A stretch of DNA of 48,749 nucleotides from a virus. Below the pieces are notes generated by a model. The model made no database searches. It was not told where the DNA came from and was given only the letters and a program-made list of their open reading frames with translations. The position numbers and the translations under genes were made by a program. Below, in pieces: positions 1 through 48,749 of the stretch; position 1 is the first letter of the stretch, and every line of letters begins with the position of its first letter. The stretch spans positions 1-48,749 of IMG/VR virus record IMGVR_UViG_3300030110_003370. One strand, written 5' to 3'.

Positions 1-110
1 GTATATATAAGACTGGAGTCAAACCATTTGAGGGTAGAGATATGACAGGTAAATGGATAGAGCTTAAAAAAGAAGAATCACAACCAAGTAAAAATGAAGA
101 TTTATTTTGA
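1..110 (+). CDS. 3' end of an unidentified gene (partial)
   Basis: An open frame runs in from the left edge (codons in phase with position 3) and ends at the TGA at 108-110. The visible 35 residues end in a charged tail (ELKKEESQPSKNEDLF) after a short TGVKPFEGRDMTGKW segment. The stop overlaps the TTG start of the following helicase gene (TTGA), so the two are probably translationally coupled and belong to the same DNA metabolism operon. I do not recognise the family from this fragment, and the start lies outside the window. Confidence 0.6.
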   Translation, partial: IYKTGVKPFEGRDMTGKWIELKKEESQPSKNEDLF

Positions 111-1333
111 AGTTTAGAAAATATCAAATAGAAATTATTAATAAAGCATTTAATGTGCTAGTTAAGTATGGATTTGTCTACCTGTCTATGCAAGTTAGAA
201 CCGGAAAAACTTTAACTGCAATGGGTATAGCACAAAAGCTAGGTGTAGATAACATGTTGTTTGTTACTAAAAAGAAAGCTATCTCTTCTATTGAAGATGA
301 TTATAAAAAATTAAAACCTAACTTTCATTTAAATGTTGTTAATTATGAAAGTCTTCATAAGGTAACTGGACGCTATGAGAGTTTAGTATTAGATGAGGCT
401 CATGGACTTGGTGCATATCCAAAGCCAAGTAAAAGGGCTAAGATGATTAAAGAAGTTATAACAAAACAAAAACCTTTTGTTATACTTATGTCCGGCACAC
501 CAACACCTGAATCTTTTAGTCAGATGTATCACCAGGTCTATGCCTGTCCTCACAATCCTTTTAGAGCTTACAAAAGTTTTTACAAGTTTGCTAAGGTTTA
601 TGTCAATGTTGTTCTTAAAAAAATTGGATCAATGCCTCATAATGATTACACTCAAGGCAAGCAAACTATACTCGATGCAATGAAGCCATACATGATAAGC
701 TATACTCAAAAAGAGGCTGGCTTTCAAGCTGAGATAGAGGAGAAAGTCTTAAAAGTTAAGATGTCTGAACTCACCTACAACATGGTTAAGCAACTTAAAA
801 AGAATTTAGTTATAGAAGGTAAAGATGAGGTAGTGTTAGCCGATACAAGTGTTAAGTTAATGATGAAACTACATCAACTTTTTTCAGGAACTGTTAAATT
901 TGAGAGCGGAAAAGGTCAGGTAATTGACTTTTCAAAAGCTGAGTTTATACGAAATGAATTTGCAGACATGAAGGTGGGTATCTTTTATAAGTTTAAAGCT
1001 GAGTATGATGCCTTAAAATCAGTCTATGGGGATGATTTGACCACAGAACTAGATGAGTTTGATTCAACTAACAAAAGTATTGCACTTCAAATTGTTTCAG
1101 GAAGAGAAGGGATAAGTTTGAGGAAAGCTAATTGTCTAGTGTATTACAATATAGATTTTTCTGCCTTGAGTTATTGGCAATCACGGGATAGGATGACCAC
1201 CAAAGATACAGTTAAGAATGATGTGTACTGGATATTCGCTGAAGGAGGTATAGAAGATAAAATATACAAGGCGGTAACCAAGAAAAAAGATTACACCTTA
1301 AAACATTTTGAAAAAGATTTACTAAGTTTATAA
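107..1333 (+). CDS. SF2 (SNF2/DEAH-type) DNA helicase
   Basis: This is an ATP-dependent superfamily 2 helicase or translocase, probably used in phage DNA replication or recombination. The 408 aa show the motifs in order: a Q-motif-like KYQIEIINKAF near residue 5, a Walker A variant VRTGKT at 30-35, motif II LVLDEAH at 93-99, motif III LMSGTPTPES near 128, motif V SGREGISL near 330, and motif VI YWQSRDRMTT near 360. The protein is compact, close to the bare two-RecA core, as in many phage helicases. The start is TTG, overlapping the previous stop; the first ATG (residue 28) would lie just before Walker A and would cut off the Q-motif, so TTG is preferred. The next gene begins 2 nt after its stop. 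Exact substrate (fork, branch, RNA) cannot be told. Confidence 0.9.
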   Translation: MKFRKYQIEIINKAFNVLVKYGFVYLSMQVRTGKTLTAMGIAQKLGVDNMLFVTKKKAISSIEDDYKKLKPNFHLNVVNYESLHKVTGRYESLVLDEAHGLGAYPKPSKRAKMIKEVITKQKPFVILMSGTPTPESFSQMYHQVYACPHNPFRAYKSFYKFAKVYVNVVLKKIGSMPHNDYTQGKQTILDAMKPYMISYTQKEAGFQAEIEEKVLKVKMSELTYNMVKQLKKNLVIEGKDEVVLADTSVKLMMKLHQLFSGTVKFESGKGQVIDFSKAEFIRNEFADMKVGIFYKFKAEYDALKSVYGDDLTTELDEFDSTNKSIALQIVSGREGISLRKANCLVYYNIDFSALSYWQSRDRMTTKDTVKNDVYWIFAEGGIEDKIYKAVTKKKDYTLKHFEKDLLSL

Positions 1334-1335
1334 AT

Positions 1336-1551
1336 ATGAAAGAAGAAACTTTAATTCAAATAAAAAATAAAGTAGAGAGACTGGAGCTAACAATGCAACA
1401 GGTAATTCAAGAACTTTATAATTTAAAGAACCTATCGGTAGGCACATTAGAAACAATAAAAAGAATGCCTCAGTACGACAAAGCTTTAGACAAGCTTAAG
1501 AAAGATTCAGAACAAGAAAAAAAACAAACAGATGAAACTAAAACAAATTAA
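1336..1551 (+). CDS. Small coiled-coil protein of unknown function
   Basis: A 71-aa, highly charged protein begins with ATG 2 nt after the helicase stop. Residues 1-35 have leucine/isoleucine heptad spacing (IKNKVERLELTMQQVIQEL) typical of a coiled coil, and the C-terminus is a Lys/Glu/Gln tail. It overlaps the next gene by 20 nt. The tight packing suggests a role within the replication operon, perhaps as a small partner protein, but no family was recognised. Confidence 0.7.
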   Translation: MKEETLIQIKNKVERLELTMQQVIQELYNLKNLSVGTLETIKRMPQYDKALDKLKKDSEQEKKQTDETKTN

Positions 1552-1732
1552 AAAAGCAGTAGATCAGGGCAAGCCAGTTAGGTGGATGTCAGATATATAT
1601 CAGGTAGAGTTTTGGGAAAACCAGGGGTATCATATAAGGTGCACTTTAAACGACAACTCTATTGGCTTAACCCATAAAGATGGAGCTACTCTCAATGGGA
1701 ATGAAAGTGAGTTTTACATCCAAACAAATTAA
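1532..1732 (+). CDS. Short conserved phage protein, function unknown
   Basis: This 66-aa protein has the pattern KKAVDQGKPVRWMSDIY followed by a strand-rich middle (GYHIRCTLNDNSIGLTHKDG) and FYIQTN. From memory it resembles a short protein common in phages of Bacteroidota and other hosts, found near replication genes; no biochemical role is known to me. It starts inside the end of the preceding gene (20-nt overlap) and ends 13 nt before the VRR-NUC gene. Confidence 0.75.
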   Translation: MKLKQIKKAVDQGKPVRWMSDIYQVEFWENQGYHIRCTLNDNSIGLTHKDGATLNGNESEFYIQTN

Positions 1733-1745
1733 TTAACTTTGTATA

Positions 1746-1985
1746 ATGACTGAACAGCAACTTCAAACTAAAAAAATAAAAGAGCTTGAAGAGGCCGGGT
1801 ATTATGTCATCAAGCTTTTAAAAACAAATAAGAATGGTATACCAGATTTATTAGCCCTACACTCTAGTTATGGTATAGAGTTTTATGAAATAAAAGACAA
1901 GAAAGGCAAGCTATCTAAGCTTCAAGAATTTAGAATTAATGAATTAAAAAAAAATGGATTCAAAGCAGAGGTTTTCAGGGGATGA
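1746..1985 (+). CDS. VRR-NUC domain nuclease
   Basis: This is a 79-aa stand-alone VRR-NUC (PD-(D/E)xK fold) nuclease, a family associated with DNA repair and Holliday junction resolution and often encoded as a minimal domain in phage replication modules. The sequence keeps the core: an N-terminal helix, GIPDLL with the metal-binding Asp34, then YEIKDKKG with Glu48 and Lys50, and LQEF with Gln60. It lies between the helicase and the DnaA-like gene, which fits structure-specific cutting during replication or recombination. The length is usual for phage members. Confidence 0.88.
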   Translation: MTEQQLQTKKIKELEEAGYYVIKLLKTNKNGIPDLLALHSSYGIEFYEIKDKKGKLSKLQEFRINELKKNGFKAEVFRG

Positions 1986-1998
1986 AAGATATTATGAA

Positions 1999-2319
1999 AT
2001 GGAGCAAGACTTCCTTGAAGAGCTTGAAAATTTACCACCACTTTATAGTGCGGCAATAATTATGCAGCTCGATAAGTTAGCATCAGATATGTATGAGGAA
2101 AATCAAGTAAAAAAACCAACTAAGAAAATAGGTATTGTAGCTGGTGTTGTACCACTAAGAGAGCCTTTGTTTTTTAAAATAGATTACATCAATAGCAAGA
2201 CTATGCATCCTTTGTTTTTTAGGTTTCAGGTTATTTCTTCAGATGATTATCTCGATTATTTACTTTTAAATCAAACACTAGACCATGGAATTGAATCAAA
2301 TAAAGAAACTTTTAATTAA
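1999..2319 (+). CDS. Hypothetical protein in replication operon
   Basis: A 106-aa protein (MEQDFLEELENLPP...) of mixed alpha/beta character; no family recognised. The open frame extends upstream to an ATG at 1954, giving 121 aa, but that start would overlap the nuclease gene by 32 nt and its extra 15 residues have no clear role, so I prefer the ATG at 1999, 13 nt after the nuclease stop. The 3' end overlaps the DnaA-like gene by 35 nt, an unusually long overlap for this operon. Confidence 0.65.
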   Translation: MEQDFLEELENLPPLYSAAIIMQLDKLASDMYEENQVKKPTKKIGIVAGVVPLREPLFFKIDYINSKTMHPLFFRFQVISSDDYLDYLLLNQTLDHGIESNKETFN

Positions 2320-2689
2320 AGAGTTTGATAATGACTTTACTGTAAAAAATCGTAAACAAGAGTTTGTTTACCAAAGATCTATTTATTTTAGATTATGTAG
2401 AGAATTTACTACTCTTCCCCTGTGCGATATAGCAGCATCCTTAAATAAAAACCATGCTACAGTAATACACTCTTTTAAAGTGTTCGATAACTTAGAATTA
2501 TGGGGAGAGCACAGACTGCTCGAGGTATATCGTAGGGTCAAATCTAAAATTAATCAAACAAAAAGAAGGCGTTGGATTAGAAACTGCTATAAAACTAACC
2601 GAGAAAGGTATCATTCACTATTACATAGGCATATAAACCTAAAGCAAAAATATGCAGATTTAAAAGATTCAAAAGAAAAAATTTATTAA
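2285..2689 (+). CDS. DnaA domain IV-like DNA-binding protein
   Basis: This 134-aa basic protein resembles the C-terminal duplex-binding domain of DnaA without the AAA+ part. Residues about 27-68 carry the pattern RSIYFRLCREFTTLPLCDIA followed by LNKNHATVIHS, which matches the helix-turn-helix signature of DnaA (usually DHTTV, here NHATV). The C-terminal half is Arg/Lys-rich and helical. The family role is sequence-specific binding of DnaA boxes; in a phage such a protein could mark the origin, or compete with host DnaA. Both functions are inferred. It sits next to nuclease and helicase genes, supporting a replication role. Confidence 0.75.
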   Translation: MELNQIKKLLIKEFDNDFTVKNRKQEFVYQRSIYFRLCREFTTLPLCDIAASLNKNHATVIHSFKVFDNLELWGEHRLLEVYRRVKSKINQTKRRRWIRNCYKTNRERYHSLLHRHINLKQKYADLKDSKEKIY

Positions 2690-2712
2690 CTTTAGGAAAA
2701 GCATTAGCATTT

Positions 2713-2943
2713 ATGTCATATAATGTAGATGACTTAGACAAAATATTATCTTATAAAAGTTGGAGTGATAGAAAAAAAGTAAATACTCTGCTTGAAATCG
2801 ATGCTGATATATATTGTAATCTAGGTGCAGAATCTACAAAGACAGAAATATTAAATGCAAAAAAACAGTCAAGAAGGATATATAAGGCAATAAAGTCAAT
2901 CGATAAGTATTGGGGGGAAATGATGTTAAGGGAAACACAATAA
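2713..2943 (+). CDS. Small helical protein, unknown function
   Basis: A 76-aa soluble, helical, charged protein with ATG start 23 nt after the DnaA-like gene. The sequence has no motif I can assign. It is followed 5 nt later by another short gene, so it is probably part of the same rightward operon. Confidence 0.65.
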   Translation: MSYNVDDLDKILSYKSWSDRKKVNTLLEIDADIYCNLGAESTKTEILNAKKQSRRIYKAIKSIDKYWGEMMLRETQ

Positions 2944-2948
2944 TAACT

Positions 2949-3137
2949 ATGAACATTTCTCCGGTTGAACAGAAGCGCATTCGTAACATAAATTTTATTA
3001 TGGATGATCTACACGACTCTGTCAATAATATATATGAACTATTAGTCGACCAGGAATACAGTGAAATTAAGGGAGAGGTTTCTAAGATAACATCAAAACT
3101 TAAAACCATAACTGATTCCCTACACGATGAAATATAG
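2949..3137 (+). CDS. Small helical protein, unknown function
   Basis: A 62-aa helical protein (MNISPVEQKRIRNINFI...) whose C-terminal half has the spacing of a coiled coil (EIKGEVSKITSKLKTITDSL). The frame is open upstream to 2910 (75 aa), but that would overlap the previous gene by 34 nt; the ATG at 2949, 5 nt after that gene's stop, is the better start. It overlaps the phosphoesterase gene by 11 nt. No family recognised. Confidence 0.6.
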   Translation: MNISPVEQKRIRNINFIMDDLHDSVNNIYELLVDQEYSEIKGEVSKITSKLKTITDSLHDEI

Positions 3138-3843
3138 CGATTTTAGACCAAGGCTTAAAGGAAATAAAAAAATAGCATACGATTACTTAACTACCAACGA
3201 AAGAAGAATATTGGTTATAGGTGATTTACATGCACCATTCGAACTTGATGGATACTTAGAGTTCTGTCAAGAAACTTATGCAAAGTATCTTTGCAATCAA
3301 GTAATATTTATTGGCGACATCATAGACAATCATTACAGCTCTTATCATGAAACATTTAGTGATGCATTAGGAGGCGCTGATGAATTGAAATATGCAATCA
3401 AAGTTGTAAAAAAATGGCGGAAAGCTTTTCCTAAAGCAGACGTAATTATAGGAAACCATGACCGTATGGTCATGCGTAAAGCTCAGACCTCAGACATACC
3501 GACTATGTGGATTAAATCTTACAATGAGGTGCTCGGAACTAAATGGAACTGGGTAGAGAGAGCTGTGTATGATAACGTGCAGTATGTGCATGGTGAGGGA
3601 GGAACAGCGAGAACAAAAGCTAAGAACGATATGATGTCAACTGTGCAGGGTCACATACATACGCAAGCTTATTGTGAATGGATGGTGGGTAGAAATTTTC
3701 GTATCTTTGGTATGCAGGTAGGGTGTGGCATAGACACCACCTCATATGCAGCAGCTTACGCTAAACATTTTAAAAAGCAAGCAATAGGTTGTGGTGTAGT
3801 GTTTGGCGGACACACGGCAATAAATTGTTTAATGGAATTATGA
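3127..3843 (+). CDS. Calcineurin-like metallophosphoesterase
   Basis: The 238-aa protein carries the full metallophosphoesterase motif set: GDLHAPF near 32, GDIIDNH near 63, GNHDR near 109, a conserved His in VHGEGG near 155, and GHIHT near 175. These residues coordinate a two-metal centre that hydrolyses phosphomonoesters or diesters. In phages such enzymes act as nucleases, nucleotide phosphatases or RNA/DNA end-processing enzymes; the sequence does not say which. Its start overlaps the preceding small gene, and its TGA overlaps the ATG of a 28-aa hydrophobic reading frame (ATGA). It is the last sizeable gene of the rightward module and faces the leftward late operon. Confidence 0.9.
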   Translation: MKYSDFRPRLKGNKKIAYDYLTTNERRILVIGDLHAPFELDGYLEFCQETYAKYLCNQVIFIGDIIDNHYSSYHETFSDALGGADELKYAIKVVKKWRKAFPKADVIIGNHDRMVMRKAQTSDIPTMWIKSYNEVLGTKWNWVERAVYDNVQYVHGEGGTARTKAKNDMMSTVQGHIHTQAYCEWMVGRNFRIFGMQVGCGIDTTSYAAAYAKHFKKQAIGCGVVFGGHTAINCLMEL

Positions 3844-3926
3844 AAAATCCTAAATTAAATTTTGTTATAGTTTTTTTACTTAATATAGTTTTGCTTTATG
3901 GATTACTATGGTATGTAATTAATTAA
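3840..3926 (+). CDS. Candidate 28-aa single-TM micropeptide
   Basis: An ATG overlaps the phosphoesterase stop as ATGA and opens a 28-codon frame ending TAA at 3924-3926. The predicted peptide is MKNPKLN followed by about 20 hydrophobic residues (FVIVFLLNIVLLYGLLWYVI), a good transmembrane helix. The coupling and composition argue for a real gene, but it is very short and AT-rich sequence produces hydrophobic frames by chance. Its end overlaps the last codon of the convergent 1759-aa gene. Confidence 0.4.
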   Translation: MKNPKLNFVIVFLLNIVLLYGLLWYVIN

Positions 3927-6900
3927 TCATTTTCATACAATCTTCTATATAAATCTGGATCAAGTTTTCTTAATTCACTTGGAGAGATTTTATCTTTTCC
4001 TTCTTCTGGAAATCTAATTTTTAGCTTTCCTCTTCTTATATCTTTATAAAAAGGAATTAATCCAAGTTGACCAAGCAGTTCAAATGTAATTCTATTTGTC
4101 AATTCTTCTTGAGCTCTATCTCTTGCATCCTGTGTTTTTCTTGTTTTAACTCTTCCAGCAAGTGCAGCACCCCTTGTTATTGTTTTTGCTAGAGGACCGT
4201 AGGGACCTGCTAAAATAGGTAAAGCTATTTCAGGTAGGGATTTTCCAGCAAAGTCATCAAGACCTATTAAGCTATAAACTATGGAGTCGTCATAAGCATC
4301 ATACTCACCACCATCTCTTAAAAAGTCCAGATATTCTTTATTTAAATACTCAATACCATAATTTACCGGTAGGGCTGGTATATTTCCAAGACCTCCTCTA
4401 AACATTAATGTGGATAAAGAGCCTATAACCTGTCTAGTTATTACTTTAGCTACATCTTCTTCCTCTTCTTCTTCAGGTGCTCCTAAAAATACTTCATCAA
4501 AATATTTAGAAAAGGTTCTATAAAGAATAACATATGATGACATACGTGCTAATATACCTGCCAACAATTTTCCTGCTTGAGCTTTAGATATTTCACCATC
4601 ATTAAGCATAGCTCCAACTGCAAACCTAGCTGTTGCATATTCATTTAAATTAAAGTTAGCCATGAAAGAGTTTATAACTCTATAAAAGTTTTTAAGACCT
4701 TCTCCTTTTTCATCCCTTCTAACGTTTTTTATTATAGCGTTAAATGGATTACCTGATGTAATAAACTCAGCTACAGTTTTATCAGATTGAAATGTCGCAT
4801 CTTTTATTGCTTGAGCATATTTACTATCTTTTAAATACTCAGAAGTGCCATCAGCAATTTTTTCAAAGTCATCTACAGTTAAATCTATATCTTCGTTTAA
4901 ATTATTTTTTACATTATTTTTAAATTCATTTGCAAATTTAGATATCCAAAGAGGCCTTGCAATTAATTTATCACCACCTCCCATTAATAAATCACTAATT
5001 GAGTTCACAACTTTATAAGTCTGTCTGAATCCCATATCTCCAATTATAGACATTTTTTCTTGCACCCTACTTTGCATTCCTGATTGTCTCATTTCAGATA
5101 AATTTAAATAATTATTAGGATCAGAGTATTTACTATCAGCTTGCCCAATTATTTCTCCTAATTTATTTACTTCAGCAGAATTTAAATTTTCTAATATTTT
5201 TAAATAGTTATCTCTCGCTTTTGGTTTTAAATTTAAACTTATAGAAGAATACTTATCGTATGCGTTTTCAATAACCTCGGCTGGTTGTGTTACAAGCATA
5301 GCTGCATTACCTAAAAGTTCAGCTGCAAATCTAGGAACAGATCCAAGTAAAACTCTATACCCCATTTTTTCTGCTTCTCTTTTTAAATTTAAACCAGTAG
5401 ATCCAGCATCCATGAAAGTTCTTATATAAGTTATTCTCAGTAATTCACGTACTGAATTTGCCAAAGCTAGAGAGGCATCTGCTTGTCCTTTATTTCCATT
5501 TTTATATTTGTTGAAAAGCTCGGATGTTAATGCTTGTATTCTTCCCACTTCGTCTTTCATATAAAAAGAAAGATTCGTTTCTTGTGTTCCCCTAAGCAGT
5601 GAAAGTATTGGATCAAAACTAATAGGCTTTATACCTGCCTCTCTTTTCTTTTCTGTAACACCCTCAAAATTTTGTGAAAAATCTATAGATTCATTTCTTA
5701 CATCGACATCTTGTTCAAGTGGAGATTTTAAAACTATTCTATGTGAATAATCATTTATAAGTTCAAGTTCTTTTCCAGATCGTTGAGCATTTTTAATTAT
5801 TTTCTGTTCAAGTTCTGCGTTTCTTTTATCTAATATTTTTAGCGCTTCCTTCTGAGATGGTTTTAACTTTTTATACATAGCATCAGGATTTATTTGACCG
5901 TTCCTAGAATGTTTTTTTATTAATTCATTTAACACTTTACCATCCTCTTCTGTTAAAAGTCTTCCTGCAATAGCTTCATTTGCTGTAAACTGAGCCATTT
6001 CTACAGGGTTTGGTGATATTTCAGAAGGGACACCATCAACTATGTTGCTTACATACTCTCTAGCTAATTGATATAATCTAATTTCATATAAATCTTTTGT
6101 TACATCATTTTGTCTTCTTCCCCTTCCTAAAAATTTATCTGTCTTTGACTTTCCTTCATATCTTATAAAGTCCTCTGCTTTTTCAGCATCGGTATTAACT
6201 CTTCTGTAATCCGATTTAAATTTATTATATACATCTATTATAGGTCTTATTACAGTACGAAATATTTTAGTGCTGTTGTTTAAACCAAAAGCTTGATCTA
6301 TTCTCATAGTCGATGTACCTCTAGCTTGCTCAGTTAACACACCTCTTTTTGTTAAATTAGATTTTATTTGAGAAGCAAAATTATCTAAGTTTGTTTTTAC
6401 CGCCTCCTCTGTTATTTTATTAAAAGATTCATCTAAAGTTTTTATATCATCTGTAATGTCTGCTCTTGGTTCTGCTTTCTCTGGCTTTGGAGTTTTTCTA
6501 CGCTCTGGAGATACTATGGTTTTTTCTTCTGCACGTCTTTCTGCTTCAAATATTTCTCTACTTACTCTTTCTTCTATTTGTTCTGGTGTTACATCAGCAA
6601 CCCTTTTTATGTTTGTGGGGCTTGCATTTAAACCTGTAAGCTCTTGAAATTTGTTTTTTAAATTTGTTAAAAGTTCAGGAGTGAACACTTCTAATGATCT
6701 GTTAAATTCTCCTCTTGTTTGAAAATCATTTATAAAATCTGTTACCTCTTCAATTGCAGGGACTGGCAAATTAGCTTCTTCAAATATTACTTGCCAACCG
6801 TCTTCTAAACTTTCACCACCTTTTTCTTTAGATGCGATCCATGTACGCCTAAAATTAGAAGACTTTTCAGAAACTTTATTACCTGTTACAGCCTCGTATG

Positions 6901-9202
6901 ATTCAGGGGTAAATTTAATTGAAAACAATACACTACTTAAAGGATTTAATGATGGATCGGCGGCTGTCTGCTTTTGTTCTTTTATTTTACTTTGAACAAA
7001 CTCTATTTCTTCAGCAATTTCAGTAGGATTATTACTTTCATCTAAAACTACATTAGAAAATTCTACTTCACTCAGTCCCTCTGTTTGTATTTTTTCTTCT
7101 GGATTTACATTTATTAATCCGGTTTGTATAATTTGTTTTTCAACATTACTTAAAGAATTACTTGATGGTTTTTTACCATCTTTAGTAATGCTAACAATCT
7201 TGTTATCCTCAATAACAACATCAAAGTTTCCTATTTTATTTGTAGCTGGAGCTACTTCCTCAACAACTTCCTCCTCTACCTGAGTTCTAAATTCTTCAAG
7301 CACCGGCTGACCTTCTCCATAATCAAAACTTCTAGGATTTGCTTTTGTTACCTGTGCTGCGTTTTTTGTTTTTACAGCAACAAGGCTTCCTGTCTTAATA
7401 TTTCTGACATAGTATTTACCAGTTCCCTCTTCATCTATTTCTAACCCTGCTTTTTTATTTCTATTATCAATAATCTCAAAATCTTTCTTGGCTTTTCTTG
7501 GATCTTCTGGAAGAGTGTAGGTTTCTACCTCGCTCTCCTCAGTCTCAACCTGAGTTTCGACCTCTTCGGCTGGTTGCGTTGTCGTTTCGATTTGCTCGGA
7601 TGTAATCTCTCCGGCAATCTCTGCCCCTTGGGTGTCTCCCTCTCGAACTGTTGGGCTAGTTTCGGGTTGTTCCGATACAGGTATCGTCTCTGTGCTTGGC
7701 TCTTGAATGGCATCGCTTATTGTTTTAAATTGTTCTTCTAATTTTTTTAATTTTACCTTTGCGTTTGGTGTTTTATTATCTTTAGTTTTTGTTATTTCTT
7801 TATTTAATGCAATCAATTGTTTTAACTGCTCATCATTAGGCTGTTTGTCTTCATCAAATGTTTCTTTAATTTGCTCTGCTATAGGAGCGTCTTGTCTAGC
7901 TTGATTTACTTTTTGCTTTAAAATTGGATCATTTTCTATGTCATAAGTAATACTTGTTATAGCTTCATAGTCGTCACTATTTATAATTTCTTCTATAACA
8001 TTTTTATTTACAGCTTCCCCATTAATTTTATATACAGGTGTTTTAGCTACACCTATTGCTGTTCCTATTACAGATGGCCCAGCTATCTCACCTAGAGCTT
8101 CAAAACCTATTTCTGCAACATCCATTTCTTGTCCAGCTACTGCTCTACCCGCAGCTTCTGCTGCACCCCCACCTACAGCTTGAGTTCCTAGTCCTGATAA
8201 AACTCCAGCAGTTCTTCCTAGTTTTGTTCCAACTTTTGCTGCTACTCCACCTGCTAGACCTCCAGTTACCGCATTTAAAGCAGATATGGTCGCTCCTCTT
8301 CCAAGCGATCTATTTCTAATCCTGTTTCTTGATTCATCATCTTCTAAAACTTTTCTAATATTTTCATCAGTAAACTCCAATCCTTTTTTTTGTAATTCTT
8401 CTTTTAAAAATTCTGTGTATGACAAAGCAGTTTCAAGAGCTCCTGTCATACCAAGTATAGAACCAATACCAGCTCCCGCAGTAGATGTTATAGGGGCTAA
8501 AATACCACCTGCTAATCCTGCTGCCGCTCCAGCGCTTGCTCCTGCTGCTCCGGCCGTGATTGAAGGTAGGTTTCCCATCGATCTTAAAGAGGATACAGCT
8601 ACTTGAACCGCAGCTGTTGGGTTTTTTAAAATACCTTTAACAAAACCTTTCACACCCTTTCCCTCTGCTTCATAAATTCGGCTAAAGTCTTGCATTTCTT
8701 CTGAAGGAGAAAATGATTCCATCGTTTGAACTGCCTGAATATAATCTTGTAATGTCTCCTCAGTTACATTAGTACCACTAGCAAAAACTTTAAGAGCATC
8801 GTCTACTGTACCTGCTTGGCCTGCTCCAGTTTTCCATGCTCTGTATAAATCTCCAAAAAAATCAGTGACCTCGTTTTTACCAAATGCTCTTTCTATTGCA
8901 GTATCTTTTTCAGCAGTAGGAGTTATATTAAGACGTTGGTTTCTTGATAATTTGCTGGGCTGAGAAATGCCATTTTCCAATCCTGAAACCATATCGGACT
9001 CGTCTTTTTTTTTTAAACCTAGGTTTGTTGCCCATAAATCAAACTCGGAGTCTGTTAAATTTTGATTTGATAAATAACTGTGAATATTTTTTTGAACACC
9101 CTCGTCTTGTTGTATATTAATAGACCATTCATCAAAGGGAGAATTTGTTAATCCCTGAGAGGAGAGATAATTCCATATATTATTTAAAACCTCCTCGTTC
9201 AT
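3923..9202 (-). CDS. Giant internal virion/ejection protein (T7 gp16-like position)
   Basis: At 1759 aa this is the last gene of the late operon. The N-terminus has two copies of a roughly 27-residue helical repeat (NIWNYLSSQGLTNSPFDEW and NIHSYLSNQNLTDSEFDLW). A glycine/alanine-rich hydrophobic stretch follows at about 205-270 (ITAGAAGASAGAAAGLAGG), then a long acidic, disordered region at about 480-900. The C-terminal half is helical and includes a short acidic run EEEEEE near 1570 and hydrophobic segments (ALPVNYGIEY). This layout fits phage DNA-ejection/internal core proteins and 'large polyvalent' virion proteins, and the order GNAT, 244 aa, 517 aa, 1759 aa mimics T7 genes 13-16. A GC-rich patch at 7525-7713 holds a second, out-of-frame gene. 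No lysozyme or protease motif was recognised. Start overlaps the upstream stop as TAATG. Confidence 0.8.
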   Translation of the reverse strand: MNEEVLNNIWNYLSSQGLTNSPFDEWSINIQQDEGVQKNIHSYLSNQNLTDSEFDLWATNLGLKKKDESDMVSGLENGISQPSKLSRNQRLNITPTAEKDTAIERAFGKNEVTDFFGDLYRAWKTGAGQAGTVDDALKVFASGTNVTEETLQDYIQAVQTMESFSPSEEMQDFSRIYEAEGKGVKGFVKGILKNPTAAVQVAVSSLRSMGNLPSITAGAAGASAGAAAGLAGGILAPITSTAGAGIGSILGMTGALETALSYTEFLKEELQKKGLEFTDENIRKVLEDDESRNRIRNRSLGRGATISALNAVTGGLAGGVAAKVGTKLGRTAGVLSGLGTQAVGGGAAEAAGRAVAGQEMDVAEIGFEALGEIAGPSVIGTAIGVAKTPVYKINGEAVNKNVIEEIINSDDYEAITSITYDIENDPILKQKVNQARQDAPIAEQIKETFDEDKQPNDEQLKQLIALNKEITKTKDNKTPNAKVKLKKLEEQFKTISDAIQEPSTETIPVSEQPETSPTVREGDTQGAEIAGEITSEQIETTTQPAEEVETQVETEESEVETYTLPEDPRKAKKDFEIIDNRNKKAGLEIDEEGTGKYYVRNIKTGSLVAVKTKNAAQVTKANPRSFDYGEGQPVLEEFRTQVEEEVVEEVAPATNKIGNFDVVIEDNKIVSITKDGKKPSSNSLSNVEKQIIQTGLINVNPEEKIQTEGLSEVEFSNVVLDESNNPTEIAEEIEFVQSKIKEQKQTAADPSLNPLSSVLFSIKFTPESYEAVTGNKVSEKSSNFRRTWIASKEKGGESLEDGWQVIFEEANLPVPAIEEVTDFINDFQTRGEFNRSLEVFTPELLTNLKNKFQELTGLNASPTNIKRVADVTPEQIEERVSREIFEAERRAEEKTIVSPERRKTPKPEKAEPRADITDDIKTLDESFNKITEEAVKTNLDNFASQIKSNLTKRGVLTEQARGTSTMRIDQAFGLNNSTKIFRTVIRPIIDVYNKFKSDYRRVNTDAEKAEDFIRYEGKSKTDKFLGRGRRQNDVTKDLYEIRLYQLAREYVSNIVDGVPSEISPNPVEMAQFTANEAIAGRLLTEEDGKVLNELIKKHSRNGQINPDAMYKKLKPSQKEALKILDKRNAELEQKIIKNAQRSGKELELINDYSHRIVLKSPLEQDVDVRNESIDFSQNFEGVTEKKREAGIKPISFDPILSLLRGTQETNLSFYMKDEVGRIQALTSELFNKYKNGNKGQADASLALANSVRELLRITYIRTFMDAGSTGLNLKREAEKMGYRVLLGSVPRFAAELLGNAAMLVTQPAEVIENAYDKYSSISLNLKPKARDNYLKILENLNSAEVNKLGEIIGQADSKYSDPNNYLNLSEMRQSGMQSRVQEKMSIIGDMGFRQTYKVVNSISDLLMGGGDKLIARPLWISKFANEFKNNVKNNLNEDIDLTVDDFEKIADGTSEYLKDSKYAQAIKDATFQSDKTVAEFITSGNPFNAIIKNVRRDEKGEGLKNFYRVINSFMANFNLNEYATARFAVGAMLNDGEISKAQAGKLLAGILARMSSYVILYRTFSKYFDEVFLGAPEEEEEEDVAKVITRQVIGSLSTLMFRGGLGNIPALPVNYGIEYLNKEYLDFLRDGGEYDAYDDSIVYSLIGLDDFAGKSLPEIALPILAGPYGPLAKTITRGAALAGRVKTRKTQDARDRAQEELTNRITFELLGQLGLIPFYKDIRRGKLKIRFPEEGKDKISPSELRKLDPDLYRRLYEND
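7525..7713 (-). CDS. Nested small basic phage protein (MPFKSQAQRRYL family), overprinted
   Basis: A complete 62-codon ATG-to-stop frame lies wholly inside the 1759-aa gene, on the same strand, in a different frame. Its product begins MPFKSQAQRRYLYRNNPKLA and continues with FERETPKGQRLPER and a Lys/Arg tail. I recognise the opening and the TPKG...LPE pattern as a widespread short phage protein of unknown function, so the match is not random. The patch has a GC content unlike its surroundings (31/60 G+C at 7561-7620 and 34/60 at 7621-7680, against 12/60 at 7741-7800), suggesting a captured gene. In the main frame the same DNA encodes a disordered Thr/Glu/Pro-rich linker. Whether the nested frame is translated is unknown. 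Confidence 0.55.
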   Translation of the reverse strand: MPFKSQAQRRYLYRNNPKLAQQFERETPKGQRLPERLHPSKSKRQRNQPKRSKLRLRLRRAR

Positions 9203-10755
9203 TAGCCAAAGTTTTTAGTGTCTTGCACTGGATTATATTTATCAAAATCCTCTTCCATCAAAGCTCTAAATGATTCGTCTGTTAATTTAATTCCTTGACT
9301 CTTAGCTTTATCTATTAATCTAAATATCAAATTAATTCTCTCACCTGGTTGAGATATACTGGCAGATAAACCATCTACTTCTGTTTTTACAATAGGAACA
9401 AACAATGGCTTATCCATAACGTCAGGAATAAATATTTTTATAGCATTCAAATTAACTAATGTTTCTTTACCTCTTCTTGTTATTTTTACAGGAGTTTTTT
9501 CTACATCTAAAATTGAATTTGGACTGTACTTTTGTTTTATAAAAATTGTTTGAAAATTATCAACAACGTCTAAAATATTTTCATCTCGAAAATCTTCAGT
9601 TGTTAATCCTTTAACATAATTTTTAGCCGCAGTTTGTGTAGAATCATCTAAAACAATTATGTTGTCTCCAGCTTCATAAGAACTTTGCGCTGCTTGCTTA
9701 TCTAATCCTAATTGCTCTATAGCTATGTCTAATCTTTTTTCTTCAACCTGTAATCTTCTCTCTGCTCTGTCTTCAGCACTTCTTTCAGCCTTAGTCATAA
9801 CATCACCTCTATCCACCTCAACAGAGATAGTTTGATTAATTTCTTTTTTAAGAATTTCTAAAGCTTTATCTGAATCATAACTAAATTCACCAGTATTGAT
9901 GTCATAATATATAGTTTTATCTTCATTTTTTTTGCTTTCATCTTGTGTATAATTATATCCATTTTGATATAAAATGCTTAAGACTTGAGTTTCATCTCCT
10001 AGTAAAGCTTCTGCAACAGAATCTATGGTAGCAGTTGCTGTCTTTGGATCAACTTTAGCACCCTGTATAGTCGTAATAGTAGTTCCATCATCAGTTTGAT
10101 ATTTTATTACTCCTTTATCTTCTATAGCTTGTTTTATTTTTTGTTTATAATTGTATGCAAGTTCTTTACTAGATGATAACTGACCAAGTTGAGATACATT
10201 TACTATTTCATTAGTGGGATTTCCTTGTTCATCTGTTTTGACAAGTATTAGTTCGTTTGTTCCGGGGTCGACTATAGCTGTTGTGTTTTTAAAATCTAGC
10301 ATGTCAGAAGCTAGTTGAAGCTTAAACATAGCCTGTCCTGACAACCTGTTGTTAGGGTCATTCGATGTAGCTAATTTCATATATTCATCATAATTGTCGT
10401 TGAAGTTTGTCGAATACAAAAAGAAATTTTCTGTGCTGCTTTTAAGATTAGCTCTTTTGGTATAATATTCTTGCTCTGATATTTGACCACTTTTTAATTT
10501 ATTAATTAAATCTAAGGAGGCTACTGAAGCTTGGTTGGCAAATGAACCAACAACGTTATTTAAATCTGTGTTATAACCCTGTGGTTTATTAATTAAATCT
10601 TTTTGTAGTTGATTAAATTCTGTCTGAATATCATCCTTACGTTTCTGACGATCAGCTTGGTCAGCTTGAATTCTGTCAGTAAAATTTTTACTTATTTCTC
10701 TCCAGTTAATTTGTACTGGGTCGTCATCTCTTACGTATCCGTATCCTAAAGCCAT
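9202..10755 (-). CDS. Internal virion protein (T7 gp15-like position)
   Basis: A 517-aa, mainly helical, charged protein that starts MALGYGYVRDDDPVQINW and has long coiled-coil-like stretches (residues 25-60 and 315-345, the latter KAERSAEDRAERRLQ). It lies between a gp14-like and a giant gp16-like gene with a TAATG overlap to the latter and 3 nt to the former, so the three are co-translated. This position and its helical composition suggest an inner core or ejection protein. No catalytic motif was seen and homology to T7 gp15 itself is inferred from order, not sequence. Confidence 0.7.
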   Translation of the reverse strand: MALGYGYVRDDDPVQINWREISKNFTDRIQADQADRQKRKDDIQTEFNQLQKDLINKPQGYNTDLNNVVGSFANQASVASLDLINKLKSGQISEQEYYTKRANLKSSTENFFLYSTNFNDNYDEYMKLATSNDPNNRLSGQAMFKLQLASDMLDFKNTTAIVDPGTNELILVKTDEQGNPTNEIVNVSQLGQLSSSKELAYNYKQKIKQAIEDKGVIKYQTDDGTTITTIQGAKVDPKTATATIDSVAEALLGDETQVLSILYQNGYNYTQDESKKNEDKTIYYDINTGEFSYDSDKALEILKKEINQTISVEVDRGDVMTKAERSAEDRAERRLQVEEKRLDIAIEQLGLDKQAAQSSYEAGDNIIVLDDSTQTAAKNYVKGLTTEDFRDENILDVVDNFQTIFIKQKYSPNSILDVEKTPVKITRRGKETLVNLNAIKIFIPDVMDKPLFVPIVKTEVDGLSASISQPGERINLIFRLIDKAKSQGIKLTDESFRALMEEDFDKYNPVQDTKNFG

Positions 10756-10758
10756 AAT

Positions 10759-11493
10759 TTAACCTTGTTTAAATAATGGAGCAAACAAACCTGGTTGCCC
10801 CGTCAAACCAACTCCAGCCATATAATTAGGATCGTATTCTGGCAATCCAACACTTTGAATATTAGCATTACCTAATCTTCTTGTCCTTCTTGTAGGATTT
10901 TGTTGTCTCGTAAATTGTTTTGCTTGTTGTAACCCCTCTCTTCCAGAAAACAAATCTGCTCCCTCAAATCCTGCTGCTGCTATATCAAACATACCCCCTA
11001 TAGCTTGATTCATAGCTGAAGCACCCATTTCTTGTGCTTGCAGCGCTCTTTGCTGCTGACCTACTGCTTCTCCTAAATCTAAATCAACTCTTGCTCCTTG
11101 CAGTCTTGATTCTTCTTGAGCCCTCATCTCGTCTATTCTTTGCTGTTCACGTGCCATAGCAGCTCGCTGCTGGGCTTGTTGTTGTTGCTGAGCCATTAAC
11201 ACTCTTCCCGCTACAGCGCCAGCACCCCTTTGGTCTCCCTCGATTCCTGCCTGTAATGCAGCTGCACCTGCTTGTGCTAATGCTTCTCTTTCTAATTCAA
11301 AAGGTTCTTTTGCTATTGTAAGACCTTCTAAATAATTTACATCTAATTTTGATTTAGCCTCATCAAAAGCTTTTTGTGCTGCTTGTTCTGCCTGACTCTG
11401 TAATTTTCTTTGTTTGGATGCTTGAGCAAAGCTCATTCCAGATCCTAATGCAGCTGATCCAATTGAAACTAATGCCGCCGTTTCTAAACCCAT
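10759..11493 (-). CDS. Internal virion protein (T7 gp14-like)
   Basis: This 244-aa protein has the profile of short internal core proteins: an N-terminal hydrophobic, glycine-rich helix (AALVSIGSAALGSGMSFAQA) that could enter a membrane, then a long Ala/Gln-rich coiled region (QQQQQAQQRAAMAREQQRID) and a C-terminal disordered tail rich in Pro, Gly and Asn. T7 gp14 forms the outer membrane part of the ejection conduit, and the location just before the 517- and 1759-aa genes supports a similar role here. Homology is by profile and synteny only. Confidence 0.7.
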   Translation of the reverse strand: MGLETAALVSIGSAALGSGMSFAQASKQRKLQSQAEQAAQKAFDEAKSKLDVNYLEGLTIAKEPFELEREALAQAGAAALQAGIEGDQRGAGAVAGRVLMAQQQQQAQQRAAMAREQQRIDEMRAQEESRLQGARVDLDLGEAVGQQQRALQAQEMGASAMNQAIGGMFDIAAAGFEGADLFSGREGLQQAKQFTRQQNPTRRTRRLGNANIQSVGLPEYDPNYMAGVGLTGQPGLFAPLFKQG

Positions 11494-11494
11494 A

Positions 11495-11896
11495 TTATAA
11501 TATTTTAATTAACTCAGTTGAAATGTTTCCTTTTTTGAAATCTAAATTTAAGTATGTATCAATTAAAAACCTATTGTTATTATTTGCAAATATATACTCC
11601 ATGCCATTTTTTTTACTTACTGATGTTAAATTTTCAATTAACATTTTTAAACATTCTTTTCTTTTTACTCTATGTTTTTTATCTGATATTATCCATTCTA
11701 TCCAGGATACTTTTGAATTAGTAAAGTAAATAAATCCCGCACATACAGGTTTTTCATTGAGCAAAACCATTAACCCACCTTCACCTTGGTCTGGTAAAAA
11801 AGACTTACTTGGAGGTTCGAAATTCCATTCTTTCCACCATTTTACCAAAACATCCTCATAATCAGATGGATTTAACTTACGTATATTAAATTCCAT
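11495..11896 (-). CDS. GNAT-fold N-acetyltransferase-like protein
   Basis: The 133-aa product starts MEFNIRKLNPSDYEDV, typical of the first strand and helix of GNAT acetyltransferases, with a central GLMVLLNEKPVCAGFIYF strand pair and a C-terminal GMEYIFANNNNRFL. A canonical acetyl-CoA loop (Q/RxxGxG/A) is weak: the equivalent segment is KHRVKRKECLKM, so activity is uncertain. The frame extends to a TTG at 11905, but that codon lies inside a TATCTTTG promoter box at 11903-11910, so the ATG at 11896 is preferred. It lies next to gp14/15/16-like genes, the place of T7 gene 13. It ends 1 nt before the next gene. Confidence 0.7.
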   Translation of the reverse strand: MEFNIRKLNPSDYEDVLVKWWKEWNFEPPSKSFLPDQGEGGLMVLLNEKPVCAGFIYFTNSKVSWIEWIISDKKHRVKRKECLKMLIENLTSVSKKNGMEYIFANNNNRFLIDTYLNLDFKKGNISTELIKIL

Positions 11897-11902
11897 TCTA
11901 TG

Positions 11903-11910
11903 CAAAGATA
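11903..11910 (-). promoter_or_regulatory. TAnnTTTG -7 box upstream of GNAT gene
   Basis: Minus strand reads TATCTTTG, matching the Bacteroidota -7 consensus. The box ends 6 nt before the preferred ATG at 11896, so the transcript would start about 3 nt before the coding region and be nearly leaderless. A -33 TTTG is not evident. Confidence 0.5.
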
Positions 11911-11916
11911 CTAAAT

Positions 11917-13503
11917 TTACGGAAAGCTTTTCATAACTTCAGATTCTACGGCAAATAATTCAGTAGCGGTAGTGTTAAAGTTTTCAATGGTTATGGTCAT
12001 TTGATGTCCAAGCATTCCCACATCTTCTGCTTCTGTATTTTTAAGAGCTAATATAAAAGGAGTAGTTTCGCTAATCAAAACATTCTGAGTAAAGTTTGTA
12101 TTGACAAATAGTCTGTTTATACCACTCTGTAAATTAATCTCAACATTAGTTACTTGTCCACTAAAACTTATTGTTGTATATGCACCTTCGGAGAAATAAA
12201 TATAATCTCCAATATTAACCATGCTTATATCTATTACAGGACTGACTGAAAAATTTAATGTTAATACATTGTTTGATTCTGACCAAGAAGTAGCTTTAGC
12301 TACACCTTGCGCAGATCTATAAGCATATTCTCCAGCTAAAGCAGGTGTCGTACCTGTTTTTCTTATATAAGAAAAATATGCACCTTCTTTTTTCTCAAAC
12401 CAAGTGTAGTCAATAAAACCTCTATCTTGTAAATTTGTTTCCATAGTTGCTGTCCAAGCAGAATCAGATTCAAGATTTACACTTTTAAAAAGTTTATTTT
12501 CTAATGGATTCTGATTAAATACAGTTGTTACTTGTGAATTAAATTGTTCTCCATAATAATTATTCCTGGTTTCATTTGTATTGTGTCTGTATAAATTACC
12601 ACCTTTAAATGAGTATAAGTAGTTGTTCATTCCAACCATAAAATCAGGATTATAAGAGTAGAAAGATGGCCATCCTTGTACACCAGCGCTATATGATAAA
12701 GTATAATTAGTGGTGATAGGCGAAGGTATAGGTGGTACTGTGCTTGGTGTCGGTGGAGTAGGAGGAGTCGGAGTAGGTGTTGGAGCGGAAGGTACACTAC
12801 AAACATTGCTATTGTAAACTAAATTATTTTGTCCACCCATGTAGCCATGATAGTAACATTCATAGCTCACTGTTCCATAATCACCAACAACTGTTATTGT
12901 TACATCTCCCCAATAATATGTATAAGTATTACCATCTAATCCAACTTTTGGGCCGACTGCATTTGTTCCAGTATAAGTAATTACATTAGTTAAATTAAAA
13001 TTTTGTATAGCTATAGGGTGTTGGGCTGGAACATCTTTTAAAACATATGAGCCAACGTTTGTTGCATATGGCTGTGCGTAAGCTCCATTAAATTGATAAA
13101 CATTTACTCCGCTTTCAACTCCAAAAGCTACTGTGTTTTCTCCTTGTAAACAAGTAACACTGCTTGGGGTTGGCCCGGGCGTTGGCGGGCTTGGGGGTGT
13201 AGGAGGCGTAGGAGGCGTAGGCGGCGTAGGTATAGGACTTGAATTTTGGTCTCCACATTGAGTTGAACAACTTGTGTCAACTGGGCCTTCCGAATATCCT
13301 TCTGTTGTTATTAAGTTAATATAACCTGATCCTGACAATTGACCATAATGTCCAGATGTGTCAAGACAAACTTGTATTAATTGGTTTGGTTGTATTGTTA
13401 CCTCATCGAGTCCTACTAGATCAGTAGCACAACATCCTATTTCCCATGTACAAGGTTGATTAGCGTCAAGAGGACAAATTAACTGATAAGTTTTACAGGA
13501 CAT
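11917..13503 (-). CDS. Virion/adhesin protein with Pro-Thr linkers and cupredoxin-like domain
   Basis: The 528-aa protein has four parts. Residues 1-90 form a Cys-rich N-terminal domain (CPLDANQPCTW, GCCATD, SCSTQCGD). A Pro-Thr linker at about 90-115 (PTPPTPPTPPTPPSPP) leads to a beta domain at 116-238. This ends with VSYECYYHGYMGG, giving Cys216, His219 and Met222, and together with His162 (AQHPIAI) reproduces the His-Cys-His-Met ligand set of type-1 copper cupredoxins. A second Pro-Thr linker at about 239-262 joins a beta-rich C-terminal domain of about 265 residues. I infer a structural, probably surface-exposed protein. Similar domains occur in marine phage proteins as I recall. It follows the dioxygenase and glycosyltransferase genes, which may modify its linkers. 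Confidence 0.75.
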   Translation of the reverse strand: MSCKTYQLICPLDANQPCTWEIGCCATDLVGLDEVTIQPNQLIQVCLDTSGHYGQLSGSGYINLITTEGYSEGPVDTSCSTQCGDQNSSPIPTPPTPPTPPTPPSPPTPGPTPSSVTCLQGENTVAFGVESGVNVYQFNGAYAQPYATNVGSYVLKDVPAQHPIAIQNFNLTNVITYTGTNAVGPKVGLDGNTYTYYWGDVTITVVGDYGTVSYECYYHGYMGGQNNLVYNSNVCSVPSAPTPTPTPPTPPTPSTVPPIPSPITTNYTLSYSAGVQGWPSFYSYNPDFMVGMNNYLYSFKGGNLYRHNTNETRNNYYGEQFNSQVTTVFNQNPLENKLFKSVNLESDSAWTATMETNLQDRGFIDYTWFEKKEGAYFSYIRKTGTTPALAGEYAYRSAQGVAKATSWSESNNVLTLNFSVSPVIDISMVNIGDYIYFSEGAYTTISFSGQVTNVEINLQSGINRLFVNTNFTQNVLISETTPFILALKNTEAEDVGMLGHQMTITIENFNTTATELFAVESEVMKSFP

Positions 13504-13519
13504 AAAAATAAATTATCTA

Positions 13520-13527
13520 CAAATTTA
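13520..13527 (-). promoter_or_regulatory. TAnnTTTG -7 box upstream of 528-aa virion gene
   Basis: Minus strand reads TAAATTTG, ending 16 nt before the ATG at 13503, in the short gap after the glycosyltransferase gene. It fits the -7 consensus seen repeatedly in this late region. Confidence 0.45.
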
Positions 13528-13543
13528 CAAAAATTTATTGGTG

Positions 13544-14167
13544 CTAATCAAAAAAGCCCCATATCCCCGTTTGATGATGTTTAGTAAAAGAAATATCGTT
13601 AGAATTGTTAAAAAGAGTTGCAGGTAAAATATCAAATGAGTATTGATTATTTTGTTTTACAAATTCAGATAAAGCTATCGGGCCTACTGTTTTTCTTACA
13701 ATGTGCCCCGGTATGTGCTCCGTTATTTGAGGGTACTTGCTCACAACTTCAATATTTTCAATAATATTTTTACGACATTGTAGCAAAAATTCTGACCAAA
13801 AGTTAGAGGGTGGAGAAATCATTAAACTGTTTTGAACATATTCATCACTTGCGTTCGCTTCTACTATATAAATTTTTTGTTTATCAAGTAAGTGTATAAA
13901 AGGAGCAGTGAGCTCCATATCCATATCAGCGTATACTCCCCCTATATTTTCTAGTATTACATATCTAACGTAATCTAATTTGAATATTTTATGCAGTCCG
14001 CTAATTACTTTATAAAATTCTGAATCATAACATTTTAAATAAGTGTCAATGTCATTATCATTCCATATTTTATAATTACAGTTATATTTTTGCCAAGACT
14101 TTAAACAATGATGCCATAGTTTTGGCCATTTAGTTCTATCTTCAGGCGCTAAAAAATGTATTATCAT
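13544..14167 (-). CDS. Glycosyltransferase, GT32/OCH1-like
   Basis: The 207-aa protein matches the glycosyltransferase sugar-binding DXD region of OCH1/GT32-type enzymes. It opens with MIIHFLAPED...WPKLWHHCLKSW, has NYKIWNDNDID near 31-41, and the diagnostic block DYVRYVILENIGGVYADMD with Asp81-x-Asp83 for nucleotide-sugar and metal binding; a C-terminal HHQTGIWGF carries a likely active-site His. It is cytosolic with no signal or TM helix. The start overlaps the dioxygenase stop (ATGA), so the two are made together. Placement between two Pro-Thr-rich virion genes suggests it sugars virion proteins rather than host lipopolysaccharide or DNA, but that is inference. Confidence 0.82.
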   Translation of the reverse strand: MIIHFLAPEDRTKWPKLWHHCLKSWQKYNCNYKIWNDNDIDTYLKCYDSEFYKVISGLHKIFKLDYVRYVILENIGGVYADMDMELTAPFIHLLDKQKIYIVEANASDEYVQNSLMISPPSNFWSEFLLQCRKNIIENIEVVSKYPQITEHIPGHIVRKTVGPIALSEFVKQNNQYSFDILPATLFNNSNDISFTKHHQTGIWGFFD

Positions 14168-15414
14168 GCGAACTTATAATGAACGTAAAAGTTTCTAAAA
14201 TAATTTCCTCCAAATAATTCTTTTCTTGCATGTTCACAAACAGCAGATTCATATAATATCATATCTCCAGGCTGAGTGTAGACCTTGTACCACTCTCCAT
14301 CATGACCTTTAATATCTAAAGGCCAGTCGTCTGCATATTTTTTGTTTTGACAGCCACACGTTAAATCTTTATCTACTATAATAATTGAAGATATATGGTG
14401 AGTTTCAGCTCTGTCTACGTGTTCTTTTAAACTTGAACCTTTTTCATAAGAGCGTATACCATAAACAAAAGTTGGTATAAGTTCTTTGCCGCAAAAATCC
14501 TCATGCATTTCTTTTAGCTCTTCATGTAATAAATTTTTAATTGAAGGTAGATGGTCAAAACTCAAAAGCTTTGTGTCTCCTGGCACGTATTCTTCTTTAC
14601 CACTAAATTGCTCTACTGATTCTTTTTCTTTTAATAAATTATAACAATCTTTAATTATAGACCAAAGTTTATCTGGACATTTTGTTAAAGAAAAACCATT
14701 TTCAGTGAGTCTAGGAAGAGGCCCTTCAGAATTTACTTTTGGTTTTGAAACCTTAATTATTTTACTTTCTAAAACCGGCTCAGGTTTTTGAACTACAGCT
14801 GATTCATAAGGTACAGGTTGAAGATTTTTATATTCTTCATATTTTTTCATATCCCCTGCTCCATCCCATTTATTTTCTCTCCACCAAGAAGTAACTATAT
14901 ATTTTTTACCTGATTTAACAGCTACACCTTCGTGCAAAGTCTCTGATACAGTTGCACCTTCATGCATATTTTTCCACCACAATGCTTTTCCTTTTTCTGC
15001 CACGACTGATTTTTTTAAAGTAGGAAAGTTAGTTTCACCTCCCTCAAAGTCATCGTTAAGATATATCATCAAGGTGTGAGTTCTGTTGCCAGAGGCTCTA
15101 CAATGCATGTTATAAGCTGGGCCTGTAAAAAAGTCATTATGAGGTTTAAAGTATTGTCCAGGCTCATATAATTGGCCTTGCAGTGACTCTCCTTTTTCTA
15201 AAGGTAAATTTAAGTATTGAGAAATTTTAGAGTGAATTTCTTTTACTGTTTCTAAATTTGGGTCTAAATTACTTGTGCTTGATGTTCTATGGTCGGTAAC
15301 ATCTGAGCGGTCTGTTCCACCAACAACAACTGAAGAACGTGTGTGATTGGCGTCAATTAATTTTATTATTTCATCACACTCTTCGTGAGAAATAAAGTTA
15401 GGAATTTCGTGCAT
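14164..15414 (-). CDS. Tandem 2-oxoglutarate/Fe(II) dioxygenase (prolyl 4-hydroxylase-like)
   Basis: The 416-aa protein contains two dioxygenase domains. Domain 1 (1-180) is P4H-like: YEPGQYFKPHNDFF with His92-x-Asp94, a GGETNFP turn near 125, distal His161, and a Lys near 170 for 2-oxoglutarate (TLHEGVAVKSGKKYIVTSWW). Domain 2 (about 235-416) has SYEKGSSLKEHVDRAETHH with His332-x-Asp334, a PGDMILYES strand, His395 in CEHARKELFGG, and Arg406 or nearby basic residues. The two are joined by a Pro/Lys-rich linker (residues 195-235). P4H enzymes hydroxylate proline in peptides; both domains appear to keep their iron ligands. It sits directly after the 2223-aa Pro-Thr-rich nozzle gene and overlaps the glycosyltransferase gene, pointing to modification of virion proteins. 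Other substrates are possible. Confidence 0.85.
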   Translation of the reverse strand: MHEIPNFISHEECDEIIKLIDANHTRSSVVVGGTDRSDVTDHRTSSTSNLDPNLETVKEIHSKISQYLNLPLEKGESLQGQLYEPGQYFKPHNDFFTGPAYNMHCRASGNRTHTLMIYLNDDFEGGETNFPTLKKSVVAEKGKALWWKNMHEGATVSETLHEGVAVKSGKKYIVTSWWRENKWDGAGDMKKYEEYKNLQPVPYESAVVQKPEPVLESKIIKVSKPKVNSEGPLPRLTENGFSLTKCPDKLWSIIKDCYNLLKEKESVEQFSGKEEYVPGDTKLLSFDHLPSIKNLLHEELKEMHEDFCGKELIPTFVYGIRSYEKGSSLKEHVDRAETHHISSIIIVDKDLTCGCQNKKYADDWPLDIKGHDGEWYKVYTQPGDMILYESAVCEHARKELFGGNYFRNFYVHYKFA

Positions 15415-15448
15415 TTGATTGGATTTAATTTATGTAAAGTTATTAAAA

Positions 15449-18400
15449 TTATTGTTGCTGACAAATTAGACAAGGCCCAAATTGACCATTAGACCATTCC
15501 CTATAATATGACCCGTCAGCAACATAGGTGTCGGAAACTGAAGTACTACAGTTTGCATCAGTTCTAAAAAAGTTAGATGCTTGACAGAACGATGAATTAT
15601 TAAAGTACATTGTTTCAAAACGAGTTGGATTACAAGCTAACGTCGGTGAGCTTCCTGTAGACATATTGTTTATAGCAAAACAAGTTGGTGTAGGTGGACT
15701 CGGTGGCGGCGTAGGCGGCGTAGGTGTAGTCGCTTGACATAAAGAACATGAAGTAAAATCATCATAGTTTGAATATAAAGCACCAGTGCTTCCTCCAAGA
15801 GTTGAATATTGATAACAAATACCAGATATTTTTAATACAGTAGGGAAGGTTGTTCCCGAAGGCCCACTCACATAAGCAACAGCATCAAAACCATCACAAT
15901 CTAAATATTGTGCATATACGACAGCAGGTGTTGGCGGTGTTGGCGGCGTAGGCGGTGTAGGTGCGGGAGTAAATCCACCACAATTACTTTCAATTCCTGT
16001 TGTAGTTACATCATAGGTTGAGCTTGCAACATCAACTGCAATAATTTCCCAATATTTTGAATCATCAGGCCCACCTGATAGTGTAACGGCTAGACCCACT
16101 GAAAATCCAGCGCCATTTGTTATTTGGACATTATACTCAGTACCACTAGATTGATAACATTCTCTTATTGTTACCCTTTGACTAGTAGGAGGAGTAGGTG
16201 TTGGTTGAGGAACAGGAGCAGGAGTTGGAGGACATCCTGTGCTTGTTCCAACTGCTATTATATCATTTCCTAATATATTATCTGATGTTGTTTCAAGTCC
16301 AGCCGTACCATTATAATAATAAAAATCATAATCTTGACCAGTTCCTGTACCTGAAGAACCATCTACATATCTCTGATTGTTTTGAGGTGCTTGAGTTAAA
16401 AATTTATAACCTCCTTGAGGAGCTGTTCCGTCTGCTCTAGTACACCCAACTAGAAAATAATAAAGACCAGATGGTGTAGGAGGTGGTTCTGAAGGCCAAT
16501 CTGTACAATCTGCTACTATACCTACATAAGCTAAGGTTACCAAAGGATTAGCAGTTCCAACAGCTGTAATTTTATAATTAGCATCACCATCGAATTCAGG
16601 ATAGGATGATACTGGTTGTCCGTAGTTTCCATTTAATCTAACTGATGCGTTTACTATAAAATCTGATATTGTGGTAGAACCGCTTGTTGGTATATTATTA
16701 ATGGTAACAATATAAGAAGATCCAGTACCATCACACAATTGTATAGTGAAGTTTTCAGAGGTAAAACTTGATGGAACTGGAGGTACTGGTGGATCATCTA
16801 CACACGAATCACAATTATCAAAAGTGTCTGTTGTAACATCTACACTTGAAGTAGTGCTTGTGCTTGCAGAGTAACTATAACATATTCCGTTATATTTAAT
16901 AACATTAGGGAACGGAGTAGTTTCTATAACTCTAAATATTTGTATTAAAAGATTGTCTTCACAACCTAAATAAGTAGCGTAAACATATGTTGGCGCTGTT
17001 GTTGTAGTTGTAATTGTTGAACCAACTCCTGTTCCATGCTCATTTATTGCATAAGCAGTAACATAATAAGTTGTGCTTTGTGATGCTCCTCCAAAATAGT
17101 AAGAGTAAGACCCTGTAGAAGTGCCTCCTTCAATGTACTTGGTGTTATTTGAATATAAAGAATCAGTTCCTATGTAAAATCCTCTTTCAGTTACAGTTCC
17201 ATTTGCAGTATCAAGACTACCGTTAGCTGTGAAAGCATTGTAAGCTATGTTTGTTGACGTATTAGTTGTCATAGCTGGCGCATTGGTTGGTGTTGGTGTA
17301 GGTGTAGGGGCTGCTGCAATACAAGTTGGACAGTCTGTAAATTCATCAGACCCTGTAGGTATATCAATAGAAGAAACCACTGACACAGCTGTAGGGGTTT
17401 GATAACAAATATTTTGATATCTAACTACCGCAGGGAAACTATATCCAACAGCTGCTCTAAACACAACTGTATTTGGGCCTTGACACTCAGTATATCTTGT
17501 AAAATCAAATGATGGCGTTGGTGTAGGCGTAGGTACACTAGCATTTCTGTAATCATAAATTAAATATAAATGATTTTCTGTTGTTGTTGGAGTTGGTACT
17601 GTAAAGCTTCCCGTATAAAGTTCAGGAGCATTTAAATTATTTATTGGTATAGTGGTTTCTAAACCTAAAAGAGTCGTTATATCAGCCTCTGTATTGGAGT
17701 ATATTGTATTAGTTCTTACAAAGCCTAATGAATTATTTGCAGTATCAAAAACAAAATCATCAAATTTAATTTTATTTACACCTAATGTCATTATAGAACC
17801 ATTAGTAGGTATACTTCCTACACCCTGGTCTCCAACTATTTTTTTATACTGAGATATAACAAATGATCCTGTTCCAGTTCCAAATGGAACTAAATCAGAT
17901 TGTGTTGAAGAAACTAAATATCCATCAGACCAACTTAATTCGTTGTGAATAAATTTACCTGCGTCCGCTGCACTTGTTACACATACACTGTAAACATTTA
18001 ACAATGTACCAGATGGACACTCTACAGTGACCTCTATGGTATCAGCAACAGTTGAATTTGAAGATAGAGTAATTAAAACTTGGTCATCAATAGAAACATT
18101 TTTTTCAAATGTAAAAGTACCACTTGTGTAAACCACTCCTGTTGTAGTTACGTTATTATTATATGTAGCAGATATTGTATATCCAACAACTCCTATTCCT
18201 CCTTCAGTAGTAATATTATCTCCTCCCTCTGTAACAATATTTTGCGACGTAGCTTCAGTTATAATGTTTTGCGGCCCCTCATCTGGTATTTCATATCTAA
18301 CCACAACCGTCCCCTCTTGCGGCTCTAAATCAACACAATAAAGTATTTCTTGGCCTGCCGGAATAGTAACATCTCTAGAGACACCACAGGCTGTACATTT

Positions 18401-21400
18401 AGCTACTTCTGGTTTTAATATTGTATTAGAAGTTAAAACATATTCATTCATATAGGGGTCATAAGCACCTAGTTTCTGCGTGGTAAAAGATTTAGTAAAT
18501 AAATCTCTAAAGAAACTTCTCATTCCTGCCTCTGATATAACTTCTAATCTTTCATTTTGAGCAGAGCTTCCTATTAAATGTATAACGGCGCTTCTTTTAC
18601 CATCCGTAAAATATTTACTTTCACCCCATACTGCAAAACTTTCTGGATTATTGCTTATTCCATAATTTTCTATTCTTGCTATTTGTTTACCTAATACAGA
18701 AGGAACAGCTGTTAGTTGTCCTCCTCCTGTTGCGTCGGTTAGTAAATCTTTACCAGCTAAAACATAAGATATTTTATCCTCTTGCAAAACTAATATATCA
18801 TCCTTTCTAGCAAATAATATTTCTACATCTCCGAAGGTTTCTTCTAGTGGTTTGAAGTTTGCAAGTCCTAAATTAAATTCGTTAAGTTTATTTACATTAG
18901 TTTCGTCATTAAAAACGCCACTATAGGTTAAGTCTGCAAATCTATGAGCTTGTTGAAAAGTAGTATTATTAGTTGTAAAAGTTCTATTACCTAAATTAAA
19001 CTGTTTTCCAGAAGAAGAATCTTGAATCTTATAACTTTCTACTCCATTTCCAAATGTAAAACAATTTGAAAAATTTAAACTTACAGTTGCCGCTACTCCT
19101 TGAGCTATGTTTTGATTAACTACATTTCCAGAATGCTGACCTATGCTGTCAATAGTAAATGATTGTGACCCTTCATACCATAAATCAGGTAGTGCGTCCA
19201 CAGGTTTGGTTTCGAATATCACCTCAGCTTCTCTTCTAAAAACAGTGATGTTTACAGTGACCCTCGATCTTTTTGCTGTGCTATTACCACAACATCTAGT
19301 ACCGGAAACCATTAAATAATAATTACTTGTTGAAGTGTCTTTATATAGCCTGTAGTAATTGTTATCAGTTAAATCACCTTGTGAGGAAGGACTATCTGTA
19401 TCGCCTCCAAAAACTGTAGATGCTGACAGGTCACTAAAACTTCCATTTTGTATTGATGTTTTAGAACCTGCTGCTGATGCCACTGAGTTTATAAAAATAT
19501 TACCAACTGGATTATTACCACTAAATGCAACATCAGGGACAACTATGGCATTATTTTCAATAACACCTTCAAAATTTTCACCTTGCACAAATTCTTCCCA
19601 GTTTGAATAAGTTTCACTACAAATAAATGTATGGTCTAAAATACTTGTTCTTCTTTCACACGCACCAACACCAGCTCCAACTCCTTGTCTATTTTGATCT
19701 ACCGTAATCCTTACTTCTGAACCTACAGGTAAATCATAATTACCATTTGTTAAACCAGGTACAGTGGTGTCAAATAATGGATAAGCAAGCATAGGATAAT
19801 GATTGTTGTCATTAGCCACTAATGTGTCTACCTTGACATCTATAATATTACCTACGGTTGTTTCAGCTGCAAAATTTATATTATTAAGCTTCATGTAAGT
19901 ACCTCCGGGCACAGGAATAACATTACCTGCAGAGTCCTTTGGCTCAATAAATTTAGCAGACTGCACCGCAACATCTAAGACTTGAGTAGTTGTACAGTTT
20001 CTTAAAGCACCTGAAGCATCTCTTTTTACTATTAAATTATCTCCAATGTTTACTTTATTTATATTATCACCTTGTAACAAAAAGAAAACTTCATTTGAGT
20101 CAGGGTCTTGAAAATATAAAGAAGTATAAATAGTGTCATATGTATCTTTATCTGCTTTTATACAAAACTTATATCTGGTCGCAAAACTAGGCGCTCTTTG
20201 ACTTGCTGGTATGCTTACGTTTATTGTATTCTTAGTGGAAGAGGTCGAGCAAGGAAAATTAACAGTATTAAGTTTACTTACTAACGCCGTGGATGCTCTA
20301 TTAAAAGAATCCATGTATATTATACCGACTTCATATCCTCTATTACTATGCAAGCTAGATGTATTTCCAATTCTTCTAATCGATACGTTTGCTGATGTGA
20401 ATTTGTAATATTCTATAAAAGTATTAGAACCTCCGTTCTCTAAATATTGAGCTGCTAATATTTGTATGGTTAAAGCATTAGTATTGGTAGTGTCTTGTAA
20501 TATACTTAAAGGCTCTCCTTTACTGGGTAGAGCAGCAGTAGAACTAGATATTCCTGTTTGCTGTAAATCATAAGTTGGTGTGGTTAAAGTAGAGGATAAA
20601 CTGTTATTAAATAAATCTGTTAATGTAATTCCTGTTCCTGCCTGAGCATTAGCAACAGTTTGTATATCTGCTTGTATTGACCCAAATTTAGCCTTGAAAT
20701 CAGCTGAAGCTATTAAATCACCTAATGGGTCGCTTGAAGCTGTAAAATCTTGAGATAGAATATAAGTAAAGCCAATGTTTGTGCTAGGTGTTGTTCCGGT
20801 TGTGGTTGGACTACCAAAAAATTGACTATGAATAAATGTAAAATCTACACTAATCTGTGCGCCAACTACAAAATCACTAGTCAAATTGTTGAAATCTAAT
20901 ACTAATTTAGAATCAGTAATTGATCTATTATCACTAAAGGCTGTATAATTTACGCCTGTTTCTATTGTAATAGGTACAACACTTTCTCCTAAACCTTCAC
21001 TTGAACCATTAACAACAAAATCAAGATTTACTTTTTTGTTTTGAACATCAACTAAATCATAACCTTCCACATAGTTACCATAAACCAATCTATTGGCCAT
21101 TAAAGTTTGAGCTTTGGCTAAAGTAGGCACGTTATCATAAAGTCTTAATATTTCTGCCTCTGGTAAAATTGAAAAAATTTGAGCTGCATCAAAAGTAATT
21201 TGTTCATTTGTACTATTATCTGGTATTGAATTTTGAGCTTTGTCTAGCCTCTGTATAACTTTTATAGTAGGATCATTTGCTTCTTTAAATAATATATCTA
21301 TACCCTTGACAAGTTTACCACCAGAATTATATCTTACTATCGCTGCGTTAAATGAATTAAGCATTCCCTGATTAGCAAAAGTAGCAGGTGAAAAAGAAAA

Positions 21401-22120
21401 TCCACTAGGTAAAAAAGCAGGTTCACTAAATTGAGACGGCGCAGAATATTCATCATTGCTATACTTATACCTATAAGCAAAACAAATAAAATTCTCTGTT
21501 AAGTAAGTGTCTTCATTATTTGCTTTAATTAGTTCAACAGTAGGAGCGCTTAAAGGTGACTGTTTTATAACTTGAATTTCTCTTGAATCAAACTGATCTA
21601 CATTGTTTACAGGGTTTGCATAATTTCTGTTAATATTAATAACTCTAGGTGGATTAAAATTATCTGTAAAAAATAATAAATCATCTATTTTGTTAATACC
21701 GGTGATTAAAAACTCAGGATTAAAATTTAAGGTTGTGGATTGACCAAACCCATTATCAATACTAATTACATGATAATTAACTCCTCCAGTTTCTACATTA
21801 AAAGAAACAATTAGATCTAGTTTTCCTGTGTCTCCATTTGTAAATGCAGGATCATGTATAAACCAATAAATTGTTGCTCTGGCACTATCGTCAAATGCAC
21901 CTATACACCTAGCAGAGTCACTTAATAAAACACCATTAATATATGCTAGTTGTGTTAATACAGAGTTTCCTTTAGAATTTTCTACTGAACCAACCTCTGA
22001 TTGCTCAGTTGAACCTAATCTTACATTCAAAGCATTTGTATATTCGCCATTAGGTAAAAGCCTTTCATCAAGGCTTTTATTCATACGGCCTGCTATAAAA
22101 TTTCTTTGAACGTTTGCCAT
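15449..22120 (-). CDS. Nozzle-like tail protein fused to Cys-rich, Pro-Thr-linked adhesin modules
   Basis: The 2223-aa product opens NFIAGRMNKSLDERLLPNGE followed by YTNALNVRLG, like the start of beta-propeller tail nozzle/tubular B proteins that sit under the adaptor ring. The gene directly follows two ring/adaptor-like genes, supporting that role for roughly the first 1250 residues. From about residue 1240 the chain is built of beta modules: an internal CTACG and a strand-rich domain, a fibronectin III-like segment (about 1615-1710), and several Cys modules ending in CxxC (CPTC, CDSC, CSLC, CLIC). They are separated by linkers such as VPTPTPTPS, APTPTPTPTN and PAPTPPTPPTPPTP. The C-terminus reads FGPCLICQQQ. 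I infer a combined nozzle and host-binding spike. Exact domain limits are approximate. Confidence 0.75.
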   Translation of the reverse strand: MANVQRNFIAGRMNKSLDERLLPNGEYTNALNVRLGSTEQSEVGSVENSKGNSVLTQLAYINGVLLSDSARCIGAFDDSARATIYWFIHDPAFTNGDTGKLDLIVSFNVETGGVNYHVISIDNGFGQSTTLNFNPEFLITGINKIDDLLFFTDNFNPPRVININRNYANPVNNVDQFDSREIQVIKQSPLSAPTVELIKANNEDTYLTENFICFAYRYKYSNDEYSAPSQFSEPAFLPSGFSFSPATFANQGMLNSFNAAIVRYNSGGKLVKGIDILFKEANDPTIKVIQRLDKAQNSIPDNSTNEQITFDAAQIFSILPEAEILRLYDNVPTLAKAQTLMANRLVYGNYVEGYDLVDVQNKKVNLDFVVNGSSEGLGESVVPITIETGVNYTAFSDNRSITDSKLVLDFNNLTSDFVVGAQISVDFTFIHSQFFGSPTTTGTTPSTNIGFTYILSQDFTASSDPLGDLIASADFKAKFGSIQADIQTVANAQAGTGITLTDLFNNSLSSTLTTPTYDLQQTGISSSTAALPSKGEPLSILQDTTNTNALTIQILAAQYLENGGSNTFIEYYKFTSANVSIRRIGNTSSLHSNRGYEVGIIYMDSFNRASTALVSKLNTVNFPCSTSSTKNTINVSIPASQRAPSFATRYKFCIKADKDTYDTIYTSLYFQDPDSNEVFFLLQGDNINKVNIGDNLIVKRDASGALRNCTTTQVLDVAVQSAKFIEPKDSAGNVIPVPGGTYMKLNNINFAAETTVGNIIDVKVDTLVANDNNHYPMLAYPLFDTTVPGLTNGNYDLPVGSEVRITVDQNRQGVGAGVGACERRTSILDHTFICSETYSNWEEFVQGENFEGVIENNAIVVPDVAFSGNNPVGNIFINSVASAAGSKTSIQNGSFSDLSASTVFGGDTDSPSSQGDLTDNNYYRLYKDTSTSNYYLMVSGTRCCGNSTAKRSRVTVNITVFRREAEVIFETKPVDALPDLWYEGSQSFTIDSIGQHSGNVVNQNIAQGVAATVSLNFSNCFTFGNGVESYKIQDSSSGKQFNLGNRTFTTNNTTFQQAHRFADLTYSGVFNDETNVNKLNEFNLGLANFKPLEETFGDVEILFARKDDILVLQEDKISYVLAGKDLLTDATGGGQLTAVPSVLGKQIARIENYGISNNPESFAVWGESKYFTDGKRSAVIHLIGSSAQNERLEVISEAGMRSFFRDLFTKSFTTQKLGAYDPYMNEYVLTSNTILKPEVAKCTACGVSRDVTIPAGQEILYCVDLEPQEGTVVVRYEIPDEGPQNIITEATSQNIVTEGGDNITTEGGIGVVGYTISATYNNNVTTTGVVYTSGTFTFEKNVSIDDQVLITLSSNSTVADTIEVTVECPSGTLLNVYSVCVTSAADAGKFIHNELSWSDGYLVSSTQSDLVPFGTGTGSFVISQYKKIVGDQGVGSIPTNGSIMTLGVNKIKFDDFVFDTANNSLGFVRTNTIYSNTEADITTLLGLETTIPINNLNAPELYTGSFTVPTPTTTENHLYLIYDYRNASVPTPTPTPSFDFTRYTECQGPNTVVFRAAVGYSFPAVVRYQNICYQTPTAVSVVSSIDIPTGSDEFTDCPTCIAAAPTPTPTPTNAPAMTTNTSTNIAYNAFTANGSLDTANGTVTERGFYIGTDSLYSNNTKYIEGGTSTGSYSYYFGGASQSTTYYVTAYAINEHGTGVGSTITTTTTAPTYVYATYLGCEDNLLIQIFRVIETTPFPNVIKYNGICYSYSASTSTTSSVDVTTDTFDNCDSCVDDPPVPPVPSSFTSENFTIQLCDGTGSSYIVTINNIPTSGSTTISDFIVNASVRLNGNYGQPVSSYPEFDGDANYKITAVGTANPLVTLAYVGIVADCTDWPSEPPPTPSGLYYFLVGCTRADGTAPQGGYKFLTQAPQNNQRYVDGSSGTGTGQDYDFYYYNGTAGLETTSDNILGNDIIAVGTSTGCPPTPAPVPQPTPTPPTSQRVTIRECYQSSGTEYNVQITNGAGFSVGLAVTLSGGPDDSKYWEIIAVDVASSTYDVTTTGIESNCGGFTPAPTPPTPPTPPTPAVVYAQYLDCDGFDAVAYVSGPSGTTFPTVLKISGICYQYSTLGGSTGALYSNYDDFTSCSLCQATTPTPPTPPPSPPTPTCFAINNMSTGSSPTLACNPTRFETMYFNNSSFCQASNFFRTDANCSTSVSDTYVADGSYYREWSNGQFGPCLICQQQ

Positions 22121-22121
22121 T

Positions 22122-23042
22122 TTATTTTATCCACTTATTCTCACCTCTAAGGTTCATCAATAATCTGCTTGGGTGAATATTACTAAGTCTTAATTTTGCA
22201 TTTCTATATAAAGCTTGCTTATCTCTTTTTGCCCTGTTTACTATATACTCTTGAACACCAAATTTATTATTTAAAAGTGAAAATTTTATATAAGCATATA
22301 AATAATCTTCAAATAATTTATTTACTTTAATGTTTGCATCATTACCATTTTCCATACCATCAGATATATATTGTAATATACATTGCTGGTTTGCCATAGT
22401 CGAGTCAAAATTAATTACACCATTAGCTTTATCAATAGTAAATGTAGGATTAAAGTTTGCAGTTTCTGTATTTAAACCATATCTAGCTCCTATACGTGAA
22501 TTATAAACATCATCTTCACAGTTTACACACCCTGGATTCACAGAGTTTTCGTTTACATTATTTAAATATATGCTTCTTAGATTACTGTTGGTTCTTGCTG
22601 TGTCTAAAGAAGAAGTTTGTGTGTTCACATTATCACTAGAATCGTAAGTAAACGTAGAACTTCCCGTCTGAACATATTGAGTTGCAGATTGCACTTGGAT
22701 ATTTTCAACCAAATCTCTAATTACGTTGTCTTTAAAAAGAGATAATTTAACCCAGTTTACATAATCAGAAGGTAAAACAAATTTTAAGTCATCATAAACC
22801 GTAAGCTCTAAAGCTTTAATTTCATTTAATGCATCATAATTTAATTCTTGTATACCTCTTTTTGCAAAGAACAAAATTTTAAATCTATTAACGTTGTTCA
22901 CCATTTCATGATTACCTTGATACATAAGTAAAAAGTTTTTGACAATATTGTCTAATGATACAAATTGATAACTACCAAAATTAGCGTTGGTTGGGTTTGT
23001 CCCGTCATTTGTGTAATATTTTTTTTGATCTATATATCCCAT
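22122..23042 (-). CDS. Ring/adaptor (neck) protein, tail tubular A-like
   Basis: A 306-aa protein with a helical N-terminal part (DNIVKNFLLMYQ, FKILFFAKRGIQELNYDAL) and an LPSDYVNWVKLSLF segment near 93 that resembles the head-to-tail adaptor fold, where a conserved 'LP.D...' strand follows the helices. It lies between another small neck gene (3-nt gap) and the nozzle-like gene (1-nt gap), the expected place for an adaptor under the portal. No sequence identity to T7 gp11 can be claimed by eye. Confidence 0.65.
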   Translation of the reverse strand: MGYIDQKKYYTNDGTNPTNANFGSYQFVSLDNIVKNFLLMYQGNHEMVNNVNRFKILFFAKRGIQELNYDALNEIKALELTVYDDLKFVLPSDYVNWVKLSLFKDNVIRDLVENIQVQSATQYVQTGSSTFTYDSSDNVNTQTSSLDTARTNSNLRSIYLNNVNENSVNPGCVNCEDDVYNSRIGARYGLNTETANFNPTFTIDKANGVINFDSTMANQQCILQYISDGMENGNDANIKVNKLFEDYLYAYIKFSLLNNKFGVQEYIVNRAKRDKQALYRNAKLRLSNIHPSRLLMNLRGENKWIK

Positions 23043-23044
23043 AA

Positions 23045-23779
23045 TTATTTCATTGAGTCTTGTTGTTGTTCATCTGTTAATCCGTATTGTACTACATCTG
23101 CCTCTCTTATAGAAACTCCTGCGTACTGTAAAATCTTTGCTACTAAATCATTTGAATCATCAATAGGCAATTCAAAATCTTGATAATCAGCAGCCGTTTG
23201 GTCAAACATAGGTTCACCATTATATAATGTTATATATGTCCACTTTGGGTCTTTTGGATATCTTATATATTGAGCTTGGACATCTGAACCTGCATTAATT
23301 GTTGTAGGAAATATTGTTACCGAATCTCCCTCTTGAGTATAAGCAGGAAAAGACGTATTAGGTGTTGTTAGTAAAGAGCTATTTAATAATGTAATTTTAC
23401 TATGCGTAACCTTCTCTGCCTCACCTAATAAATTACCAGCAGAATAACATAACACTTTATTTAAAAGATAATAATCTGAACCAGTTGTTGTTGTAGAAGG
23501 CAAAAAATATTCACTTGTATTTAAAACTTTTTGTGTAAGAAAAGCAGTAACAGAAAATGAATCTATTACTTCTTCGTATCCCAGCTTTATATTAGCATAC
23601 CCTGTTCCAGACAATCTAGCGTTTTCTTCATTAACTTGCTGATTATAATTAAAAAAATATTCATCAAACAAATCTAATTGAGCTTGCTTGGCAAATAAAT
23701 TAAAATCGCTTGGCGATATATACCCATAATTATTTTTATTGATAATTGCAAGTACAGTATTTCTTACAGAATTTATCAT
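23045..23779 (-). CDS. Ring/neck structural protein
   Basis: This 244-aa protein (MINSVRNTVLAIINKNNYGY...) has an N-terminal helical bundle pattern (SPSDFNLFAKQAQLDLFDEYFFNYN) followed by a beta-rich half, a composition typical of neck ring proteins of Bacteroidota podoviruses. It is the first gene after a terminator and has its own TATCTTTG promoter box 15 nt upstream. It is probably expressed as a unit with the 306-aa adaptor and nozzle genes. Function is inferred from context. Confidence 0.65.
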   Translation of the reverse strand: MINSVRNTVLAIINKNNYGYISPSDFNLFAKQAQLDLFDEYFFNYNQQVNEENARLSGTGYANIKLGYEEVIDSFSVTAFLTQKVLNTSEYFLPSTTTTGSDYYLLNKVLCYSAGNLLGEAEKVTHSKITLLNSSLLTTPNTSFPAYTQEGDSVTIFPTTINAGSDVQAQYIRYPKDPKWTYITLYNGEPMFDQTAADYQDFELPIDDSNDLVAKILQYAGVSIREADVVQYGLTDEQQQDSMK

Positions 23780-23794
23780 TTGAAATTGTTTTTA

Positions 23795-23802
23795 CAAAGA
23801 TA
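23795..23802 (-). promoter_or_regulatory. TAnnTTTG -7 box for neck/nozzle genes
   Basis: Minus strand reads TATCTTTG, ending 15 nt before the ATG at 23779 and lying just after the terminator at 23814-23838. This arrangement resets transcription between the head and neck genes. Confidence 0.55.
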
Positions 23803-23813
23803 CACAAAATAAA

Positions 23814-23838
23814 AAAGCACCCTAGATTTGGGTGCTTT
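23814..23838 (-). terminator. Rho-independent terminator after 94-aa head gene
   Basis: Perfect 9-bp stem (AAAGCACCC / GGGTGCTTT) with a 7-nt loop; on the minus strand it is followed by a run of T (the A run at 23811-23816). It lies 26 nt after the stop of the 94-aa gene and would end the head transcript. Confidence 0.85.
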
Positions 23839-23863
23839 CTCGCTGTCGATAGTAAAGGAAGGA

Positions 23864-24148
23864 TTATATTGTTCCTATAGCAATACTAGTAAATACTAGT
23901 CCACCATCTTTCGCTACTGGTACTGTTGCGTTTGTCCAAGAAGTTTCTGCTGCTGTTACTAGAGCTGCATTTACATTCTCACCAAATCCTGAAGTCAGTC
24001 CAGTTCCAGTAACCGTTAATTTGTGCGTCCCATTAGTAAGAAAAATATCTCCCGCAGTTGAACTTGCTGTCTCTGCGTAAAGAACTGAATCTGTATTAAT
24101 GTGTACGTTACCGTCACTTGCTGTATCTAATGTTATATATTTTGGCAT
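23864..24148 (-). CDS. Small beta-rich virion protein (possible head decoration)
   Basis: A 94-aa, Thr/Ala/Gly-rich protein without Cys and with a strand-forming pattern (MPKYITLDTASDGNVHINTD). Its place just downstream of the capsid gene, between a promoter box and a strong terminator, suggests an abundant small virion protein such as a decoration or stabilising protein. This is inferred from position and composition; no family was recognised. Confidence 0.6.
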   Translation of the reverse strand: MPKYITLDTASDGNVHINTDSVLYAETASSTAGDIFLTNGTHKLTVTGTGLTSGFGENVNAALVTAAETSWTNATVPVAKDGGLVFTSIAIGTI

Positions 24149-24178
24149 CGTTAAAAAATTTATGCGTTAAACAAGTTA

Positions 24179-24186
24179 CAAAGTTA
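24179..24186 (-). promoter_or_regulatory. TAnnTTTG -7 box for 94-aa gene
   Basis: Minus strand reads TAACTTTG, 30 nt upstream of the ATG at 24148, overlapping the last codon of the 266-aa gene. With the terminator at 23814-23838 it would make a monocistronic message. Confidence 0.5.
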
Positions 24187-24984
24187 CGAATTTTTTACTA
24201 ATGCTTTTAAGTGCTTGTAATAGTCTAATCCATCATCGCTTTCAAAATAAGAAGCGATTATAAATAAAGGATCTTCACCGTATGGTATATTACACATTTT
24301 CTTTTTGTTAGACGGAGTGTTAAACCACACTTCTTTTTTGTTATTCCTGAATTGTATTAAGTTTTTATCTATAATATTTTGTATCATAGCTGTAAATCTT
24401 AAGGTTGGGTCATTTAAAAGCTTCATAAACCCTGCTGGGTCTTGTTTTGCAAATATTAAAATGTCTCTTCTTAGCTCAGATGTAGTTACTTTAGTAACAT
24501 CTTTTTGAAAAAGAACTCTTGATATGTTTTCGACTTGCTCTACATTAAGTTGTCTTGCCTCTATTAGAGCATCAACTTCAAGATTTAAATCTTCGACTAT
24601 CTCTTGTGCCTCTTTAGCTTTGTCTATTTCTACAAAAATTCTACCATTACCTGGGTGTAATGACATAAATTTTTGTAAAACTTGATTATTTTTTGGAACG
24701 TATAAAAATCCATCTTCAAAAACGATAGGCTCTAAAATAGCGTTATCATCTTGCTCATCTTGAAAAGGAGAGTTTTGATTTCTTGCATATCTAAGTGGTC
24801 TATTTAGTCCTGTATTTTCATCAAAATGCAAAAGAGGAAACCTTGTAGTATGCCTGGATGCTAATATTAAAGATAATGGAGCTGAGTCTCTTGTAAGCTT
24901 GTATGCTTTATCTACAAATTTAGGTGTAGATTTTCGTGTAATTGTTTGTGCGCTTGAAGAAGCGCTTGCTTTTTGTTTTTTCAT
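24184..24984 (-). CDS. Head-module protein of unknown function
   Basis: A 266-aa protein with a basic, Ser-rich N-terminus (KKQKASASSSAQTITRKSTPK) and a mixed alpha/beta body. It follows the capsid gene after a terminator-like hairpin. The start codon is preceded by the A/T leader shared with the scaffold gene. It could be a head completion or head-to-neck protein; no domain was recognised. Confidence 0.65.
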   Translation of the reverse strand: MKKQKASASSSAQTITRKSTPKFVDKAYKLTRDSAPLSLILASRHTTRFPLLHFDENTGLNRPLRYARNQNSPFQDEQDDNAILEPIVFEDGFLYVPKNNQVLQKFMSLHPGNGRIFVEIDKAKEAQEIVEDLNLEVDALIEARQLNVEQVENISRVLFQKDVTKVTTSELRRDILIFAKQDPAGFMKLLNDPTLRFTAMIQNIIDKNLIQFRNNKKEVWFNTPSNKKKMCNIPYGEDPLFIIASYFESDDGLDYYKHLKALVKNS

Positions 24985-25011
24985 TTGATTTAATTTAATT
25001 TAAAATTTAAA

Positions 25012-25037
25012 AAAGGGGCACATTTCTGCACCCCTTT
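25012..25037 (-). terminator. Rho-independent terminator after the capsid gene
   Basis: On the minus strand AAAGGGGTGCA, a GAAA tetraloop and TGTGCCCC plus TTTTTT form a stem of about 11 bp that includes two G-T wobbles, directly followed by T residues. It lies 12 nt after the capsid stop and may be a partial terminator that raises capsid level relative to the genes downstream. Confidence 0.75.
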
Positions 25038-25048
25038 GTAATTAAGTA

Positions 25049-26506
25049 TTAATCTTGAAATAAGAAGAAGTTGTTTGCACCTAAAGTACATACAGCTCTC
25101 TCACTTAAGAAGTTTACTTGCATGTTATCGATATCATTAGTCGCAGCACCACCAGCAGAACCAGTAATCCACGTCTTATATCTTCTGTCTTCTGTTTCAG
25201 AAGCTCTATATCTTACATGTAAGAAAGGTCTCTTCGCGTTTTTACCAAGAATTTGGTCATAAACACTTGTAGAACCAGCTGGAACTAATAGTCCATTGAT
25301 CTTACCTGAACCTGCACCTGATGGTAAACCACCTCTCATTGTAGGGTCGTTTAAGTATTTCCAATCAGTCTTATAAAAGTCATAACCTCTTCTGAATCCT
25401 GAGAATCCTAGATTTAAAGCCATTTCTTCATCATTGTCAAATAGACCATAAGAAGTACCTCCAGCGCCGTAAGCGTTTTGAGCAGCTAACATGTCATCCA
25501 TATCAAAAATGAATTGTCTGTTTGCAAAAATTACATTTTCTTCTATAGCACCTTGCTTATCTAGTCTACTTATAATAGAATCAAAATCTGCTAATGTAGT
25601 TGGATTACCACCATCCCAAATGTTTCCTCTTTGAGAAACTGAATAGAATATTCCATCAGAACCAGCACCTGGATTTGCAGCACCACCAGAGCTACCTAAA
25701 ATGGCAGCAGCACCTGAGTTTTGCTCAGCTGGCACAGCTTCAATCATTGCTGTTTCTAAATAATCATCAAATCTTAATCTTGTTTCGTGCTCAGATTTTA
25801 AATACCAAAGGTATCCTGTTGCTCCATCTTCAGTTGTAATTTCTATCCAACCAATTTGAGCCATATCAGAACCAGATACGTTGTAAGTATCCTTAATGAT
25901 AATTGGCTTGTTATCAAAGATAAAGTCATTAGATTCAAGTGAACCTTCCATACCAGCAGTTCCTTTTTTAAATTCTGAACCGTAAATAAATACTGTAACA
26001 TCAGCGTTTCCAGCACCTGTACCTGCAGTTACTAAACCTCCAGCTTCGTAGAAATCAGCTGTGAACTGTCCTCTACCACCACCGGCATTGTTTACTGCAC
26101 TTACAACCGCTTTATTAGAACCTGATCCATCATTTTGTACAACAACAATTGTTTGTCCAATTCTGATGACCTGTTCTGCAGATGTTGGGTCTAATACATC
26201 ATTAACTTGAAATACTGCTTGGTCTGCTGCTCCTGCTGCAGCTGTACCTACATTTGTATATTTCGTGTGTAACCTACCTTGTTCAGCCCATTTGATAAGG
26301 TCTGAGTTTGTAGGCATTTCCGCTCCTACCATTCTAAGGAATGAAGAAATCGTTCTATTACCGTATCTTTCAAATTCTTTTTCATACGTATCAGGTAGAT
26401 ACTGATTTAAGAAATCAAAATTTACAATATAGTTTTCGGCTGTTGGAGTTCTTTCTGAACTCGGGGTCAACGCGAATGTTGGCGTTGCTTTTACTTGTCC
26501 TGCCAT
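25049..26506 (-). CDS. Major capsid protein
   Basis: The 485-aa protein lies directly after a scaffold-like gene and the portal, the standard place for the coat protein. It has no Cys-rich or membrane segments, is rich in Ala, Gly and Asn, and contains an Ala/Gly beta insertion at about 120-180. The central segment GYLWYLKSEHETRLRFDDYL (about 243-262) resembles, as I remember them, capsid proteins of crAss-like and related Bacteroidota podoviruses with the HK97 fold. It starts MAGQVKATPTFALTPSS; a removable N-terminal peptide is not obvious. A terminator follows. The call rests on order and composition with partial sequence memory. Confidence 0.85.
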   Translation of the reverse strand: MAGQVKATPTFALTPSSERTPTAENYIVNFDFLNQYLPDTYEKEFERYGNRTISSFLRMVGAEMPTNSDLIKWAEQGRLHTKYTNVGTAAAGAADQAVFQVNDVLDPTSAEQVIRIGQTIVVVQNDGSGSNKAVVSAVNNAGGGRGQFTADFYEAGGLVTAGTGAGNADVTVFIYGSEFKKGTAGMEGSLESNDFIFDNKPIIIKDTYNVSGSDMAQIGWIEITTEDGATGYLWYLKSEHETRLRFDDYLETAMIEAVPAEQNSGAAAILGSSGGAANPGAGSDGIFYSVSQRGNIWDGGNPTTLADFDSIISRLDKQGAIEENVIFANRQFIFDMDDMLAAQNAYGAGGTSYGLFDNDEEMALNLGFSGFRRGYDFYKTDWKYLNDPTMRGGLPSGAGSGKINGLLVPAGSTSVYDQILGKNAKRPFLHVRYRASETEDRRYKTWITGSAGGAATNDIDNMQVNFLSERAVCTLGANNFFLFQD

Positions 26507-26530
26507 TTTATATTATTTTTTAAATTATTA

Positions 26531-27697
26531 TTACGTTTTTTTTATACTTTTAATTCTGAGTCCTCGGCTTGAAGGCTGAGTGACAGATTTAACTTGGAAA
26601 CCTGATTTTACAGAAACTTCTGGAGCACTACGTTCTGTCATGTCGACATTTTTTGTTTTACGTATTACATCATCCGTTGCTTGTGATTTGCCTTGTTCAT
26701 AAAAGAACTGAGCAAATTTTTCAGGATTCATTGCGATAGCTAAAGCTTTGTGATAACCTTCTGCATTCTTCATGTAACCATTTGAATCCAGAAATTTATT
26801 TACAAAATTAAGTGGCGTTTCTTGAGCTTTTTTTAACTCAGATGCACTACCTGGCGCATAAATTAAATCGTTTTCTCCTATAGTGAATTTAAAACCTTTA
26901 AACTCAGGGCTGAATACTTCATTGCTTTTTTTAGCGAACCATTCACGTTTTAAATTTGCTTCTTCTTGTTGAGATTTAGCTGTCTCTAAATATTGCCTAT
27001 ACTCAATAAGCTCCTCATTGTTAGCAGTGGCAGAACTTTCCCTTGACTCAAGGGGCTGTTTGTATAGTTCCTGCTGTTGTTTTAAGAATCTTTTTGCCTT
27101 AGCAATTTCTTTTTTCTTTGCTAATTTTATCTTTTTTATTTCTGAAGGCTCGTGTATCTCATCATCAAATTTAAAATCTTCCATAATATCTTCGATATCA
27201 TCGGAATCTAAACCTTCTTCTGTAATAGAGTAATACTCTTTTAGCAAAGCATCTGGAGATAATTCTGAATAATCTTTTTGCAATTTTGCATAATCTTCAA
27301 AATCCCGTCCAGTTTCTTTTTTATATTTTAAGTAAGCAGCCACATCAGAGGGCAGCTCTTCAGCTTCTTCTCTTTGTGAAATTAATTCATCTATAGAATT
27401 TATTTGCTTACCATATCTTTTACCAATATATGAAAGAACTTCATTTTCTTCTAGCTCCTGTTGCACAGGCGGCTCTTCATCCGCAGGAGGAGTTTCTAAC
27501 TCCTCGCTTACTTCTTCTTCTTTTTTTTCTTCTTGTACATCTTGTTTTTCTTCTGATGTTACTTCTTCTTTAATTTCTTCAGCTTGAACTTGCTGTTCTT
27601 TTACTTCCTGATTTTGTTCATGCTTGTCAAGAAGTTCTTGTTCTATTTGTTGTGACGACTTTTCTTCAGAGGTCACTTCTCTTACTTTTATATCCAT
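26531..27697 (-). CDS. Scaffolding protein
   Basis: A 388-aa protein with the hallmarks of a phage scaffold: very acidic, Glu/Lys/Gln-rich, long coiled-coil N-terminal 120 residues (KHEQNQEVKEQQVQAEEIKE), no globular core, and a basic C-terminus (GLRIKSIKKT) that could bind the capsid protein. It lies between portal and capsid genes. Its ATG is preceded by the same A/T leader as the 266-aa gene and by a TAACTTTG promoter box. No protease motif was seen, so maturation may rely on scaffold exit or another enzyme. Confidence 0.8.
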   Translation of the reverse strand: MDIKVREVTSEEKSSQQIEQELLDKHEQNQEVKEQQVQAEEIKEEVTSEEKQDVQEEKKEEEVSEELETPPADEEPPVQQELEENEVLSYIGKRYGKQINSIDELISQREEAEELPSDVAAYLKYKKETGRDFEDYAKLQKDYSELSPDALLKEYYSITEEGLDSDDIEDIMEDFKFDDEIHEPSEIKKIKLAKKKEIAKAKRFLKQQQELYKQPLESRESSATANNEELIEYRQYLETAKSQQEEANLKREWFAKKSNEVFSPEFKGFKFTIGENDLIYAPGSASELKKAQETPLNFVNKFLDSNGYMKNAEGYHKALAIAMNPEKFAQFFYEQGKSQATDDVIRKTKNVDMTERSAPEVSVKSGFQVKSVTQPSSRGLRIKSIKKT

Positions 27698-27718
27698 TTG
27701 ATTTAATTTAATTTAATG

Positions 27719-27726
27719 CAAAGTTA
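27719..27726 (-). promoter_or_regulatory. TAnnTTTG -7 box for scaffold and capsid genes
   Basis: Minus strand reads TAACTTTG and ends 21 nt before the scaffold ATG at 27697, within the 46-nt gap after the portal gene. Confidence 0.55.
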
Positions 27727-27743
27727 GTGAAAAAATATATACA

Positions 27744-30179
27744 TTATCTCGGTTCAAACTCAGCTAAATCAAAACCATCTAAAGTATCTTCGTTTGATTC
27801 AAAGTTTTGAGGAGGTAAATTATTTTTTCTTTGAGTTATAAGCTTTGATTGTTCTGTATTTTGCTGACTAATTCTATCACTTTTAGCTTTTTCTCTTGCG
27901 CTTTCTCTGTTAGCTAAAGTCGTGGCATCTATCCCTCTTACCTGCATATTGTATTGAAACTCTTGTTCCATTAATTGTGATTTAAGTAAAGCCTCTTGTT
28001 TTTGTTTTTCTATTTCAAAAGAAATATCAGCCTGTCTATATTGAATCTTAGATTGAGTCTCTGCTTGTATTTTTTGCACAGCAACCTGCGCTGCGAGCTC
28101 TTGAGATTTTAGCTGTTGTTGTGAAATCATAGCTTGTTTTTGTAATTCTTTTTGCTGGTCTTGCTCTTCTTTTGCCTTACGTTTTACTTTTAGAAGTTGA
28201 TTCGCGAGCTTAAGATTTTTTATTTCTCTAATATCAATAGCATCTTCTAAGTTAATATCTCCTTTAGAAAGAGCCATTTGAATGTTTTGCTCTAACATTG
28301 CTTTTTGTTCTTCGTCTGGAGATAATTCAATGAAGATACCAAAGTCATAAATATAAAGATCAGATATTTCTCCAAGGATACTTACATTATATTTACCTAT
28401 TTTATTTATGAAATCATCTTTAAAATCAGAATACTCTAATATATCCGCCACCCTATAAGTTAAAGCCTCAGCTAACGTTCTATATATGTAAAGACTTCCA
28501 TCTAATATATGTCGAGTGGCGGTATTAGAACTTAGTGCAGCTAATTTTTGTATACCAACTAAAGCATCAGGATTAGGCATAGTACCGTCTCTCGCTTCAT
28601 TCAAGCCTGTTACAGCTCGAATCATATCTAAGTAATGGTTTAGGTTACCTATAAGCATAGATGTCTTAGAAGCTCCTGAATTACTTGTAAGCTGCTGTAT
28701 TGGAACTTTAGCTTGATTAAAATCTCCTTCTTGCGTGTAACTTCTTCCAATTACACTACCTGTTTGAAAATATAATCGTAGAGCATCTTGAGGATTGTAT
28801 GCTGCTCCTGTTCCAAGATCCACTTCACTTAAACCATCGGCATCTATATAAACTCCATCTGGAACTGTTCTAGCAATAACTTGCTGAAGTTTTAAATGAG
28901 TTACTTGAATCAAATCAGCGTAAGGAATCATTCTTCTTACTAAAGATTCAATAATACCTTTGTACATACGAGGCGCAACAGCCACATAATTAGGAATAGC
29001 GTGTTGAGAAGATGATTTAGGCCTAACCATATTTTTAGCTAGCTCCCATTTTAATATTATATTAGTTCCCATTACCATCACGCCATCATACCATACATCA
29101 ATAGTTTTTTCAACTTTTTCGAAGTTACCCTCTTCCATCATTTCATCTGGAGGATTAAAAGATTCATCCTTCTCTATCATACTCATATTACCATTTTCTT
29201 TGATTTTCTTTTTATAAACCATCTTCTTAGTAGTCTTATAATTGAAATACATAAGTGTACAGGTGTCTCGATAGAATATATCATTTTCATAAAACTGAGC
29301 CACATTAAAATAATCATACCAGCTTTGACTATATTTTGATATTTGATCTAAATCCTCTCTTGTTAAGGTGGGGTCTATTTTTACTAGCTCAGCAATAGGT
29401 ACAGTTTTAATTTCTCCCCAATAAAAACAATCTTTAAAATGTGGGTCTTCAGTGTAACTATATACAACATTAGCTGGGTCTACATACGAAACCTTTACCC
29501 CTGAGCCTTTTAAAAATTCATGTTTTGCAACACCAATTCCTGTTACCATTATATCATAGTCTAATCTTTTACGTATATCATCATAGTGATTTTCAGCAAA
29601 CATAGTATCTATTGCTTGCTCTTCTGCTATTTCTATAGCAGGTTTATAATTTAAATTCATATACAGAGAAAGCTCCTCATCAGTGGCAGGTAGTTCATCA
29701 GGATTCATTATAAATGGATCAAAACCTGTGTTTTTTTGCACAATCTCTAACACATCCTTTGCTGCCATTTGGCCCTCAATCATATCTTGATATTTACTTC
29801 TTTTTGATTGACTTAATGCGTCTTGAGCGTATGCTTTTACTTTAAATAATCTATCTGACATACCGTTTACCACTATATCAACGAACTTAGGAATTATTGG
29901 AACAGGCGTCCAATCTAAATTAAGATATGATAAATCCCCATCTACAGCTAATTCATTTTTATATTTTGCTATTGATTGTTCTCCTCTTGCGTATAAACGT
30001 AGTCTATTAAAATCCCTCCACTGACTATAATATCTACAACCTGTAGAGTCTTTTCTAAACCATTCGTATTGTATAGCTTGACCTATTTGTAAACCAAACT
30101 CAAACGTTTCTTTTTCAGCATCTGATACAAACTGGCTTGGAAACCCTACAGATGAAATATTTATTGTAACTTCTTTCAT
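27744..30179 (-). CDS. Portal protein
   Basis: The 811-aa protein directly follows TerL (4-nt ATGA overlap) and precedes the scaffold and capsid genes, the usual place of the portal. The body (about 60-620) has alternating helices and strands with segments such as YDIMVTGIGVAKHEF and SYVDPANVVYSYTEDP that resemble portal wing regions of Bacteroidota phages. The C-terminal 180 residues are a long Gln/Lys/Glu-rich coiled coil (KRKAKEEQDQQKELQKQAM), fitting a barrel or crown helix. It would form the dodecameric DNA entry ring. The assignment is by order, size and composition. Confidence 0.85.
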   Translation of the reverse strand: MKEVTINISSVGFPSQFVSDAEKETFEFGLQIGQAIQYEWFRKDSTGCRYYSQWRDFNRLRLYARGEQSIAKYKNELAVDGDLSYLNLDWTPVPIIPKFVDIVVNGMSDRLFKVKAYAQDALSQSKRSKYQDMIEGQMAAKDVLEIVQKNTGFDPFIMNPDELPATDEELSLYMNLNYKPAIEIAEEQAIDTMFAENHYDDIRKRLDYDIMVTGIGVAKHEFLKGSGVKVSYVDPANVVYSYTEDPHFKDCFYWGEIKTVPIAELVKIDPTLTREDLDQISKYSQSWYDYFNVAQFYENDIFYRDTCTLMYFNYKTTKKMVYKKKIKENGNMSMIEKDESFNPPDEMMEEGNFEKVEKTIDVWYDGVMVMGTNIILKWELAKNMVRPKSSSQHAIPNYVAVAPRMYKGIIESLVRRMIPYADLIQVTHLKLQQVIARTVPDGVYIDADGLSEVDLGTGAAYNPQDALRLYFQTGSVIGRSYTQEGDFNQAKVPIQQLTSNSGASKTSMLIGNLNHYLDMIRAVTGLNEARDGTMPNPDALVGIQKLAALSSNTATRHILDGSLYIYRTLAEALTYRVADILEYSDFKDDFINKIGKYNVSILGEISDLYIYDFGIFIELSPDEEQKAMLEQNIQMALSKGDINLEDAIDIREIKNLKLANQLLKVKRKAKEEQDQQKELQKQAMISQQQLKSQELAAQVAVQKIQAETQSKIQYRQADISFEIEKQKQEALLKSQLMEQEFQYNMQVRGIDATTLANRESAREKAKSDRISQQNTEQSKLITQRKNNLPPQNFESNEDTLDGFDLAEFEPR

Positions 30180-32422
30180 CTAATTAATTCACTTATTGTT
30201 CCTTTATTATTATATGTTGCAAAGTTAAGACTTATTTTTGATTGTTTTTTTTGTGGCAAATAAACATTTTTTTGATTGGCCATAATAGCTAATCCCGAAC
30301 TTATACTAGCATCAAACTTTGTTCTACTGCTTATATCAAATTTAGCCCAGTCCTCTAAAGTTCTTGTAAAATACATAGAACCCATTTCGTCTATTGGTCT
30401 ATAAACAGAATCTAAATCCATTCCCACATATTTTTCTATATAAGACTCAATAGCCGCAGCGTGTGATTGCTTAACATCCTCTGATGTATTTGGTATACCT
30501 CCAAGTTCTTTTTCTGTTTTAGATAGTTTATTAAAATGTTTATCCGGTCTATTCATACAAAAACCTCTATAACCTCTATTTTTAAAATGATATAATAATC
30601 TTGGTTTATTGTTTTCTACAAGTATAGGCATTCCATAAAATACACACGCCATCAATACTTCTTCAAAAAAAATCTCCGCTGTTTGAGGTCTAGCAACATA
30701 TTCTAAAAAAAACTCATTACTTGGAGCTTCATCCATATTATATTTAGTTAAACCATGTAAAGCGCCGTTAGAGCCTCCGCCCCCTACTGTTCCAGATATA
30801 TCATAACTATCACAGCCAAACGCACCTATATGTTCATTTACTGGAAAATAAACACCTTGTTTTTGAATTTTTTTATTAGAAAGAATTTTTTTTGGAATCC
30901 AAGAAACTTTAAATCTACCGCGTGAATCTGGAGTCCATATAACCTCACTATCTTTAGCCCCGTCTTTCCAATAAAATCTACCTCTAGTTATATGGTGTTC
31001 CAATATTAAAGAGTCGTTATAATCTATTTGCTGATAAATTTTAGTAAGATTAAATAATGAAGACTTACTTTCATCTCTGAATGCGTGTGATTCAGTTCTT
31101 GGAAATTGTCTATAAAATTCATTAAGGGCGTCTGCGTCATTTTTTAAAGACTCAACTTCAGCTTTCCAATAATCTATTGCTCCATTTGTAATATATTCGC
31201 CATCTACACCTTTTATTGGTTTTTCAGGTTTATAAAATACTGGCATACCATACCTGTCTATGAAACCTTCCATATTCCATTCCATAGGTATAAACAAAGA
31301 ATATAATCCTGACTTTGTTTGTCCGTTAGCGTTTCTTGTTGTTAAATTTGAATCCTCAAAAAGTTTTTTAAAATTTCCACCACCTTTACTTAAAGCATTT
31401 GAAGTAGATCCCATCATACATTTTCCTATTATTTTACTACCTAGCCTTAAACAAGTCTTTGTCACACGCCAATTATTCAATATATTATTTGGTTTTATCC
31501 ATTTTCCAGATTCATCGTGTACTAATAACAATAATTTTTCTCCATCATAAGAGTTGTCATCAGTATTTTTCCAATCAATAGTTGTATCTAGCCCTGTCAA
31601 TTCTTCATCAACATCATCATACATATTTTTCTTTGTAATTTTTGAAGCTGGTACTCTAAAAGCTAATTCAGTTTTTGGTTTATCCATACCGTCTTGAATA
31701 GGTTTGAAAAAGAAAGGTAATCTATTAGCGATAGGAACTACTTTATCTGTAAACATTTTTTTAGCATCCGAACCGGTTTTAGATAAAATACCTACTCTTG
31801 AGTCTCTTGCTAGCGTCCCTGTGTTTACACATTCTGATGAGCCCATAAAAGAAAACCCTGAACGCCTGATTTTAAGATAATCTAAACCAAAACATCTTTT
31901 ATCAGCTTTACAAGCCTCCCAATAAAGAAAAAATATTCTATTAGCTTCTCTGTAATCAGGATATCCAACATCTATACTTGTCCATTGTAAATACATATAA
32001 TGAGCTCCGGTTAAATACGTAGCTTTACCATTATTATAAAACCAGAAACCTAACTCTCTTCTATCAAATTCTTTTTCTATGTAATCAACCCATTTATTTT
32101 TAAATGCTGGTGGGCGATCATTCCACTGAAATATTGAATTTATTCTTGACAAATCTCTTGGTAATTCTTCTCTTACCCAAAATTGTTTTTTCTTATCGGA
32201 GTGAGATGAATAAATACTATCTGGTTGTTTAGGTAGAGCAATAGCTAAACCATTGATGTTTATTATTAGACCTATGCAGCCTGACTTGCTTATTACAACT
32301 ACATCATATTTATCGTTATAACCGTAAACCCATGTCTTAGCTTTATTCTTTTTTGCTATTACACCCTTAGGTATGTAATCATAAATTATATGATATAAAT
32401 TATTTTGACTTTCTTTCTGCAA
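30176..32422 (-). CDS. terL: Terminase large subunit (TerL)
   Basis: The 748-aa protein is the packaging ATPase-nuclease. A Walker A-like adenine/phosphate-binding region lies at LKIRRSGFSFMGSSECVNTG (183-202); the loop is divergent, as often in TerL of this type. Walker B is LLLLVHDES with Asp303-Glu304. The nuclease part includes GAFGCDSYDISG near 535 (first catalytic Asp), ILVENNKPRLL, and an Asp in TSEDVKQSHAAA near 645. The start is TTG at 32422, overlapping the 92-aa gene by 23 nt; no nearby in-frame ATG exists. Its stop overlaps the portal ATG (ATGA). Confidence 0.88.
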   Translation of the reverse strand: MQKESQNNLYHIIYDYIPKGVIAKKNKAKTWVYGYNDKYDVVVISKSGCIGLIININGLAIALPKQPDSIYSSHSDKKKQFWVREELPRDLSRINSIFQWNDRPPAFKNKWVDYIEKEFDRRELGFWFYNNGKATYLTGAHYMYLQWTSIDVGYPDYREANRIFFLYWEACKADKRCFGLDYLKIRRSGFSFMGSSECVNTGTLARDSRVGILSKTGSDAKKMFTDKVVPIANRLPFFFKPIQDGMDKPKTELAFRVPASKITKKNMYDDVDEELTGLDTTIDWKNTDDNSYDGEKLLLLVHDESGKWIKPNNILNNWRVTKTCLRLGSKIIGKCMMGSTSNALSKGGGNFKKLFEDSNLTTRNANGQTKSGLYSLFIPMEWNMEGFIDRYGMPVFYKPEKPIKGVDGEYITNGAIDYWKAEVESLKNDADALNEFYRQFPRTESHAFRDESKSSLFNLTKIYQQIDYNDSLILEHHITRGRFYWKDGAKDSEVIWTPDSRGRFKVSWIPKKILSNKKIQKQGVYFPVNEHIGAFGCDSYDISGTVGGGGSNGALHGLTKYNMDEAPSNEFFLEYVARPQTAEIFFEEVLMACVFYGMPILVENNKPRLLYHFKNRGYRGFCMNRPDKHFNKLSKTEKELGGIPNTSEDVKQSHAAAIESYIEKYVGMDLDSVYRPIDEMGSMYFTRTLEDWAKFDISSRTKFDASISSGLAIMANQKNVYLPQKKQSKISLNFATYNNKGTISELIR
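30220..30227 (-). promoter_or_regulatory. TAnnTTTG -7 box for the portal gene
   Basis: Minus strand reads TAACTTTG, inside the 3' end of the TerL gene, 40 nt before the portal ATG. It would allow extra portal expression over TerL. Confidence 0.4.
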
Positions 32423-32678
32423 ACCCTTGTTTTGTATTTGTTTTGTCTATTTGTCCTCCAGAGTTGATTACTTCTTCCTCTGAATCAATTTTATTTAATA
32501 TTTCAAACGCATCGAATATAGCTAGCTTTTTGGTAGCGGCTGCGTTTTTTAACCTATCCGCAGCTAACTCATCATCAGGGTCAGGCTTTATTATATCTTC
32601 TTTAGCTACTTTAATAAGCTGTTCAACTGCTCTACGCCCTGCATGAATGATTTCTTTTTTTAAATCCTCTGACTTCAT
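32400..32678 (-). CDS. Putative small terminase subunit or TerL partner
   Basis: A 92-aa helical protein that directly precedes and overlaps TerL. Pattern: KKEIIHAGRRAVEQLIKVAK, then DPDDELAADRLKNAAATKKL and IFDAFEILNKID, followed by a polar tail. Small, helical and adjacent to TerL, it is the best candidate for the DNA-recognising small terminase subunit, although no clear helix-turn-helix is visible. It overlaps the upstream gene by 4 nt. Confidence 0.55.
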   Translation of the reverse strand: MKSEDLKKEIIHAGRRAVEQLIKVAKEDIIKPDPDDELAADRLKNAAATKKLAIFDAFEILNKIDSEEEVINSGGQIDKTNTKQGFAERKSK

Positions 32679-33238
32679 AACTTCAATGTTATTTGATGGT
32701 CATACATTCTATATAGTTTTTCATTATCAACTGTAAACTCATACTCACTGTCAGGTTTAAATGAAATTTTATCACCCTGCTTTACTCCTTGAGAAGATAG
32801 ATATTTATTTGGATATTTCATAATACCAACCAGTGGCTCTTCTTTTCCAAGCTTCATTATAAAAGAGTCTTCAACTTTTACTGGTTTTACAAAACAATAT
32901 CTATCATGACAAATCCATTTATCATTATGTTTATACATAAAAAACTGGTCGTTTTCTATAAAAAATAAATCATCTTTAAAAAAACTTTTACCACTTTTTT
33001 GTCTTCCTTTCATATCATTATAAAATTTAAAAACATTGTGATGAACTAACAATAAATCCCCAACTTTTATTTCACCCTCATACCCAAGTGGAGTAGACAC
33101 AACAACACCCTGTCTGTTAGATGCCATGTAATTTTCTTCAGATGTGCTAGTAATAATATCTATACCATGAATGTTTTTGGTATTATTGTATCTTTTATCA
33201 TCAAGTGGTTTTACAATAAAATAAAAAGGTGATCTCAT
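32675..33238 (-). CDS. Two-domain GroES-like (cpn10-like) protein
   Basis: The 187-aa protein looks like two cpn10 beta-barrels in a row. The first half has FYFIVKPLDD, GVVVSTPLGY and EIKVGDLLLVHHNVF, matching the 'I.PL.DRV', 'G.V...G' and 'V..GD.V' marks of GroES. The second half repeats the plan: CFVKPVKVED, EPLVGIMKYP, GVKQGDKISF and EYEFTVDNEKLYRM. I recall related proteins next to the terminase in Bacteroidota phages. No clear mobile loop with the hydrophobic tripeptide is seen, so binding to GroEL is uncertain. It shares stop/start contacts with both neighbours. Confidence 0.6.
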   Translation of the reverse strand: MRSPFYFIVKPLDDKRYNNTKNIHGIDIITSTSEENYMASNRQGVVVSTPLGYEGEIKVGDLLLVHHNVFKFYNDMKGRQKSGKSFFKDDLFFIENDQFFMYKHNDKWICHDRYCFVKPVKVEDSFIMKLGKEEPLVGIMKYPNKYLSSQGVKQGDKISFKPDSEYEFTVDNEKLYRMYDHQITLKL

Positions 33239-33462
33239 TAAAAGTTAATGTTATATTCAATTGATACTGGCATATGAGAATTAAACTCTTTCCAAAGTAA
33301 TATTTCACCATTATTTTGAATCCAAATTTTTATACTATCGCTTTTCTCTACATATTGAATTAAATGAATAAAATATTTTCCACCTAATACTTCTTGGCCA
33401 ACTAAATAATGCATAGCATCTGATTTATAGTTTGATCCTATTGAGATTTTACGAATATCCAT
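33238..33462 (-). CDS. Conserved small phage protein, unknown function
   Basis: A 74-aa protein starting MDIRKISIGSNYKSDAMHYL and containing QEVLGGKYFIHLIQY and ILLWKEFNSHMPVSIEYNINF-like strand-rich sequence. I recognise it as a recurring small protein found just before the GroES-like and terminase genes of Bacteroidota phages; no function known. The stop overlaps the next ATG (TAATG). A promoter box lies 20 nt before its start, so the packaging and head genes may start here. Confidence 0.75.
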   Translation of the reverse strand: MDIRKISIGSNYKSDAMHYLVGQEVLGGKYFIHLIQYVEKSDSIKIWIQNNGEILLWKEFNSHMPVSIEYNINF

Positions 33463-33482
33463 TAGATTAAATTTAATTAATA

Positions 33483-33490
33483 CAAAGATA
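33483..33490 (-). promoter_or_regulatory. TAnnTTTG -7 box for packaging genes
   Basis: Minus strand reads TATCTTTG, ending 20 nt before the ATG at 33462 and lying just after the stop of the 44-aa gene. Confidence 0.55.
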
Positions 33491-33498
33491 TAAATAAA

Positions 33499-33633
33499 TT
33501 ATCTGCCCTGACCTCTATATTTTTTTTGATAATACTTTGAAGATTTAACTTTAGAAGATTTAGTTTTAGCATGTATACCTGGTCTTCTTTTTTTAGGTTT
33601 TTCTAAGTATACATAAGTTTTAGTACGAGCCAC
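33499..33633 (-). CDS. 44-aa basic phage protein (RPGIHAKTKSSK...)
   Basis: The peptide reads MARTKTYVYLEKPKKRRPGI, then HAKTKSSKVKSSKYY and ends QKKYRGQGR. The RPGIHAK and KKYRGQGR blocks recur in small basic proteins of Bacteroidota phages, as I remember them. It starts with GTG, whose G is shared with the TAG stop of the holin gene (TAGTG), which supports this start. At about 40% Lys/Arg it probably binds nucleic acid or a virion component. Function unknown. Confidence 0.7.
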   Translation of the reverse strand: MARTKTYVYLEKPKKRRPGIHAKTKSSKVKSSKYYQKKYRGQGR

Positions 33634-34007
33634 TAATTTGATTTGTTATTTAATTTTTCGTATGTTCTCATTCCCCCAAGTCCTAACATTCCAACAAGAA
33701 CTGTCATCAAATGCTCCATTTGTAGAGCTGGAGGAACTTGGTCTTGCCCTACCCACCAGACCAATAGATCTCTTAATACAAAATTATATGCCAGTGCAAC
33801 CCCACATACCCAACCAATAAAAGGTCTCCAACCTGCAACAAAAATAGTTCTATGCTTTGCCTCCATTTCGTTTATAGCAGTTTGCATTTCAATAAGTTTT
33901 TGAGGATCTATCTCTTTGCCTTTAATGAGCTCTCTGATTTCCATTCCTATTCCACCTAAATCTCCTGAGTCTTTAAATCCTAATAATTTTTTTAATAGTT
34001 TAAGCAT
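33633..34007 (-). CDS. Holin, 3-TM GTA-holin-like
   Basis: The 124-aa protein has an amphipathic N-terminus (KLLKKLLGF), a charged helix at 35-58 (IEMQTAINEMEAKHRTIF), then the block GWRPFIGWVCGVALAYNFVL and a second hydrophobic segment LMTVLVGMLGLGGMRTYEKL. The RPF-W...L..Y and GxxGLGGMRTYEK pattern is that of the 3-TM holin family first described in gene transfer agents. It would form membrane lesions releasing the endolysin. It overlaps the endolysin gene by 8 nt, giving a compact lysis cassette. Confidence 0.82.
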   Translation of the reverse strand: MLKLLKKLLGFKDSGDLGGIGMEIRELIKGKEIDPQKLIEMQTAINEMEAKHRTIFVAGWRPFIGWVCGVALAYNFVLRDLLVWWVGQDQVPPALQMEHLMTVLVGMLGLGGMRTYEKLNNKSN

Positions 34008-34356
34008 AAGTCCAAATTACGTTTTGTGTTTTAATAGGGTCATTGTCAACATGAATAAATGTATTGCTTACTCCTATTCTATTGAATCCAACCTGTATAA
34101 GAGCGGATAGAATACTGAATCTCTCGGCAGAAGATACGGCATGTATATCTGCAGCGAATCCTCTGAGATGCGACGAGTTCTCTGCACCTCCCACTTTTTT
34201 ATTATGCTTTGGAGTTCTATATCCTGAATTAATCCTGAATGGTATTCCTGCAGTTTGACGTGCAGTGTCGAGCATGAATAAGAAAGAGTCATCCATACGA
34301 GACCCACTGCCAGGAAAATCTGGCGAATCAAATTCTTCATTGCTAAAATATTTCAC
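34000..34356 (-). CDS. Endolysin, M15 zinc peptidase (D,D- or L,D-carboxypeptidase/endopeptidase type)
   Basis: The 118-aa enzyme keeps the M15 active site: RINSGYRTPKHNKKVGG, then SSHLRGFAADIH with zinc ligands His63 and Asp70, and NTFIHVDND with His102. M15A-type enzymes cleave peptide bonds in peptidoglycan crosslinks. No signal peptide, so it needs the adjacent holin. The start is GTG at 34356, overlapping the TGA of the 48-aa membrane gene as GTGA, which supports translational coupling. Confidence 0.9.
   Translation of the reverse strand: MKYFSNEEFDSPDFPGSGSRMDDSFLFMLDTARQTAGIPFRINSGYRTPKHNKKVGGAENSSHLRGFAADIHAVSSAERFSILSALIQVGFNRIGVSNTFIHVDNDPIKTQNVIWTYA
34074..34340 (-). CDS. Possible nested lipoprotein/spanin-like frame inside the endolysin gene
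   Basis: An 88-codon frame on the same strand, in another phase, begins MKNLIRQIFLAVGLVWMTLS and reaches a Cys (YSC) around residue 23, followed by a polar, helical stretch. The shape, basic start, hydrophobic segment and Cys, recalls a small outer-membrane spanin lipoprotein, and a Gram-negative phage needs one. The lipobox is poor (SYS-C), and no i-spanin is evident, so this may be chance. Confidence 0.2.
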   Translation of the reverse strand: MKNLIRQIFLAVGLVWMTLSYSCSTLHVKLQEYHSGLIQDIELQSIIKKWEVQRTRRISEDSLQIYMPYLLPRDSVFYPLLYRLDSIE

Positions 34357-34499
34357 TTTTTTGATAAAAGTTGTTTTATTTTTAAAATCGTATAAACAAA
34401 CGTTGCTATTAATAATAGTCCTTGTAAAACTAAATTAATTTCAACTATTGATATTATAAACACTGTTATTCCCAAAAAAGTAGGTTCAAAGTTATTCAT
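34353..34499 (-). CDS. 48-aa membrane protein of the lysis cassette
   Basis: A frame from ATG 34499 to TGA 34353 encodes MNNFEPTFLGITVFIISIVE followed by INLVLQGLLLIATFVYTILK and a basic tail KQLLSKK. It has one long or two short TM helices and is positive inside at the C-terminus. The start overlaps the preceding 123-aa gene by 8 nt and the stop overlaps the endolysin GTG. Position suggests a second holin, antiholin or pinholin-like role; unproven. Confidence 0.6.
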   Translation of the reverse strand: MNNFEPTFLGITVFIISIVEINLVLQGLLLIATFVYTILKIKQLLSKK

Positions 34500-34863
34500 T
34501 GTTAGTTATATTTACTTCATCCCAGGTTTGAGTTTCCTCATTCCATTCGTATTTTTTATCATCAACTGGCATTGCCGTAGGTGGCTGCCAATCAAAGCTA
34601 TCGTCTAAAGTCCAGCTTGTGTAGGGTTTAGGCGAAATAAATACATCATTTGTATCATCATAAGTATAACCAATTCCAGCAAACTGTTTTCTAATATTTC
34701 CATTGTAAGAAGTTTGTACCCAGTTTGAGCCGCCAAACAGAGATACACAAAAACCAACACCTTTAACTTCGCTTTCTGTTTCACCGTCCATAAGCTCATT
34801 GTTATGTACAACAATAACTTTAGTTACTATATTATTTTCGTCAAGTTCTGCAAAATGTGCCAT
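34492..34863 (-). CDS. Tail fibre-associated small protein (W/P module family)
   Basis: The 123-aa protein starts MAHFAELDENNIVTKVIVVH and has the blocks NWVQTSYNGNIRKQFAGIGY, DDTNDVFISPKPYTSWTLDD and EWNEETQTWDEV. I recognise this plan as a small protein common in marine cyanophages and other marine phages near tail fibre genes. The 281-aa gene at 39116-39961 is a longer paralogue. Function unknown, probably a fibre or fibre-tip component. Confidence 0.75.
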   Translation of the reverse strand: MAHFAELDENNIVTKVIVVHNNELMDGETESEVKGVGFCVSLFGGSNWVQTSYNGNIRKQFAGIGYTYDDTNDVFISPKPYTSWTLDDSFDWQPPTAMPVDDKKYEWNEETQTWDEVNITNNE

Positions 34864-34873
34864 AATTTAAATT

Positions 34874-37800
34874 TTAACTGTGGACATACGTTCCACTACC
34901 TGTATATGTTAGTATTGTTTCACTTCCGCTTGTTGTAACTGTTGGCGAACCTGTAGTTGCTCCACTATATTCTGAAGTTAAAAGCCTGAGTATTACTACT
35001 CCACTTCCTCCTGCTCCTGAAACTGCAGAGCCAGAGTTTTGTCCACCTGTACCACCTCCACCTCCACCGGTGTTTGCTGTTCCGGCTGTACCGTTGTCAT
35101 TAGCTCCAGTTCTTCCTCCATCACCTCCGCCTCCAGGGCCTCCGTAACCTCCAATTTTTGATAAATCAACAGCATATCCAGCACCGCCACCACCACCGTA
35201 TGTTACATCACTACCAGTAATTCCAATTGTCATTCCACTTCCTCCAGAACCACCATTTGTAGAAGTCCCGTTATGACCTGGCGAGCCTGCTCCTCCACCA
35301 CCTCCGTTAGTATACGGTGAACCACCGTTTGGCTGTATACCTCCTGTGTGTCCTTGACCATCTATACCAGGGTTGTTTGCTTGTTTTCCATAAGCTCCTC
35401 CACCCCCAGAACCACCTGATGGGCCAAGCTTATTGCTTCCACCACCACCACCACCACCACCTGTAGTGGTAATTGTTGTTAAAGATGGGCCAGCTATACT
35501 AGAGTCAGAACCTTTTAAACCTGCGGTGTTAAGAGTATTTACACTTGCAGCCCCACCACCGACAGTTATTGTATATGTACCGGCAGATAAAGCTATAATA
35601 TCTGAAGCAGGAGCATTGGTTGGGTTTCTTCTAACAGAGGTTTTTAAACCTCCTGCTCCACCTCCACCACCGTAGTTTTGTCCACCTGACCCTCCTCCAG
35701 CAACACATAAGAAAGACATGTTCCCAGCGCTAGAGTATGTTTCTGTTTTAGGCGATTGTGCAAACACCATATATAAGTAAGTTCCACCCGAAGCATTAAG
35801 TTCGCTATCCGAACCATTTGCTTCAAAATCGCTAGAATTAAAATCAACAAACTTACTCGCACTACCTGTTTGTTCTGCTTGGTTTGCGTTCCATTCAAGT
35901 CTGTTGTTTCTTGGATTAGAAGTGTTTCTTGTGTTGTCAAATACAAGCCATCCTCCTGTAGAATCGATTCTTTTAACCATTAAAAAAGCAGGTTCAAAAC
36001 CTGTTGAAACTGCATTGCCATCGCTTCCACTTCCACTATAACTTCCTATTTGTGAATATCCTGTTATTGACCTAAAGAAATAAGCTAAATAAGGGCTTCC
36101 AGTCCCATTAGTAAACGGACTTGCGTTCATCGTTACTGTTGTTGAACTGACGGCGCTCCATCTTGCTGTATCTGTGGTTTTAGCAGAGTTATCATTTAAA
36201 ACCGTATACGTACCTGATGCGTCAAAAAACAAAGGGCAAGTCCATTCTCTTGTACCATCTAATTGTTTATAAATTGCAAACTCAGGAGTTCCACCAAGAC
36301 CATGACCAAGCGTATCTCCAGCAGTTTCATTTCCTTTAAATCTTACAAAAGAAAAACCGGCTGCTTGATTAGCGTTTACAAAAGATGTAAGACTACCATC
36401 TGTATTTATTGCTGGTCTGTCAGCTGCTTGCCAGTTCCACGACATATAGGTAATACCGTTTGCGTTTACATTTTCTGCGTTTGAAGCCCCTGCTACCAGA
36501 TTGAAAGCAGCATTACCCCAATTTTGTAAATACCCACCTCCACTTTGAAAAAAGTTTGTAGATGTACTTGCTGAATCTTGTCTAAACTGTGGGCCAGTAG
36601 TTAAATCAAATATACTATTTGCGTAACTATTACTCATAGATTTAATCCAGCTGAGTCCGCTTGTATTTATAGTGTCTAAAACAGAGTCACCGTATCCGTT
36701 ACCAGTATAAGTTATTCCTTTATAAGCTCCAGTTGTAGTAGGTGTATAAGTAGAGGCGTTTTTAGCAATAGCCCAATAAAAATAGTTAGCACCATTAACG
36801 TTAAAATTAGTATCTCCTGTGTAAGATGTTCCTGTAGTAATTTGAAATCCATTACTAAGTCTATTTAATATTCCATAATCTCCGGTCAGTAAATTTTGTA
36901 CTTCATCATTAGTATTCCATTGCATAAGTTTAGTTGCGGGATTTTGAGGATCTCTTGTAAAATCAAAAGTCTGCCAATTACCAACGTCATCAACTCTTTT
37001 AATCATTATATAAGCAGGTTCAAATCCAGTGTTAACACTAGGGCCCTGAAAACTCCCATTACCAGTATATTCACCAAACTTTTGATATCCTGTCACTGAA
37101 TGAAAACAATATGCTATGTTTGTTCCACCATTTGTATTTGAACCACCACTAGCTGCTACTGAAAAAACAGTATTAGTTGGAGCAGTATCATTCCAAACAC
37201 TACTTGCAGTTCTAAATCCGGGAGTGCCATTAGGTTCAAGATATTTAGTCCAATCTTGAAACCCAGCTACCCAATCTGTTGAACCTGTTGTTTGTTTTGT
37301 AAATATTAGTTCAGGGGCAGATGAAAGACCGTGACCAATTGTCGCTGCTGCGCCAGTTCCACCATATTGAACAATAGAAAATCCTGCTGCACTATTTGCT
37401 TGAACTGTACTTGTAATACTTCCCTCTCCATTACTAACAGTTGTTCCTCCATTTGCTTTCCAACACCATGCTATAAACATGTTGTCTGATTCATTTACCG
37501 CTCCATCATTACCAACACTAAATCCGTCTGAGTCAATACTTTGTAGACCTTGAGCAGATGTGCTTTCAGCACCTGATGAATCCGTCTGAATGTATTTAGT
37601 AGCCCCTCTAGTGCTATCATATAATTCATTACCACTAGTAGCAGTTCTTTCTTTAACCCACACAAGGTCGGGTTGAAACCCAACACCTGTTATCGATTGA
37701 CTCGACCCGTTACCTGTCCAATTTACAATAGAAAAATTTTCATCTGGAATTGGTGGTATAGCTTCTGATTGTAAATCTCTCCAAGCTGCCCCATCATAAA

Positions 37801-37951
37801 ACTCAATTAAGTTAGTAGTCGTGTTATATCTCCATTCTCCTGTAGAAGGACTAGTAGGTCTTTCTGCTGTTGTACCACTAGGCAACTTCAAAGCAGTGTT
37901 TAAACTTCCTAAGTCAAATAAATCCGGTGATGTAATTTTTGTTGTTGCCAT
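34874..37951 (-). CDS. Large fibre/adhesin with DUF7483-like repeats and glycine-rich C-terminus
   Basis: The 1025-aa protein opens with a short adaptor-like segment (KLPSGTTAERPTSPSTGEWR, then YNTTTNLIEFYDGAAWR), a motif shared with the 369- and 385-aa genes. Residues about 75-740 hold several repeats of a beta domain with TGNGSSQSITGVGFQPDLVW and ITGYSQIG-type signatures, the DUF7483 plan seen in marine phage tail proteins. Residues about 750-960 form a glycine-rich domain (VAGGGSGGQNYGGGGGAGG), like the adhesin tips built from packed polyglycine helices. It ends with a beta tail (SETILTYTGSGTYVHS). It is a strong candidate for host recognition. Confidence 0.78.
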   Translation of the reverse strand: MATTKITSPDLFDLGSLNTALKLPSGTTAERPTSPSTGEWRYNTTTNLIEFYDGAAWRDLQSEAIPPIPDENFSIVNWTGNGSSQSITGVGFQPDLVWVKERTATSGNELYDSTRGATKYIQTDSSGAESTSAQGLQSIDSDGFSVGNDGAVNESDNMFIAWCWKANGGTTVSNGEGSITSTVQANSAAGFSIVQYGGTGAAATIGHGLSSAPELIFTKQTTGSTDWVAGFQDWTKYLEPNGTPGFRTASSVWNDTAPTNTVFSVAASGGSNTNGGTNIAYCFHSVTGYQKFGEYTGNGSFQGPSVNTGFEPAYIMIKRVDDVGNWQTFDFTRDPQNPATKLMQWNTNDEVQNLLTGDYGILNRLSNGFQITTGTSYTGDTNFNVNGANYFYWAIAKNASTYTPTTTGAYKGITYTGNGYGDSVLDTINTSGLSWIKSMSNSYANSIFDLTTGPQFRQDSASTSTNFFQSGGGYLQNWGNAAFNLVAGASNAENVNANGITYMSWNWQAADRPAINTDGSLTSFVNANQAAGFSFVRFKGNETAGDTLGHGLGGTPEFAIYKQLDGTREWTCPLFFDASGTYTVLNDNSAKTTDTARWSAVSSTTVTMNASPFTNGTGSPYLAYFFRSITGYSQIGSYSGSGSDGNAVSTGFEPAFLMVKRIDSTGGWLVFDNTRNTSNPRNNRLEWNANQAEQTGSASKFVDFNSSDFEANGSDSELNASGGTYLYMVFAQSPKTETYSSAGNMSFLCVAGGGSGGQNYGGGGGAGGLKTSVRRNPTNAPASDIIALSAGTYTITVGGGAASVNTLNTAGLKGSDSSIAGPSLTTITTTGGGGGGGGSNKLGPSGGSGGGGAYGKQANNPGIDGQGHTGGIQPNGGSPYTNGGGGGAGSPGHNGTSTNGGSGGSGMTIGITGSDVTYGGGGGAGYAVDLSKIGGYGGPGGGGDGGRTGANDNGTAGTANTGGGGGGTGGQNSGSAVSGAGGSGVVILRLLTSEYSGATTGSPTVTTSGSETILTYTGSGTYVHS

Positions 37952-37956
37952 AATTT

Positions 37957-39114
37957 TTATTTAAAAGCCATATATATATAAGTTTGACCACTTCCATTTG
38001 TCATTCCACTTAAGCCCGGAACAGTGAACCCATCTGAATCAAATGAAAATCCTGAAAAAGATTGCTCTGCTCCAGATGAATTAGCTACTAAAAATGTATT
38101 AGCTCCTCTGCTTGCGTCAAATATTGCCCAATCTTCTGTCGCAGATGTACATTTTAACATAACCCATTGTGGTTGAAACCCTAATCCAGTAATAGGGTTT
38201 GTACTTCCTGTACCGCTATAAGTTCCAAATTTAGAATAACCGGATATTTCAGCAAAAGCGAAACAAATCATATCTTCACCACTTCCTCCTGATTCAGCAG
38301 CAAATGTTGTTGATGTCGGCGCTGTTAAAGAAGAATCTGATTTTACTGCATTTGTATTTAAAATTAAATCATCAAAAGAACCATCTATTTGAGTTGTCAT
38401 ATAATGCCAAGCTCCAGTGGTGCTATATTTTTTTATTAAAACGACTTTTGGCGTTGTACCTAGTCCGTGTCCTACTCTTGCAGAATTACTACCATTATTT
38501 TGATAAGTAGTTATTGAAATACCTGCTCCTGCATTTACTTGTACTGTGCTTGTTATATCTCCATCTCCATTACTACTAGTTGTTCCGCCGTTTAATCTCC
38601 AAGCCCAAGTTACATAAGTTTTTGAACTACCGTTAACACCTGCTCCACCACCTGAATTATCATTGACTGTAAATCCATCTGAATCAAAAGATGTAACTCC
38701 TAATGGTGATTGGTTTCCTCCGGCAGCATCTGTGTTTGGATTTAAACCCTGCATAACACCTCTTGATGTATCACTGGTATTATGGTCTGTTCCACCTGTA
38801 TTTCTACATTTAAACCATAGCCAGTCAGGTTGAAAACCTAATCCAGTTATAGATTGAGAAGAGCCATTACCCGAATATAAAGATATTCCAAATTCTATAG
38901 GCAGAGCAACATTATTAATTTTTTGCCAAGCTCCGCTTTTATAATATTCCATACAAGAAGCAGACCCCTCAGAAGTTTCATTTGTATTGTCTCTAATCTG
39001 TCCAGCTACAGCAGTTGGTCTATTTAACTCTGTCCCACTAGGCATCTTAAGACCACTCTCTGAAGTCGACTCATTTAAATCTAGTACGGCTGGTATTACT
39101 TTTGTTGTTGCCAT
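37957..39114 (-). CDS. Fibre/adhesin with DUF7483-like domains
   Basis: The 385-aa protein is a shorter paralogue of the 1025-aa adhesin. It starts with the same attachment-like segment (GLKMPSGTELNRPTAVAGQI, NTNETSEGSASCMEYY) and then has two or three copies of the TGLGFQPDWLW / ITGLGFQPQWVML beta domain. It lacks the glycine-rich end. It lies 5 nt upstream of the larger gene in the same transcript, so the two may assemble in one fibre or be alternatives. Confidence 0.75.
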   Translation of the reverse strand: MATTKVIPAVLDLNESTSESGLKMPSGTELNRPTAVAGQIRDNTNETSEGSASCMEYYKSGAWQKINNVALPIEFGISLYSGNGSSQSITGLGFQPDWLWFKCRNTGGTDHNTSDTSRGVMQGLNPNTDAAGGNQSPLGVTSFDSDGFTVNDNSGGGAGVNGSSKTYVTWAWRLNGGTTSSNGDGDITSTVQVNAGAGISITTYQNNGSNSARVGHGLGTTPKVVLIKKYSTTGAWHYMTTQIDGSFDDLILNTNAVKSDSSLTAPTSTTFAAESGGSGEDMICFAFAEISGYSKFGTYSGTGSTNPITGLGFQPQWVMLKCTSATEDWAIFDASRGANTFLVANSSGAEQSFSGFSFDSDGFTVPGLSGMTNGSGQTYIYMAFK

Positions 39115-39115
39115 A

Positions 39116-39961
39116 TTATAGTTCCTCTATCCAGTTTAAAGATTGTTCATTCCAAATATACGAATTTCCATCGTTAGGATGATCTATTGGTGCTGCCCAC
39201 TCGGAAACTAAAATTTTAGCATCCCCTACCTCAACATCTTTTACAACCCAACTTGGGTAAGGTTTTGAACCAGCGACATTAGTCGTTGTCCATTCTTGAG
39301 CTTCTTCACACCAATTGTTTTTTCCTTCTACTTTTTCTACTGGAGCTGTCCATCCTGTTTCAGTGCTCCATGACCAGCTTGGGTAGGGCGCTTCTGAGTT
39401 GTATGGTTGAGATAAATACAAATAATCTACCCATTCTGTCGTATCTTCTTTCCACCAGTATTCACCCTCTGGTTTTTCTACAGGACATTCCCATAGACAA
39501 GACTCTTCATTTAAAGTCCAAGACTCGTAAGGCTGCGGAGCATAAAACGCATCCCTTACAGGATCGTAAGTATAACCTACCGCTGCATAATTTTTTCTAA
39601 ATGGTGTACCTCCAAGTAAATGAACACCTCCAATTGTGTTGTAAGAAGTTCTTTTGCATAGTCCGCCTTTTCCATAATACCCTTCCCAGTAGACAGTGTC
39701 GTCTATTTCAACTTTTGGTATGTCGTCTAACTGCGCTAAATATTCTCTAATTTCATTTTCTATAGCAATTAATTCTTCTCCTTGTTTTCCTTCTTTACTT
39801 TCCTCAAGCAATTTTAAACCCTCTAATAAATGACTCTCATCTCCTTTTTCATATCTTATTTCAGAAACTCCCGTAATGACTTTAGAAACAGTATAAGTAA
39901 TTATCTCTGTTTCCTCATCAATTTTTTCTATATGTGTATTTAAAAATGCGTAATGTGCCAT
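39116..39961 (-). CDS. Fibre-associated protein with repeated W/P modules
   Basis: This 281-aa protein is an expanded relative of the 123-aa protein: it opens MAHYAFLNTHIEKIDEETEI and has the shared core RTSYNTIGGVHLLGG, FRKNYAAVGYTYDPVRDAFY and PQPYESWTLNEE. The C-terminal half repeats a roughly 35-residue unit (PYPSW...W..P.......W.E....W) about four times. The N-terminal half contains an extra helical insert. It is 1 nt from the neighbours on both sides. Likely a fibre component. Confidence 0.72.
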   Translation of the reverse strand: MAHYAFLNTHIEKIDEETEIITYTVSKVITGVSEIRYEKGDESHLLEGLKLLEESKEGKQGEELIAIENEIREYLAQLDDIPKVEIDDTVYWEGYYGKGGLCKRTSYNTIGGVHLLGGTPFRKNYAAVGYTYDPVRDAFYAPQPYESWTLNEESCLWECPVEKPEGEYWWKEDTTEWVDYLYLSQPYNSEAPYPSWSWSTETGWTAPVEKVEGKNNWCEEAQEWTTTNVAGSKPYPSWVVKDVEVGDAKILVSEWAAPIDHPNDGNSYIWNEQSLNWIEEL

Positions 39962-39962
39962 A

Positions 39963-41072
39963 TTAATAAAAACTTACTGTATCGCTACCCGCAGTAAACG
40001 ATGTTATTTTATCACTACCATCTGTAGTGGTTGAACTTGTTAATCCGCTTCCAACTGTTATTGTATAGGTATTTGGATATCTAACGATTACTATACCTGA
40101 ACCTCCAGCACCCGAAGTGTATGAAGCACCGTTTGTGTTATTTCCACCACCACCAGCTCCTAAGTTTGCAGTCCCAGCTGTTCCTCCCTGTTTAGGCAGG
40201 GGAGTATCTCTACCACCAGCTCCACCACCACCAGCTCCACCAGCTCCACCATCTCCTCCTTCACTTCCACCACCTCCACCACCAGCGTATGTTACAGATG
40301 AACCAGTTATACTTACAGCGTACCCAGCACCACCAGCTCCACCAATTCTTCCACCTAAAGTGTTGTTTCCATTTGTTCCTATAGCTCCTGCTCCACCACC
40401 ACCTCCAGGCCCAAACAGATGATTTTGTGATGAACCATTTGATGACCCACCTGCAAAACCTTGATTAGTTGTTCCTGCACCTCCCGCACCTACATAATCA
40501 CTTCCTGCAACATAGTTGGTATATCCACCACCACCACCAGAACCTCCAACTTTACCATCACCAAATTGTGTACCAGAATTGTCAAAAGTTCCTCCTCCAC
40601 CTCCGCCTGTAGATGTGATTGCAGCAAAAACTGAATCGCTGCCACTTATACCTTGTATAAATGAAGAACTTAATCCTGGAGCAGCTCCTCCAGCACCTAC
40701 TGTTACAGTATACGAAGTGCTTAAAGATATACTTGCTTTAGACTCTGCTGAGCCACCTCCACCAGAAGTTGAACCAAAAGATGTTCTAAGTCCTCCAGCT
40801 CCTCCTCCACCTCCGTAGGTATTTCCACCAGAACCTCCTCCAGCGACTACTAAAAAGTCAGCTTGAAAATCTACGCTAGGTGATGCCGCTCCTTCAGAGA
40901 ATCTTTTCCAGTCTGCGTTGTCTTTGTATTCGAGTCTGCTATCTGTAGTATTTAATCTAACATCTCCAGCAACTCCTGTTGGTCTCTCGGCTGTCGTTCC
41001 CTTAGCCCACACTAGACCTCCAGTGTTACCACTCATGTCTATAAAGTTTGTAGTTACTTTGTTTGTTGCCAT
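39963..41072 (-). CDS. Glycine-rich fibre/adhesin protein
   Basis: The 369-aa protein begins with the attachment-like segment (GLVWAKGTTAERPTGVAGDV, RLNTTDSRLEYKDNADWKRF) common to the adhesins of this island. Residues about 72-310 are a glycine-rich domain (LVVAGGGSGGNTYGGGGGAG and later GGGGGGS runs) that closely resembles the end of the 1025-aa protein, suggesting duplication and shuffling. A short beta tail ends it. Glycine-rich tips of this type recognise outer membrane receptors in other phages. Confidence 0.75.
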   Translation of the reverse strand: MATNKVTTNFIDMSGNTGGLVWAKGTTAERPTGVAGDVRLNTTDSRLEYKDNADWKRFSEGAASPSVDFQADFLVVAGGGSGGNTYGGGGGAGGLRTSFGSTSGGGGSAESKASISLSTSYTVTVGAGGAAPGLSSSFIQGISGSDSVFAAITSTGGGGGGTFDNSGTQFGDGKVGGSGGGGGYTNYVAGSDYVGAGGAGTTNQGFAGGSSNGSSQNHLFGPGGGGGAGAIGTNGNNTLGGRIGGAGGAGYAVSITGSSVTYAGGGGGGSEGGDGGAGGAGGGGAGGRDTPLPKQGGTAGTANLGAGGGGNNTNGASYTSGAGGSGIVIVRYPNTYTITVGSGLTSSTTTDGSDKITSFTAGSDTVSFY

Positions 41073-41082
41073 GAGTTAAGTT

Positions 41083-41745
41083 TTATGCTGTTATTACTAC
41101 TTCAATTCCATTTGCTGCGGTTGTTGGTGGCGCTGTTGCGAAAGTTAAGGTTGTTCCTGCAACTGTATAGTTTGCCGATCCACTTGAATCAAGTGAATTT
41201 TGATATACACCGCTTATAAATATGTTAAGATTAGCAGCACCTGTTGGAGTAACCGATAAGGTAAATGCTGTCGTAGAGTTGTTTCCCGTAAATTGATTTT
41301 TTGTTATTGTAACACCTGCGGCAGAAGCAATCGTAATTTCAGTTGCTGAACTTTGTGTTAAAGTAATTCCTGTTCCCTCTGTTAGGTTTACTGTTGAATC
41401 AGTACCAGCGGCAGCATCTAATTGTAGCGGAACACTACTTCCAGCTTTTGTTCCAGCTTGAAGTGTATAAGTATCTCCTGAAGCTGTTGATGCAATTGTT
41501 ATCTCGCTTGCACTTGTTCTTGTTAATGTAATATCTGTACCACCTGTTAAAGTTATTGCATCGTTTGTTGAATCACTACCAGCTAAGTTAATATTAGTAG
41601 TTGCTGAAGGAACATCAATAGTATAAGTTGTTCCTGCTAATAAGCTGGGTGTGATTTGTACGTTATCCGTTCCCTTATATCCAACTAAGTGTGATATATC
41701 AGATAAAGAGGATGCTGTGGTGAATTGAGAAAACTTTACTGCCAT
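41083..41745 (-). CDS. Beta-rich fibre or decoration protein
   Basis: The 220-aa protein starts MAVKFSQFTTASSLSDISHL VGYKG in a form seen at the base of tail fibre proteins (the 'K..QF....' attachment pattern). It then has two or three Thr/Ala-rich repeats (LTGGTDITLTRTSASEITIA and LTEGTGITLTQSSATEITIA) and a C-terminal domain with FTGNNSTTAFTLS and FISGVYQN, as in phage fibre or collar proteins. Likely a structural fibre component. Confidence 0.65.
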   Translation of the reverse strand: MAVKFSQFTTASSLSDISHLVGYKGTDNVQITPSLLAGTTYTIDVPSATTNINLAGSDSTNDAITLTGGTDITLTRTSASEITIASTASGDTYTLQAGTKAGSSVPLQLDAAAGTDSTVNLTEGTGITLTQSSATEITIASAAGVTITKNQFTGNNSTTAFTLSVTPTGAANLNIFISGVYQNSLDSSGSANYTVAGTTLTFATAPPTTAANGIEVVITA

Positions 41746-41755
41746 TTTTTAATTT

Positions 41756-41896
41756 TTATTCTGTTAATATATCTTCACTGTTTAATTCTGTTACCATTTG
41801 AACTCCAAGTTCTGTTATTATTTCGTCACTTGAAAAAGGCGGGAGTCCCGCTTCTCTCATTCCTATCCAGTTTCCTATGGCAATAAATGATGGCAT
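41756..41896 (-). CDS. 46-aa small protein
   Basis: An ATG-to-TAA frame encodes MPSFIAIGNWIGMREAGLPP followed by FSSDEIITELGVQMVTELNS and an acidic end. It fills the gap between two virion genes and has a TAGCTTTG promoter box 31 nt upstream. The length and lack of rare residues are compatible with a true small gene, but no family was recognised. Confidence 0.5.
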   Translation of the reverse strand: MPSFIAIGNWIGMREAGLPPFSSDEIITELGVQMVTELNSEDILTE

Positions 41897-41920
41897 ATTA
41901 AATTATTATTGCTATTACTA

Positions 41921-42391
41921 TTACCACAAAGCTATAATATTTGAAGCAGACGTTCCTGTTGCAAATACCTTTTTGACCTGAACAGGAAAAAATGATCCTG
42001 TTGTTAAATTTTGAAATGTTACATCGTCACCTGCTACCGTAGTAACTTTTAAATTTCCAGCTGTACCAATATACAATACTGAGCCCTCTTCATTCTCTCC
42101 GTAAATTTCATAGTTTTTTCCACTTACTGCAAATATGTTTGCAGAAACTGTAAGCGTGTTGTCATCATCTATACCAATAACTACAGCTTGAGTACCATCA
42201 GTTGTGTTTACTACAATCATATTTAGTTTTACACCGCTTGTTAAAAATGTTGCTGATGAATCTATAAGTTGTGTTGCGCTACCACTTGTAGTGCTACCTG
42301 ATGGCCCTGATATACCAATGTTGGGTATATCTGTGTTATCGCTATTATTAACTTGCCATGCTCTTCCTGCTTGTAATTTTTGGTATGCCAT
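41921..42391 (-). CDS. Beta-rich virion protein
   Basis: A 156-aa Thr/Ser/Val-rich protein without Cys. It includes SGSATQLIDSSATFLTSGVK and GTQAVVIGIDDDNTLTVSAN, a strand pattern common in phage structural proteins, as well as YEIYGENEEGSVLYIGTAGN. The position in the fibre island suggests a fibre or head decoration component. Function inferred from composition and place. Confidence 0.6.
   Translation of the reverse strand: MAYQKLQAGRAWQVNNSDNTDIPNIGISGPSGSTTSGSATQLIDSSATFLTSGVKLNMIVVNTTDGTQAVVIGIDDDNTLTVSANIFAVSGKNYEIYGENEEGSVLYIGTAGNLKVTTVAGDDVTFQNLTTGSFFPVQVKKVFATGTSASNIIALW
41927..41934 (-). promoter_or_regulatory. TAnnTTTG -7 box in the fibre island
   Basis: Minus strand reads TAGCTTTG within the end of the 156-aa gene, 31 nt before the ATG at 41896. 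It may restart transcription for the fibre genes. Confidence 0.35.
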
Positions 42392-42394
42392 TTT

Positions 42395-42550
42395 TTATCT
42401 ATTATAAGGGAAAATTCTATTAAGGCTGTCACGTCTTTCGTCACATCCGCATGGAACTCCCGTTGCGTTTGATACTGTATTCACTGCTTTTTTAATTCCA
42501 GTAAATTTAGTAAATTTTTCTATGCTGTCTCCTAGTCCTCTTGATTTCAT
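42395..42550 (-). CDS. 51-aa small phage protein (MKSRGLGDSIEKF)
   Basis: The peptide MKSRGLGDSIEKFTKFTGIK followed by a PCGCDERRDSLNRIFPY end belongs to a small protein type I recall from Bacteroidota phages: GLGD start, a central helix, and CGC..R...LN..FPY. The Cys pair may bind metal. Its start overlaps the stop of the next gene upstream (ATGA). Function unknown. Confidence 0.7.
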   Translation of the reverse strand: MKSRGLGDSIEKFTKFTGIKKAVNTVSNATGVPCGCDERRDSLNRIFPYNR

Positions 42551-42714
42551 TTTTTACAAGTACATATTGTTTGTCCATCTCCGCAGTCATCCATCGCAAA
42601 ACTAATTGCGTAGATTACTTTATTCCAATTACACTTAACTGTGTGTTTTAAATTATTCCACCATCTTGCGATTGAGTGTGCTGTTTTAATAAGCCAAGCT
42701 CCTAATTTTTTCAT
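42547..42714 (-). CDS. 55-aa small protein
   Basis: A frame from ATG 42714 to TGA 42547 encodes MKKLGAWLIKTAHSIARWWN, then NLKHTVKCNWNKVIYAISF and a Cys-containing tail DDCGDGQTICTCKK. The Trp-rich amphipathic N-terminus could lie on a membrane, and the end has three Cys. The 4-nt overlap with its downstream neighbour supports translation. No family recognised. Confidence 0.55.
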   Translation of the reverse strand: MKKLGAWLIKTAHSIARWWNNLKHTVKCNWNKVIYAISFAMDDCGDGQTICTCKK

Positions 42715-42719
42715 ATATA

Positions 42720-42908
42720 TTATTTTTTACAACCAAAGTTGTTAGCGAAGTTAGCCATCGCTACTACTCTTTTTGTGTATTTACTTTTGTTTTTCATGAC
42801 TGAAGAAGCGGCAGCGCAAGTAGACTTTCCAGGCATATTCTTCTTAACCCAGTTAGTAAACTTGCCCTGATTCTTTTCCTTAATCATTGGAAATGCTTTT
42901 TCTGCCAT
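42720..42908 (-). CDS. 62-aa small phage protein (AFPM...NFGCKK)
   Basis: The sequence MAEKAFPMIKEKNQGKFTNW, then VKKNMPGKSTCAAASSVMKN and VVAMANFANNFGCKK matches a short Lys-rich phage protein recurrent in marine phage genomes as I remember it. Two Cys residues are placed at similar sites. The stop/start contacts with the 75-aa gene (TAATG at 42908) indicate coupling. Function unknown; a capsid or nucleoid role is possible. Confidence 0.7.
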   Translation of the reverse strand: MAEKAFPMIKEKNQGKFTNWVKKNMPGKSTCAAASSVMKNKSKYTKRVVAMANFANNFGCKK

Positions 42909-43135
42909 TACTTCTTAATTAAAGATGAAAGGTGTGCTTTTACACTTCCTTTTTCTCCATGAGATTCATAAACCATAGAATGGTCTCCGCCATACTTATG
43001 TCCATATAATTTTTTTGACATCGCTGCACTTTCGTCTCTTCTAGCTTTCATAGATTGAGTTTTTGTAGATGCTGCGCCATCTTTCATTCCTAGAGATTCA
43101 TCTAGTCTTGCGTTATAACCTTGTGAATGTTTCAT
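42908..43135 (-). CDS. 75-aa small phage protein (YNARLDESLGM)
   Basis: The product MKHSQGYNARLDESLGMKDG, with later KARRDESAAMSKK and HLSSLIKK, carries the repeated 'ARxDESxxM' motif (two copies) seen in short proteins of marine phages. It is polar and basic. A TATCTTTG promoter box lies 22 nt before its ATG. Function unknown. Confidence 0.7.
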   Translation of the reverse strand: MKHSQGYNARLDESLGMKDGAASTKTQSMKARRDESAAMSKKLYGHKYGGDHSMVYESHGEKGSVKAHLSSLIKK

Positions 43136-43157
43136 AATTTTAAAATTTAAATTTATA

Positions 43158-43165
43158 CAAAGATA
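43158..43165 (-). promoter_or_regulatory. TAnnTTTG -7 box within small-protein cassette
   Basis: Minus strand reads TATCTTTG, 22 nt before the ATG at 43135 in the 30-nt gap between two small genes. Confidence 0.5.
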
Positions 43166-43456
43166 CTAATATTTTCCTTGTCTATTTTTTGGAGAAGATT
43201 TAGTTGATCCTCCTGGCCCTGACCATAATGTTTTACATGACCAATACCTAGCAGTAAGCTTTGATTTTGCTTGCCCACATTTATGTCTTGCTCTAAAACT
43301 TTTTCTTGCTGCAGCAGAATAATTATGACCGTATCCAGTAGCACCAAAATGAATTAATTTTTCTTGTCCACCCGAACAAGCTTTAACCATTTTTTTCTTA
43401 CCTGGTCTATCAGATTTCATTGGCTTGTTACAAGCCATTGTACTTTTATCTGCCAT
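43166..43456 (-). CDS. 96-aa Cys/Lys-rich phage protein (DUF6321-like)
   Basis: The protein has KMVKACSGGQEKLIHFGATG, YGHNYSAAARKSFRARHKCG and ARYWSCKTLWSGPGG. The 'HFG...ARKSFRARHxC...ARYWSCKxLW' plan is one I recognise from phage and algal virus proteins annotated as domains of unknown function. Four or five Cys and several His could form a zinc site. Very basic, so a nucleic acid-binding role is plausible. It touches the next gene upstream at 43456 (TAATG). Confidence 0.75.
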   Translation of the reverse strand: MADKSTMACNKPMKSDRPGKKKMVKACSGGQEKLIHFGATGYGHNYSAAARKSFRARHKCGQAKSKLTARYWSCKTLWSGPGGSTKSSPKNRQGKY

Positions 43457-43698
43457 TATGTGTTTCTTACTTTTGCAGCGGGAGTATTTGCCACAACAGT
43501 TCTTCCTCTTCTACCTGCCCTCTTCTTTTTTCTTGCAGTTGCCGCCCTCTGCGACTTTGTTAAACTTCGAGCTTTTGCTAGAGGTAAACATCTATCTGGA
43601 TTCTTTTTATCTTTACTAGTTCCACACGCTCCAAGTATAGAGCCGTCAGTTCCTATTCGAACCCATTTTTGTTCTCTCCATTTTTTAAGCTCACTCAT
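43456..43698 (-). CDS. 80-aa basic phage protein (DUF5872-like)
   Basis: The 80-aa protein starts MSELKKWREQKWVRIGTDGS and has GACGTSKDKKNPDRCLPLAK and SLTKSQRAATARKKKRAGRR. This W..E.WV.IG....CG......RC.P..KA...TKSQR..A.R order is known from phage and giant virus DUF5872-type proteins. It is very basic, with Cys positions that could bind zinc. It is coupled to both neighbours by one-base overlaps. Confidence 0.75.
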   Translation of the reverse strand: MSELKKWREQKWVRIGTDGSILGACGTSKDKKNPDRCLPLAKARSLTKSQRAATARKKKRAGRRGRTVVANTPAAKVRNT

Positions 43699-43826
43699 TA
43701 CTTTTTCTTGCCATTCATTTTTGGCATTTGCTTAATTAACCTGTCAATTTTACCTGCTTGTGCTTTATGCAGAGCAGATGCTTTTTTTAATTGACTAGAA
43801 ATTTCTCTTAGCTTTTTTGCGTCCAT
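43698..43826 (-). CDS. 42-aa small basic protein
   Basis: A frame from ATG 43826 to TAA 43698 encodes MDAKKLREISSQLKKASALH followed by KAQAGKIDRLIKQMPKMNG and a Lys tail. It is helical and positively charged. TAATG overlaps on both sides strongly support translation as part of the cassette. No family recognised. Confidence 0.65.
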   Translation of the reverse strand: MDAKKLREISSQLKKASALHKAQAGKIDRLIKQMPKMNGKKK

Positions 43827-43960
43827 TACTTTTTCATTTTTGCACCAGCTATTTTATCTGCATAAGTGATACCTGGATTGTTATCGATGCCAGCCTCTAC
43901 GCTTAGCATACCAAAATTATTTCTCTTGCCCTTTCGAGCTTTTTTATTCATTTTACTCAT
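43826..43960 (-). CDS. 44-aa small basic protein
   Basis: A frame from ATG 43960 to TAA 43826 encodes MSKMNKKARKGKRNNFGMLS, then VEAGIDNNPGITYADKIAGA and KMKK. One-base and four-base overlaps join it to the flanking small genes. The NNPGITYADKIAG segment resembles endings of other small phage basic proteins. Function unknown. Confidence 0.65.
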   Translation of the reverse strand: MSKMNKKARKGKRNNFGMLSVEAGIDNNPGITYADKIAGAKMKK

Positions 43961-44118
43961 GATTTTCCTTTTGCTTTTTTTGCGTAATTAGGGTCTTTAC
44001 AATATTTACTTGCAGCCATATTTGCATAAGCTGATGGGTAAGTATCAAAAGTTCTTTTAGCCCACGCTATACCAGCTGGACAAATTTTATTTTTACGTCC
44101 TGTTTTTTTCTTGGCCAT
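43957..44118 (-). CDS. 53-aa small phage protein (CPAGIAWAKRTF)
   Basis: The peptide MAKKKTGRKNKICPAGIAWA, then KRTFDTYPSAYANMAASKYC and KDPNYAKKAKGKS matches a short phage protein that I recall as widespread: CPAG...AKR.FD.YPSAYAN..AS.YC. Two conserved Cys residues. The stop overlaps the next start (ATGA). Function unknown. Confidence 0.75.
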   Translation of the reverse strand: MAKKKTGRKNKICPAGIAWAKRTFDTYPSAYANMAASKYCKDPNYAKKAKGKS

Positions 44119-44270
44119 TAGTAACCAGAACCCATTTTTTTCTCCATACCGTAGCCTGGATTGTTAGTCATTTTACCCTTCATCATTTTTGCAAATGTGT
44201 GAGCTTGTGCTTTTCCTACTGCGTTGTATGGAAAAGTCTTTGTTCCACCTTTAAATTTAACTGTTGGCAT
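44118..44270 (-). CDS. 50-aa small basic protein
   Basis: A frame from ATG 44270 to TAA 44118 encodes MPTVKFKGGTKTFPYNAVGK, then AQAHTFAKMMKGKMTNNPGY and GMEKKMGSGY. The FPY...GKA.A..FAK pattern recurs in small phage proteins. The TAATG contact with the next gene supports it. Function unknown. Confidence 0.68.
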   Translation of the reverse strand: MPTVKFKGGTKTFPYNAVGKAQAHTFAKMMKGKMTNNPGYGMEKKMGSGY

Positions 44271-44373
44271 ATTTACTTTTTTTATAAATTAATAAATTAG
44301 GGAAATCTTTAGTGCTTCCCTTTGGGCACTTGTAATTGTATTTGTTATTCTGTAGAGAACTCTTTTGGATCAT
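44257..44373 (-). CDS. 38-aa candidate small protein
   Basis: An ATG that overlaps the stop of the 68-aa gene (ATGA) opens a 38-codon frame encoding MIQKSSLQNNKYNYKCPKGS followed by TKDFPNLLIYKKSKYANS. It fills the otherwise empty gap between two small genes and ends 14 nt inside the next one. Coupling supports it, but it is short and unrecognised. Confidence 0.42.
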   Translation of the reverse strand: MIQKSSLQNNKYNYKCPKGSTKDFPNLLIYKKSKYANS

Positions 44374-44576
44374 ACTCCTCTTTTTTTCTTTTTTGGTTTT
44401 ACCACCACACTATCAGATTTAGTTTGTTTGTAAGGAGGAACCATAGTGCCTGTATCTTTTCTATATGGAAATCCATCAGGATTAACTCCATATATACTAT
44501 CTAATTTCCTTATCATAGCGTTTCTCATTGGTATGCTATCCATTGCTTTTTTTAAGTGTCCTTTTATATGTGGCAT
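44370..44576 (-). CDS. 68-aa small basic protein
   Basis: A Lys/Pro-rich 68-aa protein: MPHIKGHLKKAMDSIPMRNA, then IYGVNPDGFPYRKDTGTMVP and a basic end VVVKPKKKKRGV. First gene of the small-protein cassette; it has a TATCTTTG promoter box 16 nt upstream and is divergent from the plus-strand 147-aa gene. No family recognised. Confidence 0.62.
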   Translation of the reverse strand: MPHIKGHLKKAMDSIPMRNAMIRKLDSIYGVNPDGFPYRKDTGTMVPPYKQTKSDSVVVKPKKKKRGV

Positions 44577-44592
44577 AATAATGTTATTTTTA

Positions 44593-44600
44593 CAAAGATA
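44593..44600 (-). promoter_or_regulatory. TAnnTTTG -7 box for the small-protein cassette
   Basis: Minus strand reads TATCTTTG, ending 16 nt before the ATG at 44576 in the 38-nt gap between divergent genes. Confidence 0.55.
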
Positions 44601-44614
44601 ATAAATCTAATCAA

Positions 44615-45058
44615 ATGAAATTAAAAGTAAACGATTGCCTAAAATATTGGCGAGTCATTCGATACTTTATAAAACAAAAATATGGTCTTACTACAGCAGA
44701 CCTAGATATGCTTTTGTTTCTCTACAGTGAAGATATATTTTCAAAAGAAAAGTTTGAAGAGTTTGACAACCTACTTTCATGGGATGAAGAAAGATTTAAT
44801 CGCCTCTACAAAGAAGGCTGGATAGAAGTTTTTCGTAACCGCAAAAAGACTAGAAAGTCTTTGTATTGTATTTCATTTAAAACCGATAGGGTTATCAGTG
44901 GTATATATAAAAAATTATCAGGTCAGGAAATCCCAACATCTTTATCTGGCAATCCGATGTTTGCTAAAAATGTAAAATATTCAGATAAAATTTACAGAAA
45001 CATGATACTAGAGATGAACGCCGCTATAAGACAACAACGACGTCTTTCTCTTGAATAA
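44615..45058 (+). CDS. Putative winged-helix DNA-binding regulator
   Basis: The only plus-strand gene in the late region. The 147-aa protein has the layout of a MarR-type winged helix: KYGLTTADLDMLLFLYSEDI (helices), then FDNLLSWDEERFNRLYKEGW and IEVFRNRKKTRKSLYCISF, where a GWIEV...RKSLY wing follows the recognition helix. The C-terminus is a helical region (YSDKIYRNMILEMNAAIRQQ). I infer transcriptional control of the flanking genes; binding site not known. It ends inside the 3' end of the convergent groES gene (35-nt overlap). Confidence 0.6.
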   Translation: MKLKVNDCLKYWRVIRYFIKQKYGLTTADLDMLLFLYSEDIFSKEKFEEFDNLLSWDEERFNRLYKEGWIEVFRNRKKTRKSLYCISFKTDRVISGIYKKLSGQEIPTSLSGNPMFAKNVKYSDKIYRNMILEMNAAIRQQRRLSLE

Positions 45059-45281
45059 TTGTAAAGGGCTCATCATTTATTATCATAGAGTACCCAGATC
45101 TTTTATCATAAAAAATAAAATCACCTTCATCTAAAACAGAAACCTCAGTACCACTTTTTATTATCACACCTTTTTTGTATCTTAGTTGGTTGGTATCTTC
45201 TGAACTAAGAAGCAGACCTGAAGAAGTTTTAATCTCTTCATCAATTGTTTTTATGATAATATTTTTCCCTATAGGTTTCAT
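45024..45281 (-). CDS. groES: GroES-like co-chaperonin
   Basis: The 85-aa protein shows the cpn10 plan: MKPIGKNIIIKTIDEEIKTS, with the mobile-loop region SSGLLLSSED holding a hydrophobic LLL tripeptide that would contact GroEL, KGVIIKSG, then EGDFIFYDKRSGYSM and a final EKDVVVVL. It is about 10 residues shorter than typical bacterial GroES. It is three genes downstream of the phage GroEL on the same strand, so the pair probably folds phage virion proteins. The 35-nt 3' overlap with the convergent 147-aa gene is unusual. Confidence 0.85.
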   Translation of the reverse strand: MKPIGKNIIIKTIDEEIKTSSGLLLSSEDTNQLRYKKGVIIKSGTEVSVLDEGDFIFYDKRSGYSMIINDEPFTIIQEKDVVVVL

Positions 45282-45743
45282 TTATGATGTAGTCCAATGA
45301 CCGCTGCCTCCGAAAGCTCCACCCCCTTCTCCAACACCTACTGCTGAGGCATTACCGCTTGTTCCCCATGTAACCTGAATAACGCCGCCATCCTCAGCTG
45401 CAAAAGCAACGCCAAATGTAGTAGCCTTAAGCAAAGTCTCTTGGTTTCCAAAATATAATATACCGTCGCTAGTTATATCACCCAGACCAATTCCGCCAGA
45501 GTCTCCTTCAAAAACATGTGTTTTTCCCGCGCTATCTGTAAATGTAATAGTCAGGTGCATGTAAAATAAAAACGCCTCTACCTCTATGACACAGTTATAA
45601 GTAATGACTGAGTCAGTAGCTTTACTCCAGCTCATAGCTGGGTTAATATCTAACATTCTAGTTAGTTCTCCTCGGGAGTTTGGGTTGATACCTCGAGCTG
45701 CAAAATATTTATTAGCTCTTTGTCTTCTAATTGTTTTATCCAT
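45282..45743 (-). CDS. Beta-rich protein of unknown function between chaperonin genes
   Basis: The 153-aa protein has a basic helical N-terminus (MDKTIRRQRANKYFAARGIN) and a beta-rich body with TITFTDSAGKTHVFEGDSGG, FGVAFAAEDGGVIQVTWGTS and a glycine-rich end GVGEGGGAFGGSGHW. The alternating strands and GGG.G.W end suggest a small beta-barrel; it vaguely recalls the G-rich end of VapA-like barrels, but I cannot support that. It lies directly between groES (adjacent, no gap) and a membrane gene that overlaps by 8 nt. It might be a chaperonin client or partner. Confidence 0.5.
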   Translation of the reverse strand: MDKTIRRQRANKYFAARGINPNSRGELTRMLDINPAMSWSKATDSVITYNCVIEVEAFLFYMHLTITFTDSAGKTHVFEGDSGGIGLGDITSDGILYFGNQETLLKATTFGVAFAAEDGGVIQVTWGTSGNASAVGVGEGGGAFGGSGHWTTS

Positions 45744-45918
45744 TTTTTTTATAATCTATTAAAAATCCTATTGCCACAATTATATTCATAGCTACTGATG
45801 ATAGTATTTCTACTATATCATGAAAGCTATGTATGGATAGATGTATGTGGCCTACTATCCAAAAAGGTATTGCTAGGTTTTGGCTTATCCATACGAGTGT
45901 AAATTTAATTAGTTTCAT
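45736..45918 (-). CDS. 60-aa membrane protein
   Basis: A 60-aa protein with one long or two TM helices (FTLVWISQNLAIPFWIVGHI and LSSVAMNIIVAIGFLIDYKK) separated by a His/Asp loop. Its start overlaps the groEL stop by 14 nt and its end overlaps the 153-aa gene by 8 nt. Close packing within the chaperonin operon supports expression. No family recognised. Confidence 0.6.
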   Translation of the reverse strand: MKLIKFTLVWISQNLAIPFWIVGHIHLSIHSFHDIVEILSSVAMNIIVAIGFLIDYKKNG

Positions 45919-47500
45919 AGGTTCTTGCCATAGTAACGATAGCGTTAGTTGATAATATTGTCACAGCTACACTCACTGCATTTTGAAGTGCCTGCTTTGT
46001 TACTTTCATCGGGTCAATAATCCCCATCTCAATAAGGTCACCTTCTTTTTTTGTTTTTACATCAAGCCCGATATTTTTCTCGTTGTATACTCTTTTGTTT
46101 TTGACTCCTCCGTTTTTCTGGATTTGTTTGAGTGGTTCTTGAAGTGCTCCCCCTAAAATCGCCTTGGCGATTTTTTTTGTGGAACTTTTGCTGCCCTCCA
46201 TTAAAAGACCCTCTTGATATAATGCGAGTCCAGCCCCAGGTAATATTCCTTCCTCTAGGGCACTACGGACTGCGCACACTGCGTCATCTACCCTATCAAA
46301 CAACTCTTTCTGTTCAAGATCGGTGTTGCCTCCCACGTAGATGACTCCCACACCACCGGTGAGTGATGCTATACGAGAAAGTATGAACTCTTTGTCAGCT
46401 TTTTTGACTGTTACGGAATGAGCGTCCCAGAGTTGCTTTACCCTCTCGTCTATTAATTCTTTTTTAATATGTTTGTTATCTTTTAGTATTATACTAGAAT
46501 CTTTTCCCACTATTATCTTCTTTGCTTTTCCTAGGTCACTAAATGACATTATGCTTAAGTCATCTCCTGTTTTCTCTGAAAAATAAGTCGCCCCTACCGA
46601 GACGGCTATGTCTTGCATGAGCTCGTGCTGTTTATATCCAAATGATGGAGGTATAATAGCGCAGAGCTTCAAAGAGTTTTTCATCACATTTGCAGCCAGT
46701 GTATTTACTACCTGCTGCGAACACGGAGCTATCATCAAAAGTTTCTTTCCCTCATTGATGATTGGTTTTAAAATATTTTCTATTACAAGTATATTGTTTA
46801 TCTCTGCATCAGATACTAGAACATTTACATCCTCCATAATACACTCGTCTTTTTTTTGATTATTAATAAACAGTGGAGAAGAATATCCTCTATCTATTTT
46901 TATACCTTGGGTGGTTTCAAACCCCGTCTCGCTGCCATCTGATTTTTCAACAGTTACAATTCCATTTTTACCTATTGACTTATAGGTCTGGGCTATAATT
47001 TTTCCAACATCAGCATCATTGTTTGCAGATATGGTAGCTACATCTAAAAGTTTTTTATCGCTCACTGGGGTACTTCTCTTTGAAAGACTTTTCACGACCC
47101 CTTCCGTAAGAGAGACCATGTCCTTAAAGACTTGTGTTTTGTTATCGCAGTTTTCTAAATGAGTAAGGCCGCTTTTGACAATAGCCTCTGTCAGAACAAT
47201 AGCCGTTGTTGTACCGTCTCCTGCATTAGCAGCTGTACGTGAGGCTGCCTCTCTCATCATTCTCACAGCTAAGTTTTCCACCGGATCTAATAATTGAATT
47301 GATTTAGCTACAGTTACACCATCCTTGGTAACTGTTATTCCGTGTGTGTGATTTTGTGATTCTATTAAAACAGTGTTGCCCATAGGGCCAAGAGTAGACT
47401 TGACTGCTTTTGATATTTTTTCTATTCCAGCTATTAGCTTTTGCCTAGCCTGGTCGTTAAAGTGAAGGTCTTTGGGAGAGTACCCTCCAGTGTTTTCCAT
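45905..47500 (-). CDS. groEL: Phage-encoded chaperonin GroEL
   Basis: The 531-aa protein is a full-length group I chaperonin that should form the ATP-driven folding ring with the GroES made from the same operon. It keeps KSTLGPMGNTVLIE near 35, TKDGVTVAK with Asp60 (GroEL Asp52), ANAGDGTTTA with Asp95 (GroEL Asp87), the RVDDAVCAVRSALEEG segment holding the hydrolysis Asp (GroEL Asp398), LPGAGLALY, and GIIDPMKVTKQALQNAVSVA. The apical domain is divergent, and the usual C-terminal GGM repeats are missing. Its base composition is slightly higher in GC than neighbours. A promoter box TATATTTG lies 21 nt upstream. Confidence 0.95.
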   Translation of the reverse strand: MENTGGYSPKDLHFNDQARQKLIAGIEKISKAVKSTLGPMGNTVLIESQNHTHGITVTKDGVTVAKSIQLLDPVENLAVRMMREAASRTAANAGDGTTTAIVLTEAIVKSGLTHLENCDNKTQVFKDMVSLTEGVVKSLSKRSTPVSDKKLLDVATISANNDADVGKIIAQTYKSIGKNGIVTVEKSDGSETGFETTQGIKIDRGYSSPLFINNQKKDECIMEDVNVLVSDAEINNILVIENILKPIINEGKKLLMIAPCSQQVVNTLAANVMKNSLKLCAIIPPSFGYKQHELMQDIAVSVGATYFSEKTGDDLSIMSFSDLGKAKKIIVGKDSSIILKDNKHIKKELIDERVKQLWDAHSVTVKKADKEFILSRIASLTGGVGVIYVGGNTDLEQKELFDRVDDAVCAVRSALEEGILPGAGLALYQEGLLMEGSKSSTKKIAKAILGGALQEPLKQIQKNGGVKNKRVYNEKNIGLDVKTKKEGDLIEMGIIDPMKVTKQALQNAVSVAVTILSTNAIVTMARTYETN

Positions 47501-47521
47501 TTAATTTAATTCAATTCATAC

Positions 47522-47529
47522 CAAATATA
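47522..47529 (-). promoter_or_regulatory. TAnnTTTG -7 box for groEL
   Basis: Minus strand reads TATATTTG, 21 nt upstream of the groEL ATG at 47500. It would drive the chaperonin operon and perhaps the late region. Confidence 0.5.
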
Positions 47530-47570
47530 TAAATTAAGTTTATTAAATAAAATAAATGTAAAAAATATTA

Positions 47571-47773
47571 TATGTTAATATGTTGATTTTACCTCTCCCA
47601 TACTTACTATATAAAAAAATATATTTTACTTTTTTTTCTGTGTATAATCTCTACTCTTTTTTAACATTTCAACATAATCAATAAAAATAAAGAGATAAAT
47701 ATATAATAATCAATAAGTTAACTCCATGTTGAAAAAAAATATTTTCAACATAAATATGTTGACTTTCAACATA
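47571..47773. promoter_or_regulatory. Cluster of TTCAACATA/TATGTTGA half-sites (operator or iteron-like)
   Basis: The gene-free segment 47501-47834 contains six copies of the core ATGTTGA/TCAACAT: 47579-47586, 47668-47676, 47726-47733, 47744-47752, 47755-47762 and 47765-47773. The copies at 47668, 47744 and 47765 read the identical nonamer TTCAACATA. Four copies form two adjacent inverted repeats: ATGTTGAAAA/TTTTCAACAT with a 6-nt spacer (47726-47751), and TATGTTGA/TCAACATA with a 3-nt spacer (47755-47773). The surrounding DNA is very AT-rich. This could be a regulator operator upstream of groEL or part of a replication origin. Confidence 0.55.
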
Positions 47774-47781
47774 AAACGCAA

Positions 47782-47805
47782 AAAGCCACTCAAAAGAGCA
47801 GCTTT
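47782..47805 (-). terminator. Rho-independent terminator after 75-aa gene
   Basis: Minus strand forms AAAGCTGCTC-TTTT-GAGTGGCTTT, a 10-bp stem with two wobble pairs, followed by T residues. It lies 30 nt beyond the stop of the 75-aa gene and separates the leftmost small genes from the groEL operon. Confidence 0.7.
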
Positions 47806-47834
47806 CTGTCACACTAAAACCAACTATATGAAAA

Positions 47835-48062
47835 CTAATCCATAAATCTTTCGAGCATTTGAGCTCTGCGGATACCCTCAGCGATCTGCTCGATATTCTT
47901 TTCCGTCTTCATCATCTTTTTTATTTGGGCAGCTTTTTCTATACCCATCATGCTGTTTGGCCGATCATTAATAAGTCTACCATTTTGCACATACAATCCA
48001 TCAACGAAGTCACTTGGTAACCCTGTTGTAATTGCTTTGTTGAAGTCTTTAAAATTTCTCAT
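47835..48062 (-). CDS. Small helical protein, unknown function
   Basis: A 75-aa, mostly helical protein (MRNFKDFNKAITTGLPSDFV, KAAQIKKMMKTEKNIEQIAE, GIRRAQMLERFMD). It is 1 nt downstream of the 46-aa gene and is followed by a terminator, so the two form a short operon. No family recognised. Confidence 0.6.
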   Translation of the reverse strand: MRNFKDFNKAITTGLPSDFVDGLYVQNGRLINDRPNSMMGIEKAAQIKKMMKTEKNIEQIAEGIRRAQMLERFMD

Positions 48063-48063
48063 A

Positions 48064-48204
48064 CTAATATTTTATTATTATTGAAATAAGTCCTAGATAA
48101 ATACTTAGCTCTACCCAATCGTGCTCTTCGTCCTTACCGTAGTAAGACCAGCCTAGGGCAAAACCGATATTGATTCTGTTGTGGATTTCTAGTTCCCATC
48201 CCAT
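48064..48204 (-). CDS. 46-aa small phage protein (MGWELEIHNR)
   Basis: The peptide MGWELEIHNRINIGFALGWS then YYGKDEEHDWVELSIYLGLI and SIIIKY has the alternating strands of a short protein type I recall from other phages ('LGW...YY..DE.....E.SIYL.L'). The frame is open to a TTG at 48315 (83 aa), but the added 37 residues cross the promoter box TAACTTTG at 48208-48215, so the ATG at 48204 is preferred. With that start the mRNA could be leaderless. Confidence 0.55.
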   Translation of the reverse strand: MGWELEIHNRINIGFALGWSYYGKDEEHDWVELSIYLGLISIIIKY

Positions 48205-48207
48205 ATG

Positions 48208-48215
48208 CAAAGTTA
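48208..48215 (-). promoter_or_regulatory. TAnnTTTG -7 box for the 46-aa and 75-aa genes
   Basis: Minus strand reads TAACTTTG and ends 3 nt before the ATG at 48204. With a start about 4 nt after the box, transcription would begin at the A of the ATG. Confidence 0.45.
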
Positions 48216-48233
48216 CAATTTTTTTTGAGACGT

Positions 48234-48404
48234 TTAGAGTGTTTGGGTAATATATACAATCTGCGCGCGTTCGCAATCTTGCAAAGTCAAAAATTTTTGC
48301 AGACCCCCCTTGCAATCTCTATGCCTTTGTTCTAATTTTTTGCCGTTTATTTTTGTGCCACCTTGACAGGTTACAGCTGTAAATTTTCCCTGTCTCTTTG
48401 TCAT
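48234..48404 (-). CDS. Candidate 56-aa Cys-containing protein (alternative frame)
   Basis: A frame from ATG 48404 to TAA 48234 encodes MTKRQGKFTAVTCQGGTKIN, then GKKLEQRHRDCKGGLQKFLT and LQDCERAQIVYITQTL. It overlaps two other open frames here. Its composition is balanced, with three spaced Cys, unlike the low-complexity start of the 83-aa frame. The region is richer in GC than its surroundings. I cannot decide which frame is translated. Confidence 0.3.
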   Translation of the reverse strand: MTKRQGKFTAVTCQGGTKINGKKLEQRHRDCKGGLQKFLTLQDCERAQIVYITQTL

Positions 48405-48570
48405 GTCCCACAACTTCCAACGATTGGAGGAAGGTCTGCCCCCTGTTTACCCCTGCCCGATCCTCCAGGATAAAAAACGATTTAAGGAAAAAATAAAAAG
48501 TAAATCTTTGTAAATCAAAAAAATATAAATAAATAAGTAAAAAAAGATAACTTTTATTTTGTAGTGTCAT
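48319..48570 (-). CDS. Doubtful 83-aa frame
   Basis: The frame starts with ATG at 48570, but its first 35 residues are Phe/Leu/Tyr-rich translation of AT-rich DNA (YLFLLIYLYFF), while the rest (GQTFLQSLEVVGHDKETGKI, then YSCNLSRWHKNKRQKIRTKA) lies in a GC-richer block (33/60 G+C at 48421-48480). A shorter start within this block, or none, is possible. The frame overlaps the 56-aa candidate. Confidence 0.3.
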   Translation of the reverse strand: MTLQNKSYLFLLIYLYFFDLQRFTFYFFLKSFFILEDRAGVNRGQTFLQSLEVVGHDKETGKIYSCNLSRWHKNKRQKIRTKA

Positions 48571-48584
48571 AAATTATGATTAAA

Positions 48585-48605
48585 TTAGTATCGAATTAAT
48601 ACTAA
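48585..48605. repeat. Inverted repeat upstream of the rightward gene
   Basis: TTAGTAT and ATACTAA form a perfect 7-bp inverted repeat with a 7-nt spacer, 12 nt before the ATG at 48618. It could be an operator in the gap between divergent genes; AT-rich chance is also possible. Confidence 0.35.
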
Positions 48606-48617
48606 ATTAAAATTAAT

Positions 48618-48749
48618 ATGAAAGTAAAACTATTTAACAATGCTGAAGCTTTAACATTAAATGCTTTAGAAGATTTAAAAGAATTTAGAGGTTTAGACCC
48701 TCAAACACTTAAATTATTAGTAAAGGTTGTTGGCCACTCTTTAAACCAA
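48618..48749 (+). CDS. 5' part of a rightward gene (partial)
   Basis: An ATG at 48618 opens a frame that runs through the right edge for 44 codons: MKVKLFNNAEALTLNALEDL, then KEFRGLDPQTLKLLVKVVGH and SLNQ. It is helical and charged. It is divergent from the small minus-strand genes and probably belongs to the next rightward (early) module. Family not recognisable from this piece. Confidence 0.6.
   Translation, partial: MKVKLFNNAEALTLNALEDLKEFRGLDPQTLKLLVKVVGHSLNQ

Follow-up and report, generated by a model that had tools for sequence, protein, structure and literature searches.

A predicted prolyl hydroxylase kept between linker-bearing tail-tip genes of Crassvirales-like phages, beside an exchangeable glycan-enzyme slot

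The genome comparisons indicated that a dedicated enzyme of predicted prolyl-hydroxylase type is kept between two linker-bearing tail-tip genes of an uncultured phage, beside a slot in which glycan enzymes are exchanged. Judged from sequence comparison, the phage probably hydroxylates and then glycosylates the linkers of its own tail tip, and the locus would be a virion-protein modification module. The window, meaning the whole stretch of 48,749 nucleotides that was analysed (IMG/VR record IMGVR_UViG_3300030110_003370), comes from a tailed podophage which is Pachyviridae/Crassvirales-like and related to phages of flavobacteria, and its host is probably a flavobacterium.

The gene pair of the oxygenase and a glycosyltransferase (GT) was flanked by the genes of a 2223-aa protein (15449-22120) and a 528-aa protein (11917-13503), and the oxygenase stop and the GT start overlapped by 4 bases (ATGA at 14164-14167). 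The coordinates, overlap and gene order given in a first-pass annotation were correct on re-checking of the sequence. The flanking genes, which it had called tail adhesins, are indeed virion genes, and are better described as encoding a muzzle (PF25729) protein and a large, conserved virion protein whose extension is rich in linkers. A scan for promoters and terminators gave site numbers not above those of shuffles. The features of the locus were as follows:

11917..13503, minus strand: 528-aa muzzle protein and likely substrate, made up of the muzzle C-terminal domain and an N-terminal extension that bears two Pro/Thr linkers (PF25729 crAss_MUZ_C, E 6e-16)
11917..12708, minus strand: muzzle C-terminal domain, aa 266-528
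12712..12798, minus strand: muzzle linker 2, aa 236-264, SVPSAPTPTPTPPTPPTPSTVPPIPSPIT
13153..13248, minus strand: muzzle linker 1, aa 86-117, QNSSPIPTPPTPPTPPTPPSPPTPGPTPSSVT
13544..14167, minus strand: glycosyltransferase, 207 aa, GT32-type, DMD motif (PF04488, E 1.1e-9)
14164..15414, minus strand: two-domain 2-oxoglutarate/Fe(II) oxygenase, 416 aa, putative prolyl hydroxylase (PF13640, E 2e-15; solved prolyl 4-hydroxylases, E 4e-36 by family profile, also by fold)
14164..14709, minus strand: oxygenase domain 2, aa 236-416, divergent 2OG oxygenase domain (H332, D334, H395, R397; L329 at the Tyr position)
14863..15414, minus strand: oxygenase domain 1, aa 1-184, P4H-like (H92, D94, H161, K171, R111; F89 at the Tyr position of P4Hs)
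15449..22120, minus strand: 2223-aa virion structural protein, linker-rich C-terminal extension, likely modification substrate (phrog_14478 over aa 5-1526, E 1e-202)
15674..17311, minus strand: segment of the C-terminal extension that contains six Pro/Thr linkers (aa 1604-1616, 1777-1788, 1873-1884, 1964-1982, 2049-2068, 2128-2149)

Domain 1 is a prolyl-hydroxylase homologue, and the predicted hydroxylation may be at position 3 or 4. The family-profile search of solved structures related it to a Bacillus P4H at E 4e-36 and gave no solved relative of domain 2 by sequence. Domain 1 also matched the P4H of chlorovirus PBCV-1 (vCPH, PDB 5c5t; E 1e-20), and was related by homology and fold to an algal P4H solved with a (Ser-Pro)5 peptide (PDB 3gze). 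The two-domain reading of the first-pass annotation, with HxD...H in both domains, was borne out among the relatives: the iron ligands H92, D94 and H161 and the 2-oxoglutarate lysine K171 of domain 1 were found in 77/77 homologues, and H332/D334/H395 of domain 2 were conserved across the 77 with a single exception, D334E. R111, present in all 77, aligned with Arg161 at the active-site mouth of CrP4H, a residue common to P4Hs and P3Hs (PMC4396695). The position of CrP4H Tyr140 holds Tyr in prolyl 4-hydroxylases and Leu in prolyl 3-hydroxylases (PMC4396695); here it was F89 in domain 1 and L329 in domain 2, each in 77/77. Given the invariant Phe, either 3- or 4-hydroxylation may apply, and the name prolyl-hydroxylase homologue was therefore used. 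Domain 1 falls in a broad set of phage 2OG-Fe(II) oxygenases (phrog_61 and others). One pattern-based scan of genome contigs for a bacterial source of the two-domain enzyme, not a sensitive one, yielded no relative among its 44 pattern matches.

The 528-aa protein carried 61 linker residues in two stretches and the 2223-aa protein 98 in six, against a maximum of 17 and 12 in composition-preserving shuffles (2000 and 500, respectively), and a chance origin was rejected. A DNA repeat artefact was also rejected: the linkers use a mixture of codons for both Pro and Thr and therefore do not derive from one slipped DNA repeat. As the first-pass annotation had noted, no comparable linkers were found in any other gene of the window; two Pro-rich ORFs on the plus strand (40117-40422 and 40516-40818) were antisense to a Gly-rich gene. 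The C-terminus of the 528-aa protein matched PF25729 (Crassvirales muzzle C-terminal domain) at 59.1 bits with a cut-off of 27. In relatives lacking the enzyme, the muzzle homologues were about 265 aa long and began at the muzzle domain, and the homologues of the 2223-aa protein matched aa 1-1528 only. The linker extensions were absent altogether from these phages, two linker-only relatives apart.

The co-occurrence of enzyme and linkers, a survey of which the first-pass annotation had proposed, was evident in two samples. Among 80 related contigs collected by kept homologues of the enzyme, all in the same phage group, its neighbours bore Pro-rich linkers wherever they could be read (upstream protein 67/67, muzzle 73/73). 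In a sample of 79 non-redundant relatives drawn independently of the enzyme, linkers and enzyme were both present in 36 and both absent from 41, while 2 had linkers but no enzyme and none had the enzyme without linkers. No linker-bearing member of the clade lacked both enzymes, the kind of genome that had been named as counter-evidence: the two hydroxylase-less relatives keep GTs, and one GT-less sub-lineage keeps the hydroxylase. A general rule tying phage PT linkers to P4H was rejected, since 19 unrelated contigs with PTPPTPPTP-type ORFs, many of them fragments, gave no PF13640 match; such linkers therefore need no hydroxylase in general.

According to the proposed mechanism, domain 1 would hydroxylate linker prolines in the host cytoplasm after synthesis of the tail-tip proteins, with O2, Fe and 2-oxoglutarate required, and domain 2 would perform a second hydroxylation of unspecified kind. 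The adjacent GT, GT32-type in the window phage, would then add a sugar to the linkers; the new hydroxyls are the most likely acceptors, with Thr/Ser as the other choice. Stiff stalks would result, resistant to proteases and decorated with glycans, and these would keep the tail-tip domains at a distance from the particle. Exchange in the GT slot would alter the displayed sugar, as diversifying selection on the glycan would lead one to expect.

A doubtful alternative, though one that overlaps with this mechanism where the acceptor is left open, places the sugars on Thr/Ser, with hydroxyproline altering conformation only. Many linkers are Thr-rich, GT60 includes polypeptide GlcNAc-transferases by which mucin-type glycans are initiated (PMC8724618), and the two hydroxylase-less relatives combine GT60 and GT32 with the linkers highest in Thr (58% and 63% of non-Pro linker residues). 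In the hydroxylase-bearing phages, proline was constant and the alternate residue varied, Thr making up 12-51% of non-Pro linker residues. Against acceptors of the Thr/Ser type, three lineages with the hydroxylase and O-fucosyltransferase/carbamoyltransferase cassettes (L061, L139, L146) had Pro-Ala/Val linkers with just 12-17% Thr among non-Pro residues.

It is unlikely that these are moron genes with targets in the host, be it the envelope, a protein (EF-Tu, for instance) or nucleic acid, and that their location among structural genes is incidental. Marine phages commonly carry 2OG oxygenases, which are filed as auxiliary metabolic genes, and, according to the title of PDB 5v7y, EF-Tu is modified by a Bacillus P4H, a relative of domain 1. 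The oxygenase gene, however, invariably occupied the one slot between the linker-bearing virion genes, and in the 41 linker-free relatives that slot held no gene of this kind.

The slot between hydroxylase and muzzle held 11 different gene sets or none, including GT32, GT60, GT6-fold and O-fucosyltransferase genes, sugar-nucleotide enzymes and a carbamoyltransferase. GT60 (PF11397) accompanied the hydroxylase in the relatives L060, L063, L069, L070, L073 and L080. The slot contents varied and the hydroxylase did not, and five loci, all of one sub-lineage, kept the hydroxylase beside an empty slot; three checked contigs of that sub-lineage gave no match to PF11397 or PF04488. This would suit an oxygenase that merely stiffens the polyproline helix while the neighbouring GTs have other targets, such as host surface glycans, which we consider improbable: sugar-type genes occupied exactly the hydroxylase-adjacent slot at 83/88 hydroxylase loci, neither GT60 nor GT32 was found in 14 linker-free relatives searched whole, and the two relatives that have lost the hydroxylase still have linkers and GTs. 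In poly-Thr phages, phrog_4417 was not called a glycosyltransferase, as it gave no significant profile match to the GT6-fold family and none in Pfam. The window's 207-aa GT was the only PF04488 match in the whole record (39.3 bits, cut-off 23). Its previous label, GT32/OCH1-like with DMD, held for GT32 and the motif; OCH1-like is a weak label, because its sole solved relative, an OCH1-type mannosyltransferase, reached only E 0.011. GT60 was not found in the window record or in a 61-kb relative, and GT32 was the only recognised GT in each, so that no enzyme which would attach the first sugar was recognised there.

The linker trait formed one clade on the muzzle-domain tree (support 98/90), which implies co-retention, not convergence, and ruled out a correlated-evolution test counting independent gains; the association may thus rest on one acquisition, but a joint acquisition with no functional link is very unlikely, as linkers are located in different proteins in different lineages and GTs were replaced repeatedly, yet linkers and hydroxylase are retained together in 36/38 non-redundant clade members.

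The hydroxylation-then-glycosylation reading, as the first-pass annotation had put it, is thus supported in part, through the enzyme-linker tie across the clade and the exchangeable glycosylation-type slot; its extensin wording was dropped. The plant hydroxyproline-rich glycoprotein pathway is secretory and uses other GT families. No plant-pathway GT family was found among the phage cassettes, which comprise GT32, GT60, GT6-fold and O-FucT types, and the linkers are Pro-Thr/Pro-X without Ser-Hyp repeats; the likeness to extensins and arabinogalactan proteins lies in the Pro-rich repeats and the kinship of domain 1 to the (Ser-Pro)5-binding algal P4H. By analogy, the closest known counterpart appears to be the Skp1 pathway of protists, a cytoplasmic route of prolyl hydroxylation and glycosylation, because GT60 and GT32 recur in the phage cassettes. 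In Dictyostelium and Toxoplasma this pathway comprises PhyA, Gnt1 (GT60), PgtA (GT74/GT2), Glt1 (GT32) and Gat1 (PMC6939170, PMC8724618), and GT60 (PF11397) adds GlcNAc to Skp1 hydroxyproline (PMC6939170). Both systems pair a soluble prolyl hydroxylase with soluble GTs. Differently, the phage is a prokaryotic virus whose probable targets are repetitive virion linkers instead of one proline of Skp1, the window has no GT60, the phage oxygenase has a second oxygenase domain, and the slot content varies.

GT60 matches in cultured phages came from three jumbo phages; in the one region read, that of XacN1, no oxygenase was annotated beside GT60 and a carbamoyltransferase was adjacent. Other phage 2OG-Fe(II) oxygenases, such as those of cyanophages, are without assigned substrate, whereas the genomic neighbourhood points to a probable one here. 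To our knowledge, no prolyl hydroxylase is involved in the proposed glycosylation of capsids in mycobacteriophages. That system is alike in that a virion protein, the capsid, is the proposed target of phage-encoded GTs (PMC11256854). Chlorovirus vCPH is likewise a virus-encoded P4H related to domain 1, but a shorter protein from a virus of a eukaryotic alga. It is active on peptides, hydroxyproline was not detected in virions and its infection role is unknown (PMC7019647), which was counted against modification of the tail linkers.

In aquatic phages, prolyl hydroxylases belong to the more abundant auxiliary genes, yet how viruses use them "remains cryptic" (PMC9301287). The locus names a specific, testable substrate for one, the tail-tip linkers encoded next door. 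More tentatively, a bacterial virus may use a prolyl hydroxylase of its own, together with glycan cassettes that can be exchanged, to decorate its tail tip with glycans linked to hydroxyproline, a type described until now in eukaryotes; those relatives whose linkers are of the Thr-only kind would have another slot enzyme and no hydroxylase, so that linker chemistry and modifying enzyme may evolve as matched pairs. If true, hydroxyproline-linked glycosylation would extend to prokaryotic viruses, small enzyme sets for modifying Pro-rich linkers would be on offer, and phages would alter their tail-surface glycan through cassette exchange.

The window covered 48,749 of the 49,996 bases of its uncultured virus record and contained matches to phage virion families, namely TerL, portal, major capsid-type, ring-type and tail proteins. 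The nearest annotated records for the 2223-aa virion protein were MW202828, at 41% across aa 1-1527, and those of Cellulophaga phages (Pachyviridae). The Crassvirales muzzle C-terminal domain PF25729 formed the end of the 528-aa protein. Four genes followed one another on the minus strand, and that of the glycosyltransferase (GT) overlapped that of the oxygenase by ATGA:

15449-22120, minus strand: 2223-aa virion protein
14164-15414, minus strand: 416-aa two-domain 2-oxoglutarate/Fe(II) oxygenase
13544-14167, minus strand: 207-aa GT
11917-13503, minus strand: 528-aa muzzle protein

Pro/Thr-rich linkers were located in extensions of both virion proteins. A fixed rule, which required 5 or more Pro and 9 or more Pro/Thr/Ser per 12-residue window, gave 61 linker residues in the muzzle protein (shuffle maximum 17) and 98 in the 2223-aa protein (shuffle maximum 12). 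In relatives without the enzyme, the muzzle protein was about 265 aa and started at the muzzle domain, and the tail protein was mostly 1460-1670 aa. Muzzle aa 118-235 (window 12799-13152, minus strand) looked cupredoxin-like by eye (HPIAI ... CYYHGYMGG, C-x2-H-x2-M); the segment recurred in relatives, and on this visually judged pattern a copper site may lie between two muzzle linkers. Pro-rich open frames at 40117-40422 and 40516-40818 (plus strand) lie on the strand opposite a gene for a Gly-rich tail protein and were judged not to be genes.

By family profile, oxygenase domain 1 matched the solved prolyl 4-hydroxylases (P4Hs) of Bacillus (E 4e-36) and Chlamydomonas (5e-22), as well as human C-P4H and chlorovirus P4H (both 1e-20), and the predicted fold (pLDDT 78) retrieved the same enzymes, among them the algal structure in complex with (Ser-Pro)5. 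Y83, H92, D94, R111, H161 and K171 were invariant among 77 homologues. The name "prolyl hydroxylase" was thus well supported by homology. The "4-" was not supported, because the residue at Tyr140 of CrP4H, which is Tyr in P4Hs and Leu in prolyl 3-hydroxylases (PMC4396695), was replaced by F89 in domain 1 and L329 in domain 2, each in 77/77 homologues. Domain 2 retained H332, D334 (Glu in one homologue), H395 and R397, matched no solved structure by sequence, and was all that remained of the oxygenase in one relative, L146.

The enzyme-seeded scan found 113 loci, of which 80 (58-100% identical) were kept, all from this phage group. Linkers were present in the upstream neighbour at all 67 readable loci and in the muzzle protein at all 73. 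A second scan, seeded with the muzzle domain independently of the enzyme and pooled with loci already in hand, gave 79 non-redundant loci: 36 with linkers and enzyme, 41 with neither, 2 with linkers only and 0 with the enzyme only. Since linker phages formed a single clade on the muzzle tree (support 98/90), these counts reflect co-retention after what was probably a single gain. A separate adhesin-like gene also bore linkers in early-branching L211 and L146, and in L091. Among 36 relatives that lacked the two-domain enzyme, 8 encoded a small PF13640-like protein elsewhere, 7 of these scoring under the cut-off.

The two loci without hydroxylase (L103 and L116) carried a tandem GT32 protein alongside GT60 (E 5e-76 in L103), had no PF13640 anywhere on their contigs, and showed the most Thr-rich linkers among the 38. 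GT60 includes the Skp1 hydroxyproline GlcNAc-transferase as well as polypeptide GlcNAc-transferases that initiate mucin-type glycans (PMC6939170, PMC8724618), and this dual membership fits loci both with and without hydroxylase.

The slot between the oxygenase and muzzle genes was exchangeable. Across 88 loci, 12 arrangements were observed, 83 loci holding one to four genes and 5, from one sub-lineage, being empty. The window GT was GT32-type with a DMD motif. The contents were:

GT32-type GT
fused GT60-GT32 protein
GT60 (PF11397, E to 3e-40) and radical-SAM gene
GT60 (PF11397), O-fucosyltransferase (PF10250) and NAD epimerase
277-aa family matching no Pfam entry, accompanied at some loci by a GDP-mannose-dehydratase-like enzyme
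carbamoyltransferase sets that also encode a second small oxygenase-like protein

The predicted fold of the 277-aa family matched GT6 enzymes (BoGT6a, ABO transferases; Foldseek E 7e-7, TM about 0.5). Carbamoyltransferase, O-fucosyltransferase and second small oxygenase-like genes occupied the slot at L061:9324-10760 and L146:6832-8376; GT60 and carbamoyltransferase genes also adjoin in Xanthomonas phage XacN1. The Radical SAM/SPASM protein beside GT60 at L080:1674-2579 possibly performs further peptide modification. In linker-free relatives among L085-L158 (e.g. L093:8233-8889), the slot held a variable 183-561-aa protein with the common start YYLDAPSLSSATVVYSD, probably an adhesin, and L091 and L146 had a Pro-rich-linker version of it.

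At 28 other loci (L282-L309; 6001-6915 in most), most of them from the same broader group of phages, a phrog_4417 protein occupied the slot; poly-Thr linkers were found in the upstream tail protein of 27/28, and the oxygenase in 0/28. A parallel to the Pro-linker/oxygenase module is only suggestive, because phrog_4417 belongs to no recognised family despite an invariant DxD. phrog_4417 was also present in 72 records of phages, chiefly Firmicutes phages, with some copies adjoining the major tail protein.

The analysis established sequence families, conservation, gene order, co-retention and exchange. From these, the oxygenase is likely to hydroxylate prolines of the linkers, and the slot GTs would, on balance, put sugar on the same linkers; attachment of that sugar to hydroxyproline is a tentative reading, somewhat short of even. 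GT32 was the sole recognised GT in the window, and would therefore need either to initiate the glycan or to lengthen one supplied by the host; PF11397 and PF10250 searches of the window gave no match, in runs without a positive control, and PF11397 did match in relatives. It is already known that phage enzymes can glycosylate virions, and viral P4Hs have been described separately. No link between phage prolyl hydroxylases and virion linkers was found in the literature searched, which is not proof of novelty, and viral use of P4H "remains cryptic" (PMC9301287). By analogy with other hydroxyproline-rich glycoproteins, our guess is that the modified linkers would serve as stiff, protease-resistant, glycan-bearing stalks.
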